Source of the DNA: Streptomyces alboniger
GTDB lineage: Bacteria > Actinomycetota > Actinomycetes > Streptomycetales > Streptomycetaceae
NCBI RefSeq assembly: GCF_008704395.1
Contig: NZ_CP023695.1
Location: 6,324,001 to 6,388,000, forward strand
DNA length: 64,000 nucleotides
Reading direction: 5' to 3'
The translations under genes were made by a program, and so were the position numbers. Below, piece after piece: positions 1 to 64,000 of the stretch. The notes beneath the pieces were generated by a model. That model was not told the origin of the DNA and made no database searches. It saw only the letters and a list, made by a program, of their open reading frames with translations. Within the stretch, counting starts at the first letter, position 1; the number at the start of each line of letters is the position of its first letter.

Positions 1-1
1 C

Positions 2-523
2 GACAAGAAGGTCAAGAAGATCGCGTACGAGCAGGACATCCCGGACTGGTCGCCCGACGAGGCGAACAAGAAGATGTCCTCCGCGATCGACAAGCTCGGC
101 AAGGACGGCATCCAGGGCGTCTACGCCGCCAACGACGGCATGGCGGGCGGCGTGATCACCGCGCTGAAGCAGCGCGGCATCAAGGTCCCGGTGGGTGGCC
201 AGGACGCCGAGCTGGCGGGCGTGCAGCGCCTGCTGAGCGGCGACCAGGACTACACGATCTACAAGGAGATCAAGCCGGAGGCCGAGACCACCGCCGAGAT
301 CGCCGTGGCCCTGCTCAAGGGCAAGGCCGTCGACGCCCTGACCGACCGCAAGGTCGACTCGCTCAGCGGCGACTTCAAGGGGATCCCCGCCAAGCTGTAC
401 GACGCGCAGGCGATCACCAAGGACGAGGTCGCCGAGACGATCGTCAAGGACAAGGTCTACAAGGTCAGCGAGATCTGCACCGCCCAGTACAAGAAGGCGT
501 GCGACGCGGCGGGCATCAAGTAA
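2..523 (+). CDS. xylF: Sugar ABC transporter substrate-binding protein, xylose type (C-terminal part)
   Basis: This is the 3' end of a gene that starts before the window; the frame is open from base 2 to a TAA. The 173 visible residues form the C-terminal lobe of a periplasmic-binding-protein fold. Motifs typical of CUT2 (monosaccharide) binding proteins are visible: GVYAANDGMAGG, then VGGQDAELAGVQ, and the QDYTIYKEIKPEAE segment that is characteristic of xylose-binding XylF. It would be an extracytoplasmic lipoprotein; the signal peptide lies outside the window. The ATPase and permease of the same importer follow on the same strand. The xylose assignment rests on family resemblance and on the xylFGH-dxs gene order known in Streptomyces. 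Confidence 0.85.
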   Translation, partial: DKKVKKIAYEQDIPDWSPDEANKKMSSAIDKLGKDGIQGVYAANDGMAGGVITALKQRGIKVPVGGQDAELAGVQRLLSGDQDYTIYKEIKPEAETTAEIAVALLKGKAVDALTDRKVDSLSGDFKGIPAKLYDAQAITKDEVAETIVKDKVYKVSEICTAQYKKACDAAGIK

Positions 524-664
524 CTCCCGCGACTGCCGCGGACGGCTACGCCGTTCGCACCCCCCGGGCTCCGTGGGGCGTTCGTGAGAGCGCTCCACGG
601 GCCGCTGCCCTGCTCTCGCTGTACCACCATCCCCGCCGGTCAGGCGGCGAAGGAGATGATTCAC

Positions 665-1456
665 GTGTCCGCTACGCCCGTGCTGGCGTTGCGCGGGGTC
701 TCCAAGCGGTTCGGCGCCGTCCAGGCGCTCACGGACGTAGACCTCGAAATCCACACCGGTGAGGTGGTCGCCCTGGTCGGCGACAACGGCGCCGGCAAGT
801 CCACCCTCGTCAAGACGATCTCGGGCGTTCACCCGATCGACGACGGCGTCATCGAGTGGGAGGGCCGCCCGGTCCGCATCGGCCGGCCGCACGACGCCCA
901 GAACCTCGGCGTGGCCACCGTCTACCAGGACCTCGCCCTCTGCGACAACCTCGACGTCGTCGCCAACCTCTTCCTCGGCAGCGAGCTGAAGAGCGCCTCC
1001 GTCCTCGACGAGATCAAGATGGAGAAGCGGGCCAGGGAACTCCTGGACACCCTCTCCATCCGCATCCCCAGCGTCCGCATCCCCGTCGCGGCGCTCTCCG
1101 GCGGTCAGCGCCAGGTCGTCGCGATCGCCCGCGCGCTGGTCGGCGACCCCAAGGTCGTCATCCTCGACGAGCCCACCGCGGCCCTCGGCGTCGAGCAGAC
1201 CGCGCAGGTCCTCGACCTGGTCGAGCGGCTGCGCGAGCGCGGCCACGGCGTGATCCTCATCAGCCACAACATGGCCGACGTGCGGGCCGTCGCGGACAAG
1301 GTCGCGGTGCTGCGGCTCGGCCGCAACAACGGCACGTTCTCCGTCGCCGGCACCACCAACGAAGAGATCATCGCCGCGATCACCGGCGCCACGGACAACG
1401 CCGTGACCCGCCGCAAGGCGCGTACGGCCACGGCACCGAAGGAGGGAGCGAAGTGA
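665..1456 (+). CDS. xylG: Sugar ABC transporter ATP-binding protein (CUT2 type)
   Basis: Cytoplasmic ATPase of the importer, 263 residues. Walker A is GDNGAGKST (residues 39-47), the signature LSGGQRQ is near residue 145, and Walker B VVILDEPT is near 163. It carries one ABC domain, unlike E. coli XylG or RbsA, which carry two; single-domain versions are usual in actinobacterial CUT2 systems. GTG at 665 is chosen because AAGGAG at 650-655 sits 9 nt upstream; the in-frame ATG at 656 touches that site and leaves no spacer. The stop overlaps the permease start by 4 bp (GTGA), so the two are translationally coupled. Confidence 0.9.
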   Translation: MSATPVLALRGVSKRFGAVQALTDVDLEIHTGEVVALVGDNGAGKSTLVKTISGVHPIDDGVIEWEGRPVRIGRPHDAQNLGVATVYQDLALCDNLDVVANLFLGSELKSASVLDEIKMEKRARELLDTLSIRIPSVRIPVAALSGGQRQVVAIARALVGDPKVVILDEPTAALGVEQTAQVLDLVERLRERGHGVILISHNMADVRAVADKVAVLRLGRNNGTFSVAGTTNEEIIAAITGATDNAVTRRKARTATAPKEGAK

Positions 1457-2745
1457 GCGACCTCGCCAAGACCCCGACGAGCACCGACTCCGACACCCCG
1501 GCCCCGGCGGCCCCGGTCCCCGCCGTCGACCCGCGCCTCCTCGTCCGCGAGGAGGGCCTGGCCGGCTACTGGACCGAGTTCAAGCGCAAGATGCGCGGCG
1601 GCGAGCTGGGCTCGCTGCCCGTCGTCATCGGCCTGATCGTCATCGCGGTCGTCTTCCAGCTGAAGAACGACCACTTCCTGGACGCGAGCAGCCTCGCGAA
1701 CATCGCGGTCTTCACCTCCGGCCTCGGCATCATGGCCGTCGGCATCGTCTTCGTCCTGCTGCTCGGCGAGATCGACCTCTCGGTCGGCTCGGTCGCGGGC
1801 ATGGGCGCGGCGGTCTGGGCCGTGCTGAGCGTCACCCACGACCTGAACGACTGGCTCGCCGTCGTCATCGCCGTCCTGGCCGGCCTGGCCATCGGCGCCG
1901 TCCACGGGTTCTTCTTCGCCAAGATCGGCGTACCCGCCTTCGTGGTCACCCTGGCGGGCTTCCTCGGCTGGAGCGGCCTCCAGATCTGGCTGATGGGCGG
2001 CGAGGGCAGCATCAACACGCCCGAGGGCAGCGTCGTCGAGGACCTGACCGGGCACTTCTTCGCGGAGAAGGCCGCGGCCTACGGTCTCGCCGCCGTCGCG
2101 ATCATCGCGTACGCCGCGTCCCTGCTGCTCGACAGCAAGCGCCGCAAGGCCGCCGGGCTGCCCTCGCGCCCGGTCAGCGAGATCGTGCTGCGCACGGTCG
2201 TCGTCGCCGTCCTCGCGGGCGGCGCCGCGTACGTCCTGAACGAGCCCGCGGGAGCGCGCGGACTGCCGCTCGCCCTGGTGCTCTTCCTCGCCGTCCTGGT
2301 CGTCGCGGACTTCGTGGCGCGGCGCACCACCTTCGGACGCCAGGTCTTCGCGGTCGGCGGCAACGCGGAGGCCGCGCGCCGGGCCGGTATCAACGTCGAC
2401 CGGGTCCGGATCATCGTCTTCGCGGTGTCCGGGATGCTGGCGGCCTTCGGCGGCCTGTTCATCGCGAGCCTCTCCGGCGGCGCCACCAAGAGCCTGGGCG
2501 GCGGCAACACGCTGATGATGGTGATCGCGGCGGCCGTCATCGGCGGAACGAGCCTCTTCGGCGGGCGCGGCAAGGTGTGGTCCGCGCTGCTCGGCATGCT
2601 GGTGATCCAGTCCATTCAGCAGGGGCTGAATCTGCTCGGTATGGCGAGTGAGATTCAGTACATGATCACGGGGGCTGTGTTGCTCGCGGCGGTGGTCATT
2701 GACTCTGTTTCGCGGCGGACCCAGAAATCCGCGGGGCGCGCGTAG
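1453..2745 (+). CDS. xylH: Sugar ABC transporter permease (XylH/RbsC family)
   Basis: Integral membrane permease, 430 residues, with many hydrophobic segments of the BPD_transp_2 family used by CUT2 sugar importers. The conserved segment GRQVFAVGGNAEAARRAGI near residue 300 is diagnostic, as is the early GEIDLSVGSVAGM. A hydrophilic N-terminal extension of about 55 residues precedes the first membrane segment. The length and extra membrane segments fit XylH better than the shorter RbsC. It starts at GTG inside the stop codon of the ATPase gene. A strong factor-independent terminator lies about 110 bp downstream, closing the operon. Confidence 0.9.
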   Translation: MSDLAKTPTSTDSDTPAPAAPVPAVDPRLLVREEGLAGYWTEFKRKMRGGELGSLPVVIGLIVIAVVFQLKNDHFLDASSLANIAVFTSGLGIMAVGIVFVLLLGEIDLSVGSVAGMGAAVWAVLSVTHDLNDWLAVVIAVLAGLAIGAVHGFFFAKIGVPAFVVTLAGFLGWSGLQIWLMGGEGSINTPEGSVVEDLTGHFFAEKAAAYGLAAVAIIAYAASLLLDSKRRKAAGLPSRPVSEIVLRTVVVAVLAGGAAYVLNEPAGARGLPLALVLFLAVLVVADFVARRTTFGRQVFAVGGNAEAARRAGINVDRVRIIVFAVSGMLAAFGGLFIASLSGGATKSLGGGNTLMMVIAAAVIGGTSLFGGRGKVWSALLGMLVIQSIQQGLNLLGMASEIQYMITGAVLLAAVVIDSVSRRTQKSAGRA

Positions 2746-2793
2746 CGTTCCCCTGGGCGGGCGGTGGGGGTGTTTTCGGCCGCAGGAGCGTCG

Positions 2794-2830
2794 TGGCTGG
2801 TCGCGCAGTTCCCCGCCCCCCTTACGGGGC
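2794..2830. repeat. Dispersed intergenic hairpin repeat, copy A
   Basis: The stretch reads TGGCTGGTCGCGCAGTTCCC and then a GCCCC...GGGGC hairpin. A near-identical sequence is at 19914-19954, and the hairpin half recurs at 32201-32230. Sequences of this form are common between Streptomyces genes. This copy lies just upstream of the terminator that follows xylH. Confidence 0.7.
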
Positions 2831-2857
2831 TTCCCCCCCCCGCTCCTGACGGGCTTA

Positions 2858-2888
2858 CCCCGCGTCCCTCTCAGGGGCGCGGGGTTTT
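2858..2888 (+). terminator. Factor-independent terminator after the xylose operon
   Basis: The left arm CCCCGCGTCCCT (2858-2869) pairs with AGGGGCGCGGGG (2873-2884) across a CTC loop, with one G-T pair, and is followed by TTTT. It is oriented to end the xylFGH transcript before dxs. Confidence 0.8.
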
Positions 2889-2932
2889 CCGTGCGAGCCG
2901 GGGGCGGCTCCCCGGGCGCGGTTCGTGGATGC

Positions 2933-2945
2933 GGAACATTAGACT
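2933..2945 (+). promoter_or_regulatory. Possible dxs promoter -10 region
   Basis: TAGACT at 2940-2945 fits the TANNNT form of Streptomyces HrdB -10 boxes and lies in the short AT-richer patch between the upstream terminator and dxs. No convincing -35 box is visible, so this is tentative. The transcript would have a leader of about 50 nt. Confidence 0.3.
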
Positions 2946-3002
2946 CGACAGACCCGGCAACGCTCGAACAGCACATCTCAGCTCTACTGCAAGGAGGCAC
3001 GG

Positions 3003-4931
3003 GTGCCGCTGCTGACCCGCATCACGGGACCGCGCGATCTGGACCGGCTCAGTCCCGAGGAGCTGAACCAGCTGGCCGGAGAGATCCGGGGCTTCCTCGT
3101 CGAGGCAGTCTCCAAGACCGGCGGCCACCTCGGCCCCAACCTCGGCGTGGTCGAGCTGACCATCGCCCTGCACCGCGTCTTCGAGTCCCCGAAGGACAAG
3201 GTCCTCTTCGACACCGGCCACCAGAGCTATGTGCACAAGCTGCTCACCGGCCGCCAGGACTTCGGCAAGCTCCGCAGCAAGGGCGGCCTGTCCGGCTACC
3301 CCTCGCGCGCCGAGTCCGACCACGACGTGATCGAGAACAGCCACGCCTCCACGGTCCTCGGCTGGGCCGACGGCCTGGCCAAGGCCAACGAGGTGCGGGC
3401 CAAGGACGACCACGTCGTCGCCGTCATCGGTGACGGCGCGCTCACCGGCGGCATGGCCTGGGAGGCGCTGAACAACATCGCGGCCGCCAAGGACCGCCCG
3501 CTGGTGATCGTCGTCAACGACAACGAGCGTTCGTACGCCCCCACGATCGGTGGACTCGCCAACCACCTGGCGACCCTGCGGACGACCGACGGCTACGAGC
3601 GTTTCCTGGCCCGCGGGAAGGACCTCCTGGAGCGCACGCCGGTCGTCGGCAAGCCGCTCTACGAGACGCTGCACGGCGCCAAGAAGGGCCTGAAGGACTT
3701 CATCGCCCCGCAGGGCATGTTCGAGGACCTCGGCCTGAAGTACGTCGGCCCGATCGACGGCCACGACATCGAGGCCCTGGAGTCCGCGCTCCAGCGCGCC
3801 AAGCGCTTCGGCGGCCCGGTGATCGTGCACTGCATCACCGAGAAGGGCCGCGGCTACAAGCCCGCCGAGGACGACGAGGCCGACCACTTCCACGGCATCG
3901 GCCCGATCCATCCCGACACCGGGCTGCCCATCGCCGCGGGCGGCATGGACTGGACGTCCGTGTTCGGCGAGGAGATGGTCAAGCTCGGCCACGAGCGCGA
4001 GGACATCGTCGCCATCACGGCGGCCATGCTCCAGCCGGTCGGTCTGGAGAAGTTCGCCAGGGCGTTCCCGGAGCGGGTCTACGACGTCGGCATCGCCGAG
4101 CAGCACGCGGCCGTCTCCGCGGCGGGCCTCGCCACCGGGGGCCTGCACCCCGTCTTCGCCGTGTACGCGACCTTCCTCAACCGCGCCTTCGACCAGCTCC
4201 TGATGGACGTGGCCCTGCACAAGTGCGGCGTCACCTTCGTCCTGGACCGGGCGGGCGTCACCGGCACGGACGGTGCCTCGCACAACGGCATGTGGGACAT
4301 GTCGATCCTCCAGTGCGTGCCGACCCTGCGGATCGCCGCCCCGCGCGACGCCGACCAGGTCCGCCTCCAGCTGCGCGAGGCCGTCGAGGTCGACGACGCC
4401 CCGACCGTCGTGCGCTACTCCAAGGGCGCGGTCGGCCCGGCGGTCAAGGCCGTCGGCAAGGTCGGCGCCATGGACGTGCTGCGCAAGGCGAGCACGGGCC
4501 GGCCGGACGTCCTGCTCGTCTCCGTGGGCGCGCTCGCCCCGATGTGCCTGGAGATCGCCGACCTGCTGGACAAGCAGGGCATCACCACGACCGTCGTCGA
4601 CCCCCGCTGGGTCAAGCCGGTCGACGAGGCCATGGCGCCGCTCGCCGAGAAGCACCGCGTCGTCGTCACCGTGGAGGACAACTCCCGTGCGGGCGGCGTC
4701 GGTTCGGCGATCGCCCAGGCCCTGCGCGACGCGGGCGTGGACGTGCCGCTGCGCGACTTCGGCATCCCGCCGCGCTTCCTCGACCACGCCTCCCGCAAGG
4801 AGATCATGGCTGAGATCGGCCTGACCGCGCCGGACATCGCCCGGCAGGTGACGGGTCTGGTGGCCAAGCTGGACGGCCGGTTCGAGCGGTCCGCCGCGGC
4901 CGTGGACTCCGTGGAGCCCGCCCGCGACTGA
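3003..4931 (+). CDS. dxs: 1-deoxy-D-xylulose-5-phosphate synthase
   Basis: Condenses pyruvate and glyceraldehyde 3-phosphate to DXP, the first step of the MEP isoprenoid pathway; cytosolic and TPP/Mg dependent. At 642 residues it has normal family length. TGHQSYVHK (about residue 71) and the TPP-binding motif [16 protein letters not shown] (about 142) mark the N-terminal domain. [16 protein letters not shown] (about 360) with the catalytic Glu and the [15 protein letters not shown] segment mark the pyrimidine domain. The transketolase C-terminal domain follows. GTG at 3003 is preceded by AAGGAGG at 2991. It stands as a single gene between terminators. Confidence 0.97.
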
Positions 4932-4949
4932 CGTCAACCCGCACGGCCG

Positions 4950-4995
4950 ATGGGCCGGTCCCGACCACCCTGTACGGGTGGTGGGACCGGCCCAT
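4950..4995 (+). terminator. Long hairpin terminator after dxs
   Basis: Arms of about 20 bp (4950-4970 and 4976-4995) are complementary apart from one bulged C, around a TGTAC loop. There is no clear T tract, as is common for Streptomyces terminators. Confidence 0.75.
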
Positions 4996-5078
4996 TCGCG
5001 TGAATAGGCCCGTGCCGGGGCTTCAGGGGTACTCGCCCTCTCGATCATGTCGTGGACGACAAGCGTGGAGGTTCACCC

Positions 5079-6581
5079 GTGACAAGCCCCCTGTTCCGAA
5101 CAAAAAGCGTCGAGCAGTCCATCCAGGACACCGAGGAGCCGGAGCACGCGCTCAAGAAATCGCTGTCCGCCCTGGACCTCACGGTCTTCGGTGTCGGTGT
5201 CATCATCGGCACCGGCATCTTCGTCCTGACCGGCAAGGTGGCCAAGGAGTCCGCGGGCCCCGCCACCGCCCTCGCCTTCGTCGTCGCGGGCGTCGTCTGC
5301 GCGCTCGCGGCCCTCTGCTACGCGGAGTTCGCCTCGACCGTGCCGGTGGCCGGATCGGCGTACACCTTCTCCTACGCCTCCCTGGGCGAGCTGCCCGCCT
5401 GGATCATCGGCTGGGACCTGGTGCTCGAATTCGCGCTCGGCACCGCCGTGGTCGCCGTCGGCTGGTCCGGCTACGTCCGGTCGCTGATGGACAACGCGGG
5501 CTGGCATCTGCCGGAGACGCTCACCGGGCCCGATGCCACCGACGGCTTCGGCTTCGACCTGCTCGCCTTCGCCCTGGTGCTCGTCCTCACGGCCATCCTC
5601 GTCCTCGGCATGAAGCTCTCCGCGCGCGTGACCACGGTCGTCGTGGCCATCAAGGTGGCCGTGGTGCTGATCGTCATCATCGCGGGCGCCTTCTTCATCA
5701 AGGCCGACAACTACAAGCCCTTCATTCCCAAGGCGCAGGACGTGCCCGCGGGTGACAGCATCCAGTCGCCGCTGATCCAGCTGATGTTCGGGTACGCGCC
5801 CACCAACTTCGGCGTCCTCGGCATCTTCACGGCCGCCTCGGTCGTCTTCTTCGCCTTCATCGGCTTCGACATCGTGGCCACCGCCGCCGAGGAGACCAAG
5901 CTGCCGCAGCGCGACATGCCGCGCGGCATCCTCGGCTCCCTCCTCATCTGTACGGTCCTGTACGTCGCCGTGTCGATCGTCGTCACCGGAATGCAGCACT
6001 ACAGCGAACTCTCCGTGGACGCCCCGCTGGCCGACGCCTTCAAGGCCACCGGACACCCCTTCTACGCCGGCATCATCAGCTTCGGCGCGGCCGTCGGCCT
6101 CACCACCGTCTGCATGATCCTCCTGCTCGGCCAGACCCGCGTCTTCTTCGCGATGAGCAGGGACGGGCTGCTGCCCCGGTTCTTCTCGCACGTCCACCCG
6201 AAGTACAAGACGCCACACCGGCCGACCATCCTGCTCGGTGTGCTCATCGCCGTGCTCGCGGGTTTCACCAGCCTGAACGAACTCGCCGAACTGGTGAACA
6301 TCGGCACGCTCTTCGCCTTCGTCGTCGTCGCCCTGAGCGTCATCATCCTGCGCCGCACCCGCCCCGACCTGGAGCGCGCCTTCCGTACCCCGATGGTGCC
6401 CCTGGTGCCCATCCTCTCGGTGGCGGCCTCGGTGTGGCTGATGCTGAACCTGCCCGCCGAGACCTGGCTGCGGTTCGGCATCTGGATGGCGCTCGGCTTC
6501 GTCGTCTACTTCGCGTACGGGCGCTCGCACAGCCAGTTGGGCCGGCGCGGGAAGCAGCTCTCCACCGACGACGCACGGTAG
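5079..6581 (+). CDS. APC-family amino-acid permease (cationic amino acid transporter type)
   Basis: Integral membrane amino-acid transporter, 500 residues, with about 12 hydrophobic segments. The APC hallmark GVGVIIGTGIFVLTG is in the first helix (about residues 35-50), and FFAFIGFDIVATAAEE, the conserved helix 6 segment of CAT-type transporters, lies mid-protein. The substrate cannot be read from sequence; CAT-like family members carry basic or broad-range amino acids. The in-frame GTG at 5052 is rejected in favour of GTG 5079, which has GGAGG at 5067-5071. It is monocistronic, with a hairpin terminator downstream. Confidence 0.88.
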   Translation: MTSPLFRTKSVEQSIQDTEEPEHALKKSLSALDLTVFGVGVIIGTGIFVLTGKVAKESAGPATALAFVVAGVVCALAALCYAEFASTVPVAGSAYTFSYASLGELPAWIIGWDLVLEFALGTAVVAVGWSGYVRSLMDNAGWHLPETLTGPDATDGFGFDLLAFALVLVLTAILVLGMKLSARVTTVVVAIKVAVVLIVIIAGAFFIKADNYKPFIPKAQDVPAGDSIQSPLIQLMFGYAPTNFGVLGIFTAASVVFFAFIGFDIVATAAEETKLPQRDMPRGILGSLLICTVLYVAVSIVVTGMQHYSELSVDAPLADAFKATGHPFYAGIISFGAAVGLTTVCMILLLGQTRVFFAMSRDGLLPRFFSHVHPKYKTPHRPTILLGVLIAVLAGFTSLNELAELVNIGTLFAFVVVALSVIILRRTRPDLERAFRTPMVPLVPILSVAASVWLMLNLPAETWLRFGIWMALGFVVYFAYGRSHSQLGRRGKQLSTDDAR

Positions 6582-6609
6582 TCGCCCGCCGTTCGCCAGG
6601 CATTCCTCA

Positions 6610-6651
6610 CCGGCCCCGTATGTCCCGATCCGATCGGAACTGCGGGGCCGG
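6610..6651 (+). terminator. Hairpin between amino-acid permease and GT-C genes
   Basis: CCGGCCCCG (6610-6618) pairs with CGGGGCCGG (6643-6651), and an inner CCGAT/ATCGG pair extends the structure. It ends only 5 bp before the next start, so it must also lie in the leader or promoter of that gene. Confidence 0.55.
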
Positions 6652-6656
6652 ATAGC

Positions 6657-8162
6657 GTGCACCGTATGCTCGCCGCGCCCTCCACCTCACTACGCTCCGT
6701 ACGCGACCTTCGGGTGCCGGGCCCGCGCAAGGAGTACGTCCCCGAGCCCTCGGCCGCCTACTGGGTACGACTGCTCCCGCTGCTCGCCGCCCTGGCGTGC
6801 GTGACCCGCCTGCCCTCCTTCCGGTGGCCGCTGTGGAACCCCGACGAGGGCTATCTGGCCGTCCAGGCGCGGATGTTGGCCGACGGCGGCGAGCTGTACG
6901 AGACGGTGGTCGACCGCAAGCCGCCGCTCGTCCCCTGGCTCTACGCGGGCGCCTTCGCGCTCTTCGGCGACTCCTCGCTCCTGCCGCTGAAGGTCCTCGC
7001 GGTCGCCGCGCAGCTCCTGACGGCCGTACTCCTGGCCTCGCTGGCCCGGCGCCGCTGGGGGGACGGCGCGGGCCGCACGGCGGGCGTCCTGTACCTGCTG
7101 ATCTCCGTCGGCCTCAACCCGGAGGACGCCCAGGCGGCCAGCTTCGAGGTCTTCACGCTGCCGTGCACGGCAGCGGCGATGTGGTGCGCGGACCGGCGCC
7201 GGTGGGGCGCGGCGGGGGCCGCGGTCGCCTGCGCCTTCCTCGCCAAGCAGACCGGGGGAGCGGTGCTGCTGCCGGTGGTCTGGCTGCTGTGGCGGGGCGG
7301 GCCTGCCCGGCGGGACGTCCTGCGCCTCGGCGCCGGTCTGTGCGCCCCTGTCCTGGCCGCGGCCGCCCTGACGACACCCTCGGGGTTCCTGTTCTGGACG
7401 GTGACGGGCTCGGGCGCGTACGCCTCCTTCACCGGCTCCGAACTCCACGTCCTGGCGCGGGGGTTGGTGAACGCCGCGGTCCTCGCGACGGCCTGCGCGG
7501 GCATTCTCCCGCCGGTCGTGCGCGTGCTGCGCATCGCCCGCACCGGAGCGGCGGAGCTGTGGCTGTGGCTCGCCTCGTCGCTGGCCGCGGTCCTCCTCGG
7601 CTTCCACTTCTTCGGCCACTACTACCTGCAACTCATCCCGCCCCTTGCCCTGTTGGGGACGGCGGCGCTACAGACCCTGCCGCGCGAGCGTACGACCCGC
7701 GCGGTGGCGACCTCGGGGTGCGCCTGTGCGCTCTTCCTGGCCTGGGGCCTCCTCGCGCCGCGCCCCGAACTGGCCCACGCCACGCGCCTCGCCGAGACCG
7801 TCAGGGCGCACACCGGCCCGCAGGACCGGGTGCTGCTCTGGGGGATACACCCGGAAGGGTACTGGCTGGCCGACCGCACCCCCGCGAGCCGCTTCCTCAC
7901 CGCGGGTCTGCTCACCAACTACAGCGGCGGCCGCAACGGCCCGCAGGTGGGGGAGAAGTACGCGGTCCAGGGCGCCTGGCCGGCCTTCCGCGAGGAGTGG
8001 CGGGCCCACCCTCCGACGCTGGTGGTCGACGACTCGCGAGGCAAGCCGTACGCCCCTGCCCGTGTCCCGTCCCTGCGCAGGGCCCTGGCGGCGGGGTACG
8101 AGCCGGTGCTGTGGGTGGAGGGGGCGGTGGTGTACGAGCGGGTGGATCAGCGGGCGCGGTGA
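6657..8162 (+). CDS. GT-C (PMT/ArnT-like) membrane glycosyltransferase
   Basis: Polytopic membrane protein of 501 residues in the glycosyltransferase-39/PMT_2 superfamily, which transfers sugars from polyprenyl-phosphate donors. The motif WNPDEGYLAVQARMLADGG, with its Asp-Glu pair in the first extracytoplasmic loop, and VVDRKPPLVPWLY immediately after are the family signature. About ten hydrophobic helices follow, then a soluble C-terminal domain. The acceptor is unknown. Starts at GTG 6657 or ATG 6666 are both possible; no Shine-Dalgarno sequence is visible, so translation may be leaderless or weak. It converges on the GAF-ANTAR gene with 27 bp between stops. Confidence 0.8.
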   Translation: MHRMLAAPSTSLRSVRDLRVPGPRKEYVPEPSAAYWVRLLPLLAALACVTRLPSFRWPLWNPDEGYLAVQARMLADGGELYETVVDRKPPLVPWLYAGAFALFGDSSLLPLKVLAVAAQLLTAVLLASLARRRWGDGAGRTAGVLYLLISVGLNPEDAQAASFEVFTLPCTAAAMWCADRRRWGAAGAAVACAFLAKQTGGAVLLPVVWLLWRGGPARRDVLRLGAGLCAPVLAAAALTTPSGFLFWTVTGSGAYASFTGSELHVLARGLVNAAVLATACAGILPPVVRVLRIARTGAAELWLWLASSLAAVLLGFHFFGHYYLQLIPPLALLGTAALQTLPRERTTRAVATSGCACALFLAWGLLAPRPELAHATRLAETVRAHTGPQDRVLLWGIHPEGYWLADRTPASRFLTAGLLTNYSGGRNGPQVGEKYAVQGAWPAFREEWRAHPPTLVVDDSRGKPYAPARVPSLRRALAAGYEPVLWVEGAVVYERVDQRAR

Positions 8163-8189
8163 GGGCGGCGCGGGCGGCGCGGGCGCCCC

Positions 8190-8876
8190 TCAGTCGAGGG
8201 TGTGGTGGGTGAGGACGTAGTCGGCGGTCTGGTGCAGGGGCTGGTCGTGGCGGAACGCGTGGGCGCGCATCCGGGCCAGGGCGTCGTCCGGTAGCAGCTG
8301 GTACGCCTCGGCGAGGACGCCCGCGGCCATGTGGACACTGGGCGGGTAGCCCGGCGGGCCGGGCCGGGCGGGACGGTATTCGGCGGTGGCCAGGTGGGGG
8401 TGTTCGTCGACGGCGAGCAGGGCGAGGATACGGGCGTAGCCGCGTGCCAGGGCCTTGTGCCGGGCGGTGAGGAGGCCGGGCGCGGCGCGGTAGAGGTTCA
8501 CGGCGCCGACGCGCAGGGGGCCGGTGGTCAGGGGGAGGGCGGTCACGGAGCGCAGGCGCTGCTCGGCGGCGGTCTGGGTGAAGGCCGGCCAGCGGCAGAA
8601 CGCCCGCTCCAGGTCCGCCTCCTCTACCAGGGCGCGCCGGACGTAGGCCTCGGTGCAGGGGCCCTCGCCGGTGGTGAGCTGGGCGTCCTCCAGGCGCCGG
8701 GCGCGCTCGTCGGTGACGTGGGCCAACAGGCGCAGTTCGCCGCCGACGACCAGGGTCACACCGAGGCAGTCGATGTCCAGATCCGCCGCGCAGGCCCGGC
8801 AGGCCGTGGCGAGGGTGATGCTGCCGTCGGCCGAGCCGATCCTGCGCCAGGCGGCGGCGTGTTCGTCGTCATCCAT
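8190..8876 (-). CDS. GAF-ANTAR putative transcription antitermination regulator 1
   Basis: 228 residues. An N-terminal GAF sensor domain (about 20-150) contains TTGEGPCTEAY, the signature seen in actinobacterial GAF-ANTAR proteins, followed by a C-terminal ANTAR RNA-binding domain (about 168-225) with VHMAAGVLAEAY and RMRAHAFRHDQPLHQTADYVL. ANTAR domains bind paired RNA hairpins and prevent termination in nitrogen and amide-utilisation operons; the target here is unknown. The ANTAR part diverges from consensus (no QAKG core). It is one of four such genes in 3.2 kb, separated from the next by 52 bp that include a run of ten G. Confidence 0.85.
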   Translation of the reverse strand: MDDDEHAAAWRRIGSADGSITLATACRACAADLDIDCLGVTLVVGGELRLLAHVTDERARRLEDAQLTTGEGPCTEAYVRRALVEEADLERAFCRWPAFTQTAAEQRLRSVTALPLTTGPLRVGAVNLYRAAPGLLTARHKALARGYARILALLAVDEHPHLATAEYRPARPGPPGYPPSVHMAAGVLAEAYQLLPDDALARMRAHAFRHDQPLHQTADYVLTHHTLD

Positions 8877-8928
8877 GGGATGTCCCGGTGAGAGGTCGCG
8901 GAGAGCGGGGCCCGGGGGGGGGGCGGGG

Positions 8929-9657
8929 TCAGGCGTGCGCGATGGAGTTGGAGTCGAGGTGCCCGTCGATGAGCTGGCGGCACAGCTGGGTCAGGCCGAG
9001 CTGGTGGGAGCGGGCGTGGCGGCGCAGGGCGTCGAAGGCCTCGTCGACGCTGGTGCCCCAGCGTTCGGCGAGGATGCCCTTGGCCTGTTCGATGGTGACG
9101 CGGCTGGTCAGGGCCGCGTGCATCTGGGCGCGCTGCTGGTTGGCGTAGGCGACGGTGCGGTGCTGGAGGATGGCGATGGTCGCCACGTCCGCCAGTGCCT
9201 GCGCGACCCGCGCGTCGGCGGCGGAGAGGCTCTGCGGGCGGGTGTCGAAGAGGTTCAACGCGCCGATGACCGCCTCGCGCAGGCGCATCGGCAGTGCGTG
9301 GGTGACGACGAAACCGGCCTTCTGGGCCCGGGCCGCGAAGAGCGGGAAGGGGCCGGTCTCCACCGGCGAGGAGAGGTCGATGTTCAGCCGGACCGTACCG
9401 CTGCGGTGGCATTCCACGCACGGCCCCTCGTCGTGCTGGAGGGCGAACAGCTCCAGCAGGCGGGTGTGCTCGTCGGAGGCGGCGATCAGCTGGAGGTTGC
9501 CCTGCGGGTCTTCGAGCATCACTCCCACCGCCGACACATCGAGCAGCTCCGCACAGCGATCGCACAGCGTGTGCAGGAAGTCGATCAGATCGAAGTCGTC
9601 GACGAGCGTGTCGACCGCGTCGATGACGGCTGCCAGCAGGTGTTCTTCTCGAGTCAT
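8929..9657 (-). CDS. GAF-ANTAR putative transcription antitermination regulator 2
   Basis: 242 residues. The GAF domain (about 20-160) contains DEGPCVECHRSG. The ANTAR domain (about 180-235) is the most canonical of the cluster: VTIEQAKGILAERWG then VDEAFDALRRHARSH. It should act as a cytosolic sensor-antiterminator. Its ATG overlaps the stop of the upstream minus-strand gene by 4 bp (ATGA at 9654-9657), so regulators 2 and 3 are co-translated. Confidence 0.9.
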   Translation of the reverse strand: MTREEHLLAAVIDAVDTLVDDFDLIDFLHTLCDRCAELLDVSAVGVMLEDPQGNLQLIAASDEHTRLLELFALQHDEGPCVECHRSGTVRLNIDLSSPVETGPFPLFAARAQKAGFVVTHALPMRLREAVIGALNLFDTRPQSLSAADARVAQALADVATIAILQHRTVAYANQQRAQMHAALTSRVTIEQAKGILAERWGTSVDEAFDALRRHARSHQLGLTQLCRQLIDGHLDSNSIAHA

Positions 9658-10430
9658 GGCCCTTCAGTCCCTCCGCCGGCCAAGCGCGCCCGGCCGTCCC
9701 CATCATCCTGACGAAAATGCACCCGCCGGGCCACCACGTCCTCGGCGACCTCGATCAACGGCCGGCCGTGGCGGAAGGCATGGGCCCGCAGCCGGACCAG
9801 CGCCTCGGCCAGGGAGACCCCGGCCTGCACACTGATCATCCCGGTCGCCTGGTGCACCGCGGCCCGGTAGAGGTGCGAGCCGTCCTCCGCGGCGGCGAAG
9901 GCGTCCCACTGCCCGCTGTCCCGCACCAGTGTGGCGGTCAGCGCGTGCGTGACGATCCACGCGTCGGCCAGGGACATCTCCTCCAGCGGGCCGGGTCTCG
10001 CGCGTTGCAGGGTCATCGTGCCGAGGCAGGCGGTGCCGGCCAGCAGCGGCAGGCAGAAGACCGCCCTGATCCCCAGCTCCAGGGCCTCGGGCAGCAGGGC
10101 TGGCCACCGGCTGGCCGGCTCACGCGCCAGATCGGGCACCGAGACGGCCGTACCGGACTCGGCGACCTGCGGGCCCGGCCCCTCGCCCAGGGTGAACTGG
10201 AGGTCTTCCAGCCGGGTGCTGACGCCCGGGGTGGCCCACAGCAGTTCGTTGAGGCGGCTGCCGACCGTCACGGACACCGCCACACCGTCGACCCCCAGCG
10301 CACGGGCGCACCGCGGCGCGTCCGCACCGAGCAGGCCGCCGCTGTCGGGCGCCGGGCGCAGGCTCTCCAGGACAGCGGCGAGGTCGCCCTCGGAGCCCAC
10401 TGGTGTCACCTCCTGCCTGGCCGAATCCAT
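9654..10430 (-). CDS. GAF-ANTAR putative transcription antitermination regulator 3
   Basis: 258 residues, promoter-proximal gene of the minus-strand ANTAR operon. The GAF domain contains FTLGEGPGPQVAESG (about 75-90). The ANTAR-like C terminus has AVHQATGMISVQAGVSLAEA then LRAHAFRHGRPLIEVAEDVV. The VHQATGMI form replaces the usual IEQAKGIL, so RNA recognition may differ from canonical ANTAR proteins. The start is ATG at 10430. A divergent homologue begins 195 bp away, with the intergenic region shared by the two transcripts. Confidence 0.85.
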   Translation of the reverse strand: MDSARQEVTPVGSEGDLAAVLESLRPAPDSGGLLGADAPRCARALGVDGVAVSVTVGSRLNELLWATPGVSTRLEDLQFTLGEGPGPQVAESGTAVSVPDLAREPASRWPALLPEALELGIRAVFCLPLLAGTACLGTMTLQRARPGPLEEMSLADAWIVTHALTATLVRDSGQWDAFAAAEDGSHLYRAAVHQATGMISVQAGVSLAEALVRLRAHAFRHGRPLIEVAEDVVARRVHFRQDDGDGRARLAGGGTEGP

Positions 10431-10625
10431 CCGGGACTCGGCACGCTCAGTCTATGGGGCACGTTCATTCCGGGCATGGGCCGTGGTCGGCGGCGCCAGG
10501 AGCGTAGGGTGGAAGCAGGCCACCCGCCCCGAACGCTGGTTTCGTCTCGTACGGCAACCATGACATTGGCTTCCGATCATGGGTGGCATCGGCAGTTGAG
10601 TGCCAAAAATCGGAAGCACGGCCAT

Positions 10626-11414
10626 GTGCACACTTCCCCGCGCGCTCTCCCTGTCCGCGCCCCACGTCTGTTCCCCGTGAAGGGCGCCCGGCCGTCGGCC
10701 GTCGAGCTCGCAGCCCTCCACGTCGACCGCCCCGACCCCGCGAGCAGTCTCGCGCGCGCGTGCAGGGCCGCACTGAGCCGACGCTGCTCGGTCGGACTGA
10801 CGTTGGCTGCGGACGCGGCCTTGGCTCAACGCGTCTCCCTTGCCGCCGTCGGCCCGCTGGCCGGCCGGGGGGAGACCCTCCAGATAAACCTGGGCGAAGG
10901 CCCCTGCGTCCAGTCCCTGAGCCGTCTCGCGCCGGTCCTCGCCCCCGACCTCGACGACACGGACGTCACCGGGGCGTGGCCCGTCTTCGCCGCGCAGGCC
11001 CGAGCCGACGGGATCCGGGCCGTCTTCGCGATCCCCGTCGTCGGCGCCCGCCCGGCCGTTCCCCAGCCGGGGCTCGTGCTGAGCCTCTACCGCGACCGGC
11101 CCGGTGACCTGCCCGAAGCGGACCTGCGCACCGCCCGCACGCACGTACTAGCCGCGGAACTGCTGCTCCTGGCCGCTCCGGTGCCCGGCGAGGACTCCGC
11201 CGCCGACGCCTGGCTGCTGCCGACCGATGCCGTCGTCCACCAGGCCACCGGCATGATCAGTTACCGCCACGCCCTCACCACCGGCCAGGCCCTGGCGCTG
11301 CTGCGCTCGCACGCGCACATCCGCGGCACCGACCTGACCGACCTCGCCCACGCCATCGTCCACCGCGGCCTGCGCCTGCCCGATCCGCCCCCGCCCGACC
11401 CCGCCGGGCCGTGA
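10626..11414 (+). CDS. GAF-ANTAR putative transcription antitermination regulator 4 (divergent)
   Basis: 262 residues from GTG 10626, which has GGAAG at 10612-10616. ATG 10560 and GTG 10677 are alternatives in the same frame, so the N terminus is uncertain. The GAF domain contains INLGEGPCVQSL. The C-terminal ANTAR-like domain has VVHQATGMISYRHALTTGQA then LRSHAHIRGTDLTDLAHAIV, most like regulator 3, which suggests duplication followed by inversion. The STAS protein gene follows on the same strand after 170 bp. Confidence 0.82.
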   Translation: MHTSPRALPVRAPRLFPVKGARPSAVELAALHVDRPDPASSLARACRAALSRRCSVGLTLAADAALAQRVSLAAVGPLAGRGETLQINLGEGPCVQSLSRLAPVLAPDLDDTDVTGAWPVFAAQARADGIRAVFAIPVVGARPAVPQPGLVLSLYRDRPGDLPEADLRTARTHVLAAELLLLAAPVPGEDSAADAWLLPTDAVVHQATGMISYRHALTTGQALALLRSHAHIRGTDLTDLAHAIVHRGLRLPDPPPPDPAGP

Positions 11415-11584
11415 GCCCCGGCCTCGTGACCCGGGCTCCTTACCAGCGCGGGGCCGGGCGCCGCAGGTGTTCTGCCGAACCGGCTCCACGGCGGGCGGGC
11501 CGCCCTACGGTGGAGTGTCGGCCAGGACCCCGTCGGCAGTCCGCTCCCCACGGGGGATCCGCTGCACTTCGCCGAGCGAGAGTC

Positions 11585-11953
11585 ATGCCCTTCCCGTTGC
11601 CAGCAGCCCGCTGTATCGCGTCCGTACACACCCATGGCACCGGCGTCCTGGTCCGCCTGTGCGGTGAGATCGACCTTGCCACCGCACCCGACGTCACCGC
11701 CTATCTCGACACCCTGTCCCACGCCGGTTCCGGCGAGCTGCTGATCGACCTGCGTCAGGTGGAGTTCATGGACGGCTCCGGAGTACGCCTCCTGAACCGG
11801 GCCCGCGCCCGCGCCCGGGGCGACGGACGACTGCGTCTGATCTGCACGGATCCGGTCACCCTTCGGCTGCTCCGCCATCCGAGCCTGCACTTGTGGTTCG
11901 AGATCCTGGACCACTTGCCTCCGCCGACGGTTCCGCCGCGCACGGCGGCCTGA
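11585..11953 (+). CDS. STAS-domain anti-sigma factor antagonist
   Basis: 122 residues, essentially a single STAS domain as in SpoIIAA/RsbV/BldG-type proteins that bind anti-sigma kinases. The core GVLVRLCGEIDLATAPDV (about 19-36) and the phosphorylation segment VEFMDGSGVRLL (about 60-71) are clear; the Ser after Gly aligns with the phosphoserine of SpoIIAA. The frame is open back to GTG 11411, but the STAS fold starts close to ATG 11585, so I use that. It stands beside GAF-ANTAR regulators, a frequent Streptomyces association with partner-switching pathways. Confidence 0.85.
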   Translation: MPFPLPAARCIASVHTHGTGVLVRLCGEIDLATAPDVTAYLDTLSHAGSGELLIDLRQVEFMDGSGVRLLNRARARARGDGRLRLICTDPVTLRLLRHPSLHLWFEILDHLPPPTVPPRTAA

Positions 11954-11992
11954 AGTCCTGAGGCGGGGGGCCGGGTCCGGGAGGTGGCCGGG

Positions 11993-12976
11993 CTATACGC
12001 CTCGCCGCCACGTCCGCGTGACATCGGCCAGCGCCTCCACCGCCTCCTGCGCGCGGTCGCGGTCCTCGCGGAGCATCGGGCCGAACTCAACGTGCAGGAA
12101 CGGCACGTCGCGGGCCGTCGCCGAGCGGCCCTGGACGTTGGTGCGGCCCGCCAGGGGGCAGGACCTGGCCCAGGCGCGGCATACGTCGTAGCCGCGCTTC
12201 CTGAGGTCGTCCGCGAGGGCGCGGCCCTCGGTGACGGCCTCCCTGCCCCGGCCCGTCGAGGCGACCACATCGTGATCCGGAGCGGAGTCGTCCGCCATGC
12301 CGTGCAGCTGTACGCCGGGCAGCCCACGGCGCACCAGCTCGTCGCAGACGGCGTGGAAGACGCTGTCCCTGCGGTGCGCGACGTCCGCCTCGTCACCGCG
12401 GCCGGCTTTGCGATGTGCTCCCGCGATGATCAGTACGCCGCCGGGGGCGCGGCTGAGGAGCTGGGCGCCGAGCCGTTCCGTGTGCTGGTCGGCCACGGGG
12501 TGGGGGACCTGGACCGACCAGCGCGCGGGGGAGTCGAGGTCGACGTAGACACGCCCCCAGCCGCGCGGTGCGGCGCCGCTCTCGGCGCGGTCGGCGATCT
12601 CCGCGTACCGCCGCCCCGTGGCCTCTTCGGTGACGGTGCGGACCGCGAAGTCCACGTCGGCCAGGCGGTGTTCGGCCTCCGCCCGGCGGCCGTCAAGGAG
12701 CAGGCCGACGCCCGCGGCCACCGTGCTGCGGTCGGTGCGCGAGGGGCGGCGGTAGCCGGTGTCCTCGCCGAAATCGGCGGTGTAGGCCGTGATCTCCCGC
12801 TCCAGGCCGGGCCGGGGGGCCGTGGCGGACGGGCCCCGGTGCTCCCGCGAGGGCGCCCGGCCCTGGTCCGAGGAGCTGCCGGAGCACTGCGCGAGGCTGA
12901 GCACGCAGGCGGTCACGGCGGTGAGAATCCCGAGCTTCTTCGCTATCGCTACCGGCCGAGTGTGGGAGTTCATCAT
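11993..12976 (-). CDS. Putative exported hydrolase divergent from the PGA operon
   Basis: 327 residues with an N-terminal export signal (positive KK then ILTAVTACVLSLAQC); Cys after Gln makes a poor lipobox, so secretion or anchoring is uncertain. The mature part has clustered conserved-looking polar motifs: IIAGAHRKAG, ADVAHRRDS, VQLHGMADDSAPDHDVV and FLHVEFGP. This His/Glu/Asp pattern resembles zinc-dependent amidohydrolases such as the phage-type poly-gamma-glutamate hydrolase and N-formylglutamate amidohydrolase groups, but I cannot assign it firmly. Divergence by about 24 bp from a CapA/PgsA-family gene makes a role in polymer cleavage plausible. ATG 12976 or 12973 may be used; no ribosome-binding site is seen. 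Confidence 0.6.
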   Translation of the reverse strand: MMNSHTRPVAIAKKLGILTAVTACVLSLAQCSGSSSDQGRAPSREHRGPSATAPRPGLEREITAYTADFGEDTGYRRPSRTDRSTVAAGVGLLLDGRRAEAEHRLADVDFAVRTVTEEATGRRYAEIADRAESGAAPRGWGRVYVDLDSPARWSVQVPHPVADQHTERLGAQLLSRAPGGVLIIAGAHRKAGRGDEADVAHRRDSVFHAVCDELVRRGLPGVQLHGMADDSAPDHDVVASTGRGREAVTEGRALADDLRKRGYDVCRAWARSCPLAGRTNVQGRSATARDVPFLHVEFGPMLREDRDRAQEAVEALADVTRTWRRGV

Positions 12977-12999
12977 GGTTGTATAAAGATAGCCCTGTG
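12977..12999. promoter_or_regulatory. Very short divergent promoter region, AT-rich
   Basis: Only 23 bp separate the two divergent starts. The patch TATAAAGATAG (12982-12992) is conspicuously AT-rich for this genome and could serve as a -10 element on either strand. Both genes lack a Shine-Dalgarno sequence, so leaderless transcripts would fit. The -35 elements would then lie inside the opposite coding regions. Confidence 0.4.
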
Positions 13000-14202
13000 A
13001 TGACACGTCCCTCCCGCAGGCATTTCGTGACCTGTGCGGCCTCCGCGCTCCTGCTGCTCGCCACCGCCGCCTGCGGCCCTTTCGGCGACGACGACAAGGC
13101 CGCCGACGCCGGTCCCTCGTTCACCGTCGCCGCCGCGGGCGACATCCTGATCCACCCGCAACTCACCGACCAGGCCCGCAAGGACGCCAAGGTCACGGGC
13201 AAGGGGGAGAAGGGCATCGACTTCCGGCCGATGATGGCCGGGGTCAAGCCGGTCATCAGCAAGGCCGACCTCGGCATCTGCCACTTCGAGCCGGTGGTGG
13301 GCAAGCCCGGCGGCCCCTTCCAGAGCTACCCGGACTTCCTCGTGCCGCCGCAGATCACCACGGCCATCAAGGACATCGGCTACGACCAGTGCTCCACGGC
13401 GTCGAACCACACGCTCGACCACGGCCCCGCCGGCGTCACCCGCACCCTGAACGCGCTCGACAAGGCGGGCCTGCGCCACACCGGTTCGGCGCGAACCGCG
13501 GCGGAAGGCGGCAAGCCGCTCATCACCGAGGTGAAGGGCGTCAAGGTCGGCCAGATCGCCTTCGCCTTCGGGTTCAATGGCCGCGAGGTCCCCAAGGACA
13601 AGCCGTGGATCGTCAACCAGAACGACTTCGGCGCGATCGCCGCCGCCGAGAAGAAGGCGCGCAAGGCGGGCGCCGAGGTAGTGATCCTCAGCATCCACTG
13701 GGGCCGTGAGAACCAGCCCAACGCCAGCGCCCCCCAGATCAGGCTCGCCCGCCAGATCGCCGAGAAGACCGGCATCAACCTCGTCATCGGCCACCACGCG
13801 CACGTCGTCCAGCCGATGGAGAAGGTCGACGGCACCTGGATCGCGTACGGACTCGGCAACCAGGTCGCCCGGCACGACGTGCCCAGCGGTCTGACCGAGG
13901 AGGGCGTGATCGGCTGGTTCGAGTTCGTCAAGCGCGGTGGCGAGTGGGACGTCGACGCCAAGTACGTCCCCACGTTCGTGGATATCCCGCCGGATCCGGA
14001 CGAGACCGGCGCCCTGCCCAAGGGGGCCGTCGAGGACCACCGGCTCCTCGATGTGGCCGCCACCCTGCGGGACGGCGAGGGCCTCAGCGAGCAGCAGCGC
14101 TCCCGCTACCGCCTCGCCTTCGAACGCACCCAGGGCACACTCCTGAACAGGGGTGCGAGCAAGGACGGCCTCGAACCGCTGGAAGAGCTGCCCGCCGACT
14201 GA
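13000..14202 (+). CDS. CapA/PgsA-family lipoprotein, poly-gamma-glutamate synthesis
   Basis: 400 residues, with signal peptide and lipobox ATAAC (about residues 18-22). The PGA_cap metallophosphatase-like fold is shown by AAAGDILIH, STASNHTLDHGPAG, ILSIHWGREN and IGHHAHVVQPME, in the order found in CapA/PgsA. In Bacillus, PgsA is an essential membrane partner of PgsB-PgsC in making and exporting poly-gamma-glutamate, which fits the genes downstream. ATG 13000 is chosen since the Tat-like MTRPSRRHFVT signal begins there; GTG 12997 and TTG 12979 are alternatives. A hairpin at 14228-14244 separates it from the next gene, so it may be partly independent. Confidence 0.88.
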   Translation: MTRPSRRHFVTCAASALLLLATAACGPFGDDDKAADAGPSFTVAAAGDILIHPQLTDQARKDAKVTGKGEKGIDFRPMMAGVKPVISKADLGICHFEPVVGKPGGPFQSYPDFLVPPQITTAIKDIGYDQCSTASNHTLDHGPAGVTRTLNALDKAGLRHTGSARTAAEGGKPLITEVKGVKVGQIAFAFGFNGREVPKDKPWIVNQNDFGAIAAAEKKARKAGAEVVILSIHWGRENQPNASAPQIRLARQIAEKTGINLVIGHHAHVVQPMEKVDGTWIAYGLGNQVARHDVPSGLTEEGVIGWFEFVKRGGEWDVDAKYVPTFVDIPPDPDETGALPKGAVEDHRLLDVAATLRDGEGLSEQQRSRYRLAFERTQGTLLNRGASKDGLEPLEELPAD

Positions 14203-14227
14203 CCGGAAGGACCGCTTCCAGCTGATC

Positions 14228-14262
14228 CGAGGGGCAAACCCTCGATCGGTGCGAGCTAGCTC
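14228..14262. promoter_or_regulatory. Hairpin and palindrome between CapA and HAMP genes
   Basis: CGAGGG (14228-14233) and CCCTCG (14239-14244) form a small hairpin that could attenuate read-through from the CapA gene. Next to it GAGCTAGCTC (14253-14262) is a perfect 10-bp palindrome, a possible operator for the downstream operon. Confidence 0.4.
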
Positions 14263-14315
14263 ACATTTCGAGTACTTCGTACATCCCTCCGGACGAGTCG
14301 CGGGTCAAAGCTCTC

Positions 14316-14340
14316 CGGAACGCATCACCCTGCGCTTCCG
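14316..14340 (+). promoter_or_regulatory. Possible ECF sigma (SigE-like) promoter of the PGA operon
   Basis: GGAAC at 14316-14320 is followed after 17 bp by CGT at 14338-14340, resembling the GGAAC-N16/17-CGT form of Streptomyces SigE promoters, which respond to cell-envelope stress. It would give a leader of roughly 25-30 nt before the TTG start at 14373. Short motifs of this kind occur by chance, so this is only a candidate. Confidence 0.3.
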
Positions 14341-14372
14341 TACCCCGCGTCATTCCAGGAGAGGAGCACCCC

Positions 14373-16661
14373 TTGGCCGCTTCGCGTTCGAAGCGGCGGC
14401 ACAAGGTCCGCCGAAGGACCGACATGTCCCTGCTGGGTGGCATACGTCCCCCCATCGCCGTGCTGTCGGTCCTGCTCCTCGCCCTCGCGGGCATCACCGC
14501 CCTCACCCTCGGCCGCGTCGGACAGGAGGCCGTCCCCAAGGCGGTCAAGCTGTCCCAGCAGCACTTCGCCGAGGACGGCGCCATCGCGCTGCGCGCCTCC
14601 ATCGACGAGTCCGTCACCGACCTGACCCGGACCGCCGAACTCTTCAGCGCGGGCGAACCGGTCGCCCCGGACGCCGTCCTCGACAAGATCGGCAGCGTCT
14701 ACCAGAAGTGGATGGGCACCGCGGTCGTCGAGATCTCCTCCGGCAAGCTCCTCGCCGCCCGCGGTGAGAACCTGCCGCTGACCGCCATCGACCGCGGCGC
14801 GCTCGCCGACGAGGACGGCCTGGCCCCGCGCATGGTGCGCCTGGAGAACGGCGAGACCCGCCTGCTCTCCTTCGCCCTGCTCACCTGGAAGGGCCAGCCG
14901 CAGCAACTCCTCGTCGCCTCCAGCAGCCTGCGCTTCCCCGGCATCAGCCTCGGCAAGTTCCGCTCCATCGCCGTCGTCGGCCAGGACGGCCACGTGCTGA
15001 GCACCGACGGCATCCCGGAGCCCGAGCAGGTCCTCACCGACCTCCAGCGCGAGGAGGTAAAGCAGTCCAACAAGCAGCTCAAGGCGTTCGCGGAAGCCGC
15101 CGCGAAGAAGACGCGTACGCATCCGCTCATGTCCAAGGAGCCCGGCTCGGGCGGCTTCCTCGGGGTCAGCGGCCACCTCACCGGCGAGCGCTACCTCGGC
15201 GAGCGCGCCATCGGCGGCTACGCGAGCCTCGCCGGACCCGAGGCGGGCAAGCCCACCGTGGCGACCCGGCTCGGCCTCTCCGTCGTGGCGATGGTCCCGG
15301 TCGCCGAGGACCCGAGGGCGACCAACAGCTCGGCCTTCGGGCTGCTCGCCGCGGCCGCTCTGCTGCTCATCGGCGGAGTCACCGTCCTCCTGCTCGTACG
15401 GACCGTCCAGCGCCCGCTGATCCGGCTCTTCCTGGAAGGCCGCCGCCTGAGCCGGGGCGACCTCGACCGGCCCGTCCCCGTGCCGAAGTCCGGCGAGGCC
15501 GCCCGCATCGGCGCCGCCCTCGAACGCCTGCGCCGCCAACTGCTCGGCGAACCCGCGCGGAAGCAGGACGCCCCCGGCCACCGCCGCAGGTTCGGCAGCC
15601 GCACACTGATCGCCGTCTGCGGAGTGCTCCTGCTCGCCTGGTCCGCGCCGCTCATGCTGCTGCTCAACCGCGCGGGCGACACCGTCGTCGTACCGCAGCA
15701 GATGGTCAACGACCAGCGCGAGCGCACCGACACCCTCACCGACCGCGTCCGCCGCGCCCTCAACGAAGGCCACGCCGACCTCACCTCCGTCGCCTCCCTC
15801 ATGGGCGACCGCACCGAGGCCTCGGACATGTCCAAGGTCCTCGAAAGCACCCTGAACCAACACCCCCGCTACCAGTCCCTGTACGTCCTGGACGCCCGGG
15901 GCAAGGTGCTGGCCAAGGCCGGCGCGGACCCCCGCAGCCCGTCCGGCAAGGGACCGTCCGACCAGCCCATCCGCGTCCTCGACGAGGGCGGCAAGGAGCC
16001 GGTCATCCTCGGCACCGCCGAGGTGCAGGGGCGCCAGGGCGCCGCCGTGGTGGGCGAGTTCCGCATCGACTTCCTCAACTCGCTGCTCAAGCGCCCCGGC
16101 CTCGGCGAGGTCCGCGTCGTCGACGCCAAGCGCAAGGTGATCGGCGCCAACACCGGCTACCGCGAGTTCGAGGGCCTGCCGAGCGGCCGCCTCGACGCGC
16201 TCGCCGAGGGCACGGGCCAGAAGGTCGGCCTCAGCCCGCGCCCCAGCGGCGTCCTCTACCGCCACGGCGACGACATCCAGATCGCGGCCGCCGCGCCCTT
16301 CGTCGGCGGCGGCGCCGCCCACGCGCTCGGCTGGACCGTGCTCAGCTGGCAGCCCGCGTCGGGCCTCGCCATCCCCGAGTACAGCCTCCAGAACCGCACC
16401 GTCCTCGCCGGCCTCCTCGGCATCACCGCGGCGGCGGCCTGCCTGGGCTGGCTGCACATCGTCGTCGTGCGTCCGCTGCGGCACCTCGCCGACCAGGCGG
16501 AGGCGCTGGCCGACGGGGACCGCCGCACCGTCCTCTACCCGCGCCACCACGACGAGGTCGGCGCGGTCACCCGCAGCCTGGAACTCATCAGGCAGCAGCT
16601 GCCGACGGGCACCCAGCGCAAGCGGGACGGCGTCACCGCCGGCCTCGCCGGAAGGAACTGA
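14373..16661 (+). CDS. Tandem sensor-HAMP membrane protein without output domain (PGA operon)
   Basis: 762 residues built from two repeats of helix, extracytoplasmic Cache-like sensor, helix, HAMP. The first helix is near residues 24-44. HAMP 1 follows the helix FGLLAAAALLLIGGVTVLLL and contains RRLSRGDLDRPVPVP. A second helix-sensor unit starts near 405, and the last helix leads to HAMP 2 (RPLRHLADQAEALADGD, DEVGAVTRSLELIRQQL). No kinase, cyclase, GGDEF or methyl-accepting domain follows, so it cannot signal by itself. TTG 14373 has GAGGAG at 14361-14366; ATG 14424 is an alternative. Lying between CapA and PgsB genes, it may sense the envelope or scaffold the synthase. It is not part of the known Bacillus PGA set. 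Confidence 0.75.
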   Translation: MAASRSKRRHKVRRRTDMSLLGGIRPPIAVLSVLLLALAGITALTLGRVGQEAVPKAVKLSQQHFAEDGAIALRASIDESVTDLTRTAELFSAGEPVAPDAVLDKIGSVYQKWMGTAVVEISSGKLLAARGENLPLTAIDRGALADEDGLAPRMVRLENGETRLLSFALLTWKGQPQQLLVASSSLRFPGISLGKFRSIAVVGQDGHVLSTDGIPEPEQVLTDLQREEVKQSNKQLKAFAEAAAKKTRTHPLMSKEPGSGGFLGVSGHLTGERYLGERAIGGYASLAGPEAGKPTVATRLGLSVVAMVPVAEDPRATNSSAFGLLAAAALLLIGGVTVLLLVRTVQRPLIRLFLEGRRLSRGDLDRPVPVPKSGEAARIGAALERLRRQLLGEPARKQDAPGHRRRFGSRTLIAVCGVLLLAWSAPLMLLLNRAGDTVVVPQQMVNDQRERTDTLTDRVRRALNEGHADLTSVASLMGDRTEASDMSKVLESTLNQHPRYQSLYVLDARGKVLAKAGADPRSPSGKGPSDQPIRVLDEGGKEPVILGTAEVQGRQGAAVVGEFRIDFLNSLLKRPGLGEVRVVDAKRKVIGANTGYREFEGLPSGRLDALAEGTGQKVGLSPRPSGVLYRHGDDIQIAAAAPFVGGGAAHALGWTVLSWQPASGLAIPEYSLQNRTVLAGLLGITAAAACLGWLHIVVVRPLRHLADQAEALADGDRRTVLYPRHHDEVGAVTRSLELIRQQLPTGTQRKRDGVTAGLAGRN

Positions 16662-16667
16662 ACCGCC

Positions 16668-18302
16668 GTGCTCTTCCTCTACACCGTGCTCGTGGTGTGC
16701 TGCGCCATCCTGCTGACGGCCGGCGTCGTCGAACAGCGTCGGCACTTCACCAACCTGGAGCACATCCCCACCCGGGTCCTCGTCAACGGCATCCGCGGCA
16801 AGTCCTCCATCACCCGCCTGTGCGCGGGCGCGCTGCGCGGCGGCGGGCTCACCACGGTCGCCAAGACCACCGGCACCGCGGCCCGCTTCATCCACCCGGA
16901 CGCCACCGAGGAGCCCGTCTACCGCAAGTTCGGCATCGCCAACGTCGTCGAGCAGATCGGCATCGTGCGGCGCGCCGCCGCGTACGACCCGGACGCCCTG
17001 GTCATCGAGTGCATGGCGGTCATGCCGGCCCTCCAGGAGATCAACCAGTCCAAGCTGATCCGCTCCACCATCGGCGTGCTCTGCAACGTCCGCGAGGACC
17101 ACCTCGCGGAGATGGGCCCGACCCTCGACGACGTGGCGCGGTCGCTCTCGCGCTCCATGCCCGAGGGCGGCATCTGCGTCACGGCGGAGAGGGACCGCTA
17201 CGCCATCCTCAAGGAGGAGGCCGACGCCCGGGACTGCAAGCTGATCTACGCGGACCCGGAGTCGGTCACCGACGACGAGCTGCGCGGCTTCAGCTGGTTC
17301 ACCTTCAAGGAGAACGTGGCGATCGCGCTGACCGTCGCCGAACTCCTCGGCGTGGAGCGGGAGACGGCCCTCAAGGGCATGTACGACGCCCCGCCGGACC
17401 CCGGTGTCCTCTCCGTCGAGCGGTACGCCACCGAGGACGGCAGGAAGCTCCGCTTCGCCAACGTCTTCGCGGCGAACGACCCCGAGTCGACGCTGATGAA
17501 CATCAACCAGCTGCTCGACCTCGGCGCCATCCACCGCCCGCTCAACGTCGTCATCAACTGCCGCCCCGACCGCGTCGAGCGCAACGGCCAGATGGGCGAG
17601 ATCATCCCCGAACTCCGGCCGGAGAAGGTCTTCGTCATCGGCCACCCCGCCAAGTCCGCGATCGACGCGATCCCCGCCGAGTGGCGCTCGCGCGCCGTCG
17701 ACCTCGGCGGCGACCGGCGCGACCCCGAGGAGTTCATGCGCGAGATGCTCGGGCAGCTCGGCCCCGACTCCTCGCTCGTGGCGATCGGCAACATCCACGG
17801 CCAGGGCGAGCTGCTCCTGGAACACCTCGCGGAACTGCCGCCGGACGAGAGCGAGGAGCAGGCCGCGGAGGAGCCCGCGCCCTTCTACGAGCCGCACGTC
17901 GACCCGTACCAGCACTACCCCGAGGCGTACGAGACGCGGTACACGGGCACCGGCCAGCATCCGCAGGTCCACGTGCCCGCCCAGCGCACCACGGACCGGT
18001 CCTACGAGGCGTACGCGCCGCACGACGCGTACGCGCCCCAGCAGGCGTACGCGCCCCAGGAGACGTACGAGCCGTATGCGCCGTATGAGCCGTACGGAGC
18101 CCACGGGTCCTATGAGCAGCAGGCGCCCCAGCAGCACGTGTACACCCCGCAGGAGACGTACGCCCCGCAGGAGACGTACGCCCCCAGGGAGCCGTACGCA
18201 GAACCCCCCGCCCCCCGCGGTCTGTTCGAGCCGCGGGTGCCGCCCGCACCGCCCGCCGCAGACGACACCCAGCAGTGGCACAGCCCAGGAGAGCCCCGTT
18301 GA
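16668..18302 (+). CDS. pgsB: Poly-gamma-glutamate synthase PgsB/CapB with long Tyr/Pro-rich tail
   Basis: Mur-ligase-type amide ligase that activates glutamate with ATP and extends the gamma-linked chain at the membrane. An N-terminal membrane helix (residues 4-21) is followed by VLVNGIRGKSSITR with the P-loop at 41-47, closely like Bacillus PgsB, then VIECMAVMPALQ, GVLCNVREDHLAEMG and NVFAANDPEST. The family core of about 390 residues ends at LLEHLAELPP. Residues 391-544 are an extra tail of 6-residue YAPQET/YAPQQA-type repeats rich in Tyr, Pro, Gln and Glu, probably disordered. GTG 16668 has GAAGGA at 16651-16656. The stop overlaps pgsC by 4 bp. Confidence 0.93.
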   Translation: MLFLYTVLVVCCAILLTAGVVEQRRHFTNLEHIPTRVLVNGIRGKSSITRLCAGALRGGGLTTVAKTTGTAARFIHPDATEEPVYRKFGIANVVEQIGIVRRAAAYDPDALVIECMAVMPALQEINQSKLIRSTIGVLCNVREDHLAEMGPTLDDVARSLSRSMPEGGICVTAERDRYAILKEEADARDCKLIYADPESVTDDELRGFSWFTFKENVAIALTVAELLGVERETALKGMYDAPPDPGVLSVERYATEDGRKLRFANVFAANDPESTLMNINQLLDLGAIHRPLNVVINCRPDRVERNGQMGEIIPELRPEKVFVIGHPAKSAIDAIPAEWRSRAVDLGGDRRDPEEFMREMLGQLGPDSSLVAIGNIHGQGELLLEHLAELPPDESEEQAAEEPAPFYEPHVDPYQHYPEAYETRYTGTGQHPQVHVPAQRTTDRSYEAYAPHDAYAPQQAYAPQETYEPYAPYEPYGAHGSYEQQAPQQHVYTPQETYAPQETYAPREPYAEPPAPRGLFEPRVPPAPPAADDTQQWHSPGEPR

Positions 18303-18781
18303 TTCACTCCGTCCTCACCCCTGAGATCGCCGCGATCGGCATCGCGCTCGGGCTGCTCTTCTCCCTGGTCTGCTATCTGACGACCAACCTCTCGCCCGGC
18401 GGCATGATCACCCCGGGCTGGCTGGCGCTGACCCTCGTCGAGGACTTGCAGCGCGCGGCCATGGTGGTCGGCGTGACCGTCCTGACGTACGCCGGCACCC
18501 TGCTGATGCAGAAGTTCGTGATCCTCTACGGCAAGCGGCTGTTCGCCGCCGTCGTGCTGCTCGGCGTGACGCTCCAGGCGACCGTGATGATCGTGCTGTC
18601 CATGGAGTTCCCGCTCATGTACGCGAACCAGACGCTCGGCTTCATCGTCCCCGGCCTGATCGCCTACCAGCTGGTCCGCCAGCCCAAGGGCCCCACGCTG
18701 CTCGCCACCGGCTCGGTGACGCTCATGGCCTACGTCGTCCTCACCGCCGGGATCCTCCTCGGCTTCATGCCGTCCGCCTGA
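18299..18781 (+). CDS. pgsC: Poly-gamma-glutamate biosynthesis membrane protein PgsC/CapC
   Basis: 160 residues, about five membrane helices, similar in length to Bacillus PgsC (149). Family segments are unmistakable: FVILYGKRLFAAVVLLGV and GFIVPGLIAYQL match the FMILYGRRKFAA and IIVPGLIA segments of PgsC. It forms the membrane synthase complex with PgsB. It starts at TTG 18299, inside the pgsB stop (TTGA), with AGGAGAG at 18287-18293; the upstream in-frame ATG at 18275 would overlap further and lacks a site. Tight coupling implies stoichiometric production of PgsB and PgsC. Confidence 0.93.
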   Translation: MIHSVLTPEIAAIGIALGLLFSLVCYLTTNLSPGGMITPGWLALTLVEDLQRAAMVVGVTVLTYAGTLLMQKFVILYGKRLFAAVVLLGVTLQATVMIVLSMEFPLMYANQTLGFIVPGLIAYQLVRQPKGPTLLATGSVTLMAYVVLTAGILLGFMPSA

Positions 18782-18797
18782 TTCCCAGGAGTCATTC

Positions 18798-19871
18798 ATG
18801 CCACCCAAGAAGAAGCGTCCCGTCCTGCACGCGGCGACCGTGCTCGCCCTGCTCGCCGGCAGCGCCTATCTGACCGTGGAACTGCGCGAGGACGAAGCGG
18901 CCAAGGCGCCCAAGGTGCAGGCCGTCACCGACACCCCCGAGCTGCACAACAGCACGGGCCAGCAGGCGAGCGGGAAGCAGACGTGGGAGCGCCTGAAGAA
19001 CCCCGAGCGCTCCGTCCTGCGCACCGACGGCGGCAAGGTCCTCGCCACCTTCACCGACGGCGCCCGCACCGCGACGCTGACCGGCCCGAGCCGCACCTTC
19101 ACCGAGCCCGCCAACACCAAGTCCCGGGTGGTGACCAACGACTGGGTGCGGCTGATGCCCGAGGTCTGGCGCGAGGGCGCGGAGAAGGAGAAGTGGTTCA
19201 AGGACTGGTACAAGGAGTTCTCCGGCAGCGAGGAGGACGACATCTTCGCGATGGCGTTCCAGTACGTGGAGGGCGCGCCGGTCAAGAAGGACGACGAGGG
19301 CATCGCGTACGCGGGCGACGCCAACTTCGGCCCGCTGAACCCCGACGGCAGCTCCGGCAACGACCTGCGCCTCGAACAGTCCGACTTTTTCGACTACCTC
19401 GGCATCCCGTACACCTTCCGCAACGGCACCACCGCGCAGCCGGAGAAGGCGCGCGCCCGCTCCATGGACTGCTCCGGCTTCATCCGGACCGTCTTCGGCT
19501 ACCGCGCCCGCTACCCCCTGATGGCCGACGACCGGTCCGGCGACGGCCTGCCCCGCACCGCCAACGGCATGGCGCGCGGCAAGGCCGGCACGGACGTCAT
19601 CGAGCTGAAGGGCGTGGGCGCGGCGGACCGCCCCAAGTCCATCGACGTGGTGCAACCCGGCGACCTGGTCTTCTTCAAGCTGGACGCCCGCACCAAGCAG
19701 CGCCTGGACCACGTCGGCATCTTCCTCGGCCACGACGCCGACGGCCACAAGATCTTCATCTCCAGCCGCGAAGAGGTCAACGGCCCGACGATCGGCGACA
19801 AGGGCGGCACGTCACGCCTCGACGGCAACGGCTACTACGCCACGACGCTGCGCAGCGCCAAGCGGCTCTAG
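18798..19871 (+). CDS. NlpC/P60-family cysteine peptidase of the PGA operon
   Basis: 357 residues with an N-terminal signal anchor (KKKRPVLHAATVLALLAGSAYL). The C-terminal half is an NlpC/P60 domain: catalytic Cys225 in SMDCSGFIRTVFG and His305 in RLDHVGIFLGHD, with VQPGDLVFFK between them. NlpC/P60 enzymes cut gamma-D-glutamyl bonds in peptidoglycan, and Bacillus PgdS of this family cuts poly-gamma-glutamate, so release or trimming of the polymer is the likely role. The N-terminal part (about 60-215) matches nothing I recognise. ATG 18798 follows AGGAGTC, 16 bp after pgsC, and it is the last gene of the operon. Confidence 0.82.
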   Translation: MPPKKKRPVLHAATVLALLAGSAYLTVELREDEAAKAPKVQAVTDTPELHNSTGQQASGKQTWERLKNPERSVLRTDGGKVLATFTDGARTATLTGPSRTFTEPANTKSRVVTNDWVRLMPEVWREGAEKEKWFKDWYKEFSGSEEDDIFAMAFQYVEGAPVKKDDEGIAYAGDANFGPLNPDGSSGNDLRLEQSDFFDYLGIPYTFRNGTTAQPEKARARSMDCSGFIRTVFGYRARYPLMADDRSGDGLPRTANGMARGKAGTDVIELKGVGAADRPKSIDVVQPGDLVFFKLDARTKQRLDHVGIFLGHDADGHKIFISSREEVNGPTIGDKGGTSRLDGNGYYATTLRSAKRL

Positions 19872-19913
19872 CGCTCCGCGGGGCGGGGCGGTTCCCCACC
19901 CTGCGGGTCGGTG

Positions 19914-19954
19914 GGGGATGGTCGCGCAGTTCCCCGCGCCCCTCAAGGGGCGCG
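19914..19954. repeat. Dispersed intergenic hairpin repeat, copy B; bidirectional terminator
   Basis: ATGGTCGCGCAGTTCCCCGC leads into a hairpin CGCGCCCC (19935-19942), loop TCAA, GGGGCGCG (19947-19954). The TCA in the loop is the stop codon of the minus-strand NYN gene. It lies between convergent genes, so it probably terminates both. Confidence 0.75.
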
Positions 19955-20314
19955 TACCGTCCTGGGGCCCGCGCACGCTGCGCCCACCTCGCCCACCCTG
20001 CGGCGCAGCTCGCGGTCGGCCGTGATCACTACGCACGGCCGGCCCGCCGCCCCGGCGGCCACCTCCACGATGTGGTCGTCGCCGCTGCCGGGCGCGCTCT
20101 CCACGCGTACGCCCGGCACGGACTCCACGCCACGAGCGGCCCCCTCGACGACGAGCACGACGTCCAGCGGACCCGGATGGTCCGCGATGCCTTCTTCCGC
20201 GTACGCGACGAGCGCGTCCCGCAGCCGTTCCGCGGCCCCGCGGCGGTCCTTCCACCATCCGTCGGGCACGGATCCGACGACGTTCGCGGCATCGACGACG
20301 ACGAGAGTTCTCAT
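19943..20314 (-). CDS. Small NYN/PIN-like domain protein
   Basis: 123 residues, begins MRTLVVVDAANVVGSVPDGW, the Asp-Ala-Asn-Val start characteristic of NYN/PIN-like putative ribonucleases. Further acidic positions typical of the metal site are visible in GSGDDHIVEVA and VVITADRELRRRV. The frame is open back to 20404, but ATG 20314 begins the fold directly; no clear ribosome-binding site precedes it. RNA cleavage is the family expectation, with no substrate known. It is divergent from the propeller protein gene by 67 bp. Confidence 0.75.
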   Translation of the reverse strand: MRTLVVVDAANVVGSVPDGWWKDRRGAAERLRDALVAYAEEGIADHPGPLDVVLVVEGAARGVESVPGVRVESAPGSGDDHIVEVAAGAAGRPCVVITADRELRRRVGEVGAACAGPRTVRAP

Positions 20315-20381
20315 GCGGCAAACGTAAACTAATAGGCAAAACGCTGTGCGTCCGTGAACGTGGAAGGGTTGGCGCCGAGTC

Positions 20382-21452
20382 ATGCCGTCGAGGTCCACCA
20401 GCACCGGTGCCCCGGATACCGCCCGCTGGCTGCTGCGCGGTCACGACGGCCGCCTCACCGCCTACGCCCGCGCCGCGGGAGGCCTCCTGCGCTGGACGGA
20501 GACGCGGCCCGGCGGCCCGGAGTGGAGCGGCCCCGACTTCTTCGAGGCGCCCGACCTCACCTACCTCACGCTCGCCCAGGGCACCGACGGATACGTGCAC
20601 TTCGTGGCCCGGCGGGAGCGGCCGGGGGACGACGGCAAGGCCGTCGTCGACCTCGTGCACTCCATCCAGTACCAGACGGGCCGCCCCCTCATGGACTGGC
20701 GCTCGCTCGGCAACCCGCACACCAAGCTCGTCGAGCGCGCCCCGTACCTCGGCGCGCCCGCCGCCGCGGTGGACACGGCGGGCACCGTCCACGTCTTCGT
20801 GCGGGACGCGGTGGGCAGCGTACGGATGCGCCGCGAGGGCAAGGGCGGCAAGTGGGAGGGGTGGAAGGACTTCAAGGTCCGCGACACCCTGGACGGCATG
20901 GCCGCGGTCGCCACGTCCACGGGCCGCGTGGAGGTCCTCGCTCCCTCGGGCAAGGCCACCCTGCGCTGGGCCCAGGAGCAGCGGGGCGGTGAGCCGCAGC
21001 GCGCCGACGACGTGCCGGTGGTCGCCGCCCCCTGCTCCGGCACGGCCCTGGAGACCGCCCCCGACCGCCTCACGTACTTCGCGGCCGACGCGCTCGGCGA
21101 CGGCGTCGTCGCCCACCGCCCGGCGAGCGGCGGCCCGCCGCTGCCCCTCGGCGGCGCCCCGGGCCCCGGCCCCACGGCGGCGCTGCGGACGACCATAGAC
21201 GGCTACGACTGCACGGTCCTCGCCCACCGCACGAGCAACGGCCGCCCGGCGCTCGCCGCCTTCCCCACCGAGGACGAGGACGCGGGCCTGTGGTGGGCCG
21301 AGACCGGCGAACCGTGCCTGGGCGCACCGGCCTTGGCGCTCGACGCGCGGGGCCGCGTCGTCATGGCGGCGATCGGCCTCGACGGCTCACTGCGCCTCGC
21401 CCGGCAGAAGGCCGAGCCGGGCCTCGCGCTGGAGGCGTGGACTCGCGTGTGA
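20382..21452 (+). CDS. Conserved hypothetical beta-propeller-like protein
   Basis: 356 residues, no signal peptide, no membrane helix. The sequence repeats short beta-rich units with Trp-rich turns (ARWLLRGHDGRLTAYARAAG, DGYVHFVARRE, GTVHVFVRDAVGSVRMRREG, GRVVMAAIGLDGSLRLARQK), as in lectin-like or PLL-type propellers in Streptomyces. I do not recognise a specific function. ATG 20382 is preceded by GGAAGGG at some distance (13 nt), so translation may be weak. It ends at a strong shared terminator. Confidence 0.65.
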   Translation: MPSRSTSTGAPDTARWLLRGHDGRLTAYARAAGGLLRWTETRPGGPEWSGPDFFEAPDLTYLTLAQGTDGYVHFVARRERPGDDGKAVVDLVHSIQYQTGRPLMDWRSLGNPHTKLVERAPYLGAPAAAVDTAGTVHVFVRDAVGSVRMRREGKGGKWEGWKDFKVRDTLDGMAAVATSTGRVEVLAPSGKATLRWAQEQRGGEPQRADDVPVVAAPCSGTALETAPDRLTYFAADALGDGVVAHRPASGGPPLPLGGAPGPGPTAALRTTIDGYDCTVLAHRTSNGRPALAAFPTEDEDAGLWWAETGEPCLGAPALALDARGRVVMAAIGLDGSLRLARQKAEPGLALEAWTRV

Positions 21453-21463
21453 GCGCACGAAGA

Positions 21464-21495
21464 CGGGCCGTACGGGACAAGTCCCGTACGGCCCG
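21464..21495. terminator. Perfect bidirectional hairpin terminator
   Basis: CGGGCCGTACGGGAC (21464-21478) and GTCCCGTACGGCCCG (21481-21495) are exact complements. It sits between the convergent propeller and fadB genes and would stop both. Confidence 0.85.
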
Positions 21496-21516
21496 CCGAC
21501 GTTGGTGCGCGAGAGG

Positions 21517-23649
21517 TTACGCCGGGACGCTCGCCACGCCCTGCGCGAGGAACCGCTTGCCGTTCACCCGCTCGCTGACGCCCTCACGGTCCAGGTACGG
21601 CGTGATGCCGCCCAGGTGGAAGGGCCAGCCCGCGCCGGTGATCAGGCAGAGGTCGATGTCCTGCGCCTCGGCGACGACGCCCTCGTCGAGCATGAGCCCG
21701 ATCTCCTGCGCCACGGCGTCGAGCACGCGGTCGCGCACCTGCTCCTCGGTCAGGACGGAGTCGCCCTGCTTGAGCAGAGCGGCGACCTCGGGGTCCAGCT
21801 CCGGCTTCCCGGAGTCGTACACGTAGAAGCCGCGCTTGCCCGCCTTGACGACGGCCGCGAGGTTCGGCGAGACGGTGAAGCGCTCCGGGAAGGCGCGGTT
21901 CAGGGTCTCGGAGACGTGCAGACCGATGGCCGGGCCGACCAGCTCAAGGAGGACCAGCGGCGACATCGGCAGGCCGAGCGGCTCGACGGCCTTCTCGGCG
22001 ACGGCGACCGGGGTGCCCTCGTCGATGACGTTCTGGATCTCGCCCATGAAGCGGGTCAGGATGCGGTTCACGACGAACGCCGGGGCGTCCTTCACGAGCA
22101 CCGCGGTCTTCTTCAGCTTCTTGGCGACGCCGAAGGCCGTGGCCAGCGACGCGTCGTCGGTCTTCTCGCCGCGCACGATCTCCAGGAGCGGCAGGACCGC
22201 GACCGGGTTGAAGAAGTGGAAGCCGACGACCCGCTCGGGGTGCTTCAGCTTCGACGCCATCTCGGTGACCGACAGCGAGGAGGTGTTCGTGGCGAGGATG
22301 GCGTGCGCCGGGGCGACCGCCTCCACCTCCGCGAAGACCTGCTGCTTGACGCCGATCTCCTCGAAGACGGCCTCGATGATGAAGTCTGCGTCGGAGAAGC
22401 CCTCGGCCTTGTCCAGGACACCGCTGACCAGCGCCTTGAGGCGGTTGGCCTTGTCCTGGTTGATACGGCCCTTGCCGAGCAGCTTGTCGATCTCGGCCTG
22501 GACGTAGCCCACACCCTTGTCGACGCGCTCCTGGTCGATGTCGGTCAGCACGACCGGCACTTCGAGGCGGCGCAGGAAGAGCAGTGCCAGCTGCGAGGCC
22601 ATCAGACCGGCGCCGACGACGCCGACCTTGGTGACCGGGCGCGCCAGGTTCTTGTCCGGGGCACCGGCGGGGCGCTTGCCGCGCTTCTGCACGAGGTTGA
22701 ACGAGTAGATGCCCGCGCGCAGTTCACCGCCCATGATGAGGTCGGCGAGCGCCTTGTCCTCGGCGTCGAAGCCCTTCTGGAGGTCGCCGTCCTTGGCGGC
22801 CTCGATGATCTCCAGAGCGCGGTAGGCGGCCGGGGCGGCGCCGTGCACCTTGGAGTCCGCGATGGCACGGCCGCGCGCCACGGCGGCGTCCCAGCCCTCG
22901 CCGCGGTCGACCTCGGGGCGGGTGACCTCGACGGAGCCGTTCAGGACGGAGGCCGTCCAGATCAGCGACTGCTCAAGGAAGTCCGCGCCCTCGAAGAGGG
23001 CGTCGGCGATGCCCAGCTCGAAGACCTGCTTGCCCTTGAGCTGACGGTTCTGGTTGAGCGAGTTCTCGATGATGACCGAGACGGCCTTGTCCGCGCCGAT
23101 CAGGTTCGGCAGCAGCGCGCAGCCGCCCCAGCCCGGGACCAGGCCGAGGAAGACCTCGGGCAGCGAGAACGCGGGCAGCGCCTTGGAGACGGTGCGGTAG
23201 GAGCAGTGCAGACCGACCTCGACGCCACCGCCCATCGCGGCGCCGTTGTAGTACGCGAAGGTCGGCACGGCGAGCCCGGAGAGCCGCTTGAAGACGTCGT
23301 GGCCGCCCTTGCCGATGGCCAGCGCGTCCTCGTGGCGCTTGAGGATCTCCACGCCCTTGAGGTCGGCACCGACGGCGAAGATGAACGGCTTGCCGGTGAT
23401 GCCGACGCCGACGATGGCGCCCTCGGACGCCTCCTTCTCGACCTGGTCGATCGCGGCGTCGAGGTTCGCCAGCGAGCCAGGGCCGAAGGTGGTCGGCTTG
23501 GTGTGGTCGAAGCCGTTGTCGAGGGTGATGAGCGCGAAGCGGCCCGCGCCCTGGGGGAGGTCGAGGTGGCGTACGTGCGCCTGCGTGACGACCTCGTCGG
23601 GGAACAGCTCGGCCGCACCCTTCAGAAGCTCAGCGGTCGTGGTGCTCAC
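21517..23649 (-). CDS. fadB: Fatty-acid oxidation multifunctional protein (enoyl-CoA hydratase / 3-hydroxyacyl-CoA dehydrogenase)
   Basis: 710 residues. The N-terminal crotonase domain (about 15-210) has the oxyanion segments FAVGADLKGVE and YNGAAMGGGVEVGLHC. The Rossmann fold of 3-hydroxyacyl-CoA dehydrogenase begins at VGVVGAGLMASQLA (about 340), with VGFHFFNPVAVLPLLEIV further on, and the C-terminal dehydrogenase domain closes the protein. It carries out hydration and NAD-dependent oxidation in beta-oxidation. GTG 23649 overlaps the thiolase stop by 4 bp; the longer frame to 23721 lies inside the thiolase gene and is rejected. The Met of GLMAS replaces the more usual Gly of GxGxxG. Confidence 0.92.
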   Translation of the reverse strand: MSTTTAELLKGAAELFPDEVVTQAHVRHLDLPQGAGRFALITLDNGFDHTKPTTFGPGSLANLDAAIDQVEKEASEGAIVGVGITGKPFIFAVGADLKGVEILKRHEDALAIGKGGHDVFKRLSGLAVPTFAYYNGAAMGGGVEVGLHCSYRTVSKALPAFSLPEVFLGLVPGWGGCALLPNLIGADKAVSVIIENSLNQNRQLKGKQVFELGIADALFEGADFLEQSLIWTASVLNGSVEVTRPEVDRGEGWDAAVARGRAIADSKVHGAAPAAYRALEIIEAAKDGDLQKGFDAEDKALADLIMGGELRAGIYSFNLVQKRGKRPAGAPDKNLARPVTKVGVVGAGLMASQLALLFLRRLEVPVVLTDIDQERVDKGVGYVQAEIDKLLGKGRINQDKANRLKALVSGVLDKAEGFSDADFIIEAVFEEIGVKQQVFAEVEAVAPAHAILATNTSSLSVTEMASKLKHPERVVGFHFFNPVAVLPLLEIVRGEKTDDASLATAFGVAKKLKKTAVLVKDAPAFVVNRILTRFMGEIQNVIDEGTPVAVAEKAVEPLGLPMSPLVLLELVGPAIGLHVSETLNRAFPERFTVSPNLAAVVKAGKRGFYVYDSGKPELDPEVAALLKQGDSVLTEEQVRDRVLDAVAQEIGLMLDEGVVAEAQDIDLCLITGAGWPFHLGGITPYLDREGVSERVNGKRFLAQGVASVPA

Positions 23650-24872
23650 TTGTCGCCTCCGGCGTCCTTGTGGTTCGGGTTCTCCCAGATGACCGTCGCG
23701 CCCATGCCGAAGCCGACGCACATGGTCGTGAGGCCGTAGCGCACCTCGGGCTGCTCCTCGAACTGCCGCGCCAGCTGCGTCATCAGACGCACACCGGAGG
23801 AGGCGAGGGGGTGGCCGAACGCGATGGCGCCGCCGTACTGGTTGACGCGCGCGTCGTCGTCGGCGATGCCGTAGTGCTCCAGGAAGGCGAGCACCTGCAC
23901 GGCGAAGGCCTCGTTGATCTCGAAGAGACCCATGTCGGAGATGGAGAGCCCCGCCTTGGCGAGGGCCTTCTCCGTGGCCGGGATCGGGCCGTAGCCCATG
24001 ACCTCCGGCTCGACGCCCGCGAAGGCGTACGAGACGAGGCGCATCTTGACCGGCAGGCCGTTCTCCCGCGCGAACTCCTCGGAGGCGATGAGGGAGGCGG
24101 TGGCGCCGTCGTTGAGACCCGCGGCGTTGCCGGCCGTGACGCGGCCGTGCGTACGGAACGGCGTCTTCAGCCCGGCGAGGTTCTCCAGGGTGGTGCCCGG
24201 ACGCATCGGCTCGTCGGCGGTGGCGAGGCCCCAGCCGGTCTCACCGGCCTCCTCGTTCGTACGGCGTACGGAGATCGGGACCAGGTCGGCCTGGATCTTG
24301 CCGTCGGCGTACGCCTTGGCGGCCTTCTCCTGCGAGCGCACGGCGTACTCGTCGGCGCGCAGCTTGGTGATGCTCGGGTAGCGGTCGTGCAGGTTCTCGG
24401 CGGTCATGCCCATGAACAGCGCGGACTCGTCCACGAGCTTCTCGCTCACGAACCGCGGGTTCGGGTCGACGCCCTCGCCCATGGGGTGGCGCCCCATGTG
24501 CTCGACACCGCCGGCGACGGCGATGTCGTACGCGCCGAAGGCCACGCTGCCCGCGACCGAGGTCACGGCGGTCAGCGCACCGGCGCACATGCGGTCGATG
24601 GAGTAGCCGGGCACGGACTGCGGCAGACCGGCGAGGATGCCGGCCGTGCGGCCGATCGTCAGGCCCTGGTCGCCGATCTGCGTGGTCGCCGCGATGGCGA
24701 CCTCGTCGATCTTGGCGGGGTCGAGGTCCGGGTTGCGGCGCAGCAGCTCCCGGATGGCCTTCACGACGAGGTCATCGGCACGGGTCTCGTGGTAGATGCC
24801 CTTCGGACCCGCCTTGCCGAACGGGGTGCGGACGCCGTCCACGAAGACGACGTCCCTGACGGTACGAGGCAC
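23646..24872 (-). CDS. fadA: Acetyl-CoA acyltransferase (thiolase)
   Basis: 408 residues. Catalytic Cys in YSIDRMCAGALTAV (about residue 95), His in AFGHPLASSGVRLMTQL and second Cys in TTMCVGFGMGATVIW are all present, as in degradative thiolases. It performs the last step of beta-oxidation and is translated together with fadB, forming the fatty-acid oxidation complex. The start is GTG 24872 with GGAGGAGAG just upstream. An AT-richer patch around 24934-24948 (reverse strand AGTTACCGGCAAGTA) may hold the operon promoter or operator. Confidence 0.93.
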   Translation of the reverse strand: MPRTVRDVVFVDGVRTPFGKAGPKGIYHETRADDLVVKAIRELLRRNPDLDPAKIDEVAIAATTQIGDQGLTIGRTAGILAGLPQSVPGYSIDRMCAGALTAVTSVAGSVAFGAYDIAVAGGVEHMGRHPMGEGVDPNPRFVSEKLVDESALFMGMTAENLHDRYPSITKLRADEYAVRSQEKAAKAYADGKIQADLVPISVRRTNEEAGETGWGLATADEPMRPGTTLENLAGLKTPFRTHGRVTAGNAAGLNDGATASLIASEEFARENGLPVKMRLVSYAFAGVEPEVMGYGPIPATEKALAKAGLSISDMGLFEINEAFAVQVLAFLEHYGIADDDARVNQYGGAIAFGHPLASSGVRLMTQLARQFEEQPEVRYGLTTMCVGFGMGATVIWENPNHKDAGGDK

Positions 24873-25052
24873 GATGGCTCTCCTCCAGGGTGCGGTTGCG
24901 CCACACCTGCGGCGCGCTTCCTCCGCCCACCCTACTTGCCGGTAACTATGCGGCCAAGGGAGGTCTCGGCGAGGCGAAGGTCACACTTGCCGCACCGCTC
25001 GGCGCAGGGGCTCTCCCCGGGGCCCGGGGCGGGCACCTCCCGTCGGCCCGGG

Positions 25053-26327
25053 TCAGGAAAGGGCCGCCACCAGAGGGGCCGTCACCTGGGAGATCTGCCA
25101 GCGCCGCGCCCCGTGCGCGGCGAGCGCCGACGCCACCGAGTCGGCGTCCACCAGAGCCGGCGGCTCCCAGCAGACCCGGCGGACGGTGTCCGGGGTGATC
25201 AGGTTCTCCTGCGGCATGTTCAGCTCCTCGGCGAGCGAGGAGACCGCCGTCCGCGCGGCGGAGAGCCGGGCCGCGGCGGCGGGGTCCCGGTCCGCCCAGG
25301 ACCGCGGCGGGGGAGGCCCGCTCACCGTCTGTCCGGGCTGCGGCAGCTCGGAGTCCGGCAGTGCCTTGGCTCGGTCCACCGAGGCCTGCCACTGCTCCAG
25401 CTGGCGTCGCCCCATACGGTGTCCGAATCCCGGGAGGGCGGCGAGCGCGTGCACGTTCGGCGGCAGGGCGAGCGCCGCCTCGACGATCGCGCCGTCGCTG
25501 AGCACCTTGCCCGGCGACACGTCACGCCGCTGCGCGATGCGGTCGCGCGCGGTCCACAGCTCCCGCACGACGGCCAGCTGCCGGCGCCGCCGCACCTTGT
25601 GCATGCCGGACGTCCGGCGCCAGGGGTCCTTGCGGGGCGGCGCGGGCGGCGCGGAGGCGATGGCGTCGAACTCCTCGCGGGCCCACTCCAGCTTGCCCTG
25701 CCGGTCCAGCTCCTTCTCCAGGGCGTCGCGCAGGTCGACGAGCAGCTCGACGTCCAGCGCGGCGTACCGCAGCCAGGGCTCGGGGAGCGGCCGGGTCGAC
25801 CAGTCGACCGCGGAGTGCCCCTTCTCCAGTACGAAGCCGAGTACGCCCTCGACCATCGCGCCGAGCCCCACGCGCGGGAACCCGGCGAGCCGTCCCGCCA
25901 GCTCGGTGTCGAAGATCCGCGACGGAACCATGCCTATCTCCCGCAGGCACGGCAGATCCTGGGTGGCGGCGTGCAGGACCCACTCGGTGTCGCCGATCGC
26001 CGCGCCGAGGCCCGAGAGGTCGGGGCAGGCGACGGGGTCGATGAGCGCGGAGCCCGCGCCCTCGCGGCGGAGCTGGACGAGATAGGCGCGCTGGCCGTAC
26101 CGGTATCCGGACGCGCGTTCGGCGTCGACGGCGACGGGGCCGGTGCCGCGGGCATAGTCGGCGATCATCGCGGCGAGGGACTCCTCGTCGGCGATCACCG
26201 GCGGAATGCCGTCGCGGGGCTCGAGCAAGGGGGTCGGCAGCCCTTCGGAAGCGAGGCCGTCGTCCGGAGGAGCGCCTCCGGTGGTTCGCAGTGAGCTGTC
26301 TGCTGCGGTCTCTTGGGCGTCGGTCAC
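25053..26327 (-). CDS. RNase D-like 3'-5' exonuclease with HRDC domain
   Basis: 424 residues. The DEDD exonuclease fold (about 40-230) shows VAVDAERASGYRYGQRAYLV (motif I Asp-Glu), LHAATQDLPCLREIG (motif II Asp) and LRYAALDVELLVDL (motif III Tyr-Asp). An HRDC domain follows around 255-335 (LWTARDRIAQRRDVSPGKVL). Family members trim 3' ends of tRNA and other stable RNA. The C-terminal 90 residues are a third helical region. It starts at GTG 26327 and ends within 180 bp of fadA. Confidence 0.88.
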   Translation of the reverse strand: MTDAQETAADSSLRTTGGAPPDDGLASEGLPTPLLEPRDGIPPVIADEESLAAMIADYARGTGPVAVDAERASGYRYGQRAYLVQLRREGAGSALIDPVACPDLSGLGAAIGDTEWVLHAATQDLPCLREIGMVPSRIFDTELAGRLAGFPRVGLGAMVEGVLGFVLEKGHSAVDWSTRPLPEPWLRYAALDVELLVDLRDALEKELDRQGKLEWAREEFDAIASAPPAPPRKDPWRRTSGMHKVRRRRQLAVVRELWTARDRIAQRRDVSPGKVLSDGAIVEAALALPPNVHALAALPGFGHRMGRRQLEQWQASVDRAKALPDSELPQPGQTVSGPPPPRSWADRDPAAAARLSAARTAVSSLAEELNMPQENLITPDTVRRVCWEPPALVDADSVASALAAHGARRWQISQVTAPLVAALS

Positions 26328-26353
26328 CTGTCAAGGGTATCTGTGGATGCACG

Positions 26354-26387
26354 GCGCCCGTCGACGGAACGTTCCGTCGACGGGCGC
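26354..26387 (-). terminator. Perfect palindromic terminator after the LuxR regulator
   Basis: GCGCCCGTCGACGGAAC (26354-26370) is followed directly by its exact complement GTTCCGTCGACGGGCGC (26371-26387). It is 19 bp past the stop of the minus-strand regulator and upstream of the RNase D start. Confidence 0.8.
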
Positions 26388-26405
26388 TGGAGGGTTGTAA
26401 ATCAG

Positions 26406-27068
26406 TCAGTGGATGATTCCGGTGCGCAGTGCGACCGCCACCATCCCCGCCCGGTCACCCGTGCCGAGCTTGCGCGCGATACGGGCCAGGTGGCTCTTCA
26501 CGGTGAGCGCCGACAGGCCCATGGAGACGCCGATGGCCTTGTTCGACTGGCCTTCGGCGACGAGCCGGAGCACCTCGACCTCGCGTCCGGACAGTTCGCG
26601 GTAGCCGCCGGGGTGGCTCGGGGAGCCCGGGGGGCGGCGGTGCATTCGGGCGGCGGCCGAGCCGATCGGAGCGGCGCCGGGGCGGGTGGGGAGTCCGACG
26701 TTCGTACGGGTGCCGGTGACGACGTAGCCCTTGACGCCGCCCGCGAGGGCGTTGCGCACGGCACCGATGTCGTCGGCGGCGGAGAGGGCGAGGCCGTTGG
26801 GCCAGCCCGCGGCGCGGGTCTCGGACAGGAGCGTCAGGCCGGAGCCGTCGGGGAGGTGGACGTCTGCGACGCAGATGTCCCGGGGGTTGCCGATGCGGGG
26901 ACGAGCCTCCGCGATGGACGAGGCCTCGATGACGTCACGTACACCGAGCGCCCACAGGTGGCGGGTGACGGTGGAACGCACGCGGGGGTCGGCCACGACG
27001 ACCATGGCGGTCGGCTTGTTCGGGCGGTAGGCGACCAGGCTTGCAGGCTGCTCGAGGAGAACGGACAC
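26406..27068 (-). CDS. Orphan response regulator with LuxR-type DNA-binding domain
   Basis: 220 residues. A receiver-like N-terminal domain has the phospho-acceptor position in CVADVHLPDGSGL and the conserved Lys in GGVKGYVV, but the acidic pair near the start is reduced to VVADPRV, so phosphorylation may be weak or absent. A C-terminal LuxR helix-turn-helix follows: LSGREVEVLRLVAEGQSNKA then LSALTVKSHLARIARKLG. No histidine kinase is adjacent, so it is an orphan. It starts at GTG 27068 with AGGAGG upstream. Targets are unknown. Confidence 0.88.
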   Translation of the reverse strand: MSVLLEQPASLVAYRPNKPTAMVVVADPRVRSTVTRHLWALGVRDVIEASSIAEARPRIGNPRDICVADVHLPDGSGLTLLSETRAAGWPNGLALSAADDIGAVRNALAGGVKGYVVTGTRTNVGLPTRPGAAPIGSAAARMHRRPPGSPSHPGGYRELSGREVEVLRLVAEGQSNKAIGVSMGLSALTVKSHLARIARKLGTGDRAGMVAVALRTGIIH

Positions 27069-27189
27069 CAGGCCTCCTGGGGGGAGCGGGTGGGGGAGGG
27101 GGGGAGCGGGACGGGACCGGCTCGGGGATGAAGCCGGGACGAACCATGCTTTTCAAGGTCACAAACCTCTTCGGCAGCAAACCCGTCAG

Positions 27190-27223
27190 CCTTTAGGAAT
27201 GATCACGATTTGATGAGTGTCAA
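27190..27223 (-). promoter_or_regulatory. Possible promoter region for the LuxR regulator
   Basis: In the AT-rich stretch 27150-27240, minus strand, TTGACA occurs at 27223-27218 and would be a good -35 box, but the -10 region around 27200-27194 (ATTCCTA) is poor. The leader to the GTG start would be about 120 nt. Confidence 0.3.
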
Positions 27224-27289
27224 TCGGGACAATTAGGACACGTACTCGACCACCCGAAGACCATTCCGAACCCTCACTCTCCCGAGGGA

Positions 27290-27324
27290 CAAGAAAAGAG
27301 CCCCGCGGCACAAGGCCACGGGGC
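27290..27324 (-). terminator. Factor-independent terminator after the DUF3000 gene
   Basis: Read on the minus strand, GCCCCGTGG and CCGCGGGGC pair with one mismatch around CCTTGTG, and the hairpin is followed by CTCTTTTCTT, a good uridine tract. Confidence 0.8.
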
Positions 27325-27344
27325 AACCGCCGTCTCCGGGAACG

Positions 27345-28007
27345 TCAGGGCGAAAGAGGACCCCGCCGCTGGGGCAGCGACACCACGGAACCGTCCCCGG
27401 CGGGCCCGGCCGGCGGCAGCCCGGCGATCTGGCAGAGCAACTCGCACCACGCCGCCAGATGCGCCCCCGTGTCCGGCACCCCGCCGCCCCCCTCCCGGGG
27501 AGTCCAGGACGCCCGGATCTCGATCTGCGAGGCGGGCGGGCGCTCCGAGAGCCCCCCGAAGTAGTGCGACCCCGCGCGGGTCACCGTGCCGCTCGCCTCC
27601 CCGACCGAGAGGCCGCGCGAGTGCAGTGCCCCGGTCAGCCACGACCAGCACACCTCCGGCAGCAGCGGATCCGCCGCCATCTCCGGCTCCAGCTCCGCCC
27701 GCACGAGCGTCACCAGCCGGAACGTGCCCTGCCAGGCGTCGTGCCCCGCCGGATCGTGGAGCAGTACGAGCCGCCCGTCGGCGAGGTCCTCCTCGCCGTC
27801 CACGACCGCCGCCTCCAACGCGTACGCGTAGGGCGCGAGCCGCTGCGGCGGCCGCGTCGGATCGATCTCGATCTCCGGCCGCAGCCGTGCCCCCCGCAGC
27901 GCCTCGACCGCCGCGCGGAAGGGCACCGGAGCCGAATCCGCCACCTTCCCCTCCGAACCGTCCATCTCTCCAGCGCCGTCCGACCGTTGTCCCTGAGCCG
28001 CAGCCAT
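27345..28007 (-). CDS. DUF3000 family protein
   Basis: 220 residues, soluble, of the actinobacterial DUF3000 family. Recognisable segments are FRAAVEALRGARLRPEIEID, LAPYAYALEAAV, EVCWSWLTGAL and YFGGLSERPPASQIEIRASW. The function is unknown. The frame is open far upstream over hemE, but ATG 28007 is the first start clear of hemE and is near the family start; ATG 27965 is possible. It is divergent from hemE across 85 bp, an arrangement kept in Streptomyces genomes. Confidence 0.85.
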   Translation of the reverse strand: MAAAQGQRSDGAGEMDGSEGKVADSAPVPFRAAVEALRGARLRPEIEIDPTRPPQRLAPYAYALEAAVVDGEEDLADGRLVLLHDPAGHDAWQGTFRLVTLVRAELEPEMAADPLLPEVCWSWLTGALHSRGLSVGEASGTVTRAGSHYFGGLSERPPASQIEIRASWTPREGGGGVPDTGAHLAAWCELLCQIAGLPPAGPAGDGSVVSLPQRRGPLSP

Positions 28008-28092
28008 GCGGGGAAGGTTAAGGGGAACGGCGCCCTCGCGCAGGGAGAGACACCCGTGAGGGGGCTTCCGGTCAACGTGCGAGACTTTCCGC

Positions 28093-29166
28093 GTGAGTGC
28101 CAACAGCAGCCAGAGCCCCGCGGGCCGGCAGAACGCAGCGACGTACGACTCCCCCTTCATGAAGGCGTGCAGGCGCGAGGCCGTGCCGCACACGCCGGTC
28201 TGGTTCATGCGGCAGGCGGGGCGCTCACTGCCCGAGTACCGCAAGGTCCGCGAGGGCACGGCCATGCTGGAGTCCTGCATGCGGCCCGACCTCGTCACCG
28301 AGATCACGCTGCAGCCGGTGCGCCGCCATCACGTGGACGCGGCGATCTACTTCAGCGACATCGTGGTCCCGCTGAAGGCGATCGGCGTCGACCTCGACAT
28401 CAAGCCCGGCATCGGCCCTGTCGTGGAGAACCCCATCCGCTCGCGCGCCGACCTGGCGCAGCTGCGGGACCTCACCCCGGAGGACGTCCACTACGTCACC
28501 GAGGCGATCGGGATGCTGACGGGCGAGCTGGGCGCGACGCCGCTCATCGGGTTCGCCGGGGCGCCTTTCACCCTCGCGAGCTACCTCGTCGAGGGCGGCC
28601 CGAGCCGCAACCACGAGCACACCAAGGCGCTGATGTACGGCGACCCGCAGCTCTGGGCCGACCTGCTCGACCGGCTCGCCGAGATCACGGCCGCCTTCCT
28701 GAAGGTGCAGATCGAGGCCGGCGCGAGCGCCGTGCAGCTCTTCGACTCGTGGGTGGGCGCGCTGTCGCCCGCCGACTACCGGCGCTCGGTGATGCCCGCG
28801 TCGGCGAAGGTCTTCGACGCGGTCGCCTCGTACGGCGTGCCCCGGATCCACTTCGGCGTCGGCACGGGCGAGCTGCTCGGGCTGATGGGCGAGGCCGGTG
28901 CCGATGTCGTCGGCGCCGACTGGCGGGTGCCGATGGACGAGGCGGCGCGGCGCGTAGGCCCTGGCAAGGCGCTCCAGGGCAACCTCGACCCGGCCGTCCT
29001 CTTCTCCACCCGCGAGGCCGTGGAGGCGAAGACGGACGAGGTGCTGGCCGCCGCGAGCGGCCTGGAGGGCCACATCTTCAACCTCGGCCACGGCGTCCTG
29101 CCGACCACGGACCCCGAGGCGCTGACCCGACTCGTGGAGTACGTCCATACGCGTACGGCTGTCTGA
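28093..29166 (+). CDS. hemE: Uroporphyrinogen decarboxylase
   Basis: Decarboxylates uroporphyrinogen III to coproporphyrinogen III in haem synthesis; cytosolic and cofactor-free. At 357 residues it has normal length. The N-terminal signature [16 protein letters not shown] (about 35-50), with the substrate-binding Arg residues, and [16 protein letters not shown] (about 158-173) are exact family motifs, with the catalytic Asp in [12 protein letters not shown] 28093 has no visible Shine-Dalgarno sequence. The later haem genes cgoX and chdC lie 4 kb downstream, separate from it. Confidence 0.96.
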
Positions 29167-29172
29167 AATATG

Positions 29173-29216
29173 TCCGAAAAAGGTCCCTGCCCGGGTGGGC
29201 GGGGACCTTTTTCGGA
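29173..29216. terminator. Bidirectional terminator between hemE and epimerase
   Basis: Arms 29173-29192 and 29197-29216 pair over 20 bp with one G-T pair. The arms contain AAAAA and TTTTT, so each strand ends in a uridine-rich stretch. It serves two convergent genes. Confidence 0.85.
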
Positions 29217-29228
29217 TCTCCTTCGAGA

Positions 29229-30155
29229 TCACCGGGGGCTCCCGGTGATCGGCGCGAGGTGCGGCGCGCCGTCCGCGGCCCAGAGCGCGGCCAGCGACTC
29301 GCGCAGGGTGAACCGCGGCTGCCAGCCCAGCTCCCACTCCGCGGCGGTGACGTCGGAGCACTGCCAGGGCGCCGCGGCCGGACGGCCCGCCGCGGCGAGC
29401 ACCTCCTCGACGTCCCCGGTGAAGCCCGAGGCGGCCACCAGGCCGTGTGCCAGGTCGCGCACCGGGACGGCACGGCCGCTGCCGATGTTGAGCAGCCGCG
29501 GCAGCCGCCCGGGCAGGGCCAGCGCGAGTGCCACGGCCTGCGCCACATCGCGTACGTCGACGAAGTCCCGGTGCGCCGAGAGGTCACCGACCCGCACCGC
29601 GCCGTGCGGGGTCCGGGCGACGGCGTGGCTCAGCTCGGCGGTGAGGCGGCCCGGGAGGGCGGCCGGGGGAGCGCCGGGCCCCACCGGATTGGTGACCCGC
29701 AGAACGATGGCGTCGAGCCGCGTGTCCAGGACGGCGAGGGTGCCGGCCAGTTTGGTAGCGCCGTACGGGGTGACCGGGCGGGCGGGGTCGTCCTCGGAGG
29801 TCCGCTCGCCGATCGCGCTCGGTCCGTACTCGGCGGCCGAGCCGAGGTGCACAAGTCGGGCGGTGGGCACCGCGGCCCGCAGGGCCTCGCACAGGACGGC
29901 GGGGCCGCGGGAGTTGACCTCGGCGAGGGTGAGCGGGCTGCCGCCGACGGCGCCGGCGCAGTTGACCACGGCGTCCGGCGCGGCCCGGCCCAGCTGTTCG
30001 GCGAGCGCGTCGGGCGTGATGGTGGCGAGATCGATCCGGTGGTCGTCGACGGGGGCACGGCCGCCGCGGAGCAGTCGCACGCCCGGCAGGGCGCGCAGCC
30101 GTTCGGCGATGTGGCCACCCAGGTATCCGGTGGAGCCAAGGACGAGTATGCGCAC
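29229..30155 (-). CDS. NAD-dependent epimerase/dehydratase family protein
   Basis: 308 residues, extended short-chain dehydrogenase fold. The nucleotide site is LVLGSTGYLGGHIAERL (residues 4-20). The catalytic region has LVHLGSAAEYGPS followed by TPYGATKLAGTLA, giving the Tyr and Lys of the YxxxK motif. It is probably a nucleotide-sugar epimerase or reductase; the substrate cannot be read. GTG 30155 has GAGGAGA upstream. It is monocistronic and converges on hemE. Confidence 0.82.
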   Translation of the reverse strand: MRILVLGSTGYLGGHIAERLRALPGVRLLRGGRAPVDDHRIDLATITPDALAEQLGRAAPDAVVNCAGAVGGSPLTLAEVNSRGPAVLCEALRAAVPTARLVHLGSAAEYGPSAIGERTSEDDPARPVTPYGATKLAGTLAVLDTRLDAIVLRVTNPVGPGAPPAALPGRLTAELSHAVARTPHGAVRVGDLSAHRDFVDVRDVAQAVALALALPGRLPRLLNIGSGRAVPVRDLAHGLVAASGFTGDVEEVLAAAGRPAAAPWQCSDVTAAEWELGWQPRFTLRESLAALWAADGAPHLAPITGSPR

Positions 30156-30690
30156 GGTCTCCTCACGCTTCCCTGAGGAGAATGCCGGTGTGATTCATGC
30201 GGTGTGTGGTCCCCTCCACGGTCGGGCCGATGGGGTCTGCACCCCATGGCCCGCCCCCCAAACAGCTGGTCACACGTCGCAGCGTGTGTCCGTGCCGCTC
30301 TGACGCGTCACATGGTGGGGCCCGTCTGTGGGATCTGTGCCGATCCTGTGAAAACCTGGCGGAAAAAAGATGGCACTCCTTCAGGGGTGCGGCATGCGAT
30401 GCGCGGGACCCGTGAGGTACTCCCGGAGTCGAGGCTTCCGGTGGACCGTGGCCGCTCAGAGGGGTTGCCGGGTCTCGCCCCGCCGGTGGGTGGCGAATAC
30501 ACGCGCCGCCCGTGGGCGGGCTCCCACGGCACGCTGATCACGGGCGGCCGCGACCGCCCGGAATCAGCCAAACGGGAAACGTTACCCAGTGGTCACTTTT
30601 CTCTAGTAAGCGCGTACTGACCTGCGGGGGAAGCGCGTTCCCCGTCCCTTGAGGGGGTGCGGAACAGGTTGCGTACGCGGTGCGGCTGTT
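30156..30690. other. 535-bp gene-free interval
   Basis: No convincing coding region: the short open frames here lack codon bias, ribosome-binding sites and family motifs. It contains a minus-strand terminator-like hairpin at 30361-30390, an AT-richer patch around 30570-30610 that could hold a minus-strand promoter, and the leader of the epimerase gene nearest 30156. It could encode a small RNA or a long 3' UTR of the flavoprotein mRNA. Confidence 0.5.
30361..30390 (-). terminator. Hairpin with T6 tract in the gene-free interval
   Basis: On the minus strand GCACCCCTGAAGGAGTGC folds into a 7-bp stem with one mismatch and is followed by CATCTTTTTT. It lies 300 bp past the end of the flavoprotein gene and would end either that mRNA or a separate small RNA. 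Confidence 0.6.
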
Positions 30691-32097
30691 TCAGCTGGAG
30701 GCCGTGTCCGCCCGTACCGCCGCCACCGCCTTGCGCGCCGCCACCAGGATCGGGTCCCACACCGGGGAGAACGGCGGCGCGTACCCCAGGTCCAGTGCCG
30801 TCATCTGTTCCACCGTCATCCCCGCCGTCAGCGCGACCGCCGCCACGTCGACCCGCTTGCCCGCGCCCTCGCGCCCGACGATCTGCACGCCGAGGAGCTT
30901 GCCCGTGCGCCGCTCGGCGAGCATCTTCACCGTCATCAGGGCCGCGCCCGGGTAGTAACCGGCGCGGCTCGTCGACTCGATGGTCACCGACACGAACCGC
31001 AGCCCGGCCGCGAGGGCGTCCTTCTCGCGCAGCCCCGTACGGGCGATCTCCAGGTCGCACACCTTGCTGACGGCCGTGCCGACCACACCGGGGAACGTCG
31101 CGTAACTCCCGCCCACGTTCGAGCCGATGACCTGCCCGTGCTTGTTCGCGTGCGTGCCGAGCGCGATGTGCCGCTCGCGCCCCGACATCAGGTCGAGGAC
31201 CTCTACGCAGTCACCGCCCGCCCAGATGTTCTCGTGCCCCCGCACCCGCATCGCGAGGTCGGTCAGCAGGCCGCCGTGCTCGCCGAGCGGCAGCCCCGCC
31301 TCGCGCGCCAGTTCGGTCTCGGGCCGTACGCCGACCCCGAGGATCACCACGTCGGCCGGGTACTCGGCGTTCTCCGTGGCCACCGCCCTGACCCGCCCGT
31401 CGTCGCCCGTGAGGATCTTGGTGACCTCGGTGTCGTTCACCATCTCGATGCCGAGGCCCGTCATCGCGTCGTGGACGAGGCGGCCCATGTCCGGGTCGAG
31501 CGTGGACATCGGCTCCTTGCCGCGGTTGACGACCGTCACGTCATAGCCGCGCTGGATCATCGCCTCGGCCATCTCGACGCCGATGTAGCCCGCGCCGACG
31601 ACCACGGCGCGGCGGCCCTCGGTGCGGCGGTCCTCGGTGCGCTCCAGGGTGTCGATCAGGGCCTGGCCGTCACCGAGGGTCTGCACGCCGTGCACGCCGG
31701 GCGCGTCGATGCCCGGCAGCGACGGACGCAACGGCCGGGCACCGGTGGCGATGACGAGCTTGTCGTACGCCGTCCAGTACTCCTCGCCCCCTTCGAGGTC
31801 ACGCGCGAGCACGCGCCGCCCCGGCACGTCGATGCGGCACACCTCGGTGCGCATCCGCAGGTCGATCGCGCGCTCCCGGTGCTCCTCGGGCGTGCGCGCG
31901 ACCAGATCGTCCCGCTCGTCGACGGCGCCGCCGACCCAGTAGGGGATGCCGCAGGCGGAGTACGAGGTGAAGCGGCCGCGCTCGAACGCGACGATCTCCA
32001 GTTCGTCCGGGCTCCTGAGCCTGCGCGCCTGCGATGCCGCCGACATGCCGGCGGCATCGCCTCCGATGATGACCAGTCGCTCTTGTGTGCTGCTCAT
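30691..32097 (-). CDS. FAD-dependent pyridine nucleotide-disulfide oxidoreductase, CoA-disulfide reductase/NADH oxidase type
   Basis: 468 residues. The FAD site is VIIGGDAAGMSAASQA (residues 9-24). A single redox Cys49 in TSYSACGIPYWVGG replaces the CxxxxC pair, which places it with CoA-disulfide reductases and NADH oxidases. The NAD(P)H site is AVVVGAGYIGVEMAEAM, the second FAD motif is IWAGGDCVEV, and a C-terminal dimerisation domain follows. It may reduce coenzyme A disulfide, polysulfide or oxygen; Streptomyces mainly uses mycothiol, so the substrate is open. ATG 32097 is chosen over a longer frame; no ribosome-binding site is seen and CAATAC just upstream may be a -10 box of a leaderless mRNA. 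Confidence 0.85.
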   Translation of the reverse strand: MSSTQERLVIIGGDAAGMSAASQARRLRSPDELEIVAFERGRFTSYSACGIPYWVGGAVDERDDLVARTPEEHRERAIDLRMRTEVCRIDVPGRRVLARDLEGGEEYWTAYDKLVIATGARPLRPSLPGIDAPGVHGVQTLGDGQALIDTLERTEDRRTEGRRAVVVGAGYIGVEMAEAMIQRGYDVTVVNRGKEPMSTLDPDMGRLVHDAMTGLGIEMVNDTEVTKILTGDDGRVRAVATENAEYPADVVILGVGVRPETELAREAGLPLGEHGGLLTDLAMRVRGHENIWAGGDCVEVLDLMSGRERHIALGTHANKHGQVIGSNVGGSYATFPGVVGTAVSKVCDLEIARTGLREKDALAAGLRFVSVTIESTSRAGYYPGAALMTVKMLAERRTGKLLGVQIVGREGAGKRVDVAAVALTAGMTVEQMTALDLGYAPPFSPVWDPILVAARKAVAAVRADTASS

Positions 32098-32200
32098 GTA
32101 TTGACACGCTACGGCGCGGTGGCGCTGCGCCGGCGGAAGGGGGCCCATCTGCGGGTTCGTTCTGGCTGGGCGCGCCCTCGCGGCGGAGCCGCACATGTCG

Positions 32201-32230
32201 CAGCCCCGCGCCCCTTACGGGGCGCCCCGT
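32201..32230. repeat. Dispersed intergenic hairpin repeat, copy C
   Basis: GCGCCCC (32208-32214), loop TTAC, GGGGCGC (32219-32225), preceded by CAGCCCC. The TTA in the loop is the stop codon (TAA) of the minus-strand DUF4349 gene, so the element overlaps its 3' end as copy B does for the NYN gene. Confidence 0.65.
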
Positions 32231-33105
32231 CCGTGGCGGGGGAGTACGACTCGCAGCCACAGCAGCAGGAGCAGTGCGGCGACCGCGGCGAACGGCAGGA
32301 CCGCCGCCAGTGCGATCACGATCCAGCGCAGTCCGGTGACGAACACGTCCCAGCCGCCCCCGAGCGCGTCCCCGAACGTCGGATCGTCGTCCCCGGCATC
32401 CGTCTGCCCTTGGTGTTCGGTCAGCGACAGCGTGATCGTCGCCATGGCCGTACGGTCCCTCAGCGAGGCCCGCTGCGCGAGCAGCGACTCCAGGTCGGCC
32501 TGACGGGTGCTCAACTCCCCTTCCAGGGTGACCACATCGCTCAGCTTCGTCGCCCTGTCCATCAGCTCCCGCACGCGCGCCACGCTCGCCCGCTGGGACT
32601 TGACGCGGCTCTCGACATCGATGACCTGGGCGGTGACGTCCTGCGCCTTGGCGTCGCGGTCGACCAGCTTGCCGGTCCCTTCCAGTGCGGTGAGGACGTC
32701 CTCGTACTTCTCCTGCGGAACGCGCAGCACCAGGCGGGAGCGCTCGCGGCCCTCGTCGTCGCGCGAGGTGCTCTCGTTCCCCACGGTGCCGCCCGCGTCC
32801 TCGGCCGCCGCGCGGGCCTCCTCCAGCGCCTTCGGTACGTCCCCGACCCGGACGGTGAGCCTCGCGGTGCGGATGATCTGAGGGCCAGTCAGTTTCGAGG
32901 GCTTACGCTTCGCCGACTTGCCGGACTGCGCGCCGTCCGCGTCCTCGGGCCCTTGCGGACCGGCGGCATGATCGGCCGCCGAGGCCCCCTTGGCGTCCCC
33001 GCCGCTGTCGCCGTCGCCGCTCGCGGTGCACCCCGTGAGCGCGAGCGCGACCGCCAGAAGCAAACCGGAGAGAGCCCGGACCGTGAGCCTGCTGGACGTG
33101 TGCAT
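32215..33105 (-). CDS. DUF4349 domain lipoprotein
   Basis: 296 residues. Signal peptide with lipobox ALTGC (Cys about residue 26), a linker rich in Gly, Asp and Ala, then the DUF4349 domain: IIRTARLTVRVGDVPKALEEA, GGTVGNESTSRDDEG, RLVLRVPQEKYEDVL, a coiled-coil region (about 165-215) and a C-terminal membrane helix WIVIALAAVLPFAAVAALLLL. It is therefore anchored at both ends on the outer face of the membrane. The function is unknown. ATG 33105 is chosen because the signal peptide starts there. Confidence 0.85.
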   Translation of the reverse strand: MHTSSRLTVRALSGLLLAVALALTGCTASGDGDSGGDAKGASAADHAAGPQGPEDADGAQSGKSAKRKPSKLTGPQIIRTARLTVRVGDVPKALEEARAAAEDAGGTVGNESTSRDDEGRERSRLVLRVPQEKYEDVLTALEGTGKLVDRDAKAQDVTAQVIDVESRVKSQRASVARVRELMDRATKLSDVVTLEGELSTRQADLESLLAQRASLRDRTAMATITLSLTEHQGQTDAGDDDPTFGDALGGGWDVFVTGLRWIVIALAAVLPFAAVAALLLLLWLRVVLPRHGRGAP

Positions 33106-33229
33106 CGACGTACCCCCGAGGGTCGTGGCCAGTGATGCTCCTACGACGCCAGGGAGGGGCACAACGGTGGTTGCCGACCGGTCCCGATGCGGTCACGGTC
33201 GGGACTCGGCGGTCTGAGAGAGTGGAGAC

Positions 33230-34693
33230 ATGCGCGAAACGGACACACGCACGGGTAGCGGCCACGCCGTCGTCATCGGAGGCGGGATCGCCGGCCTTGC
33301 CGCCGCGCACCGCCTGCTCGCCACCGATCCGCGGACCCGCGTGACCGTCCTGGAGGCCTCCGACAGGCTCGGCGGCAAGCTGCGCGCCGGGGAGATCGCG
33401 GGGGTCCGCGTCGACCTCGGCGCCGAGTCGATGCTCGCCCGCCGCCCCGAGGCCGTCGCCCTCGCCCGCGAAACAGGTCTCGCCGACCGGCTCCGGTCGC
33501 CCGCCACCGCGACCGCCGCGATCTGGACCCGGGGCGCCCTGCGTCCCATGCCCAAGGGGCACGTCATGGGCGTGCCCGGTGCCGCCTCCGCCCTCTACGG
33601 GGTCCTCTCCGACGAGGGCCTGCGCCGCATCGAGCGCGACCGCGAACTGCCCCGCACCGAGATCGGCGACGATGTCGCCGTCGGCGAGTACGTCGCCGCG
33701 CGCCTGGGCCGCGAGGTCGTCGACCGCCTCGTGGAGCCCCTGCTCGGCGGGGTGTACGCCGGGGACGCCTACCGCATCTCGATGCGCTCGGCCGTCCCGC
33801 AGCTCTTCGAGGCCGCCCGCACGCACGCCTCCCTCACGGACGGCGTCCGTGACATCCAGGCCCGCGCCGCGCGGAACCAGCAGACCGGCCCGGTCTTCAT
33901 GGGCATCGAGGGCGGCGTCGGTCGGCTGCCGCTCGCCGTCGCGGAGTCGGTACGCGCGCGTGGCGCACGAATCCTGACCGACACACCCGTCACAGAGCTG
34001 CGGCGCGCCGGTGACCGCTGGCGCGTGGTCACCGCGAGCGAGGTGTACGAAGCCGACGCCGTCGTCCTGGCCCTGCCCGCGCCCGCCGCCGCGAAGCTCC
34101 TGGACGCCGAGTCGCCCGCCGCGGCCGCCGAGCTGCGCGGCGTCGAGTACGCCTCCATGGCGCTGATCACGCTCGCGTACAGGCGCGCCGAGACCGACCT
34201 CCCCGAAGGCAGCGGTTTCCTCGTGCCGCCCGTGGACGGACGCACCATCAAGGCGTCCACCTTCGCTAGCCGCAAATGGGGCTGGATCGACCGGCAGGAC
34301 CCGGACCTGCTGGTCCTGCGCACGTCGGTGGGCCGGTACGGGGAGACGGAGATCCTCGGCCGCGACGACGCCGACCTCATCGCCCTCTCCCGCCACGACC
34401 TGCGCGAGGCCACCGGTCTCACCGCCACCCCCGTCGCCTCCCGCGTCACCCGCTGGGACGACGGCCTGCCGCAGTACCCCGTCGGCCACCACGCGCGCGT
34501 GGCCCGCGTCCGCGCGCACGTCGCCGCGCTGCCCGGTCTCGCGGTCTGCGGAGCCGCGTACGACGGCGTGGGCATCCCCGCGTGCGTCGCGAGCGCCAAC
34601 GCGGCCGTCGACCAGCTGGCGGGGGACCTCGCCGGTGTGGAGCAGCTCACCCGCGACCCGGTGCGGAGTCCGCGCGGCGGCGGAGGAGAATAG
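33230..34693 (+). CDS. cgoX: Coproporphyrinogen III oxidase (HemY/CgoX type)
   Basis: 487 residues, FAD-dependent. The dinucleotide site is [17 protein letters not shown] (about 13-29), followed by [19 protein letters not shown], and the C-terminal flavin motif is [20 protein letters not shown]. In Actinobacteria the enzyme oxidises coproporphyrinogen III to coproporphyrin III in the coproporphyrin-dependent haem route; older annotation calls it hemG or hemY protoporphyrinogen oxidase. ATG 33230 follows GAGAGTGGAG. The haem decarboxylase gene starts 4 bp after its stop, so they form an operon. Confidence 0.93.
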
Positions 34694-34697
34694 CCGC

Positions 34698-35417
34698 ATG
34701 AGTGACGACGCCCCCGCCAAGACCCCGAACGCCGGCAAGAAGGCCAAGGACCTCAACGAGGTCATCCGCTACACCCTGTGGTCGGTCTTCAAGCTGCGTG
34801 ACGTGCTGCCCGAGGACCGCGCCGGTTACGCCGACGAGGTCCAGGAGCTGTTCGACCAGCTCGCCGCCAAGGACATCACGATCCGCGGCACCTACGACGT
34901 CTCCGGCCTGCGCGCCGACGCCGACGTCATGATCTGGTGGCACGCCGAGACCGCCGACGAGCTTCAGGAGGCCTACAACCTCTTCCGGCGCACCAAGCTG
35001 GGCCGCGCCCTGGAGCCGGTCTGGTCGAACATGGCGCTGCACCGCCCCGCCGAGTTCAACAAGTCGCACATCCCGGCGTTCCTGGCCGACGAGACGCCGC
35101 GCGACTACGTCTCGGTCTACCCCTTCGTGCGCTCCTACGACTGGTACCTGCTGCCCGACGAGGACCGCCGCCGCATGCTCGCCGACCACGGCAAGATGGC
35201 CCGCGGCTACCCCGACGTGCGCGCCAACACCGTCGCCTCGTTCTCCCTCGGCGACTACGAGTGGCTGCTCGCCTTCGAGGCCGACGAGCTGTACCGCATC
35301 GTCGACCTCATGCGTCACCTGCGCGCCTCCGAGGCCCGGATGCACGTACGCGAAGAGGTGCCGTTCTACACCGGCCGCCGCAAGTCCGTCGCGGACCTCG
35401 TGGCGGGCCTGGCGTAA
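34698..35417 (+). CDS. chdC: Coproheme decarboxylase (HemQ/ChdC, chlorite-dismutase family)
   Basis: 239 residues. Converts coproheme to haem b, the last step of the coproporphyrin-dependent pathway. The family core [18 protein letters not shown], then [17 protein letters not shown] with the proximal His near residue 164, and [15 protein letters not shown] are present. A short Lys-rich N terminus precedes the domain. ATG 34698 has GGAGGAG at 34682-34688, inside the end of cgoX. The ferrochelatase that acts between the two enzymes is not in this window. Confidence 0.94.
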
Positions 35418-35441
35418 CCCCCCGGGGCGGCTGCCCGCGGG

Positions 35442-37055
35442 TCAGAGCGCCCTGGGCCGTTCCGCCGCCCGCTCGGCGGAGTCCGGCCGGGGCTCCTGGT
35501 GCGGTGCGCACGCCGCGCGCCGCCCCGGGAGCCTGCCCTCCAGGAGGTACGCCTCCAGGTGTCCGTTGACGCACTGGTTCGCGCCGCCGCCGATGCCGTG
35601 GGTGCCGGCCTCCCGCTCGGTGACCAGGACCGAACCGCGCAGCCTGCGGTGCAGCTCGCGCGCCCCCTCGTAGGGCGTGGCCGCGTCGCGCTCGGCGGCG
35701 AGGATCAGCGTCGGGGCCAGCTCGTCGTCGTCCGCGCGCACGTCGAGCGGCTGCTGCCGGGGCGCGGACCAGTAGGCGCACGGCAGGTTCATCCAGGCGT
35801 TGTCCCAGGTCTCGAAGGGCGCTACGCGCGCGAGGAGCGTGTTGTCGCGGTCCCAGGTGGCGAAGTCCGTCGGCCACGGGGCGTCGTTGCACTCCACGGC
35901 CGTGTAGACGGCGTTGCCGTTCTCCTGTTCGACCGCCGCGCGCGGCTCGGGCGCGGCCTGCTCGATCAGCGGCTTCGGGTCGCCCTTCAGATACGCGGAG
36001 AGCGCTTTGGCGCGCATCGGCCAGTAGTCGTCGTAGTACCCGGCCTGGAGGTACGCGGACTGGAGCTGGCTCTGGCCGACCTTTCCGCCTGCGGGCTTGC
36101 GGCCCAGTTCGGCGCGCACCTTCTCGTAGTTGCGCAGGACCTCCTCCGGCGTCCTGCCCAGGTGGTACGTCTTGTCGTGCTTGGCCACCCAGGCGCGGAA
36201 GTCCGCCCAGCGCCGCTCGAAGGCCGCCGACTGGTCGAGGTTGTTGCGGTACCAGATCTGCGCCGGGGCGGGGTTGACCGCCGAGTCGAAGACCATGCGG
36301 CGCACGTGCGTCGGGAAGAGCGTCGCGTAGACGGCCCCGAAGTAGGTGCCGTACGAGGCCCCCATGAACGTCAGCTTCTTCTCGCCGAGCGCGGCCCGCA
36401 GCACGTCCAGGTCGCGCGCGTTGTTCAGGGTCGTGTAGTGCCGCAGGCCGGGGTTGCGGGCGGCGCACCCGCGCGCGTACGCCTGCGCCTTCGCGACGCG
36501 CTCCCGCTTGTACGCCTCGTCGGGGTGGGTCGGCGCCTGCGTGGGGGCCTTGCCGAACTCCTTGGGGTCCTGGCAGGACAGCGGCGCCGAGCGGCCCACA
36601 CCGCGCGGGGCGTAGCCGATCAGGTCGTACGCGGCCGCGATGCGCTTCCACTCGGGCATGACGCCCGCCATCGGGAAGTACATGCCGGAGCCGCCGGGTC
36701 CGCCGGGGTTGAAGACGAGCGCACCCTGGCGCGCGACGGCCCGGCCCGCGGCCTTCCCCTTCGCCTTCGCCTTCGCCTTGGCGCGGCTGACGGTCAGTTT
36801 GATCTGCTCGCCATGAGGGTGGGCGTAGTCCAGCGGTACGGAGACCGTGCCGCATTGGAGGGAGGGGGGAAGGTGCTCGGCCTTGGCGCAGGTGCCCCAG
36901 CGGATCCCGGCGGCCTCGGCGCGCTGCGCGGCGACGGAGGTGCCGTGCGTCTCGGGGGTGGGCAGGGTGGCGCTCGCGCTTCCCGCGGGGGCGGCGACGA
37001 GGGCGGTCAGGACCAGGGATCCGGCGGTTCCATAGCGGGCGGCTGCTGCTCTCAT
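35442..37055 (-). CDS. Secreted alpha/beta-hydrolase, tripeptidyl aminopeptidase family
   Basis: 537 residues with a Sec-type signal peptide (about 1-29, ending SASA). The fold of Streptomyces Tap/SlpD-type exopeptidases is clear: oxyanion segment NPGGPGGSG (116-124), nucleophile Ser234 in GASYG, and the C-terminal TAP-like domain with catalytic Asp near LILAAERDAATPY and His in EAGTHGIGGG. It releases short peptides from protein N termini outside the cell. An odd Lys-Ala stretch RAKAKAKAKGKAAGR (91-105) sits in a loop and is encoded by 6-bp DNA repeats. Upstream is an inverted repeat that may be an operator. Confidence 0.88.
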   Translation of the reverse strand: MRAAAARYGTAGSLVLTALVAAPAGSASATLPTPETHGTSVAAQRAEAAGIRWGTCAKAEHLPPSLQCGTVSVPLDYAHPHGEQIKLTVSRAKAKAKAKGKAAGRAVARQGALVFNPGGPGGSGMYFPMAGVMPEWKRIAAAYDLIGYAPRGVGRSAPLSCQDPKEFGKAPTQAPTHPDEAYKRERVAKAQAYARGCAARNPGLRHYTTLNNARDLDVLRAALGEKKLTFMGASYGTYFGAVYATLFPTHVRRMVFDSAVNPAPAQIWYRNNLDQSAAFERRWADFRAWVAKHDKTYHLGRTPEEVLRNYEKVRAELGRKPAGGKVGQSQLQSAYLQAGYYDDYWPMRAKALSAYLKGDPKPLIEQAAPEPRAAVEQENGNAVYTAVECNDAPWPTDFATWDRDNTLLARVAPFETWDNAWMNLPCAYWSAPRQQPLDVRADDDELAPTLILAAERDAATPYEGARELHRRLRGSVLVTEREAGTHGIGGGANQCVNGHLEAYLLEGRLPGRRAACAPHQEPRPDSAERAAERPRAL

Positions 37056-37070
37056 CGCGCTTCTCTACCT

Positions 37071-37112
37071 CTTTTGTTCGGCCATGCGTTTCAGGCGATC
37101 TTCGAACAAAAG
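37071..37112. promoter_or_regulatory. 10-bp inverted repeat upstream of the secreted peptidase
   Basis: CTTTTGTTCG (37071-37080) and CGAACAAAAG (37103-37112) are exact complements separated by 22 bp, in one of the most AT-rich spots of the window. Position just upstream of the peptidase start suggests a regulator-binding site or a leader hairpin. Confidence 0.5.
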
Positions 37113-37164
37113 GGATGATTCGTGTGATATTCGGTGAAGTAAAGCACCGGGCGCCGGTGTCGGC

Positions 37165-37938
37165 TCAATGCCCCCCGTGCGCGGCCTCCCGCCGCCCCCG
37201 GCCGGAGAAGGCCTCCCGCAGTTCCGGGTCGGCGACCGCGCGGACCCCGCGCACGGCCACCGCGGTCAGCTGGTCGCCCCGCGTGCACAGCGCGCCCAGG
37301 AGCCGCTGACCGGCGGGGGACGCCCACCGCGTGTACGGATGGACCTCGACGCGGGCGATCACCAGGCAGCCCGCGCACAGGAGCAGCGGCAGCCCGAACC
37401 AGACCGCGACCGGCACCTGCCCTGGGGCCTCGCGCCCCTGTGCCGGCATGAGGACCGCCACGGCGCCGAGCGCGAGCACCGCCACCGTCGCCGCCCGCAC
37501 CTGGCGCACGGCGGCTGCGACCCCCGAGGCGGAGCCCGCCGGGACGGCGAGCCCCGCGGTGACGAGCCCGTCCGCGAGCGCCCGCACGGCCTCGGTGGCC
37601 GCTGCCCCACGGCGTATCGGGGCTATCCGTGCCTGGCCCGCCGGACCGATCGCACCGAGCACGGAGCGCTCCATGTCGTCGCGGCCCACCGGATCGACGA
37701 CGGTCGCCCACCCCGTGTGTGCGATCAGCAGCCGGCGCGCCCGCGCCATCGCCACGAGTGTGACGTCGGCGACGCGGGTGGGGCCACCGGAGAGGAACGC
37801 GGCCTCGTAGAGGTTGAGTTCGTGACCGGGCGGCGCCGCCCTCTCCTGGGTGGCGGCACGGCTCGCGGCCAGGCAGAGGCGGCCGCAGGCGAGGCCGGTG
37901 AGGGCCCAGGCGAGGAGGAGCAGCGGAACCCAGAACAT
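37165..37938 (-). CDS. TIGR04222-domain membrane protein without Cys-rich tail
   Basis: 257 residues, last gene of the MNIO-associated operon. It has an N-terminal membrane helix (about 2-25), the TIGR04222 core ELNLYEAAFLSGGPTRVADV (about 40-60) and two further hydrophobic helices around 145-165 and 175-195. Compared with the paralogue at 38937-40055 it shares the AAFLSGGP(T/A)R core and helix layout but ends at GRREAAHGGH, lacking the Cys/Gly/Ser tail. The function is unknown; it may be a structural partner of the tailed protein. It lies 39 bp after the second DUF4142 gene. Confidence 0.75.
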   Translation of the reverse strand: MFWVPLLLLAWALTGLACGRLCLAASRAATQERAAPPGHELNLYEAAFLSGGPTRVADVTLVAMARARRLLIAHTGWATVVDPVGRDDMERSVLGAIGPAGQARIAPIRRGAAATEAVRALADGLVTAGLAVPAGSASGVAAAVRQVRAATVAVLALGAVAVLMPAQGREAPGQVPVAVWFGLPLLLCAGCLVIARVEVHPYTRWASPAGQRLLGALCTRGDQLTAVAVRGVRAVADPELREAFSGRGRREAAHGGH

Positions 37939-37977
37939 GACGGTGTTCTATGCGAAGGCACCGCTCGGCGCCACGGC

Positions 37978-38817
37978 TTATTCACTATGCGGACGCGGGG
38001 TGACGGGTGGGTAACGTTCCGCTTGTGGCCGGGCGTTCGGCCTGTCTGGATACGGCCTCTCCGGATCAGACCCCTCCGGTTTCGGGCGGGACGCGGCGGG
38101 CGGCAGCGTGTATGTCGGTGACGGGGTGACCGGCGTGGCCGGGTCCGGGGACGTGGTCGGGCCCGGGGGCGCGGGGGAGCGGGTCAGGGGCGGCGGCCCC
38201 GCGGTGGCCGCCTCGCGGGCTATGCCCTCGAAGTCGACGAGGCCGGTGTCCTCCAGAACCGTGATGTGGTCGAGGACGGTGGTGTTCGCGTCGTCGGCGA
38301 GCGTCCGCACCAGCGCGTTGCGGGTGTTCGCGCGGACCTCCGCGACCACGGAGAAGACCTTGCCGTGCGCGCGGCGCAGAATGTTCGCGAACTTCTGGTT
38401 GTACGTCTCACCGCGCGCGCGGCTCAACTCGGCGAGCCAGCGCCGCTGCTGGGGGTTCGGCTGGCTGGGCAGTTCCAGGCCGAGCCGGGTGGCGACTTCG
38501 CGTACGCGCGCGTCCAGGAACGTATGGCCCTCGACGAGGTGCTCGCCCGCGGTCCGCACCGCCTTGGTCGTGCCGCGCGCCTCGGCCTGCTGGCCGGCGG
38601 GCAGCTCCCACAGGCCCGCGAGGCGGACCTTGGTGATGAAGTCCCGGTCCAGGGCGGACAGTGGCCCGAAGTCGGTCGACACCGTCTCGGCGTTGAGCCT
38701 GTCGAGGCCGGTGCCCGAGCGGTCCTCGTAGGACCAGAGGGGGAAGAGCAGAGCGGCCAGGGTCGCGACGAGTCCCGTGACGACGAGGCCGGTTCCGTTG
38801 ATGGCTGGGGATCGCAT
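37978..38817 (-). CDS. DUF4142 helical exported protein 2
   Basis: 279 residues. A membrane or signal helix (about 8-27) leads to the conserved FPLWSYEDRSGTG, then a DUF4142 ferritin-like four-helix domain (about 50-200) with DRDFITKVRLAGLWELPAGQ, HLVEGHTFLDARVREVA and LDHITVLEDTGLVDFEGIA. A Pro-rich tail (about 205-279), probably disordered, follows. DUF4142 proteins are usually extracytoplasmic; the function is unknown. AGGAGGC lies 5 bp before ATG 38817. It is clearly paralogous to the protein at 41791-42558, including the membrane-proximal motif. Confidence 0.8.
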   Translation of the reverse strand: MRSPAINGTGLVVTGLVATLAALLFPLWSYEDRSGTGLDRLNAETVSTDFGPLSALDRDFITKVRLAGLWELPAGQQAEARGTTKAVRTAGEHLVEGHTFLDARVREVATRLGLELPSQPNPQQRRWLAELSRARGETYNQKFANILRRAHGKVFSVVAEVRANTRNALVRTLADDANTTVLDHITVLEDTGLVDFEGIAREAATAGPPPLTRSPAPPGPTTSPDPATPVTPSPTYTLPPAASRPKPEGSDPERPYPDRPNARPQAERYPPVTPRPHSE

Positions 38818-38936
38818 GGTGCCTCCTGTTGCGGCACCGCACGTTAGTGCGCCTCGGGCGTGGGGCGGCGGGTTATGGCGGGGGGTACGTCAACTGCCGT
38901 ACGCCTGAAGCGAAGTGGCGTCCTTGGTGGGTGCCG

Positions 38937-40055
38937 TCAGGTGGAGGAGGACGAGCTGCTGCAACTGGACCCGCCCCCTCCGCCCCCTCCGCCGGAACAG
39001 GAGGACCCACCGCCACCGCCGCCGCTGGAGCAGGCCGAGCCACTGGAGCAGGCCGAGCCGCCGCTTCCGCCGCTGGAGCAGCACGAGCCGCCTCCGCCTC
39101 CGGAGCAGGCCGAGCCACCGCCTCCGCCTCCGGAACAGACCGCCCCGCCGACCCCGCCTCCGGAACAGACCGCCCCGCCCCCGGAACCGGAGCTGCCCGA
39201 GCACGCGAAGCCGTGGTGCCCGCTCCAGGCGTTGGGGCCCGGGAAGGGAGCCAGGTGTGGGCCTGACGGAACCGGCACCCGACCCCGGACGCGGGCCGCG
39301 GTGATCAGCTGGGCCCGCAGATCGGGGTGGGCCGCCGCCAGGCCGCGGGTCGCCACGAGGTGCGCGGCGCCCGCGAGATGGCGTGACGAGGCGACGTACT
39401 CGTCGAGGGCGCGGCGCCCGGCCGAGGTGAGCTGTTTCTCGGTGACCGAGAGGCAGCTCAGGGCGACCGCGAAACCGACGATGCCCGCGGGGACCATGTG
39501 GAGGACGGCGTCGAGCGTCCGGTCGGCACCGCCGGGCACCACGGGGTCGTCCGCGTACTGCGCCAAGGTCAGCATGGAGGCCGCCAGGAATCCGAAGAGG
39601 CTCGCGAAGAGCTGTGCCCCGGCCCAGCGCCGCCATGTCTGCCGCGGCCCCGGCCGCATGAGGAGGCCGCGCGCCGCGAGCGCGTCGCCCGTCTCCCGTA
39701 CCGGGCCGCTTCGCATCACGGCGGCCCGCAGCCAGTGCAGCGAGGCGTTGGGCGCCGCGCGGTGGGCGTCGACGACCGCCTGCTCGGCGGCGTTCCTGGC
39801 CGTCGGCCGGGGGATGCCGACGACGCCGGGCCCGGCCACGACCAGGCGACCGTCCTCGTGCAGGCCCGCGATCAGCGCGTCGGCCAGCCGGGCGGGGCCG
39901 CCGGAGAGGAACGCGGCCTCCGGTGTGCCGCGTACGAAGTCGCCGTGGTCGTCGCCGGTGGGCATCTGGGCGCGCCCGGCCGCCACCACGCCCCTGATCA
40001 GCGCGGCGGAGGAGACCACGACGAGGATCGTGTAGATCATGCCCGCGATGCTCAC
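38937..40055 (-). CDS. TIGR04222 membrane protein with Cys/Gly/Ser-rich C-terminal tail
   Basis: 372 residues. N-terminal helix (5-24), TIGR04222 core GTPEAAFLSGGPARLADALI (43-62), then two membrane helices (about 145-166 and 184-204). From residue 275 the sequence is almost only Gly, Ser, Ala and Cys, with Cys at 285, 297, 307, 317, 325, 326, 336, 342, 353 and 365, mostly in [AS]-[VAS]-C-S-[GS] contexts about 10 residues apart. The GTG start follows the MNIO stop by 4 bp, so the two are translationally linked. By family knowledge of MNIO enzymes the tail is a candidate modification substrate; that is inference. A structural, metal-binding or disulfide-bonded tail without modification is the alternative. 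Confidence 0.82.
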   Translation of the reverse strand: MSIAGMIYTILVVVSSAALIRGVVAAGRAQMPTGDDHGDFVRGTPEAAFLSGGPARLADALIAGLHEDGRLVVAGPGVVGIPRPTARNAAEQAVVDAHRAAPNASLHWLRAAVMRSGPVRETGDALAARGLLMRPGPRQTWRRWAGAQLFASLFGFLAASMLTLAQYADDPVVPGGADRTLDAVLHMVPAGIVGFAVALSCLSVTEKQLTSAGRRALDEYVASSRHLAGAAHLVATRGLAAAHPDLRAQLITAARVRGRVPVPSGPHLAPFPGPNAWSGHHGFACSGSSGSGGGAVCSGGGVGGAVCSGGGGGGSACSGGGGGSCCSSGGSGGSACSSGSACSSGGGGGGSSCSGGGGGGGGSSCSSSSSST

Positions 40056-40059
40056 CGCG

Positions 40060-41682
40060 TCACCGCCCCGACAGGATGCGGCGGGTGGCCTTGAGCAGCC
40101 TGGCGGCGGGCCGCCGGGAGAGCGGCGCGGGGCCCGAGCGCTCCAGCCACCAGTCGCTCAGCCGCCGTCCGGCGTCGGTGCCTTCGAGCCGCCCGGCGAG
40201 CAGCAGGTGCTCGGCGAACCTCAGCGCGTCGAGGCGGTAGCCGCCCGTCATGGGCCGGGCGTGGGCGTAGGCGAGGAAGTCGGCGCGGTACGCCCCGCCG
40301 AGGATGTCCGGCAGCTCGGGCGCGACCTTCGCGACGACATCGGCCCGCTTGGCGGCCAGCGCGTGGCTCTGCACCTTCAGCCGCGCGCGGTCGAATCCTT
40401 CGGGGGCCGGGGTCCCCGCGACGAGCGCGGAGAGCAGGGCGGCCTGCGCGAGGGCGCTGCGCTGCCGGGCTTCGGCGGGCGCGGGAAGGTCCCCCGGGGG
40501 CGCGGGGAGGTCTTCGCGTGGTGCGTCGGGAAGGTCTTGGTGTGGCGCGGTGAGGGAGGCCTCGTGCGGCACGTCGGAGAATCCCTCGCGCGGAGTGCGC
40601 GGAGTGCGCGGACTGCTGGGGTTGCCCCCGGGCGCTGCGCCAGAGAGGTGGTCCTCACGCGGCCCGCCTGGGAGACTTCCGCGCTGCCCGTCTGGGAGTT
40701 CCCCGCGCCGCCCGCCCAGGAGTTCCCCGTGCTGCTCGTCTGGGAGTTCTCCGCGCCGCCCACCCGGAAGGCCCTCGTGCGATCCGCCCGGGAGGCCTCC
40801 ACCGGCCCCCTTGGGGAGGCCCCCGCCCGCCTTCGTGCCAAGGTCCCCGGCCAGTTTGCCCGTCGTCTCCACCGTGGCCCTTATCGTGGCCAGCTCCCGC
40901 TCCAGCTCGGCCGGTTCGGGGAAGTTGTCGTCGCGCTCCAGGAGGACGCCCGGTGGGGTCGTCCGGGAGGCGAGGTCGGTCAGGATCGCGAGGACCGGTT
41001 CCGGTACGGGGTGCGCGTGGCTGTCGTGCCAGACTCCGTCCCGTTCGAAGCCGCCCGCCACATGGACGTACGCGATGGCCTCGACCGGCAGCTCGTCCAG
41101 GGCCTTGGCCGGGTCCTCGCCGCGGTTGACGTGGTTCGTGTGGAGGTTGGCGACGTCGATGAGCAGACGTACGCCCGTGCGCTCGACCAGCTCGTACAGG
41201 AACTGGCCCTCCGTCATCTCCTCACCGGGCCAGGAGATCAGCGCCGCGATGTTCTCCACGGCGAGCGGCACGGGCAGCGCGTCCTGCGCGATGCGGACGT
41301 TCTCGCAGAGCACGGCGAGCGCGTCACGGGTGCGCGGCACCGGCAGCAGATGACCGGCTTCGAGGAGCTGCGTCGCGGTGAGGTCGCCGCCCGCGCGCAC
41401 GAACGCGATGTGCTCGGTGACCAGCGGCGAGCCGAGCGCCAGCGCCCGCTCGGCGAGCGCGGTCAGCCGGCCCTCGTCGGGGCGGTCGGCGCCGCCGAGG
41501 CCCAGGGAGACGCCGTGCGGCACGACGGTCACGCCGCGCTCGCGCAGCCGCAGCAGGGAGTCGGGCAGATGGCCCGGACAGACGTTCTCCGCGACCGCCT
41601 CGACCCAGTCGATGCCGGGCATCGCCTCCACGGCGTCCGCGATCTCCGGACGCCAGCCGATGCCGGTCCCCAGACGCCGCAT
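40060..41682 (-). CDS. DUF692/MNIO multinuclear iron oxidase with repeat linker and C-terminal partner-like domain
   Basis: 540 residues. Residues 1-265 are the DUF692 TIM barrel with the expected metal ligands: His56 ([10 protein letters not shown]), Glu90-His91, Glu143-Asn144 (LAVENIAAL), Asp176/Asn179/His181 ([10 protein letters not shown]), His207, Asp220/His222 (WHDSHAHP) and Glu249-Asp251. Characterised relatives (MbnB, TglH) oxidatively modify peptide cysteines using two or three irons. Residues 285-340 are 8-residue repeats such as GELPDGQR and GELLGGRR. Residues 405-540 form a helical domain ([29 protein letters not shown]) that may act as the separate partner or recognition protein of other MNIO systems. 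ATG 41682 has GGGGGAG upstream. Confidence 0.88.
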
Positions 41683-41790
41683 GTCGCTCCCCCTTCACCC
41701 CTCGTCCCCCGAACCGGTCCCCCCGATCCCCGTCCCCGGGTCCTTCACCGGGGCGGGGTCGGCCGAACCCTCAGGGAGGGACGTTCAGAG

Positions 41791-42558
41791 CTACATTTGA
41801 GGTTCCGGCCGTCCGGTGTTGATCTGGCCCGGCGGGCCGGGCGAGGGCCGGGACGTGGTGGAGATGTCGCCGCTGGGCCGGGCGGGCACGGGCTCCGGGG
41901 GAGTGCCCCCGGACGGCGGGGGAGGCCCGGAAGGGCTGGCGGTCGCGTTCGACGCGGCGTCGTTCGCGATTCCGTCGAAGTCGACGAGGCCGGTGGCCTC
42001 CAGCATCGTGATGTGGTCGAGGACGGTCTGGTTGGCGTCCGTGGCGAGCTGCCGGATCAGGGAGTTGCGGGTGGTGTCGCGCACCTGGGCGACCACGCTG
42101 AACACCTTGCCGTGCGCGACCCGCAGCAGGTTCGCGAACTTGCGCTGGTACGTCTCGCCGCTCGCCTCCGTCAACTCCTTCAGCCAGCCCTGCTGTTGCT
42201 CGGTGGGCTGATTGGGCAACTCCACGCCCAGTTTCGCGGCGGTGGTGCGGGCCCGCTGGTCGAGGTCGGTGTGGCCGACGATGAGGTGGTCGCCCGCCTC
42301 CTTGATGGCCTCGGTCGGCGCGCGCTCCACGGCCTGTTGCCCGGCCGGTATCTCCCAGAGCCCGGCGAGCCGCACCTTCACCAGCAGATCCCGGTCGGCC
42401 GCCGAGAGAGGCCCCCACTGGGTGGACACGGACCCGGCGGCCAGATTGGCGGGCCCCGTGCCGGAGCGGTCGGCGTACGACCACATGGGGAACGCGAGCG
42501 CGCCGAGCGTGGCGACGAGTGCCGCGATGATCAGAGCCGTGCCGTTGACGCGCCGCAA
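41791..42558 (-). CDS. DUF4142 helical exported protein 1
   Basis: 255 residues, first gene of the MNIO operon. Membrane or signal helix (about 7-25), then FPMWSYADRSGTG, a DUF4142 domain (about 50-200: DRDLLVKVRLAGLWEIPAGQ, HLIVGHTDLDQRARTTAA, LDHITMLEATGLVDFDGIA) and a Pro/Ser-rich tail. About half of the residues are identical to the second copy at 37978-38817. It starts at TTG 42558 with GGGAGG upstream. The interval to the preceding peptidyl-tRNA hydrolase (144 bp) may hold the operon promoter: minus-strand TTGAAC at 42629-42624 is a possible -35. Confidence 0.8.
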   Translation of the reverse strand: MRRVNGTALIIAALVATLGALAFPMWSYADRSGTGPANLAAGSVSTQWGPLSAADRDLLVKVRLAGLWEIPAGQQAVERAPTEAIKEAGDHLIVGHTDLDQRARTTAAKLGVELPNQPTEQQQGWLKELTEASGETYQRKFANLLRVAHGKVFSVVAQVRDTTRNSLIRQLATDANQTVLDHITMLEATGLVDFDGIANDAASNATASPSGPPPPSGGTPPEPVPARPSGDISTTSRPSPGPPGQINTGRPEPQM

Positions 42559-42702
42559 GGTGCCTCCCGTAATGCTCCCGTGTCACCGGTGATACCGGGG
42601 AGTACGGAAGATACGTGCGGGGCGTTCAAGTGCGCGAGAGATTGTTCGGATCGGGGTGCGTGATCTTCCGCCTGGGAGGCGTGATCTCGCGCGCGGAGGC
42701 GG

Positions 42703-43434
42703 TCACGGGCGGGGCGCGCGCAGGGCCGGGTGGTCGGCGACCACCGTGCAGGACCCCGGGGCGATCTCGGTGAAGCCCGCGTCGCGGACCACCGGCAGGC
42801 CACTGGAGGTGAGTTCGCGCCAGAGGGCGGCATCGGGGGTGCGGACGGAGAGCGGGAACCCGGCGTCGCGCCAGGCCGTGCGGTCCTCCGCCGACAGCTC
42901 CCACCAGGCCAGTTGGGCACCGTGGCCCGCCTGCGCCATCGCCTTGCCCGCCGACATGTCGACGTCGGGGCTCATCCACAGGACGGGGTGGGTCGGGTCG
43001 GCCCCGGCCGGCGGCTCGGGATCGTCCAGGTCCGTGCCCGACACCTGGAGCCGCGCCAGATCCTTCGGCCAGCCGTCCAGCGGAACCGGCGGGAAGACGC
43101 GGACCTCCGCCGACTTGCCGGTGACCGTGATGCCGGGCAGCGCCTCGGCCCTTCGCCACTCGGCACCCCGCGCCCGGCGCACCACCTTGCGGATGCGGGC
43201 GTCCTGCCAGTCGCGCATCGCCCTCGCCCACTCGCCCTCGCCCAGGGAACGCTCGTCGCTCAGCATCACCAGGACGGCACGGGCCGCGGTCTCCAGCGCG
43301 TCGGTGCGGGCCGGGGGAGCGGCGCGCTCGATGCGGGCGACGAGGGGCAGTACGAACTGCGGGGCCTCGTCGCGCGAGGCGGTCTCGTGCCGGAAGGGGC
43401 TGTCCTGGGCGGTGGTGGTGTTCTCGTCGCTCAC
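42703..43434 (-). CDS. PTH2-family peptidyl-tRNA hydrolase domain protein
   Basis: 243 residues. The C-terminal half carries the Pth2 pattern: VDMSAGKAMAQAGHGAQLAW (about 160-180, matching the GK..AQ..H core) and LPVVRDAGFTEIAPGSCTVV near the end. PTH2 enzymes release peptides from peptidyl-tRNA and are typical of archaea and eukaryotes; Streptomyces carry this longer form beside the usual Pth. The N-terminal 130 residues are helical and unassigned. The start is GTG 43434; the longer frame runs into the divergent ABC gene. It is probably a separate unit from the MNIO operon downstream. Confidence 0.75.
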   Translation of the reverse strand: MSDENTTTAQDSPFRHETASRDEAPQFVLPLVARIERAAPPARTDALETAARAVLVMLSDERSLGEGEWARAMRDWQDARIRKVVRRARGAEWRRAEALPGITVTGKSAEVRVFPPVPLDGWPKDLARLQVSGTDLDDPEPPAGADPTHPVLWMSPDVDMSAGKAMAQAGHGAQLAWWELSAEDRTAWRDAGFPLSVRTPDAALWRELTSSGLPVVRDAGFTEIAPGSCTVVADHPALRAPRP

Positions 43435-43499
43435 GCGTCCAGTCTGCCAGTGCGCCGGTTCGCAGGTCCGCCGGGCTTCCGGAGGGGGCGTACGCGAGG

Positions 43500-50496: not shown

Positions 50497-53400
50497 GCAC
50501 ACTCCCCGACCCCGGCGCGCTCCTGGCGACGGACCGGACCGCCCTCACCCCGGGCGCGGTGAGGCGCCACCCGGCAGCGCTCACCGGTTCGGCACTGCTC
50601 ACCGGGCTCGCCCTGCTCGCCTGCTGCGGGCCATTGTTCTACCCCTGGGACCACACCGCTCTCGACCCCCTGGCCCTGCGCCGGCCTCCGAGCGGCAGCC
50701 ACTGGTTCGGCACCGACGGGGCGGGAGCGGACGTCTTCGCCCAGGTCCTGCGGGGGACCCGGAGATCTCTGGTCGTGGGCGTGCTCACCGCGATCCTCGG
50801 TACGACGGTGGCGGTCGTCATCGGGACAGCCGCGGGCTATCACGGAGGCCGACTGGACCGCGTGGTCCTCTCGTGCATCGGCCTCTTCCTGGTGCTGCCC
50901 GGGTTTCTGCTGGTCGCGGCGGTGTCCCCGGTCATCGAGGAGACGAGCTGGCTGCTGCTCGTCGTGTTCCTCACGGCATTCAGCTGGATGATCACCGCTC
51001 GGGTGGTACGCGACAGCACCCGGTCGCTGAGGGAACGCGACTTCGTGCGGGCGGCACGCTACCTCGGGGTGCCCGGCAGGACGGTGATCCGCCGGCATGC
51101 GGTTCCCTCGCTGGCCTCCTTCCTCATCATCGACGCGACCCTCCAGGCCGGGTCCGCCGTGATCGCCGAGGCGGGCCTCGCCTACCTGGGCTTCGGGGCG
51201 CGGCCCCCGGAGGTGTCCCTCGGGGCGGTCATCGCCACGGGCACGCCGAACGCGATGGCGTATCCCTGGCTCTTCTACTTCCCGGTGTGTTGTCTGCTGC
51301 TGCTGTGCCTGTCGCTCTTCCTGATCGGCGACGGCCTGCGCGACGCACTCGACCCGACGTCCGCGGGTACGAAGCGCCGACGAGGCACGTCCGCGGGCAC
51401 GAGGCACCGACGAGACGCCCCGGCGGGCGGCACTCCCGTCGCAGGCGGCCGGCTCCGGGCGGAACCCCCTACCCCATCCGACCCGCCCGTCCTTGAGGTG
51501 CGGGATCTCCATGTCTCCCTGCCGAGTCCCGGCGGCACCGTACACGCGGTCCGGGGAGTGTCCCTTCAGGTGCGGCCCGGCGAAGTCCTCGCCGTCGTCG
51601 GGGAATCCGGGGCCGGGAAGTCGGTGACGGCGTCGGCCATCCTCGGCCTTCTGCCCGAACAGGCCGACGTCCGCGGATCCGTGCTGCTGAACGGACAGGA
51701 CCTGACGGCCCTCGGCGAGGCCGGACTGTGCCGCATCCGCGGCAAGGAACTGTCCATCGTCTTCCAGGACTCGCACTCGTCGCTGACCCCCGTGTACTCC
51801 GTCGGATTCCAGCTCGCGGAGGCCCTGCGCGTACACAAGCGGCTGACCAGGACGGCAGCGCGGCAGCGGGCGGTCCAGCTCCTGGGGCTGGTCGGCATCG
51901 CCGACCCCGCGCGGCGGATCGACGCCTACCCCCACGAGTTGTCCGGCGGAATGCGGCAACGCGTCGCCGTCGCCATGGCCATCGCCCACGGCCCCTCGGT
52001 CATCGTCGCCGACGAACCCACGACCGCACTGGACGTCACCGCCCAGGCCCAGATCCTGGACCTCCTCGGCAGAGCCCGAACGGCCACCGGAGCGGCGGTC
52101 GTCATCATCACGCACGACCTGGCGGTGGTCGCGGGACTGGCTGACCGGATCCACGTCATGTACGCGGGACGCTTCGTCGAGGAAGGCCCCGTGGACGACG
52201 TCTACGAACGCCCCCGGATGCCGTACACGATCGGCCTGCTCGGTGCCGTGCCCCGCCCGGAGACCCGCCACCGCATCCTGACCCCCATCGAGGGCAGTCC
52301 ACCGAGTCCGCTCCGGACGCCGCGGGGCTGCCCCTTCGTGCCGCGGTGCCCGCTGGCCTTCGACGCCTGCGGTGAGGAGGAGCCCGTACTGGAGGTCCGC
52401 GACGGCGTCGGCCACGCGACCGCGTGCCTGCGCAGCGCAGAGTTCGAGCAGAAGCACGGGCCGGCCCTCACGGCGGCCCTGTCGACACCCTCTGGACCCT
52501 CTGTACCCAGTGTGTACGCGCCGCCGCCGCCGCGCGTCGAGCGGCCCGTCGTCCTGCGGATGCGGCGGGTGTCCCGCCACTACCCGGCCCGCCGGACGTC
52601 CTCCGGACGGGCCGGGGCCGGTCCGGTACGGGCGGTGGACGACGTCAGCCTGGACATCCGGGAAGGGGAGACGCTCGTACTCGTCGGTGAATCGGGAAGC
52701 GGCAAGACCACGCTGCTGAGACAGGTCGTCGAGGCGCCGCCGCAGCGGGGGCACGCGGCCGGGACGGTGCTGGTCGCCGGTCGGGACATCCGCGGCGCGT
52801 CGCCGGGCGAGCGGCGACTGCTCTGCCGTGAGGTGCAGATGGTGTTCCAGGACCCGGTCGCGGCGCTGGATCCGCGCATGACCGTCGCGGACATCCTCAC
52901 CGAGCCGCTGGCCACGCACGGCTGGACGCGCGACGCGAGCACCCGCAGGGCCGCCGACCTGCTCAATCTCGTCGGCCTCGGCGCGGAGCACCGGGACCGC
53001 TTCCCCGCCCAGCTCTCCGGAGGCCAGGCCCAAAGAGTCGGCATCGCGCGGGCGCTGGCCCTGCGGCCGAGGCTCCTGCTGCTCGACGAGCCCGTCTCCG
53101 CCCTCGACGTCTCGGCACAGGCGGCGGTGCTCAACCTGCTGCGAAGACTGCGGGCGGAGCTGGGCCTCAGCTGTCTCCTGGTCGCCCACGACCTCGCGGT
53201 CGCCGGCTACCTCGCGGACCGCGTCGCCGTCATGCACCTCGGGCGCGTCGTCGAGACCGGTGACGCCGACACGGTCCTCACCCGGCCCGGCCACCCGTAC
53301 ACCCAGGTGCTGCTCTCCGCCGCCCCGCGGCCCGAGCCGAGGCTGGAGCGGAATCGACCACGCCTGCCCCTGCTCGGTGAGCCCCTGGGACCGATGGACA

Positions 53401-53594
53401 TTCCCACGGGGTGCCGCTTCCGCGGTCGATGCCCCCGCTACGCGGAGCTGCCGAGCGAGCAGCGACGGCGCTGCGAGAGCGAGGACCCCCTGCCGTCGGT
53501 CCAGGCGGCGGAACACACCGTGGCCTGTCACTTCGCCGGGCCTCACGAGGCCCGCGACGGAGACCCCCCACAGCCATGGCCGAGCAGTCAGTAG
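50493..53594 (+). CDS. Fused peptide ABC transporter: DppC-type permease plus two ATPase domains
   Basis: 1033 residues in one frame. Residues 1-285 are a DppC/OppC permease (HWFGTDGAGADVFAQVLRG, FVRAARYLGVPGRTVIRRH). After a repeat-containing linker of about 45 residues, ATPase 1 (about 330-660) has Walker A GESGAGKS near 370, ELSGGMRQR and VADEPTTALD, with a Cys-rich C-terminal motif RGCPFVPRCPLAFDAC. ATPase 2 (about 680-1010) has GESGSGKTT near 732, LSGGQAQRVGIARAL and LLDEPVSALD, ending in GCRFRGRCPRYAE. These are normally three genes (dppC, dppD, dppF). All catalytic motifs are intact, so the fusion looks functional. Confidence 0.92.
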   Translation: MSTLPDPGALLATDRTALTPGAVRRHPAALTGSALLTGLALLACCGPLFYPWDHTALDPLALRRPPSGSHWFGTDGAGADVFAQVLRGTRRSLVVGVLTAILGTTVAVVIGTAAGYHGGRLDRVVLSCIGLFLVLPGFLLVAAVSPVIEETSWLLLVVFLTAFSWMITARVVRDSTRSLRERDFVRAARYLGVPGRTVIRRHAVPSLASFLIIDATLQAGSAVIAEAGLAYLGFGARPPEVSLGAVIATGTPNAMAYPWLFYFPVCCLLLLCLSLFLIGDGLRDALDPTSAGTKRRRGTSAGTRHRRDAPAGGTPVAGGRLRAEPPTPSDPPVLEVRDLHVSLPSPGGTVHAVRGVSLQVRPGEVLAVVGESGAGKSVTASAILGLLPEQADVRGSVLLNGQDLTALGEAGLCRIRGKELSIVFQDSHSSLTPVYSVGFQLAEALRVHKRLTRTAARQRAVQLLGLVGIADPARRIDAYPHELSGGMRQRVAVAMAIAHGPSVIVADEPTTALDVTAQAQILDLLGRARTATGAAVVIITHDLAVVAGLADRIHVMYAGRFVEEGPVDDVYERPRMPYTIGLLGAVPRPETRHRILTPIEGSPPSPLRTPRGCPFVPRCPLAFDACGEEEPVLEVRDGVGHATACLRSAEFEQKHGPALTAALSTPSGPSVPSVYAPPPPRVERPVVLRMRRVSRHYPARRTSSGRAGAGPVRAVDDVSLDIREGETLVLVGESGSGKTTLLRQVVEAPPQRGHAAGTVLVAGRDIRGASPGERRLLCREVQMVFQDPVAALDPRMTVADILTEPLATHGWTRDASTRRAADLLNLVGLGAEHRDRFPAQLSGGQAQRVGIARALALRPRLLLLDEPVSALDVSAQAAVLNLLRRLRAELGLSCLLVAHDLAVAGYLADRVAVMHLGRVVETGDADTVLTRPGHPYTQVLLSAAPRPEPRLERNRPRLPLLGEPLGPMDIPTGCRFRGRCPRYAELPSEQRRRCESEDPLPSVQAAEHTVACHFAGPHEARDGDPPQPWPSSQ

Positions 53595-53617
53595 TCACGT
53601 CTTCAGGAGGCGGCATC

Positions 53618-55345
53618 TTGCGCTCTTCCCGCACGGCACGTACGGCACACACGGCTCGTACGGCACATACGGCACGCACGCCGGTGATCGCGGTCGTGGC
53701 CGCGGCCGCGGTCTGCGCGTCACTCGTCACCGCGTGTTCGACTCGCGACGACAAGCCCTCGTCGGCAGCGCCGCCCGCGAGCCGGATCAACCCCGTGGAC
53801 CGCGCCGACCTGAAGAAGGGAGGCGTGCTCGACTGGCCCGTGGCTGTCATCCAGGAGAACCTCAACGTCCGGCACCTCGACGGCGGTCACGTCGACACGC
53901 GGCGCATCGTGGAGTCGATGCTGCCCGTCGTCATGAAGAGCGACGCCCGGGGCCGCGTCACCCCCGACCCCGACTACCTCGTGTCCGCCGCGTCCCGGAC
54001 GAGGGCCGGTCGGCAGCGCGTCACCTACCGCGTCAACGAGAACGCGCGATGGACCGACGGGTCGCCGATCACCTACCGGGACTTCCGGGCGAACTGGAAG
54101 GCGCAGAACGGCCGGGACCCCGCCTTCCACCCGCTTTCCCGCACCGGCTACGAGCTGATCTCGAAGGTGTCCGCGGGGCCCGGGGGAGACCGGGAGGTCA
54201 TCGTCGACTTCGCCCGCCCCTTCGGGGAGTGGCGATCACTGTTCACGCCGCTGTACCCGGCGTCCGTCATCGGTAAAGCCACCGGCTTCAACGCCGGATT
54301 CAAGGGCAGGGCCAGGGTCACGGCCGGACCGTTCAGGTTCGCCGGCCGGGACGAGACCGCCAAGACACTGACCGTGGTGCGCGACGAGAAGTGGTGGGGG
54401 GACACTCCGCTCCTGGACAGGATCGTGTTCCGCGCACTCGACCCGGCCGCCCACCCCGGGGCCTTCGGCAACGGCGAGATCGATCTCTTCGATGTCGGGA
54501 CCAGGGCCGCCGCGTACCGCTCCGCCCAGGACACGCCCGGCGCACAGATCCTGCGGGCCGCGACGCCGAGCCACCACCAGATGACCATGAACGGGCAGAG
54601 CCGAATCCTCAAGGACGTCCGCGTCCGGAGGGCTCTGGCACAGGCTGTCGACCGCCGCAGGATCGCCCGGGTAGCGCTCCAGGGGGTCGACTGGAACGCC
54701 CGACCGCTCGGAAACCACTTCTTCCTCCCCCAGCAGGACGGCTACCGGGACAACGCGGGCCAGGTCGGTACGTACGATCCCGCGGCGGCCCGCGCGGCGC
54801 TCGCCTCGGCAGGCTGGCGCCGCGAGGGCGCATTCCGCAAGAAGGGCGGACGGACGCTCGAACTGGACTATGTGTCCGTCAGCGGTGAGGCGGAAGCGCA
54901 GAACGAGGGACGGGTCATCCAGGCCATGCTCCGCGAGGTGGGCGTACGGCTGAAACTCACGTTCGTGCCGCAGAACGTGCTTTTCGAGCGCTATGTCATT
55001 CCCGGCAACTTCGACCTCGCCGTCTTCAGCTGGACCAAAAGGCCTTTCCCGGTGTCGGTGAGTCGCAGCATCTACGTGAAACCCAAGGGGAAGGACATCC
55101 AGTTGAACTTCTCGCGGACCGGGACCTCCCGGATCGACGCGCTGCTCGACAAGGCGGCGACCGAGACGGACAGGGGGCGGGCCGTCGACGTCATCAATCG
55201 GGCCGACCGCCTGATCTGGCAGCAGGCGGCCGCCGTCCCCCTCTACCAGGAGCCCGGCATCGTCGCGTCGAAGCGCACCCTCGCCAACCTGGGGGCCCAG
55301 GGCTTCACCTCGGTCGTCTACCAGGACATCGGCTTCACCGGGTGA
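53618..55345 (+). CDS. Peptide ABC transporter substrate-binding lipoprotein (SBP family 5)
   Basis: 575 residues. Export signal with lipobox LVTAC (Cys about residue 38), then a family 5 binding protein: VTYRVNENARWTDGSPITYRDFRANW is the classical signature, followed by KALVRRALAQAVDRRRIA-like VRRALAQAVDRRRIARV. It should present peptides or another ligand to the fused transporter. TTG 53618 is chosen because AGGAGG sits at 53605-53610; ATG 53576 lies in the overlapping end of the fused gene and has no site. The N-terminal RTARTAHTARTAHTART is encoded by tandem DNA repeats. Confidence 0.87.
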   Translation: MRSSRTARTAHTARTAHTARTPVIAVVAAAAVCASLVTACSTRDDKPSSAAPPASRINPVDRADLKKGGVLDWPVAVIQENLNVRHLDGGHVDTRRIVESMLPVVMKSDARGRVTPDPDYLVSAASRTRAGRQRVTYRVNENARWTDGSPITYRDFRANWKAQNGRDPAFHPLSRTGYELISKVSAGPGGDREVIVDFARPFGEWRSLFTPLYPASVIGKATGFNAGFKGRARVTAGPFRFAGRDETAKTLTVVRDEKWWGDTPLLDRIVFRALDPAAHPGAFGNGEIDLFDVGTRAAAYRSAQDTPGAQILRAATPSHHQMTMNGQSRILKDVRVRRALAQAVDRRRIARVALQGVDWNARPLGNHFFLPQQDGYRDNAGQVGTYDPAAARAALASAGWRREGAFRKKGGRTLELDYVSVSGEAEAQNEGRVIQAMLREVGVRLKLTFVPQNVLFERYVIPGNFDLAVFSWTKRPFPVSVSRSIYVKPKGKDIQLNFSRTGTSRIDALLDKAATETDRGRAVDVINRADRLIWQQAAAVPLYQEPGIVASKRTLANLGAQGFTSVVYQDIGFTG

Positions 55346-55355
55346 GCGGGCACGG

Positions 55356-57278
55356 TCACCGGTAGAGGGCGTCGAGTTCCTCGCGGAACCGCGCGTGCAC
55401 CACATGGCGCGCGACCTTCATGGAGATGGTCAACTCCCCTTCGTCCAGCGACAGGTCGCGGTCCAGGACCATGAACGCCCGCACTCGGTAATACTCTTGC
55501 AGTGTGGCGTTCGCGCGTTGGACCGTCCGCGTCAGTTCCCGCAGCAGGATCGGGTCGCGCACCAGAGGGGCCATGCCAGTGGGCAGTCGGCGTTCGGCGG
55601 CCCATTTCCCGGCGTACGGCTCATTGAGCGTCAGCAGGACCACGAGGTGCGGTTTCCCCTCTCCGTAGGCGACCGCGTGGGAGATCAGGGGATTTCCGCG
55701 CAGTTCGCTCTCGACGGGATTCGGTGACACGGCCACACCGTGGGAGAGCTGGATGAGTTCCTTCTTGCGGCCGGTGAGCGTCACGTACCCGTCGGCGTCG
55801 ATGCTGCCGAGGTCGCCGGTGTGCAGCCAGCCGTCGCGTACGGAACCGAACTCGTCCTCGTGGTAGCCCCAATAGCCGCGGAACACGTTGGCGCCCCGGA
55901 TCAGCACCTCGCCGTCGGGCGCCGTGGCGACCTCGACGCCGGGCAAGGGCCTGCCCACGGTCCCCAGCCGGTAGGCGTCCGGGGTGTTGGTGGTGGCCGC
56001 CGCCGCTGTCTCCGTCATGCCGTAACACTCGACGAGGGGAACCCCGCAGCCCAGGAAGAAGACGAGGATCTCCCGGGACACCGGCGCGCCCGACACCGTC
56101 ACCCTCCGCAGCGCGCCACCGAAATGGTCGCGGACCTTGGCGAACAGGGACTTCTCCGTGGCGTCGAACCACTCCTGGAGGCGGGGCGGCAGGGTCTCGC
56201 CGCGCCTGACGCGTTCCCGCGCGTCCAGTCCTGCCCGTGCCGCCTCGACGACCAGGGACACGTCCTCCTCGGGCCAGGAGGCGAGGACCGAGCTGTAGAT
56301 CTGTTCGAGCGCCAGCGGGACGAGCGGCAGGATCTGCGGCCGTGCGGCGCGGATCTCGTCCACCAGGCTGTCGTCGGGGCCGCCGCGCCGGAAGACGAGC
56401 GTGTACCGGGACCACCAGGCGAGGACCTGCATCAGCATCGCGATGGTGTGCGGACCGGTGACGACGAAGACGGTTCCGTTGGTGTGCTCCTGACCGCCCT
56501 CCGGCCGGGGCGGTGGCTGCGGGTGCGCCCGCAGGACGCTCACATAGTTGCCGTGGCTGAGCGCGCAGCCCTTCTTGGGGCCCGTGGTGCCCGAGGTGTA
56601 GATGATGGCCAGCAGGTCCTCCGCCCGTACCGCGTCCGAGCGCAGCCTCAGCTCCGCCGCGTCCACGTCACGTCGCCCCCGGGCCCGGAGTTCGTCGAGG
56701 CTCAGCGTCCGCACGGGGTGCTCGGCGGAGTCGGGGGACGAGCCGGCGGAGTCGGGCGGTGAGGCAGCGGCCGGAGCGTCGATCAGCACGGTGTGGCGCA
56801 GGTGCGGCAGACGGGGCCGGGCGGCTTCGACCTTCGCCAACTGCTCCGCGTCCTCGCACACCACCACCCGGGCCTCGCAGTCACCGAGCACATGGACGAT
56901 CTCCTCCGGAACCGTCGAGGGCAGCAGGGACACCACGACGAGTCCAGAAGCCGCGGCCGCCAGCAGCGTCGTCGTCCACTCGGGCCGCAGTCCGCTGAGC
57001 ACCGCCACCCGGTCACCCGGCGCAAGGCCCAGCGAGAGCAGGCCGCGCGCCGTGCCCTCACTCGCCTCCCAGGCCGCTGCGTACGTCATGTGGCACGGCT
57101 CGTCGGCGGGGCCGCGCCAGCGGATCGCGGCCGCCGTCGGCCACCGCTCAGCGTTCCGTCGTGCCAGGTGAGCCAGCGTCTCGCCGGTCCCGGGAGGGCC
57201 GCAGGGGCGGGCGCCCGGGGCGGCTCGGCCGTCCCTCGCGACCGGGGTGTCGCCACCCACGCTCAAACGGACGTTCAT
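55356..57278 (-). CDS. AMP-forming acyl-CoA synthetase/ligase (long-chain type)
   Basis: 640 residues. AMP-binding motif LLAIIYTSGTTGPKKGCALS (about 215-234), ECYGMTETAAAATTN, GWLHTGDLGSIDADGYVTLTGR and the hinge RKKELIQLSHG are present, so it adenylates a fatty or other carboxylic acid and forms the CoA thioester. The layout is that of FadD15/FACL-type enzymes. ATG 57278 has GGAG upstream and overlaps the stop of the regulator gene by 4 bp. It converges on the binding-protein gene with only 10 bp between stops and no terminator visible. The substrate and product are unknown. Confidence 0.87.
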   Translation of the reverse strand: MNVRLSVGGDTPVARDGRAAPGARPCGPPGTGETLAHLARRNAERWPTAAAIRWRGPADEPCHMTYAAAWEASEGTARGLLSLGLAPGDRVAVLSGLRPEWTTTLLAAAASGLVVVSLLPSTVPEEIVHVLGDCEARVVVCEDAEQLAKVEAARPRLPHLRHTVLIDAPAAASPPDSAGSSPDSAEHPVRTLSLDELRARGRRDVDAAELRLRSDAVRAEDLLAIIYTSGTTGPKKGCALSHGNYVSVLRAHPQPPPRPEGGQEHTNGTVFVVTGPHTIAMLMQVLAWWSRYTLVFRRGGPDDSLVDEIRAARPQILPLVPLALEQIYSSVLASWPEEDVSLVVEAARAGLDARERVRRGETLPPRLQEWFDATEKSLFAKVRDHFGGALRRVTVSGAPVSREILVFFLGCGVPLVECYGMTETAAAATTNTPDAYRLGTVGRPLPGVEVATAPDGEVLIRGANVFRGYWGYHEDEFGSVRDGWLHTGDLGSIDADGYVTLTGRKKELIQLSHGVAVSPNPVESELRGNPLISHAVAYGEGKPHLVVLLTLNEPYAGKWAAERRLPTGMAPLVRDPILLRELTRTVQRANATLQEYYRVRAFMVLDRDLSLDEGELTISMKVARHVVHARFREELDALYR

Positions 57279-57847
57279 ACCGCTCCTTCGTCGACATCGG
57301 CGTGGAGCAGATAGCCCCGCTGCCGCACCGTTTTGATGAACAGGCCGAGGGGGGCGACCCTGCGGCGCGTGCGCAGGATCCTGACGTCCAGCGCGTTGCG
57401 CCGACCGCTCCTGTCCTCGGGCCACACCCGCGCCGCCAGCACGTGCCGGCTGACCACCGAGCCGTAGGACTCGATGAGCAGACGCGCGATCTCGGCCTCG
57501 CCCGCCGCCAATGGCAGGTGCCGTCCGGCGAAACGCAGCACGTTCTGTGTGTCGATCGCCGGTCTGCGCTGCGCCGCTCTCGCCCGCAACGTCTCGCAGC
57601 GCACCCGCAACTCCCGCTCGTCGACCGGCAGTCGCACCCAGTCCTCCATCGGATCCAGGGTCGTCGGAGGCTGCTCGCCGGGGTGCACCAGGAGGAGCCG
57701 AGGCACCTTGCGAAGACGCAACTCCTCCACGACGTCGGCCTGTTCGGGCCAGCGCAGGGCCGGAACGCCACCGGTCGCCCGGTGGGCGCCTCGACGACCC
57801 GGCGGAGGCGGGGACGGGGACGGGGGTGGAGCGGGAAAGCGGATCAT
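57275..57847 (-). CDS. OmpR/PhoB-type winged-helix regulator with degenerate N-terminal domain
   Basis: 190 residues. The C-terminal winged helix (about 105-185) has LRFAGRHLPLAAGEAEIARL, GSVVSRHVLAARVWP, NALDVRILRTRRRVA and IKTVRQRGYLLHAD, the normal OmpR recognition region and wing. The N-terminal part (about 30-90) looks like a receiver remnant (PRLLLVHPGE) with no phospho-acceptor Asp, so control is unlikely to be by phosphorylation. It is coupled by 4-bp overlaps to both the HATPase gene before it and the acyl-CoA ligase after it. Confidence 0.78.
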   Translation of the reverse strand: MIRFPAPPPSPSPPPPGRRGAHRATGGVPALRWPEQADVVEELRLRKVPRLLLVHPGEQPPTTLDPMEDWVRLPVDERELRVRCETLRARAAQRRPAIDTQNVLRFAGRHLPLAAGEAEIARLLIESYGSVVSRHVLAARVWPEDRSGRRNALDVRILRTRRRVAPLGLFIKTVRQRGYLLHADVDEGAV

Positions 57848-58347
57848 GCGTCTTCCTGAGAGCTGGGGGACGTGTGTTCTTCGAGGGCGAACCAGGTCCT
57901 GGTGCCCTCCCGGGTCCGGTCGCAGCCCCACGCGGAAGCCATCGCCTCCACGAGGAGCAGCCCCCGGCCGCTCTCCGCCAGCTCCTCCGCGGGGGAGCCG
58001 GCGACCACCGGAATGCCCTCGCACCCCGGGTCGTCGACCGCGACGACGAGCGATGCGGGCCCCTGCCGGATGCTGACCTCGACGCTCTCCTCGGCCCGGG
58101 GGCCGGCCGCCGCATGCGTGACGGCGTTGGACAGCAGTTCGCAGAAGAGGAGTTCCACGGTGTCCACCTGGTCGCCCCACCCCCACTCGATCATGGAGCG
58201 GCGTACCCGATGGCGGGCGCCGGGCACCGCCCGGACCGACGCCGGAACTCTGAGCCGCAGGGCGCGGAAGTCCCTCGGCCGCCGCGTCTCATGGCCTGGC
58301 CCGGGCCGCAGTGCGACTGGGCCGGCGGTCTCGGATAAGGGAGCCAT
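57844..58347 (-). CDS. HATPase-domain regulatory protein (RsbW/anti-sigma type)
   Basis: 167 residues, a single GHKL ATPase domain. The N box FCELLSNAVTHAAA, the G1 box VAVDDPGCEGIPVV and the G2 region ESGRGLLLVEAMASAWG match Streptomyces RsbW-like serine-kinase/anti-sigma proteins. ATG 58347 is preceded by AGGAGG. It is the first gene of the operon with a winged-helix regulator and an acyl-CoA ligase, so it may regulate a sigma factor or act on the regulator protein; no sigma gene is adjacent. Confidence 0.83.
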   Translation of the reverse strand: MAPLSETAGPVALRPGPGHETRRPRDFRALRLRVPASVRAVPGARHRVRRSMIEWGWGDQVDTVELLFCELLSNAVTHAAAGPRAEESVEVSIRQGPASLVVAVDDPGCEGIPVVAGSPAEELAESGRGLLLVEAMASAWGCDRTREGTRTWFALEEHTSPSSQEDA

Positions 58348-58580
58348 CTGCGCCTCCTGTGGTCCGCTGGACAGAGCCTCACGGGCTCGCCCCTGTCGAC
58401 TCCCAGAGGACCGCGCGGATGGATACGCATTCAATGCGGGACGCCACCTAATCATCCGGCGGAAAGCATGCGTACCGAGGCCGGGCGGGGCCGTCAGTGG
58501 ACCTGTCGACGGACTGTCAGCGGGTCGCGCGAAGAGGGGCAGAACGCCTAAACTGCGTATCTGGCTGATGTTCCGGTGGG

Positions 58581-58595
58581 TGTGACTCGGTCACA
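58581..58595. promoter_or_regulatory. Inverted repeat TGTGACTCGGTCACA before the LAL regulator
   Basis: Perfect 6-bp arms around TCG, ending 21 bp before the GTG start. It resembles a CRP-type half-site pair but the centre is 5 bp (TGTGA-N5-TCACA), one short of the classical spacing. It could be an autoregulatory operator or a Crp-like site. Confidence 0.45.
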
Positions 58596-58616
58596 CCCTT
58601 CAGAGGGCGAGAACCG

Positions 58617-61508
58617 GTGGTTCAAGCGGTGACTTCCACGGACATCTCGTGGATGCGGCGAAATGGTTTCACTCTGGTCGGCCGCGAGCGGCAACTCGAA
58701 GACCTCGTCACCCCGCTGCGGGCTCTCCCCTCAGTGGTCATGGTCGAGGGCGAGGCGGGATCCGGCAAGTCACGGCTGGTGCGCGAAGCGGAGCAACTCC
58801 TCACGGCCGACGGTACGCAAGTGGCGACAGGCCTGTGCTGCCCACTGCGCGAGCCGTTCCCGTACGGCCCCGTTCTCCAGGCGGTCGGCCAGGCGGCGGA
58901 GCGGCTCCCCGCGGACTGTCTCCTGACCCCCGAGACCCGGACGCTGGCCTCCTTCCTCCCCGGCCTGGCGCCGCACGTCGACGACTCACGGCAGGCGGCC
59001 GGCGCGATGCCCGAGCGGCACCGGCTCCTCCTCGGCATCCGAGACGTGCTGCGCGCGGTCGAACCGGTGGTGCTGGTCATCGAGGACATGCACTGGGCGG
59101 ACGAGGCCACCCGGGAACTCCTGTTCCTCATCGCCCGGGAACCCCCGCCCGGCCTCGGCCTCGTCCTGACGTACCGCGCGGAGGACCTGCCGCCCACCGA
59201 GCCGGTCCTGGGCAGCGCGTACCGCAGGCCGATCGGTGTGTCGGGCGGCGAGATCCGGCTCCAGCCGCTCAGCGAACAGGAGGTCACGACCCTGGCGTCG
59301 GGAGTCGTGGGGCGCGTCGCGGGCCGCGCTCTGGGGCAGGTCCTGCACCGGCGCAGCGCCGGTCTCGCCCTGGCGGTGGAGGAGGACCTGCTCACGCTCC
59401 TGGACCGGCGCAAGAAGAACGCGCCGCAAGGGCTCGAACAGGAGACGGAGGCCCTGGGCCGGTCACCCGTGCCGCGCTCCCTGCGGGAAGCCGTCCACGA
59501 GCGGCTCGCCGTGCTGCCGGAGCCCGCCGCCCGCGTCGTGGAGGCCGCGGCCGTCCTCGCGGTGCCCGCCACCCAGGACGTCCTGGCGGAGGTGGCCGGC
59601 CTTGAGGCCGATCAGGCCACCACCGCGCTCACCCAGGCCCTGCACCGAGCGCTCCTGCACGAGCCGGAACCCGCCAAGTACGCCTTCCGCCACGTACTCG
59701 CGCAGCAAGCCGTGTACGGGGACCTCCCCGGCCCGAGGCGACTGCAACTGCACCGGCGGGCACATGGCGTACTGCGCGGACAGCAGCGGCCTCCGCTGGT
59801 CCAGATCGCCCACCACACCAAGGCGCTGGGGGACAAGGAGACGTGGCTGAGGGAGGCCGAGGAAGCGGCCCGCGAAGCCGTCGCCGTGGGGGACGACGGC
59901 GTCGCCTCCCAACTCCTGCACGGCATCCTCGGCGCGGAGGGAGTGCGACCGCAGGCCCGCTCACACGCCGCCCTCGCCCTCTCCGACATCGCGCACAAGT
60001 TCACCCGCTTCGCGCACCATCTGGCCATCATGCGGCGGCTCGTGGACGACCCCACGCTCCCCGCCCTGACCCGCGGCCGGGTCAGGCTCACCCTCGCCGC
60101 GGTCCTCATGAACCACGCGGGTGACGTGGCCTCGTTCCGAGAGCTGATGAAGGCCACGGAGGAACTCGAACCGTGGCCCGCTCTCGCCGCGTCCGGCATG
60201 CTCAACGCGATCTTCTACGAGCGCGTCCAGACCCCCGCCGAGATCGCCCTGTGTGTGGACCGGGCCGAGACGGCCCTGCGGGGCTGCCGGGACGAGGGGC
60301 GGCTGGCCGAACTGGAGGGCGCCAAGCTGTTCCTGATGGCCAGGGACGGTCACCCCGCACTGTGGGAACGGGTCGACGCCCTCCCGCGCACCTCGCCGCA
60401 CCCCGAGGCACGAAGGCAGCGGCTCATCGCCCTGTACAACGTCGGAACGAACGCGCTGAACCGGGGGGAGGACGCGCGCGCCGCCGCGCTGCTGCACGAG
60501 ACCGTCCGGCTTACCACCGATGGTGTCAACCCGTCCCTGGAGTGCTTCGCCCGGGCCCAGCTCCTGCGATACGACTGGCTCTCCGGCGCGTGGGACGGCC
60601 TTGAGGAGCGCCTCGACGAACTGAACACGTCGTGCCCCGACATGGCGATCGCACAGCGCGAGCAAGCACTTCTCGGCGGGAGCCTGGCGGCGAGCAAAGG
60701 GCAGTGGGCCAAGGCGATGGAGCACTTGGAGTTCGCCCGCGGCGCGGGGGAACGCATCGGCGGGACGCTGTGCGCCCTGCACGCGGCGGCGGCCACCGCC
60801 GAGGTCCATCTCGCCCGCGACGAGCCGGACAGGGCCTGGGAAGCGCTCGGTCCCGCGATCCGGCTGCTCCAGTCCTCCTCCAGTTGGTACAAGCTCCTGG
60901 GGGTGGTGCAGGCGGCGGTCCGAGCGGCCCTGAGGACCGGTCACCGCGCGGCGGCGCAACAGGTGGTGGAGCAAGCGCTGGCAGCACAGGAGAGCTACAT
61001 CGCGCCGGCCGCGGACGCCGAACTGTGCGTGGCTCGCGGCCTACTGGAACAGGACTCCGACCCCGACGGCGCGGCCCGGTGGTTCCGGCGGGCCCGCGAC
61101 ATGTGGCGTGCCATCGGCCGGCCCTACCCCGCTGCCCGGGCCGTCGAGCTGCTCGCCCACTGCCACGACGGTCCGCGGGCCCACGTGGACACCTCCTCCC
61201 TCGGCGAGGCGCTCGACACCTACAGCAGGCTCGGGGCCACCGCCGACCTCGCCCGGTGCCGGCACGCCCTGCGGGAGGCGGGCGCGAAACGTCCCGCCAC
61301 CCCCGGACGGCGCGGCTACGGCGAGGGTCTCTCGCCGCGGGAGGCCGAAGTGGCCCGGTTGCTCGCCGAGGGCGCGAGCAACCGTGACATCGCCCAGGCG
61401 CTCTGCCTCTCGGTGCGCACGGTCGAGCACCACGTCGCCCGGACGCTGAAGAAACTCCGGGTCGACCATCGCGCCGAGGTGTCCGCGGCGCTGCGGCGCG
61501 GACCATAG
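58617..61508 (+). CDS. LAL-family LuxR transcriptional regulator with N-terminal AAA ATPase
   Basis: 963 residues. The N-terminal ATPase (about 18-300) has LVGRERQLEDL, Walker A GEAGSGKS (45-52) and Walker B VVLVIEDMHWADEATRELLF. A long helical, TPR-like middle follows. The C-terminal LuxR helix-turn-helix (about 905-960) has LSPREAEVARLLAEGASNRD and LSVRTVEHHVARTLKKLRV. LAL proteins are ATP-dependent activators, often pathway-specific in antibiotic clusters or in sugar use. No biosynthetic genes are adjacent; the divergent HATPase operon is the nearest candidate target. GTG 58617 has GAGGG at 58603-58607; GTG 58629 is possible. Confidence 0.88.
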   Translation: MVQAVTSTDISWMRRNGFTLVGRERQLEDLVTPLRALPSVVMVEGEAGSGKSRLVREAEQLLTADGTQVATGLCCPLREPFPYGPVLQAVGQAAERLPADCLLTPETRTLASFLPGLAPHVDDSRQAAGAMPERHRLLLGIRDVLRAVEPVVLVIEDMHWADEATRELLFLIAREPPPGLGLVLTYRAEDLPPTEPVLGSAYRRPIGVSGGEIRLQPLSEQEVTTLASGVVGRVAGRALGQVLHRRSAGLALAVEEDLLTLLDRRKKNAPQGLEQETEALGRSPVPRSLREAVHERLAVLPEPAARVVEAAAVLAVPATQDVLAEVAGLEADQATTALTQALHRALLHEPEPAKYAFRHVLAQQAVYGDLPGPRRLQLHRRAHGVLRGQQRPPLVQIAHHTKALGDKETWLREAEEAAREAVAVGDDGVASQLLHGILGAEGVRPQARSHAALALSDIAHKFTRFAHHLAIMRRLVDDPTLPALTRGRVRLTLAAVLMNHAGDVASFRELMKATEELEPWPALAASGMLNAIFYERVQTPAEIALCVDRAETALRGCRDEGRLAELEGAKLFLMARDGHPALWERVDALPRTSPHPEARRQRLIALYNVGTNALNRGEDARAAALLHETVRLTTDGVNPSLECFARAQLLRYDWLSGAWDGLEERLDELNTSCPDMAIAQREQALLGGSLAASKGQWAKAMEHLEFARGAGERIGGTLCALHAAAATAEVHLARDEPDRAWEALGPAIRLLQSSSSWYKLLGVVQAAVRAALRTGHRAAAQQVVEQALAAQESYIAPAADAELCVARGLLEQDSDPDGAARWFRRARDMWRAIGRPYPAARAVELLAHCHDGPRAHVDTSSLGEALDTYSRLGATADLARCRHALREAGAKRPATPGRRGYGEGLSPREAEVARLLAEGASNRDIAQALCLSVRTVEHHVARTLKKLRVDHRAEVSAALRRGP

Positions 61509-61545
61509 CCGTCCCGCGCCCTTGGCGGGGGCGGCCCGCGGTACG

Positions 61546-63003
61546 TCAGGCTGTGGGCGCCGCCGCCTCTCTCGCCGCGAGCGAGGAACCGTACCGCCGC
61601 AGCAGCAGGACCGCCGTCGTGGCGAGGCCGGTGAGGAGGCCGAGCCAGATGCCGACCGTCTCCAGGCCCAGCGGGTGGGAGAGGAGCCAGGCCGCGGGCA
61701 GGCCGACGGCCCAGTAGCCGATGACCGTGATGCGGAAGCCGCTCTTGGTGTCGTCGAGACCGCGCAGCAGGCCCACGCCGATGTTCTGCGCGCAGTCGAA
61801 GAACTGAAGGAACGCCGTGACGATCAGCAGATGCGTGGCGATCGTCAGCGCGCGGTCGGAGCCGGAGTCCATGAAGGGGGCCAGGACCAGGCGCGGCACG
61901 GTGAGGTAGGCGATGCCCACGACAGCCATGACGGCCGCCGCGCACGCCAGCGCGGTGTTCTTGATGCGCCGCGCGTCGTCGAAGCGGCCGAGCGCCAGCT
62001 CCCGGCTGACGTTGATGGACGCGGCGTGCGAGAGGCCGACGGCGACCTGGAAGACGATGTACACGAGCTGGTTGACGGCCGTGTGCGCGGCGAGCGCCGC
62101 CGGCCCGAACGCGCCCGCCATCAGCGCCGTCACGGAGAAGAACCCCGCCTCCGAGCCGTACGTCGCGGCGATCGGCACCCCGAGCCCGATCAGCCGCTTC
62201 ACGGCGGCGGGATCGGCCTTGGCGGCGTTCAGCGTGAGCAGCGGCGCCAGGGCGGCGTCGCGCTTGGCGGAGGCGTACAGCGCGAGGAACGACAGGAGAT
62301 AGACCGTGGACGTGGCCACGCCGATGCCGGTCAGGCCGAGCTTCGGAAGGCCCCACGTGCCGTGGATGAGCACCCAGTTGAGGCCGGCGTTGACCGCGAT
62401 CGAGGCGATCGTGATGCGCAACAGGGCCTGCGGGCGGCGCATGCCGACGGTGAACTGGCGGATCGCCTGGAACCACAGACACGGCAGCAGGCCGGGCGCC
62501 AGCGCGATCAGCATCGTCTGCGTGCGGTCGACGACGGCGGCGTCCTGGCCGAGCCAGGTCAGGCACTGGCCGATGAGGACCATGAGGACGGCACCGACGA
62601 GCCCGGCGAGCGTGGCGACGGCCATGCTCGCGCGGACGATCCCGCGGACCTCCTCGTGATCGCCCCCCGCACCCTCCTCCCCGGCCTTCTCGGCGCGCGC
62701 GGCGGCCGCGGCTATCTGGTTGCCGACCGAGGTGACCAGGCCGACACCCATCGTGCGGAGCTGGTTGAAGATGACGATGGCGAGGCCGCCCGCGGCCAGC
62801 TCCTGGGTGCCGAGCAGGCCCATCATCACCGTGTCGGTGGTGGTCAGGGCGACCTGGGCGAGCTGGGTGAGGATGAGCGGAACGGCGAGCGTGGCCAGCG
62901 CGCGGCTGTCGCCGAGCAGTGTGGCGAGCGCCGAGGGCGGCGCGTCCCGGTGGGGGGCTTCGGGAGCGGCGGGCGAGTCGGGCTTGGGGGGCATCGAGGT
63001 CAT
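61546..63003 (-). CDS. MATE-family efflux transporter
   Basis: 485 residues with about 12 membrane helices in two MatE domains. The first begins at LATLAVPLILTQLAQVALTT with TDTVMMGLLGTQELAAGGLA (about 50-70), as in DinF/NorM proteins, and the second starts near RLIGLGVPIAATYGSEAGFF. It exports drugs or metabolites by sodium or proton antiport; the substrate is unknown. ATG 63003 overlaps the stop of the PLP enzyme by 4 bp, so the two are coupled and may handle the same compound. Confidence 0.88.
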   Translation of the reverse strand: MTSMPPKPDSPAAPEAPHRDAPPSALATLLGDSRALATLAVPLILTQLAQVALTTTDTVMMGLLGTQELAAGGLAIVIFNQLRTMGVGLVTSVGNQIAAAAARAEKAGEEGAGGDHEEVRGIVRASMAVATLAGLVGAVLMVLIGQCLTWLGQDAAVVDRTQTMLIALAPGLLPCLWFQAIRQFTVGMRRPQALLRITIASIAVNAGLNWVLIHGTWGLPKLGLTGIGVATSTVYLLSFLALYASAKRDAALAPLLTLNAAKADPAAVKRLIGLGVPIAATYGSEAGFFSVTALMAGAFGPAALAAHTAVNQLVYIVFQVAVGLSHAASINVSRELALGRFDDARRIKNTALACAAAVMAVVGIAYLTVPRLVLAPFMDSGSDRALTIATHLLIVTAFLQFFDCAQNIGVGLLRGLDDTKSGFRITVIGYWAVGLPAAWLLSHPLGLETVGIWLGLLTGLATTAVLLLRRYGSSLAAREAAAPTA

Positions 63004-63992
63004 CGGTTCCTGCGGAGCTTGGTGAGGAGCTCGTCGATCTCGCGTTCCGCGTCGGGATCGAGGAGGTTGCGGGCGTTCATCCAGGCGTCGTCGAAGACGG
63101 TGTCCAGGTACTTCTCGCCGCCGTCGTTGATGAGGGCGACCATAGTGCTGCCCGGGGGGAGCGTGCCCAGGCGGGTCAGTGCCTCGTACACCACACCGCC
63201 CGCCGAGCCGCCGATGAGCAGCCCGGTGCGGGCCACGGCGCGGCAGGTCGCGAACGCCTCGACGTCCCCGACCTTGACGCCCTCGTCGATGAGGTCGAAG
63301 TCGACGAGCGCCCCGATCTCGGCGCCCTCCGGCGTACCCGTGCCGGACTGGTAGTAGTCGTGGGCGGGCCCACCGAACGCGATCGACCCCTTGGGCTCGA
63401 CCCCGACCGTCGCGAAGTCCGGTACGAGCTTGCGCAGTTCACGGGTGGTGCCGCACAGGGCGCCGCCCGTGCCGACCGCCCCGATGAGCACGTCGATCCG
63501 GCCGTCGAGGGCCTCGTGCAGCTCGTGGGCGACGGGGAAATAGCCGACGCCGTTGCTCGGGTTGTTGTGCTGCTCCGTGAAGATCGTGTTGTCCTTGCCG
63601 CGCGCCATCTCCTCGGCGAGTTCCTCGCGGGCGGCGGTGGCCAGCTCCTCGCTCTCCCCGCCCTCGTCGACGTAGACCAGCTCCGTGCCGAGGGCCTTCA
63701 TCGCGCGCAGCTTGTCCGTGCAGGCGTGGTGGTCCACGACGGCGGTGAAGGTGTAGCCGCGCTCGGCGGCCACGACCGCGAGACCGAGGCCGGTGTTGCC
63801 GGACGTGGACTCGATGATCCGGCCGCCCGGGCGCAGCTCGCCGCGCTCCTCGGCGTCGAGGACCATCTGCCGGGCCATGCGGATCTTCGCGGTGCCGGTG
63901 GGGTTGAACATCTCCAGCTTCAGCAGCAGCCGGCTGCCGGTCTCGGTGGTGGCGAGCTCCAGAAGGGGGGTGCGGCCGATGAGGTCGGACAC
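63000..63992 (-). CDS. Cysteine-synthase-family PLP enzyme (possibly incomplete at N terminus)
   Basis: 330 residues as seen. The fold-type II PLP site has the Schiff-base Lys in FNPTGTAKIRMARQM (about residue 36), the phosphate loop ESTSGNTGLGLA (about 61-72) and GAVGTGGALCGTTRELR (about 165). The usual S/N-VKDR sequence around the Lys is changed to TAKIR, so it may be a specialised synthase rather than housekeeping CysK. Plausible reactions are O-acetylserine-type beta-replacement or cystathionine synthesis. The GTG at 63992 is 8 bp from the window edge and the frame continues beyond, so the true start may lie outside. Confidence 0.82.
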   Translation of the reverse strand: MSDLIGRTPLLELATTETGSRLLLKLEMFNPTGTAKIRMARQMVLDAEERGELRPGGRIIESTSGNTGLGLAVVAAERGYTFTAVVDHHACTDKLRAMKALGTELVYVDEGGESEELATAAREELAEEMARGKDNTIFTEQHNNPSNGVGYFPVAHELHEALDGRIDVLIGAVGTGGALCGTTRELRKLVPDFATVGVEPKGSIAFGGPAHDYYQSGTGTPEGAEIGALVDFDLIDEGVKVGDVEAFATCRAVARTGLLIGGSAGGVVYEALTRLGTLPPGSTMVALINDGGEKYLDTVFDDAWMNARNLLDPDAEREIDELLTKLRRNR

Positions 63993-64000
63993 GTGGGAGA

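Follow-up and report, generated by a model that had tools for sequence, protein, structure and literature searches.

We found that a five-gene cluster from Streptomyces alboniger encodes an enzyme of the MNIO family (DUF692) next to a TIGR04222 membrane protein whose C terminus is a cysteine-rich tail. We propose that the enzyme, which seems to contain its own partner domain within the same chain, modifies cysteines of this membrane-anchored tail in the cytosol; we judge this explanation, taken as a whole, to be evenly balanced between right and wrong. Comparison of sequences supports the enzyme family, the conserved ligand residues, the partner-like domain, the co-occurrence of enzyme and tail, the membrane anchor, and the predicted side of the tail. 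The window that we analysed (the whole stretch of 64,000 nucleotides, from a genome of 7.96 Mb in one contig) has these features:

42703..43653, minus strand: upstream PTH2-like gene, which belongs to the typical neighbourhood in Streptomyces (PF01981, E = 1.4e-8)
41791..42558, minus strand: DUF4142 protein, 255 amino acids, with a TTG start, an N-terminal membrane anchor, and no cysteine (PF13628, E = 3.6e-19)
40060..41682, minus strand: MNIO (DUF692) protein, 540 amino acids, with a partner-like domain fused at the C terminus (PF05114 MbnB_TglH_ChrH, E = 9.6e-77)
40873..41667, minus strand: catalytic TIM-barrel domain of the MNIO, residues 6-270
40138..40476, minus strand: helical partner-like domain of the MNIO, residues ~403-515 (PF26136; alignment with standalone MNIO-adjacent genes)
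38937..40055, minus strand: TIGR04222 membrane protein with tail, 372 amino acids (TIGR04222, 111.3 bits)
38940..39203, minus strand: Gly/Ser/Cys C-terminal tail with 10 cysteines, predicted to be cytosolic
37978..38817, minus strand: second DUF4142 protein, 279 amino acids (PF13628, E = 2e-19)
37165..37938, minus strand: TIGR04222 membrane protein without tail (TIGR04222, 132.6 bits)
35442..37055, minus strand: alpha/beta-hydrolase / TAP-like protein downstream, a conserved Streptomyces neighbour (PF08386, E = 5.3e-26)

The five genes run in the order DUF4142, MNIO, TIGR04222 with a 10-cysteine Gly/Ser tail, DUF4142, and untailed TIGR04222, with gaps of 108, 4, 119, and 39 bp. The first-pass annotation had described five minus-strand genes in this order and over this span, with 4 bp between the MNIO and the tailed gene, and the coordinates of the open reading frames bear all of this out. 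Both TIGR04222 proteins score above the profile's cut-off (43 bits), and both DUF4142 proteins (69.8 and 70.6 bits) are above the PF13628 cut-off of 27. In the second DUF4142 protein, four histidines are invariant across 13 of 13 aligned relatives. The cluster of alpha/beta-hydrolase / TAP-like neighbours was seen in 18 mapped loci.

We then examined the MNIO. It belongs to the family, with 258.2 bits against PF05114 (cut-off 25), and consists of a catalytic domain, a low-complexity linker of about 130 amino acids, and a second conserved domain at the C terminus; the linker and the second domain had been overlooked in the first-pass annotation. Like MbnB from the methanobactin system (MbnBC) and TglH from the pearlin system (TglHI), it has a TIM barrel with conserved ligand residues. 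The candidate metal ligands are H56, H91, E143, D176, H207, D220, H222, and E249, which we presume to have the same roles as in MbnB and TglH. All eight residues are conserved without exception in the 80 named Streptomyces loci (relatives of this MNIO occur at 398 genome loci, the best 80 of which are all from named Streptomyces) and are identical in 49 or 50 of the 50 MNIOs in the main cluster of our class survey, where the remainder are gaps. The closest NCBIfam model is MNIO_BufB, and the cluster also shares a cysteine-bearing putative substrate with the bufferins (BufA/BufB/BufC). Unlike in the bufferins, the MNIO is below the BufB equivalog cut-off (177.1 bits versus 310), there is no DUF2063 partner, and the putative substrate crosses the membrane with several helices.

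Other kinds of MNIO turned up in these searches. L057 and L058 (G409:C22 and G390:C1) are of a different type, with about 367 bits to PF05114, their own pair of shared genes downstream (clusters 44 and 45), and no cysteine tail. L113 and L114 (G424:C142 and G303:C216) form a further subtype with a common block of neighbours (clusters 74-79), without a tail and without a PF26136-like domain. In L157 (Streptomyces sp. TRM68367), the MNIO is inverted relative to its usual neighbours, which could be a real inversion or an assembly fault.

To see how the tail and the MNIO are distributed, we used a class survey, because few genomes phylum-wide have TIGR04222 (at least 8 of 197 genomes over the cut-off). 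Profile searches of 246 Actinomycetes genomes found TIGR04222 over the cut-off in at least 69 and MNIO in 58. (The TIGR04222 surveys scored, for each genome, the 11-13 candidates that ranked best at first look, and the counts are therefore lower bounds.) We excluded two of 69 MNIO rows, as well as three TIGR04222 rows that were second fragments of a protein. Of the 91 TIGR04222 matches, 49 are within 8 kb of an MNIO match, and every one of these is on the same strand. We considered a protein to be tailed if its last 45 residues include at least 3 cysteines and are at least half Gly/Ser/Cys. The tail table has 90 matches, as one of the 91 (G247, just below the cut-off but retained) has no locus; G366, which is affected by a contig break, was entered by hand as near an MNIO. 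There were 32 tailed proteins near an MNIO, 6 tailed and far, 18 untailed and near, and 34 untailed and far (Fisher p = 4e-6, ignoring kinship). Outside Streptomyces, the corresponding counts are 24, 6, 3, and 27 (p = 6e-8, again ignoring kinship), and within Streptomyces they are 8, 0, 15, and 7. Among the six tailed proteins that are far from an MNIO, four come from genomes that have an MNIO at another place. The call in G341 is probably false (due to masked letters), and G252 lies close to a contig end, with no MNIO detected in that genome; conversely, G424:C141 is probably a missed tail. The first-pass annotation's link between tail and MNIO is thus favoured by co-occurrence beyond chance, and it is well supported from these genomes that the two belong together outside Streptomyces, where the tail is the commonest associate of the MNIO.

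Locus counts refer to 60 of 67 MNIO places, namely matches of at least 600 bases with locus sequence. (The seven others are five of less than 600 bases and G349:C4, all six lacking locus sequence, and G225, which is also under 600 bases.) The PF26136 domain, which is fused to the MNIO in the window, is a separate gene adjacent to the MNIO in other actinobacteria, and standalone copies lie within 2.5 kb downstream of the MNIO at 24 of the 60 loci. Among 22 Streptomyces loci with the window's type of MNIO, the domain is fused in 21 and separate in one (G409). Either fused or separate, a domain of this type is present at 36 of 36 tail-bearing MNIO loci examined. A Pfam scan of six standalone partners gave no match for any of them; PF26136 is apparently missing from the profile set used. 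DUF2063 had no match in the six window genes scanned or in the isolated C-terminal domain. The partner-like proteins are adjacent to the MNIO and lack the DUF2063 signature, which is how PME-type 2 partners are described; these were predicted in at least 10% of MNIO-TIGR04222 clusters, with many clusters apparently lacking a partner (PMC12452194).

The structural model of the full-length MNIO is weak (mean pLDDT 65.8, with a disordered linker), and searches with the whole fused model (Foldseek and VIA-align) were swamped by TIM barrels, so we modelled the C-terminal domain separately. Folded alone, it reached a pLDDT of 87.6, and its best structural matches, though weak, are TglI and MbnC. The resemblance is to the N-terminal part of these proteins. 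NGO1945 (3dee) is not among the structural matches listed, and the partner alignment had no match in a search of PDB sequences. Unlike MbnBC and TglHI, the window's partner-like domain is fused to the MNIO in one chain, and the putative substrate is a membrane protein rather than a small peptide. The fusion, and the constancy of the partner domain with the tail, are apparently new: the main text of PMC12452194 does not mention an MNIO-partner fusion.

The tail in the window has 10 cysteines within its last ~90 residues. We found 108 tailed relatives, and tails of varied length have 5-11 cysteines in each of 102 of them. The tail of these Streptomyces TIGR04222 proteins (P0148-P0254) starts with a Trp-Cys motif in 101 of the 102; in the window's protein, the tryptophan and the cysteine are apart. 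Several TIGR04222 proteins that are distant from any MNIO have a Gly/Ser-rich end without cysteine, including G000:C1:7810214 from the window's own genome. In five loci (four from one family, probably Frankiaceae, plus G251), the tail is carried by a one-helix membrane protein instead of TIGR04222.

Which side of the membrane is the tail on? TIGR04222 proteins mostly have three helices (in the window's tailed protein, hydropathy predicts them at about residues 2-20, 147-165, and 184-202), and positive charges lie at the inner loop and on the C-terminal side. The mean number of lysines and arginines rises from 0.04 in the 6 residues that precede helix 1 to 2.75 in the 15 that follow it; it is 3.18 in the 15 before helix 2 and 3.57 in the 15 after helix 3. 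Between helices 2 and 3, in the short outer loop (7 residues on average), it is 0.61. This count took proteins with exactly three helices and skipped 7 others. Of 28 tailed proteins that could be counted, 26 have more positive charges per residue on the inside (p = 7e-6), and all 28 do by raw counts. In the one-helix carriers, 6-7 positive residues follow the helix and 0-1 precede it. By the positive-inside rule, we predict that the tail is cytosolic, on the same side as the enzyme, contrary to the published view that it is likely periplasmic (PMC12452194). A caveat is that hydropathy suggests a weak fourth helix in some TIGR04222 members, which is the main doubt about the side of the tail. 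The predicted inward side, and the presence of the tail on different anchors (as if it were movable), are apparently new.

Much else about this system has been anticipated. Antoine et al. 2025 (PMC12452194) described MNIO-TIGR04222 clusters, mostly from Actinomycetota, with Gly/Ser/Cys C-termini, and already proposed that MNIOs modify subsets of the TIGR04222 tails; C-proximal cysteines are missing from over a quarter of the TIGR04222 proteins. Table 2 of that survey includes a peptidyl-tRNA-hydrolase-like gene before the MNIO and TIGR04222 ('adjamnio-II - MNIO - TIGR04222'), and the window has this arrangement. A TIGR04222 peptide had also been reported in 2016 from a putative Pseudonocardia bacteriocin cluster (PMC5183585). 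So the first-pass annotation's reading, that the MNIO modifies a tail fused to a membrane protein, is largely in print, and our results support it in part. The window resembles the published clusters in its MNIO family, in the TIGR04222 protein with a Gly/Ser/Cys C-terminus, in the upstream peptidyl-tRNA-hydrolase-like gene, and in the hypothesis of tail modification. It differs in that we find a partner-like domain at every tail-bearing locus examined and predict that the tail is cytosolic. DUF4142 does not occur in the main text of the survey.

We then asked whether the tail is maintained in Streptomyces. The tail is present at 8 of the 22 loci with the window's type of MNIO and missing from the other 14, which include G366, where a contig end interrupts the locus. 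Similarly, among the 80 named close relatives, the tail was scored in just 7, and several of the loci are truncated. We drew a tree of the MNIO with 57 rows, including 31 of the 80 named loci. All of the earliest branches within Streptomyces have the tail. In a large derived group of 40 rows, most lack it, but the window and three relatives, which also belong there, are tailed. The fewest tail changes on this tree is 3, but it is a quick tree, and 24 of its 54 inner branches are weakly supported. From these sequences, the tail looks ancestral in Streptomyces and often absent, while the MNIO and its ligand residues stay intact. The absence of the tail across much of the genus is apparently new. 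With 14 of 22 loci lacking a tailed gene, the tail cannot be the sole reason for the retention of the MNIO there. The idea that the MNIO acts on the tail is favoured by their association outside Streptomyces, but the tail as its sole substrate is too simple.

Gaps beside the MNIO are mostly under 200 bp and reach 670 bp, so there is room for a small gene at some loci. Reading frames with at least 3 cysteines just 3' of the MNIO in 14 Streptomyces genomes included no Gly/Ser/Cys tail gene. (L094, or G366:C27, has a short cysteine-bearing repeat frame just 3' of the MNIO at a contig end, which is a repeat or an assembly fault.) A search of 22 genomes with a Ser-Cys spacing pattern is uninformative about tails elsewhere in the tail-less genomes, since it recovered just 2 of the 8 known ones.

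The first-pass annotation had also suggested that the DUF4142 proteins may act outside the membrane as partners, metal transporters, or scaffolds. From the N-terminal anchor, we infer that the DUF4142 protein lies outside the cell. DUF4142 is not a core partner: using a profile built from Streptomyces members, we found it near the MNIO at 14 of 23 Streptomyces loci and at 0 of 37 loci elsewhere. The Pfam model agrees, with the nearest non-Streptomyces match more than 11 kb from the MNIO, and we dropped this reading. That DUF4142 goes with the MNIO in Streptomyces alone, across the loci compared, is apparently new. In the untailed TIGR04222 protein, there is a CxxxC motif at residues 18-22, in the first helix (37873-37887 in the window), and 56 of 63 short-tail TIGR04222 matches from the named loci have it, where three of the 63 are cut or broken tailed genes. 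This motif is one candidate target of the MNIO in tail-less strains. The window, as we read its genes, is both sets together: an MNIO-tail pair and a pair of DUF4142 and untailed TIGR04222.

In our preferred explanation, the MNIO would be an iron-dependent oxidase whose own partner domain does for it what MbnC does for MbnB and TglI for TglH. It would act in the cytosol on cysteines of the Gly/Ser/Cys tail, which the TIGR04222 helices (a single helix in some relatives) would anchor to the inner face of the membrane. We infer the modification of the tail, its ring chemistry, and the metal. The product would be tethered to the membrane and never released, and would probably bind metal (copper or another soft metal) or buffer thiols; a role for copper is suggested by analogy to the bufferins only. 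In the many Streptomyces without a tail, the enzyme would have to serve another substrate. In a more specific picture, about ten tail cysteines are oxidised and never cleaved or exported, and they form a brush of modified cysteines on the inner face that is a fixed metal or redox buffer, hops between unrelated membrane anchors, and was swapped for another substrate in part of Streptomyces. This picture is tentative, and we would sooner expect it to fail than to hold.

Alternatively, the main substrate in Streptomyces might be the untailed TIGR04222 protein, DUF4142 (at residues other than cysteine), or a protein encoded elsewhere, with the tail being secondary or ancestral. The many tail-less loci, the ligand residues that are intact in all 80 named relatives, and the frequent CxxxC motif all fit this possibility, and some MNIOs do act on Asp, Asn, or Phe (PMC12452194). 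Nevertheless, G023 and G182 keep the MNIO without an untailed TIGR04222 protein, G172, G285, G295, G313, and G322 keep it without DUF4142, and the tail is the usual companion of the MNIO outside the genus, so we consider this alternative rather unlikely. It is improbable that the tail is an unmodified cysteine-rich sink for metals or thiols, next to the MNIO through a common stress response, with the MNIO acting on something else. If that were so, we would not expect the tail to co-occur only with the partner-bearing type of MNIO, or to go with the MNIO onto a different carrier. What favours a sink is a stress response: the C-terminal domain family of the window's MNIO bears the name SCO6045, and in wild-type S. 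coelicolor, SCO6045 is up 3.01-fold under H2O2, in a set led by cysteine biosynthesis genes (PMC4991794, Table 1). Without the hsr genes, no gene was up under H2O2, and the induction of SCO6045 was lost (PMC4991794). A caveat is that we identify SCO6045 as the orthologue of this MNIO from the domain name only. Its induction fits thiol or redox stress.

Cysteine codons are one step from serine and glycine codons, so the tail could in principle be meaningless low-complexity sequence from a high-GC genome, and the same tail rule does find opposite-strand tails at 7 of the 60 MNIO loci. But it finds same-strand tails at 38 of the 60, and the cysteine number and the WC motif of the tailed relatives also speak against it; this explanation was already disfavoured and seems barely credible.

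How MNIOs without a partner gene work on TIGR04222 proteins, if they can at all, was a question that the 2025 survey did not answer, and a fused or adjacent partner, if confirmed, closes that gap. If the partner is fused, then a single-gene enzyme and a short tail make a simple pair to test. A cytosolic tail, if true, would turn the model of an exported metal sponge into one of a sponge on the inner face, and would mean that an enzyme of RiPP biosynthesis modifies a membrane protein without release. The tail-less loci point to a second MNIO substrate in a very common genus of soil bacteria.

Finally, a protoporphyrinogen-oxidase-like gene and a HemQ-type heme synthase adjoin the cluster (33230-35417 in the window, plus strand), and the protoporphyrinogen-oxidase-like cluster recurs in 16 mapped loci. 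These neighbours possibly indicate a link to iron or heme, or their position may be a coincidence.
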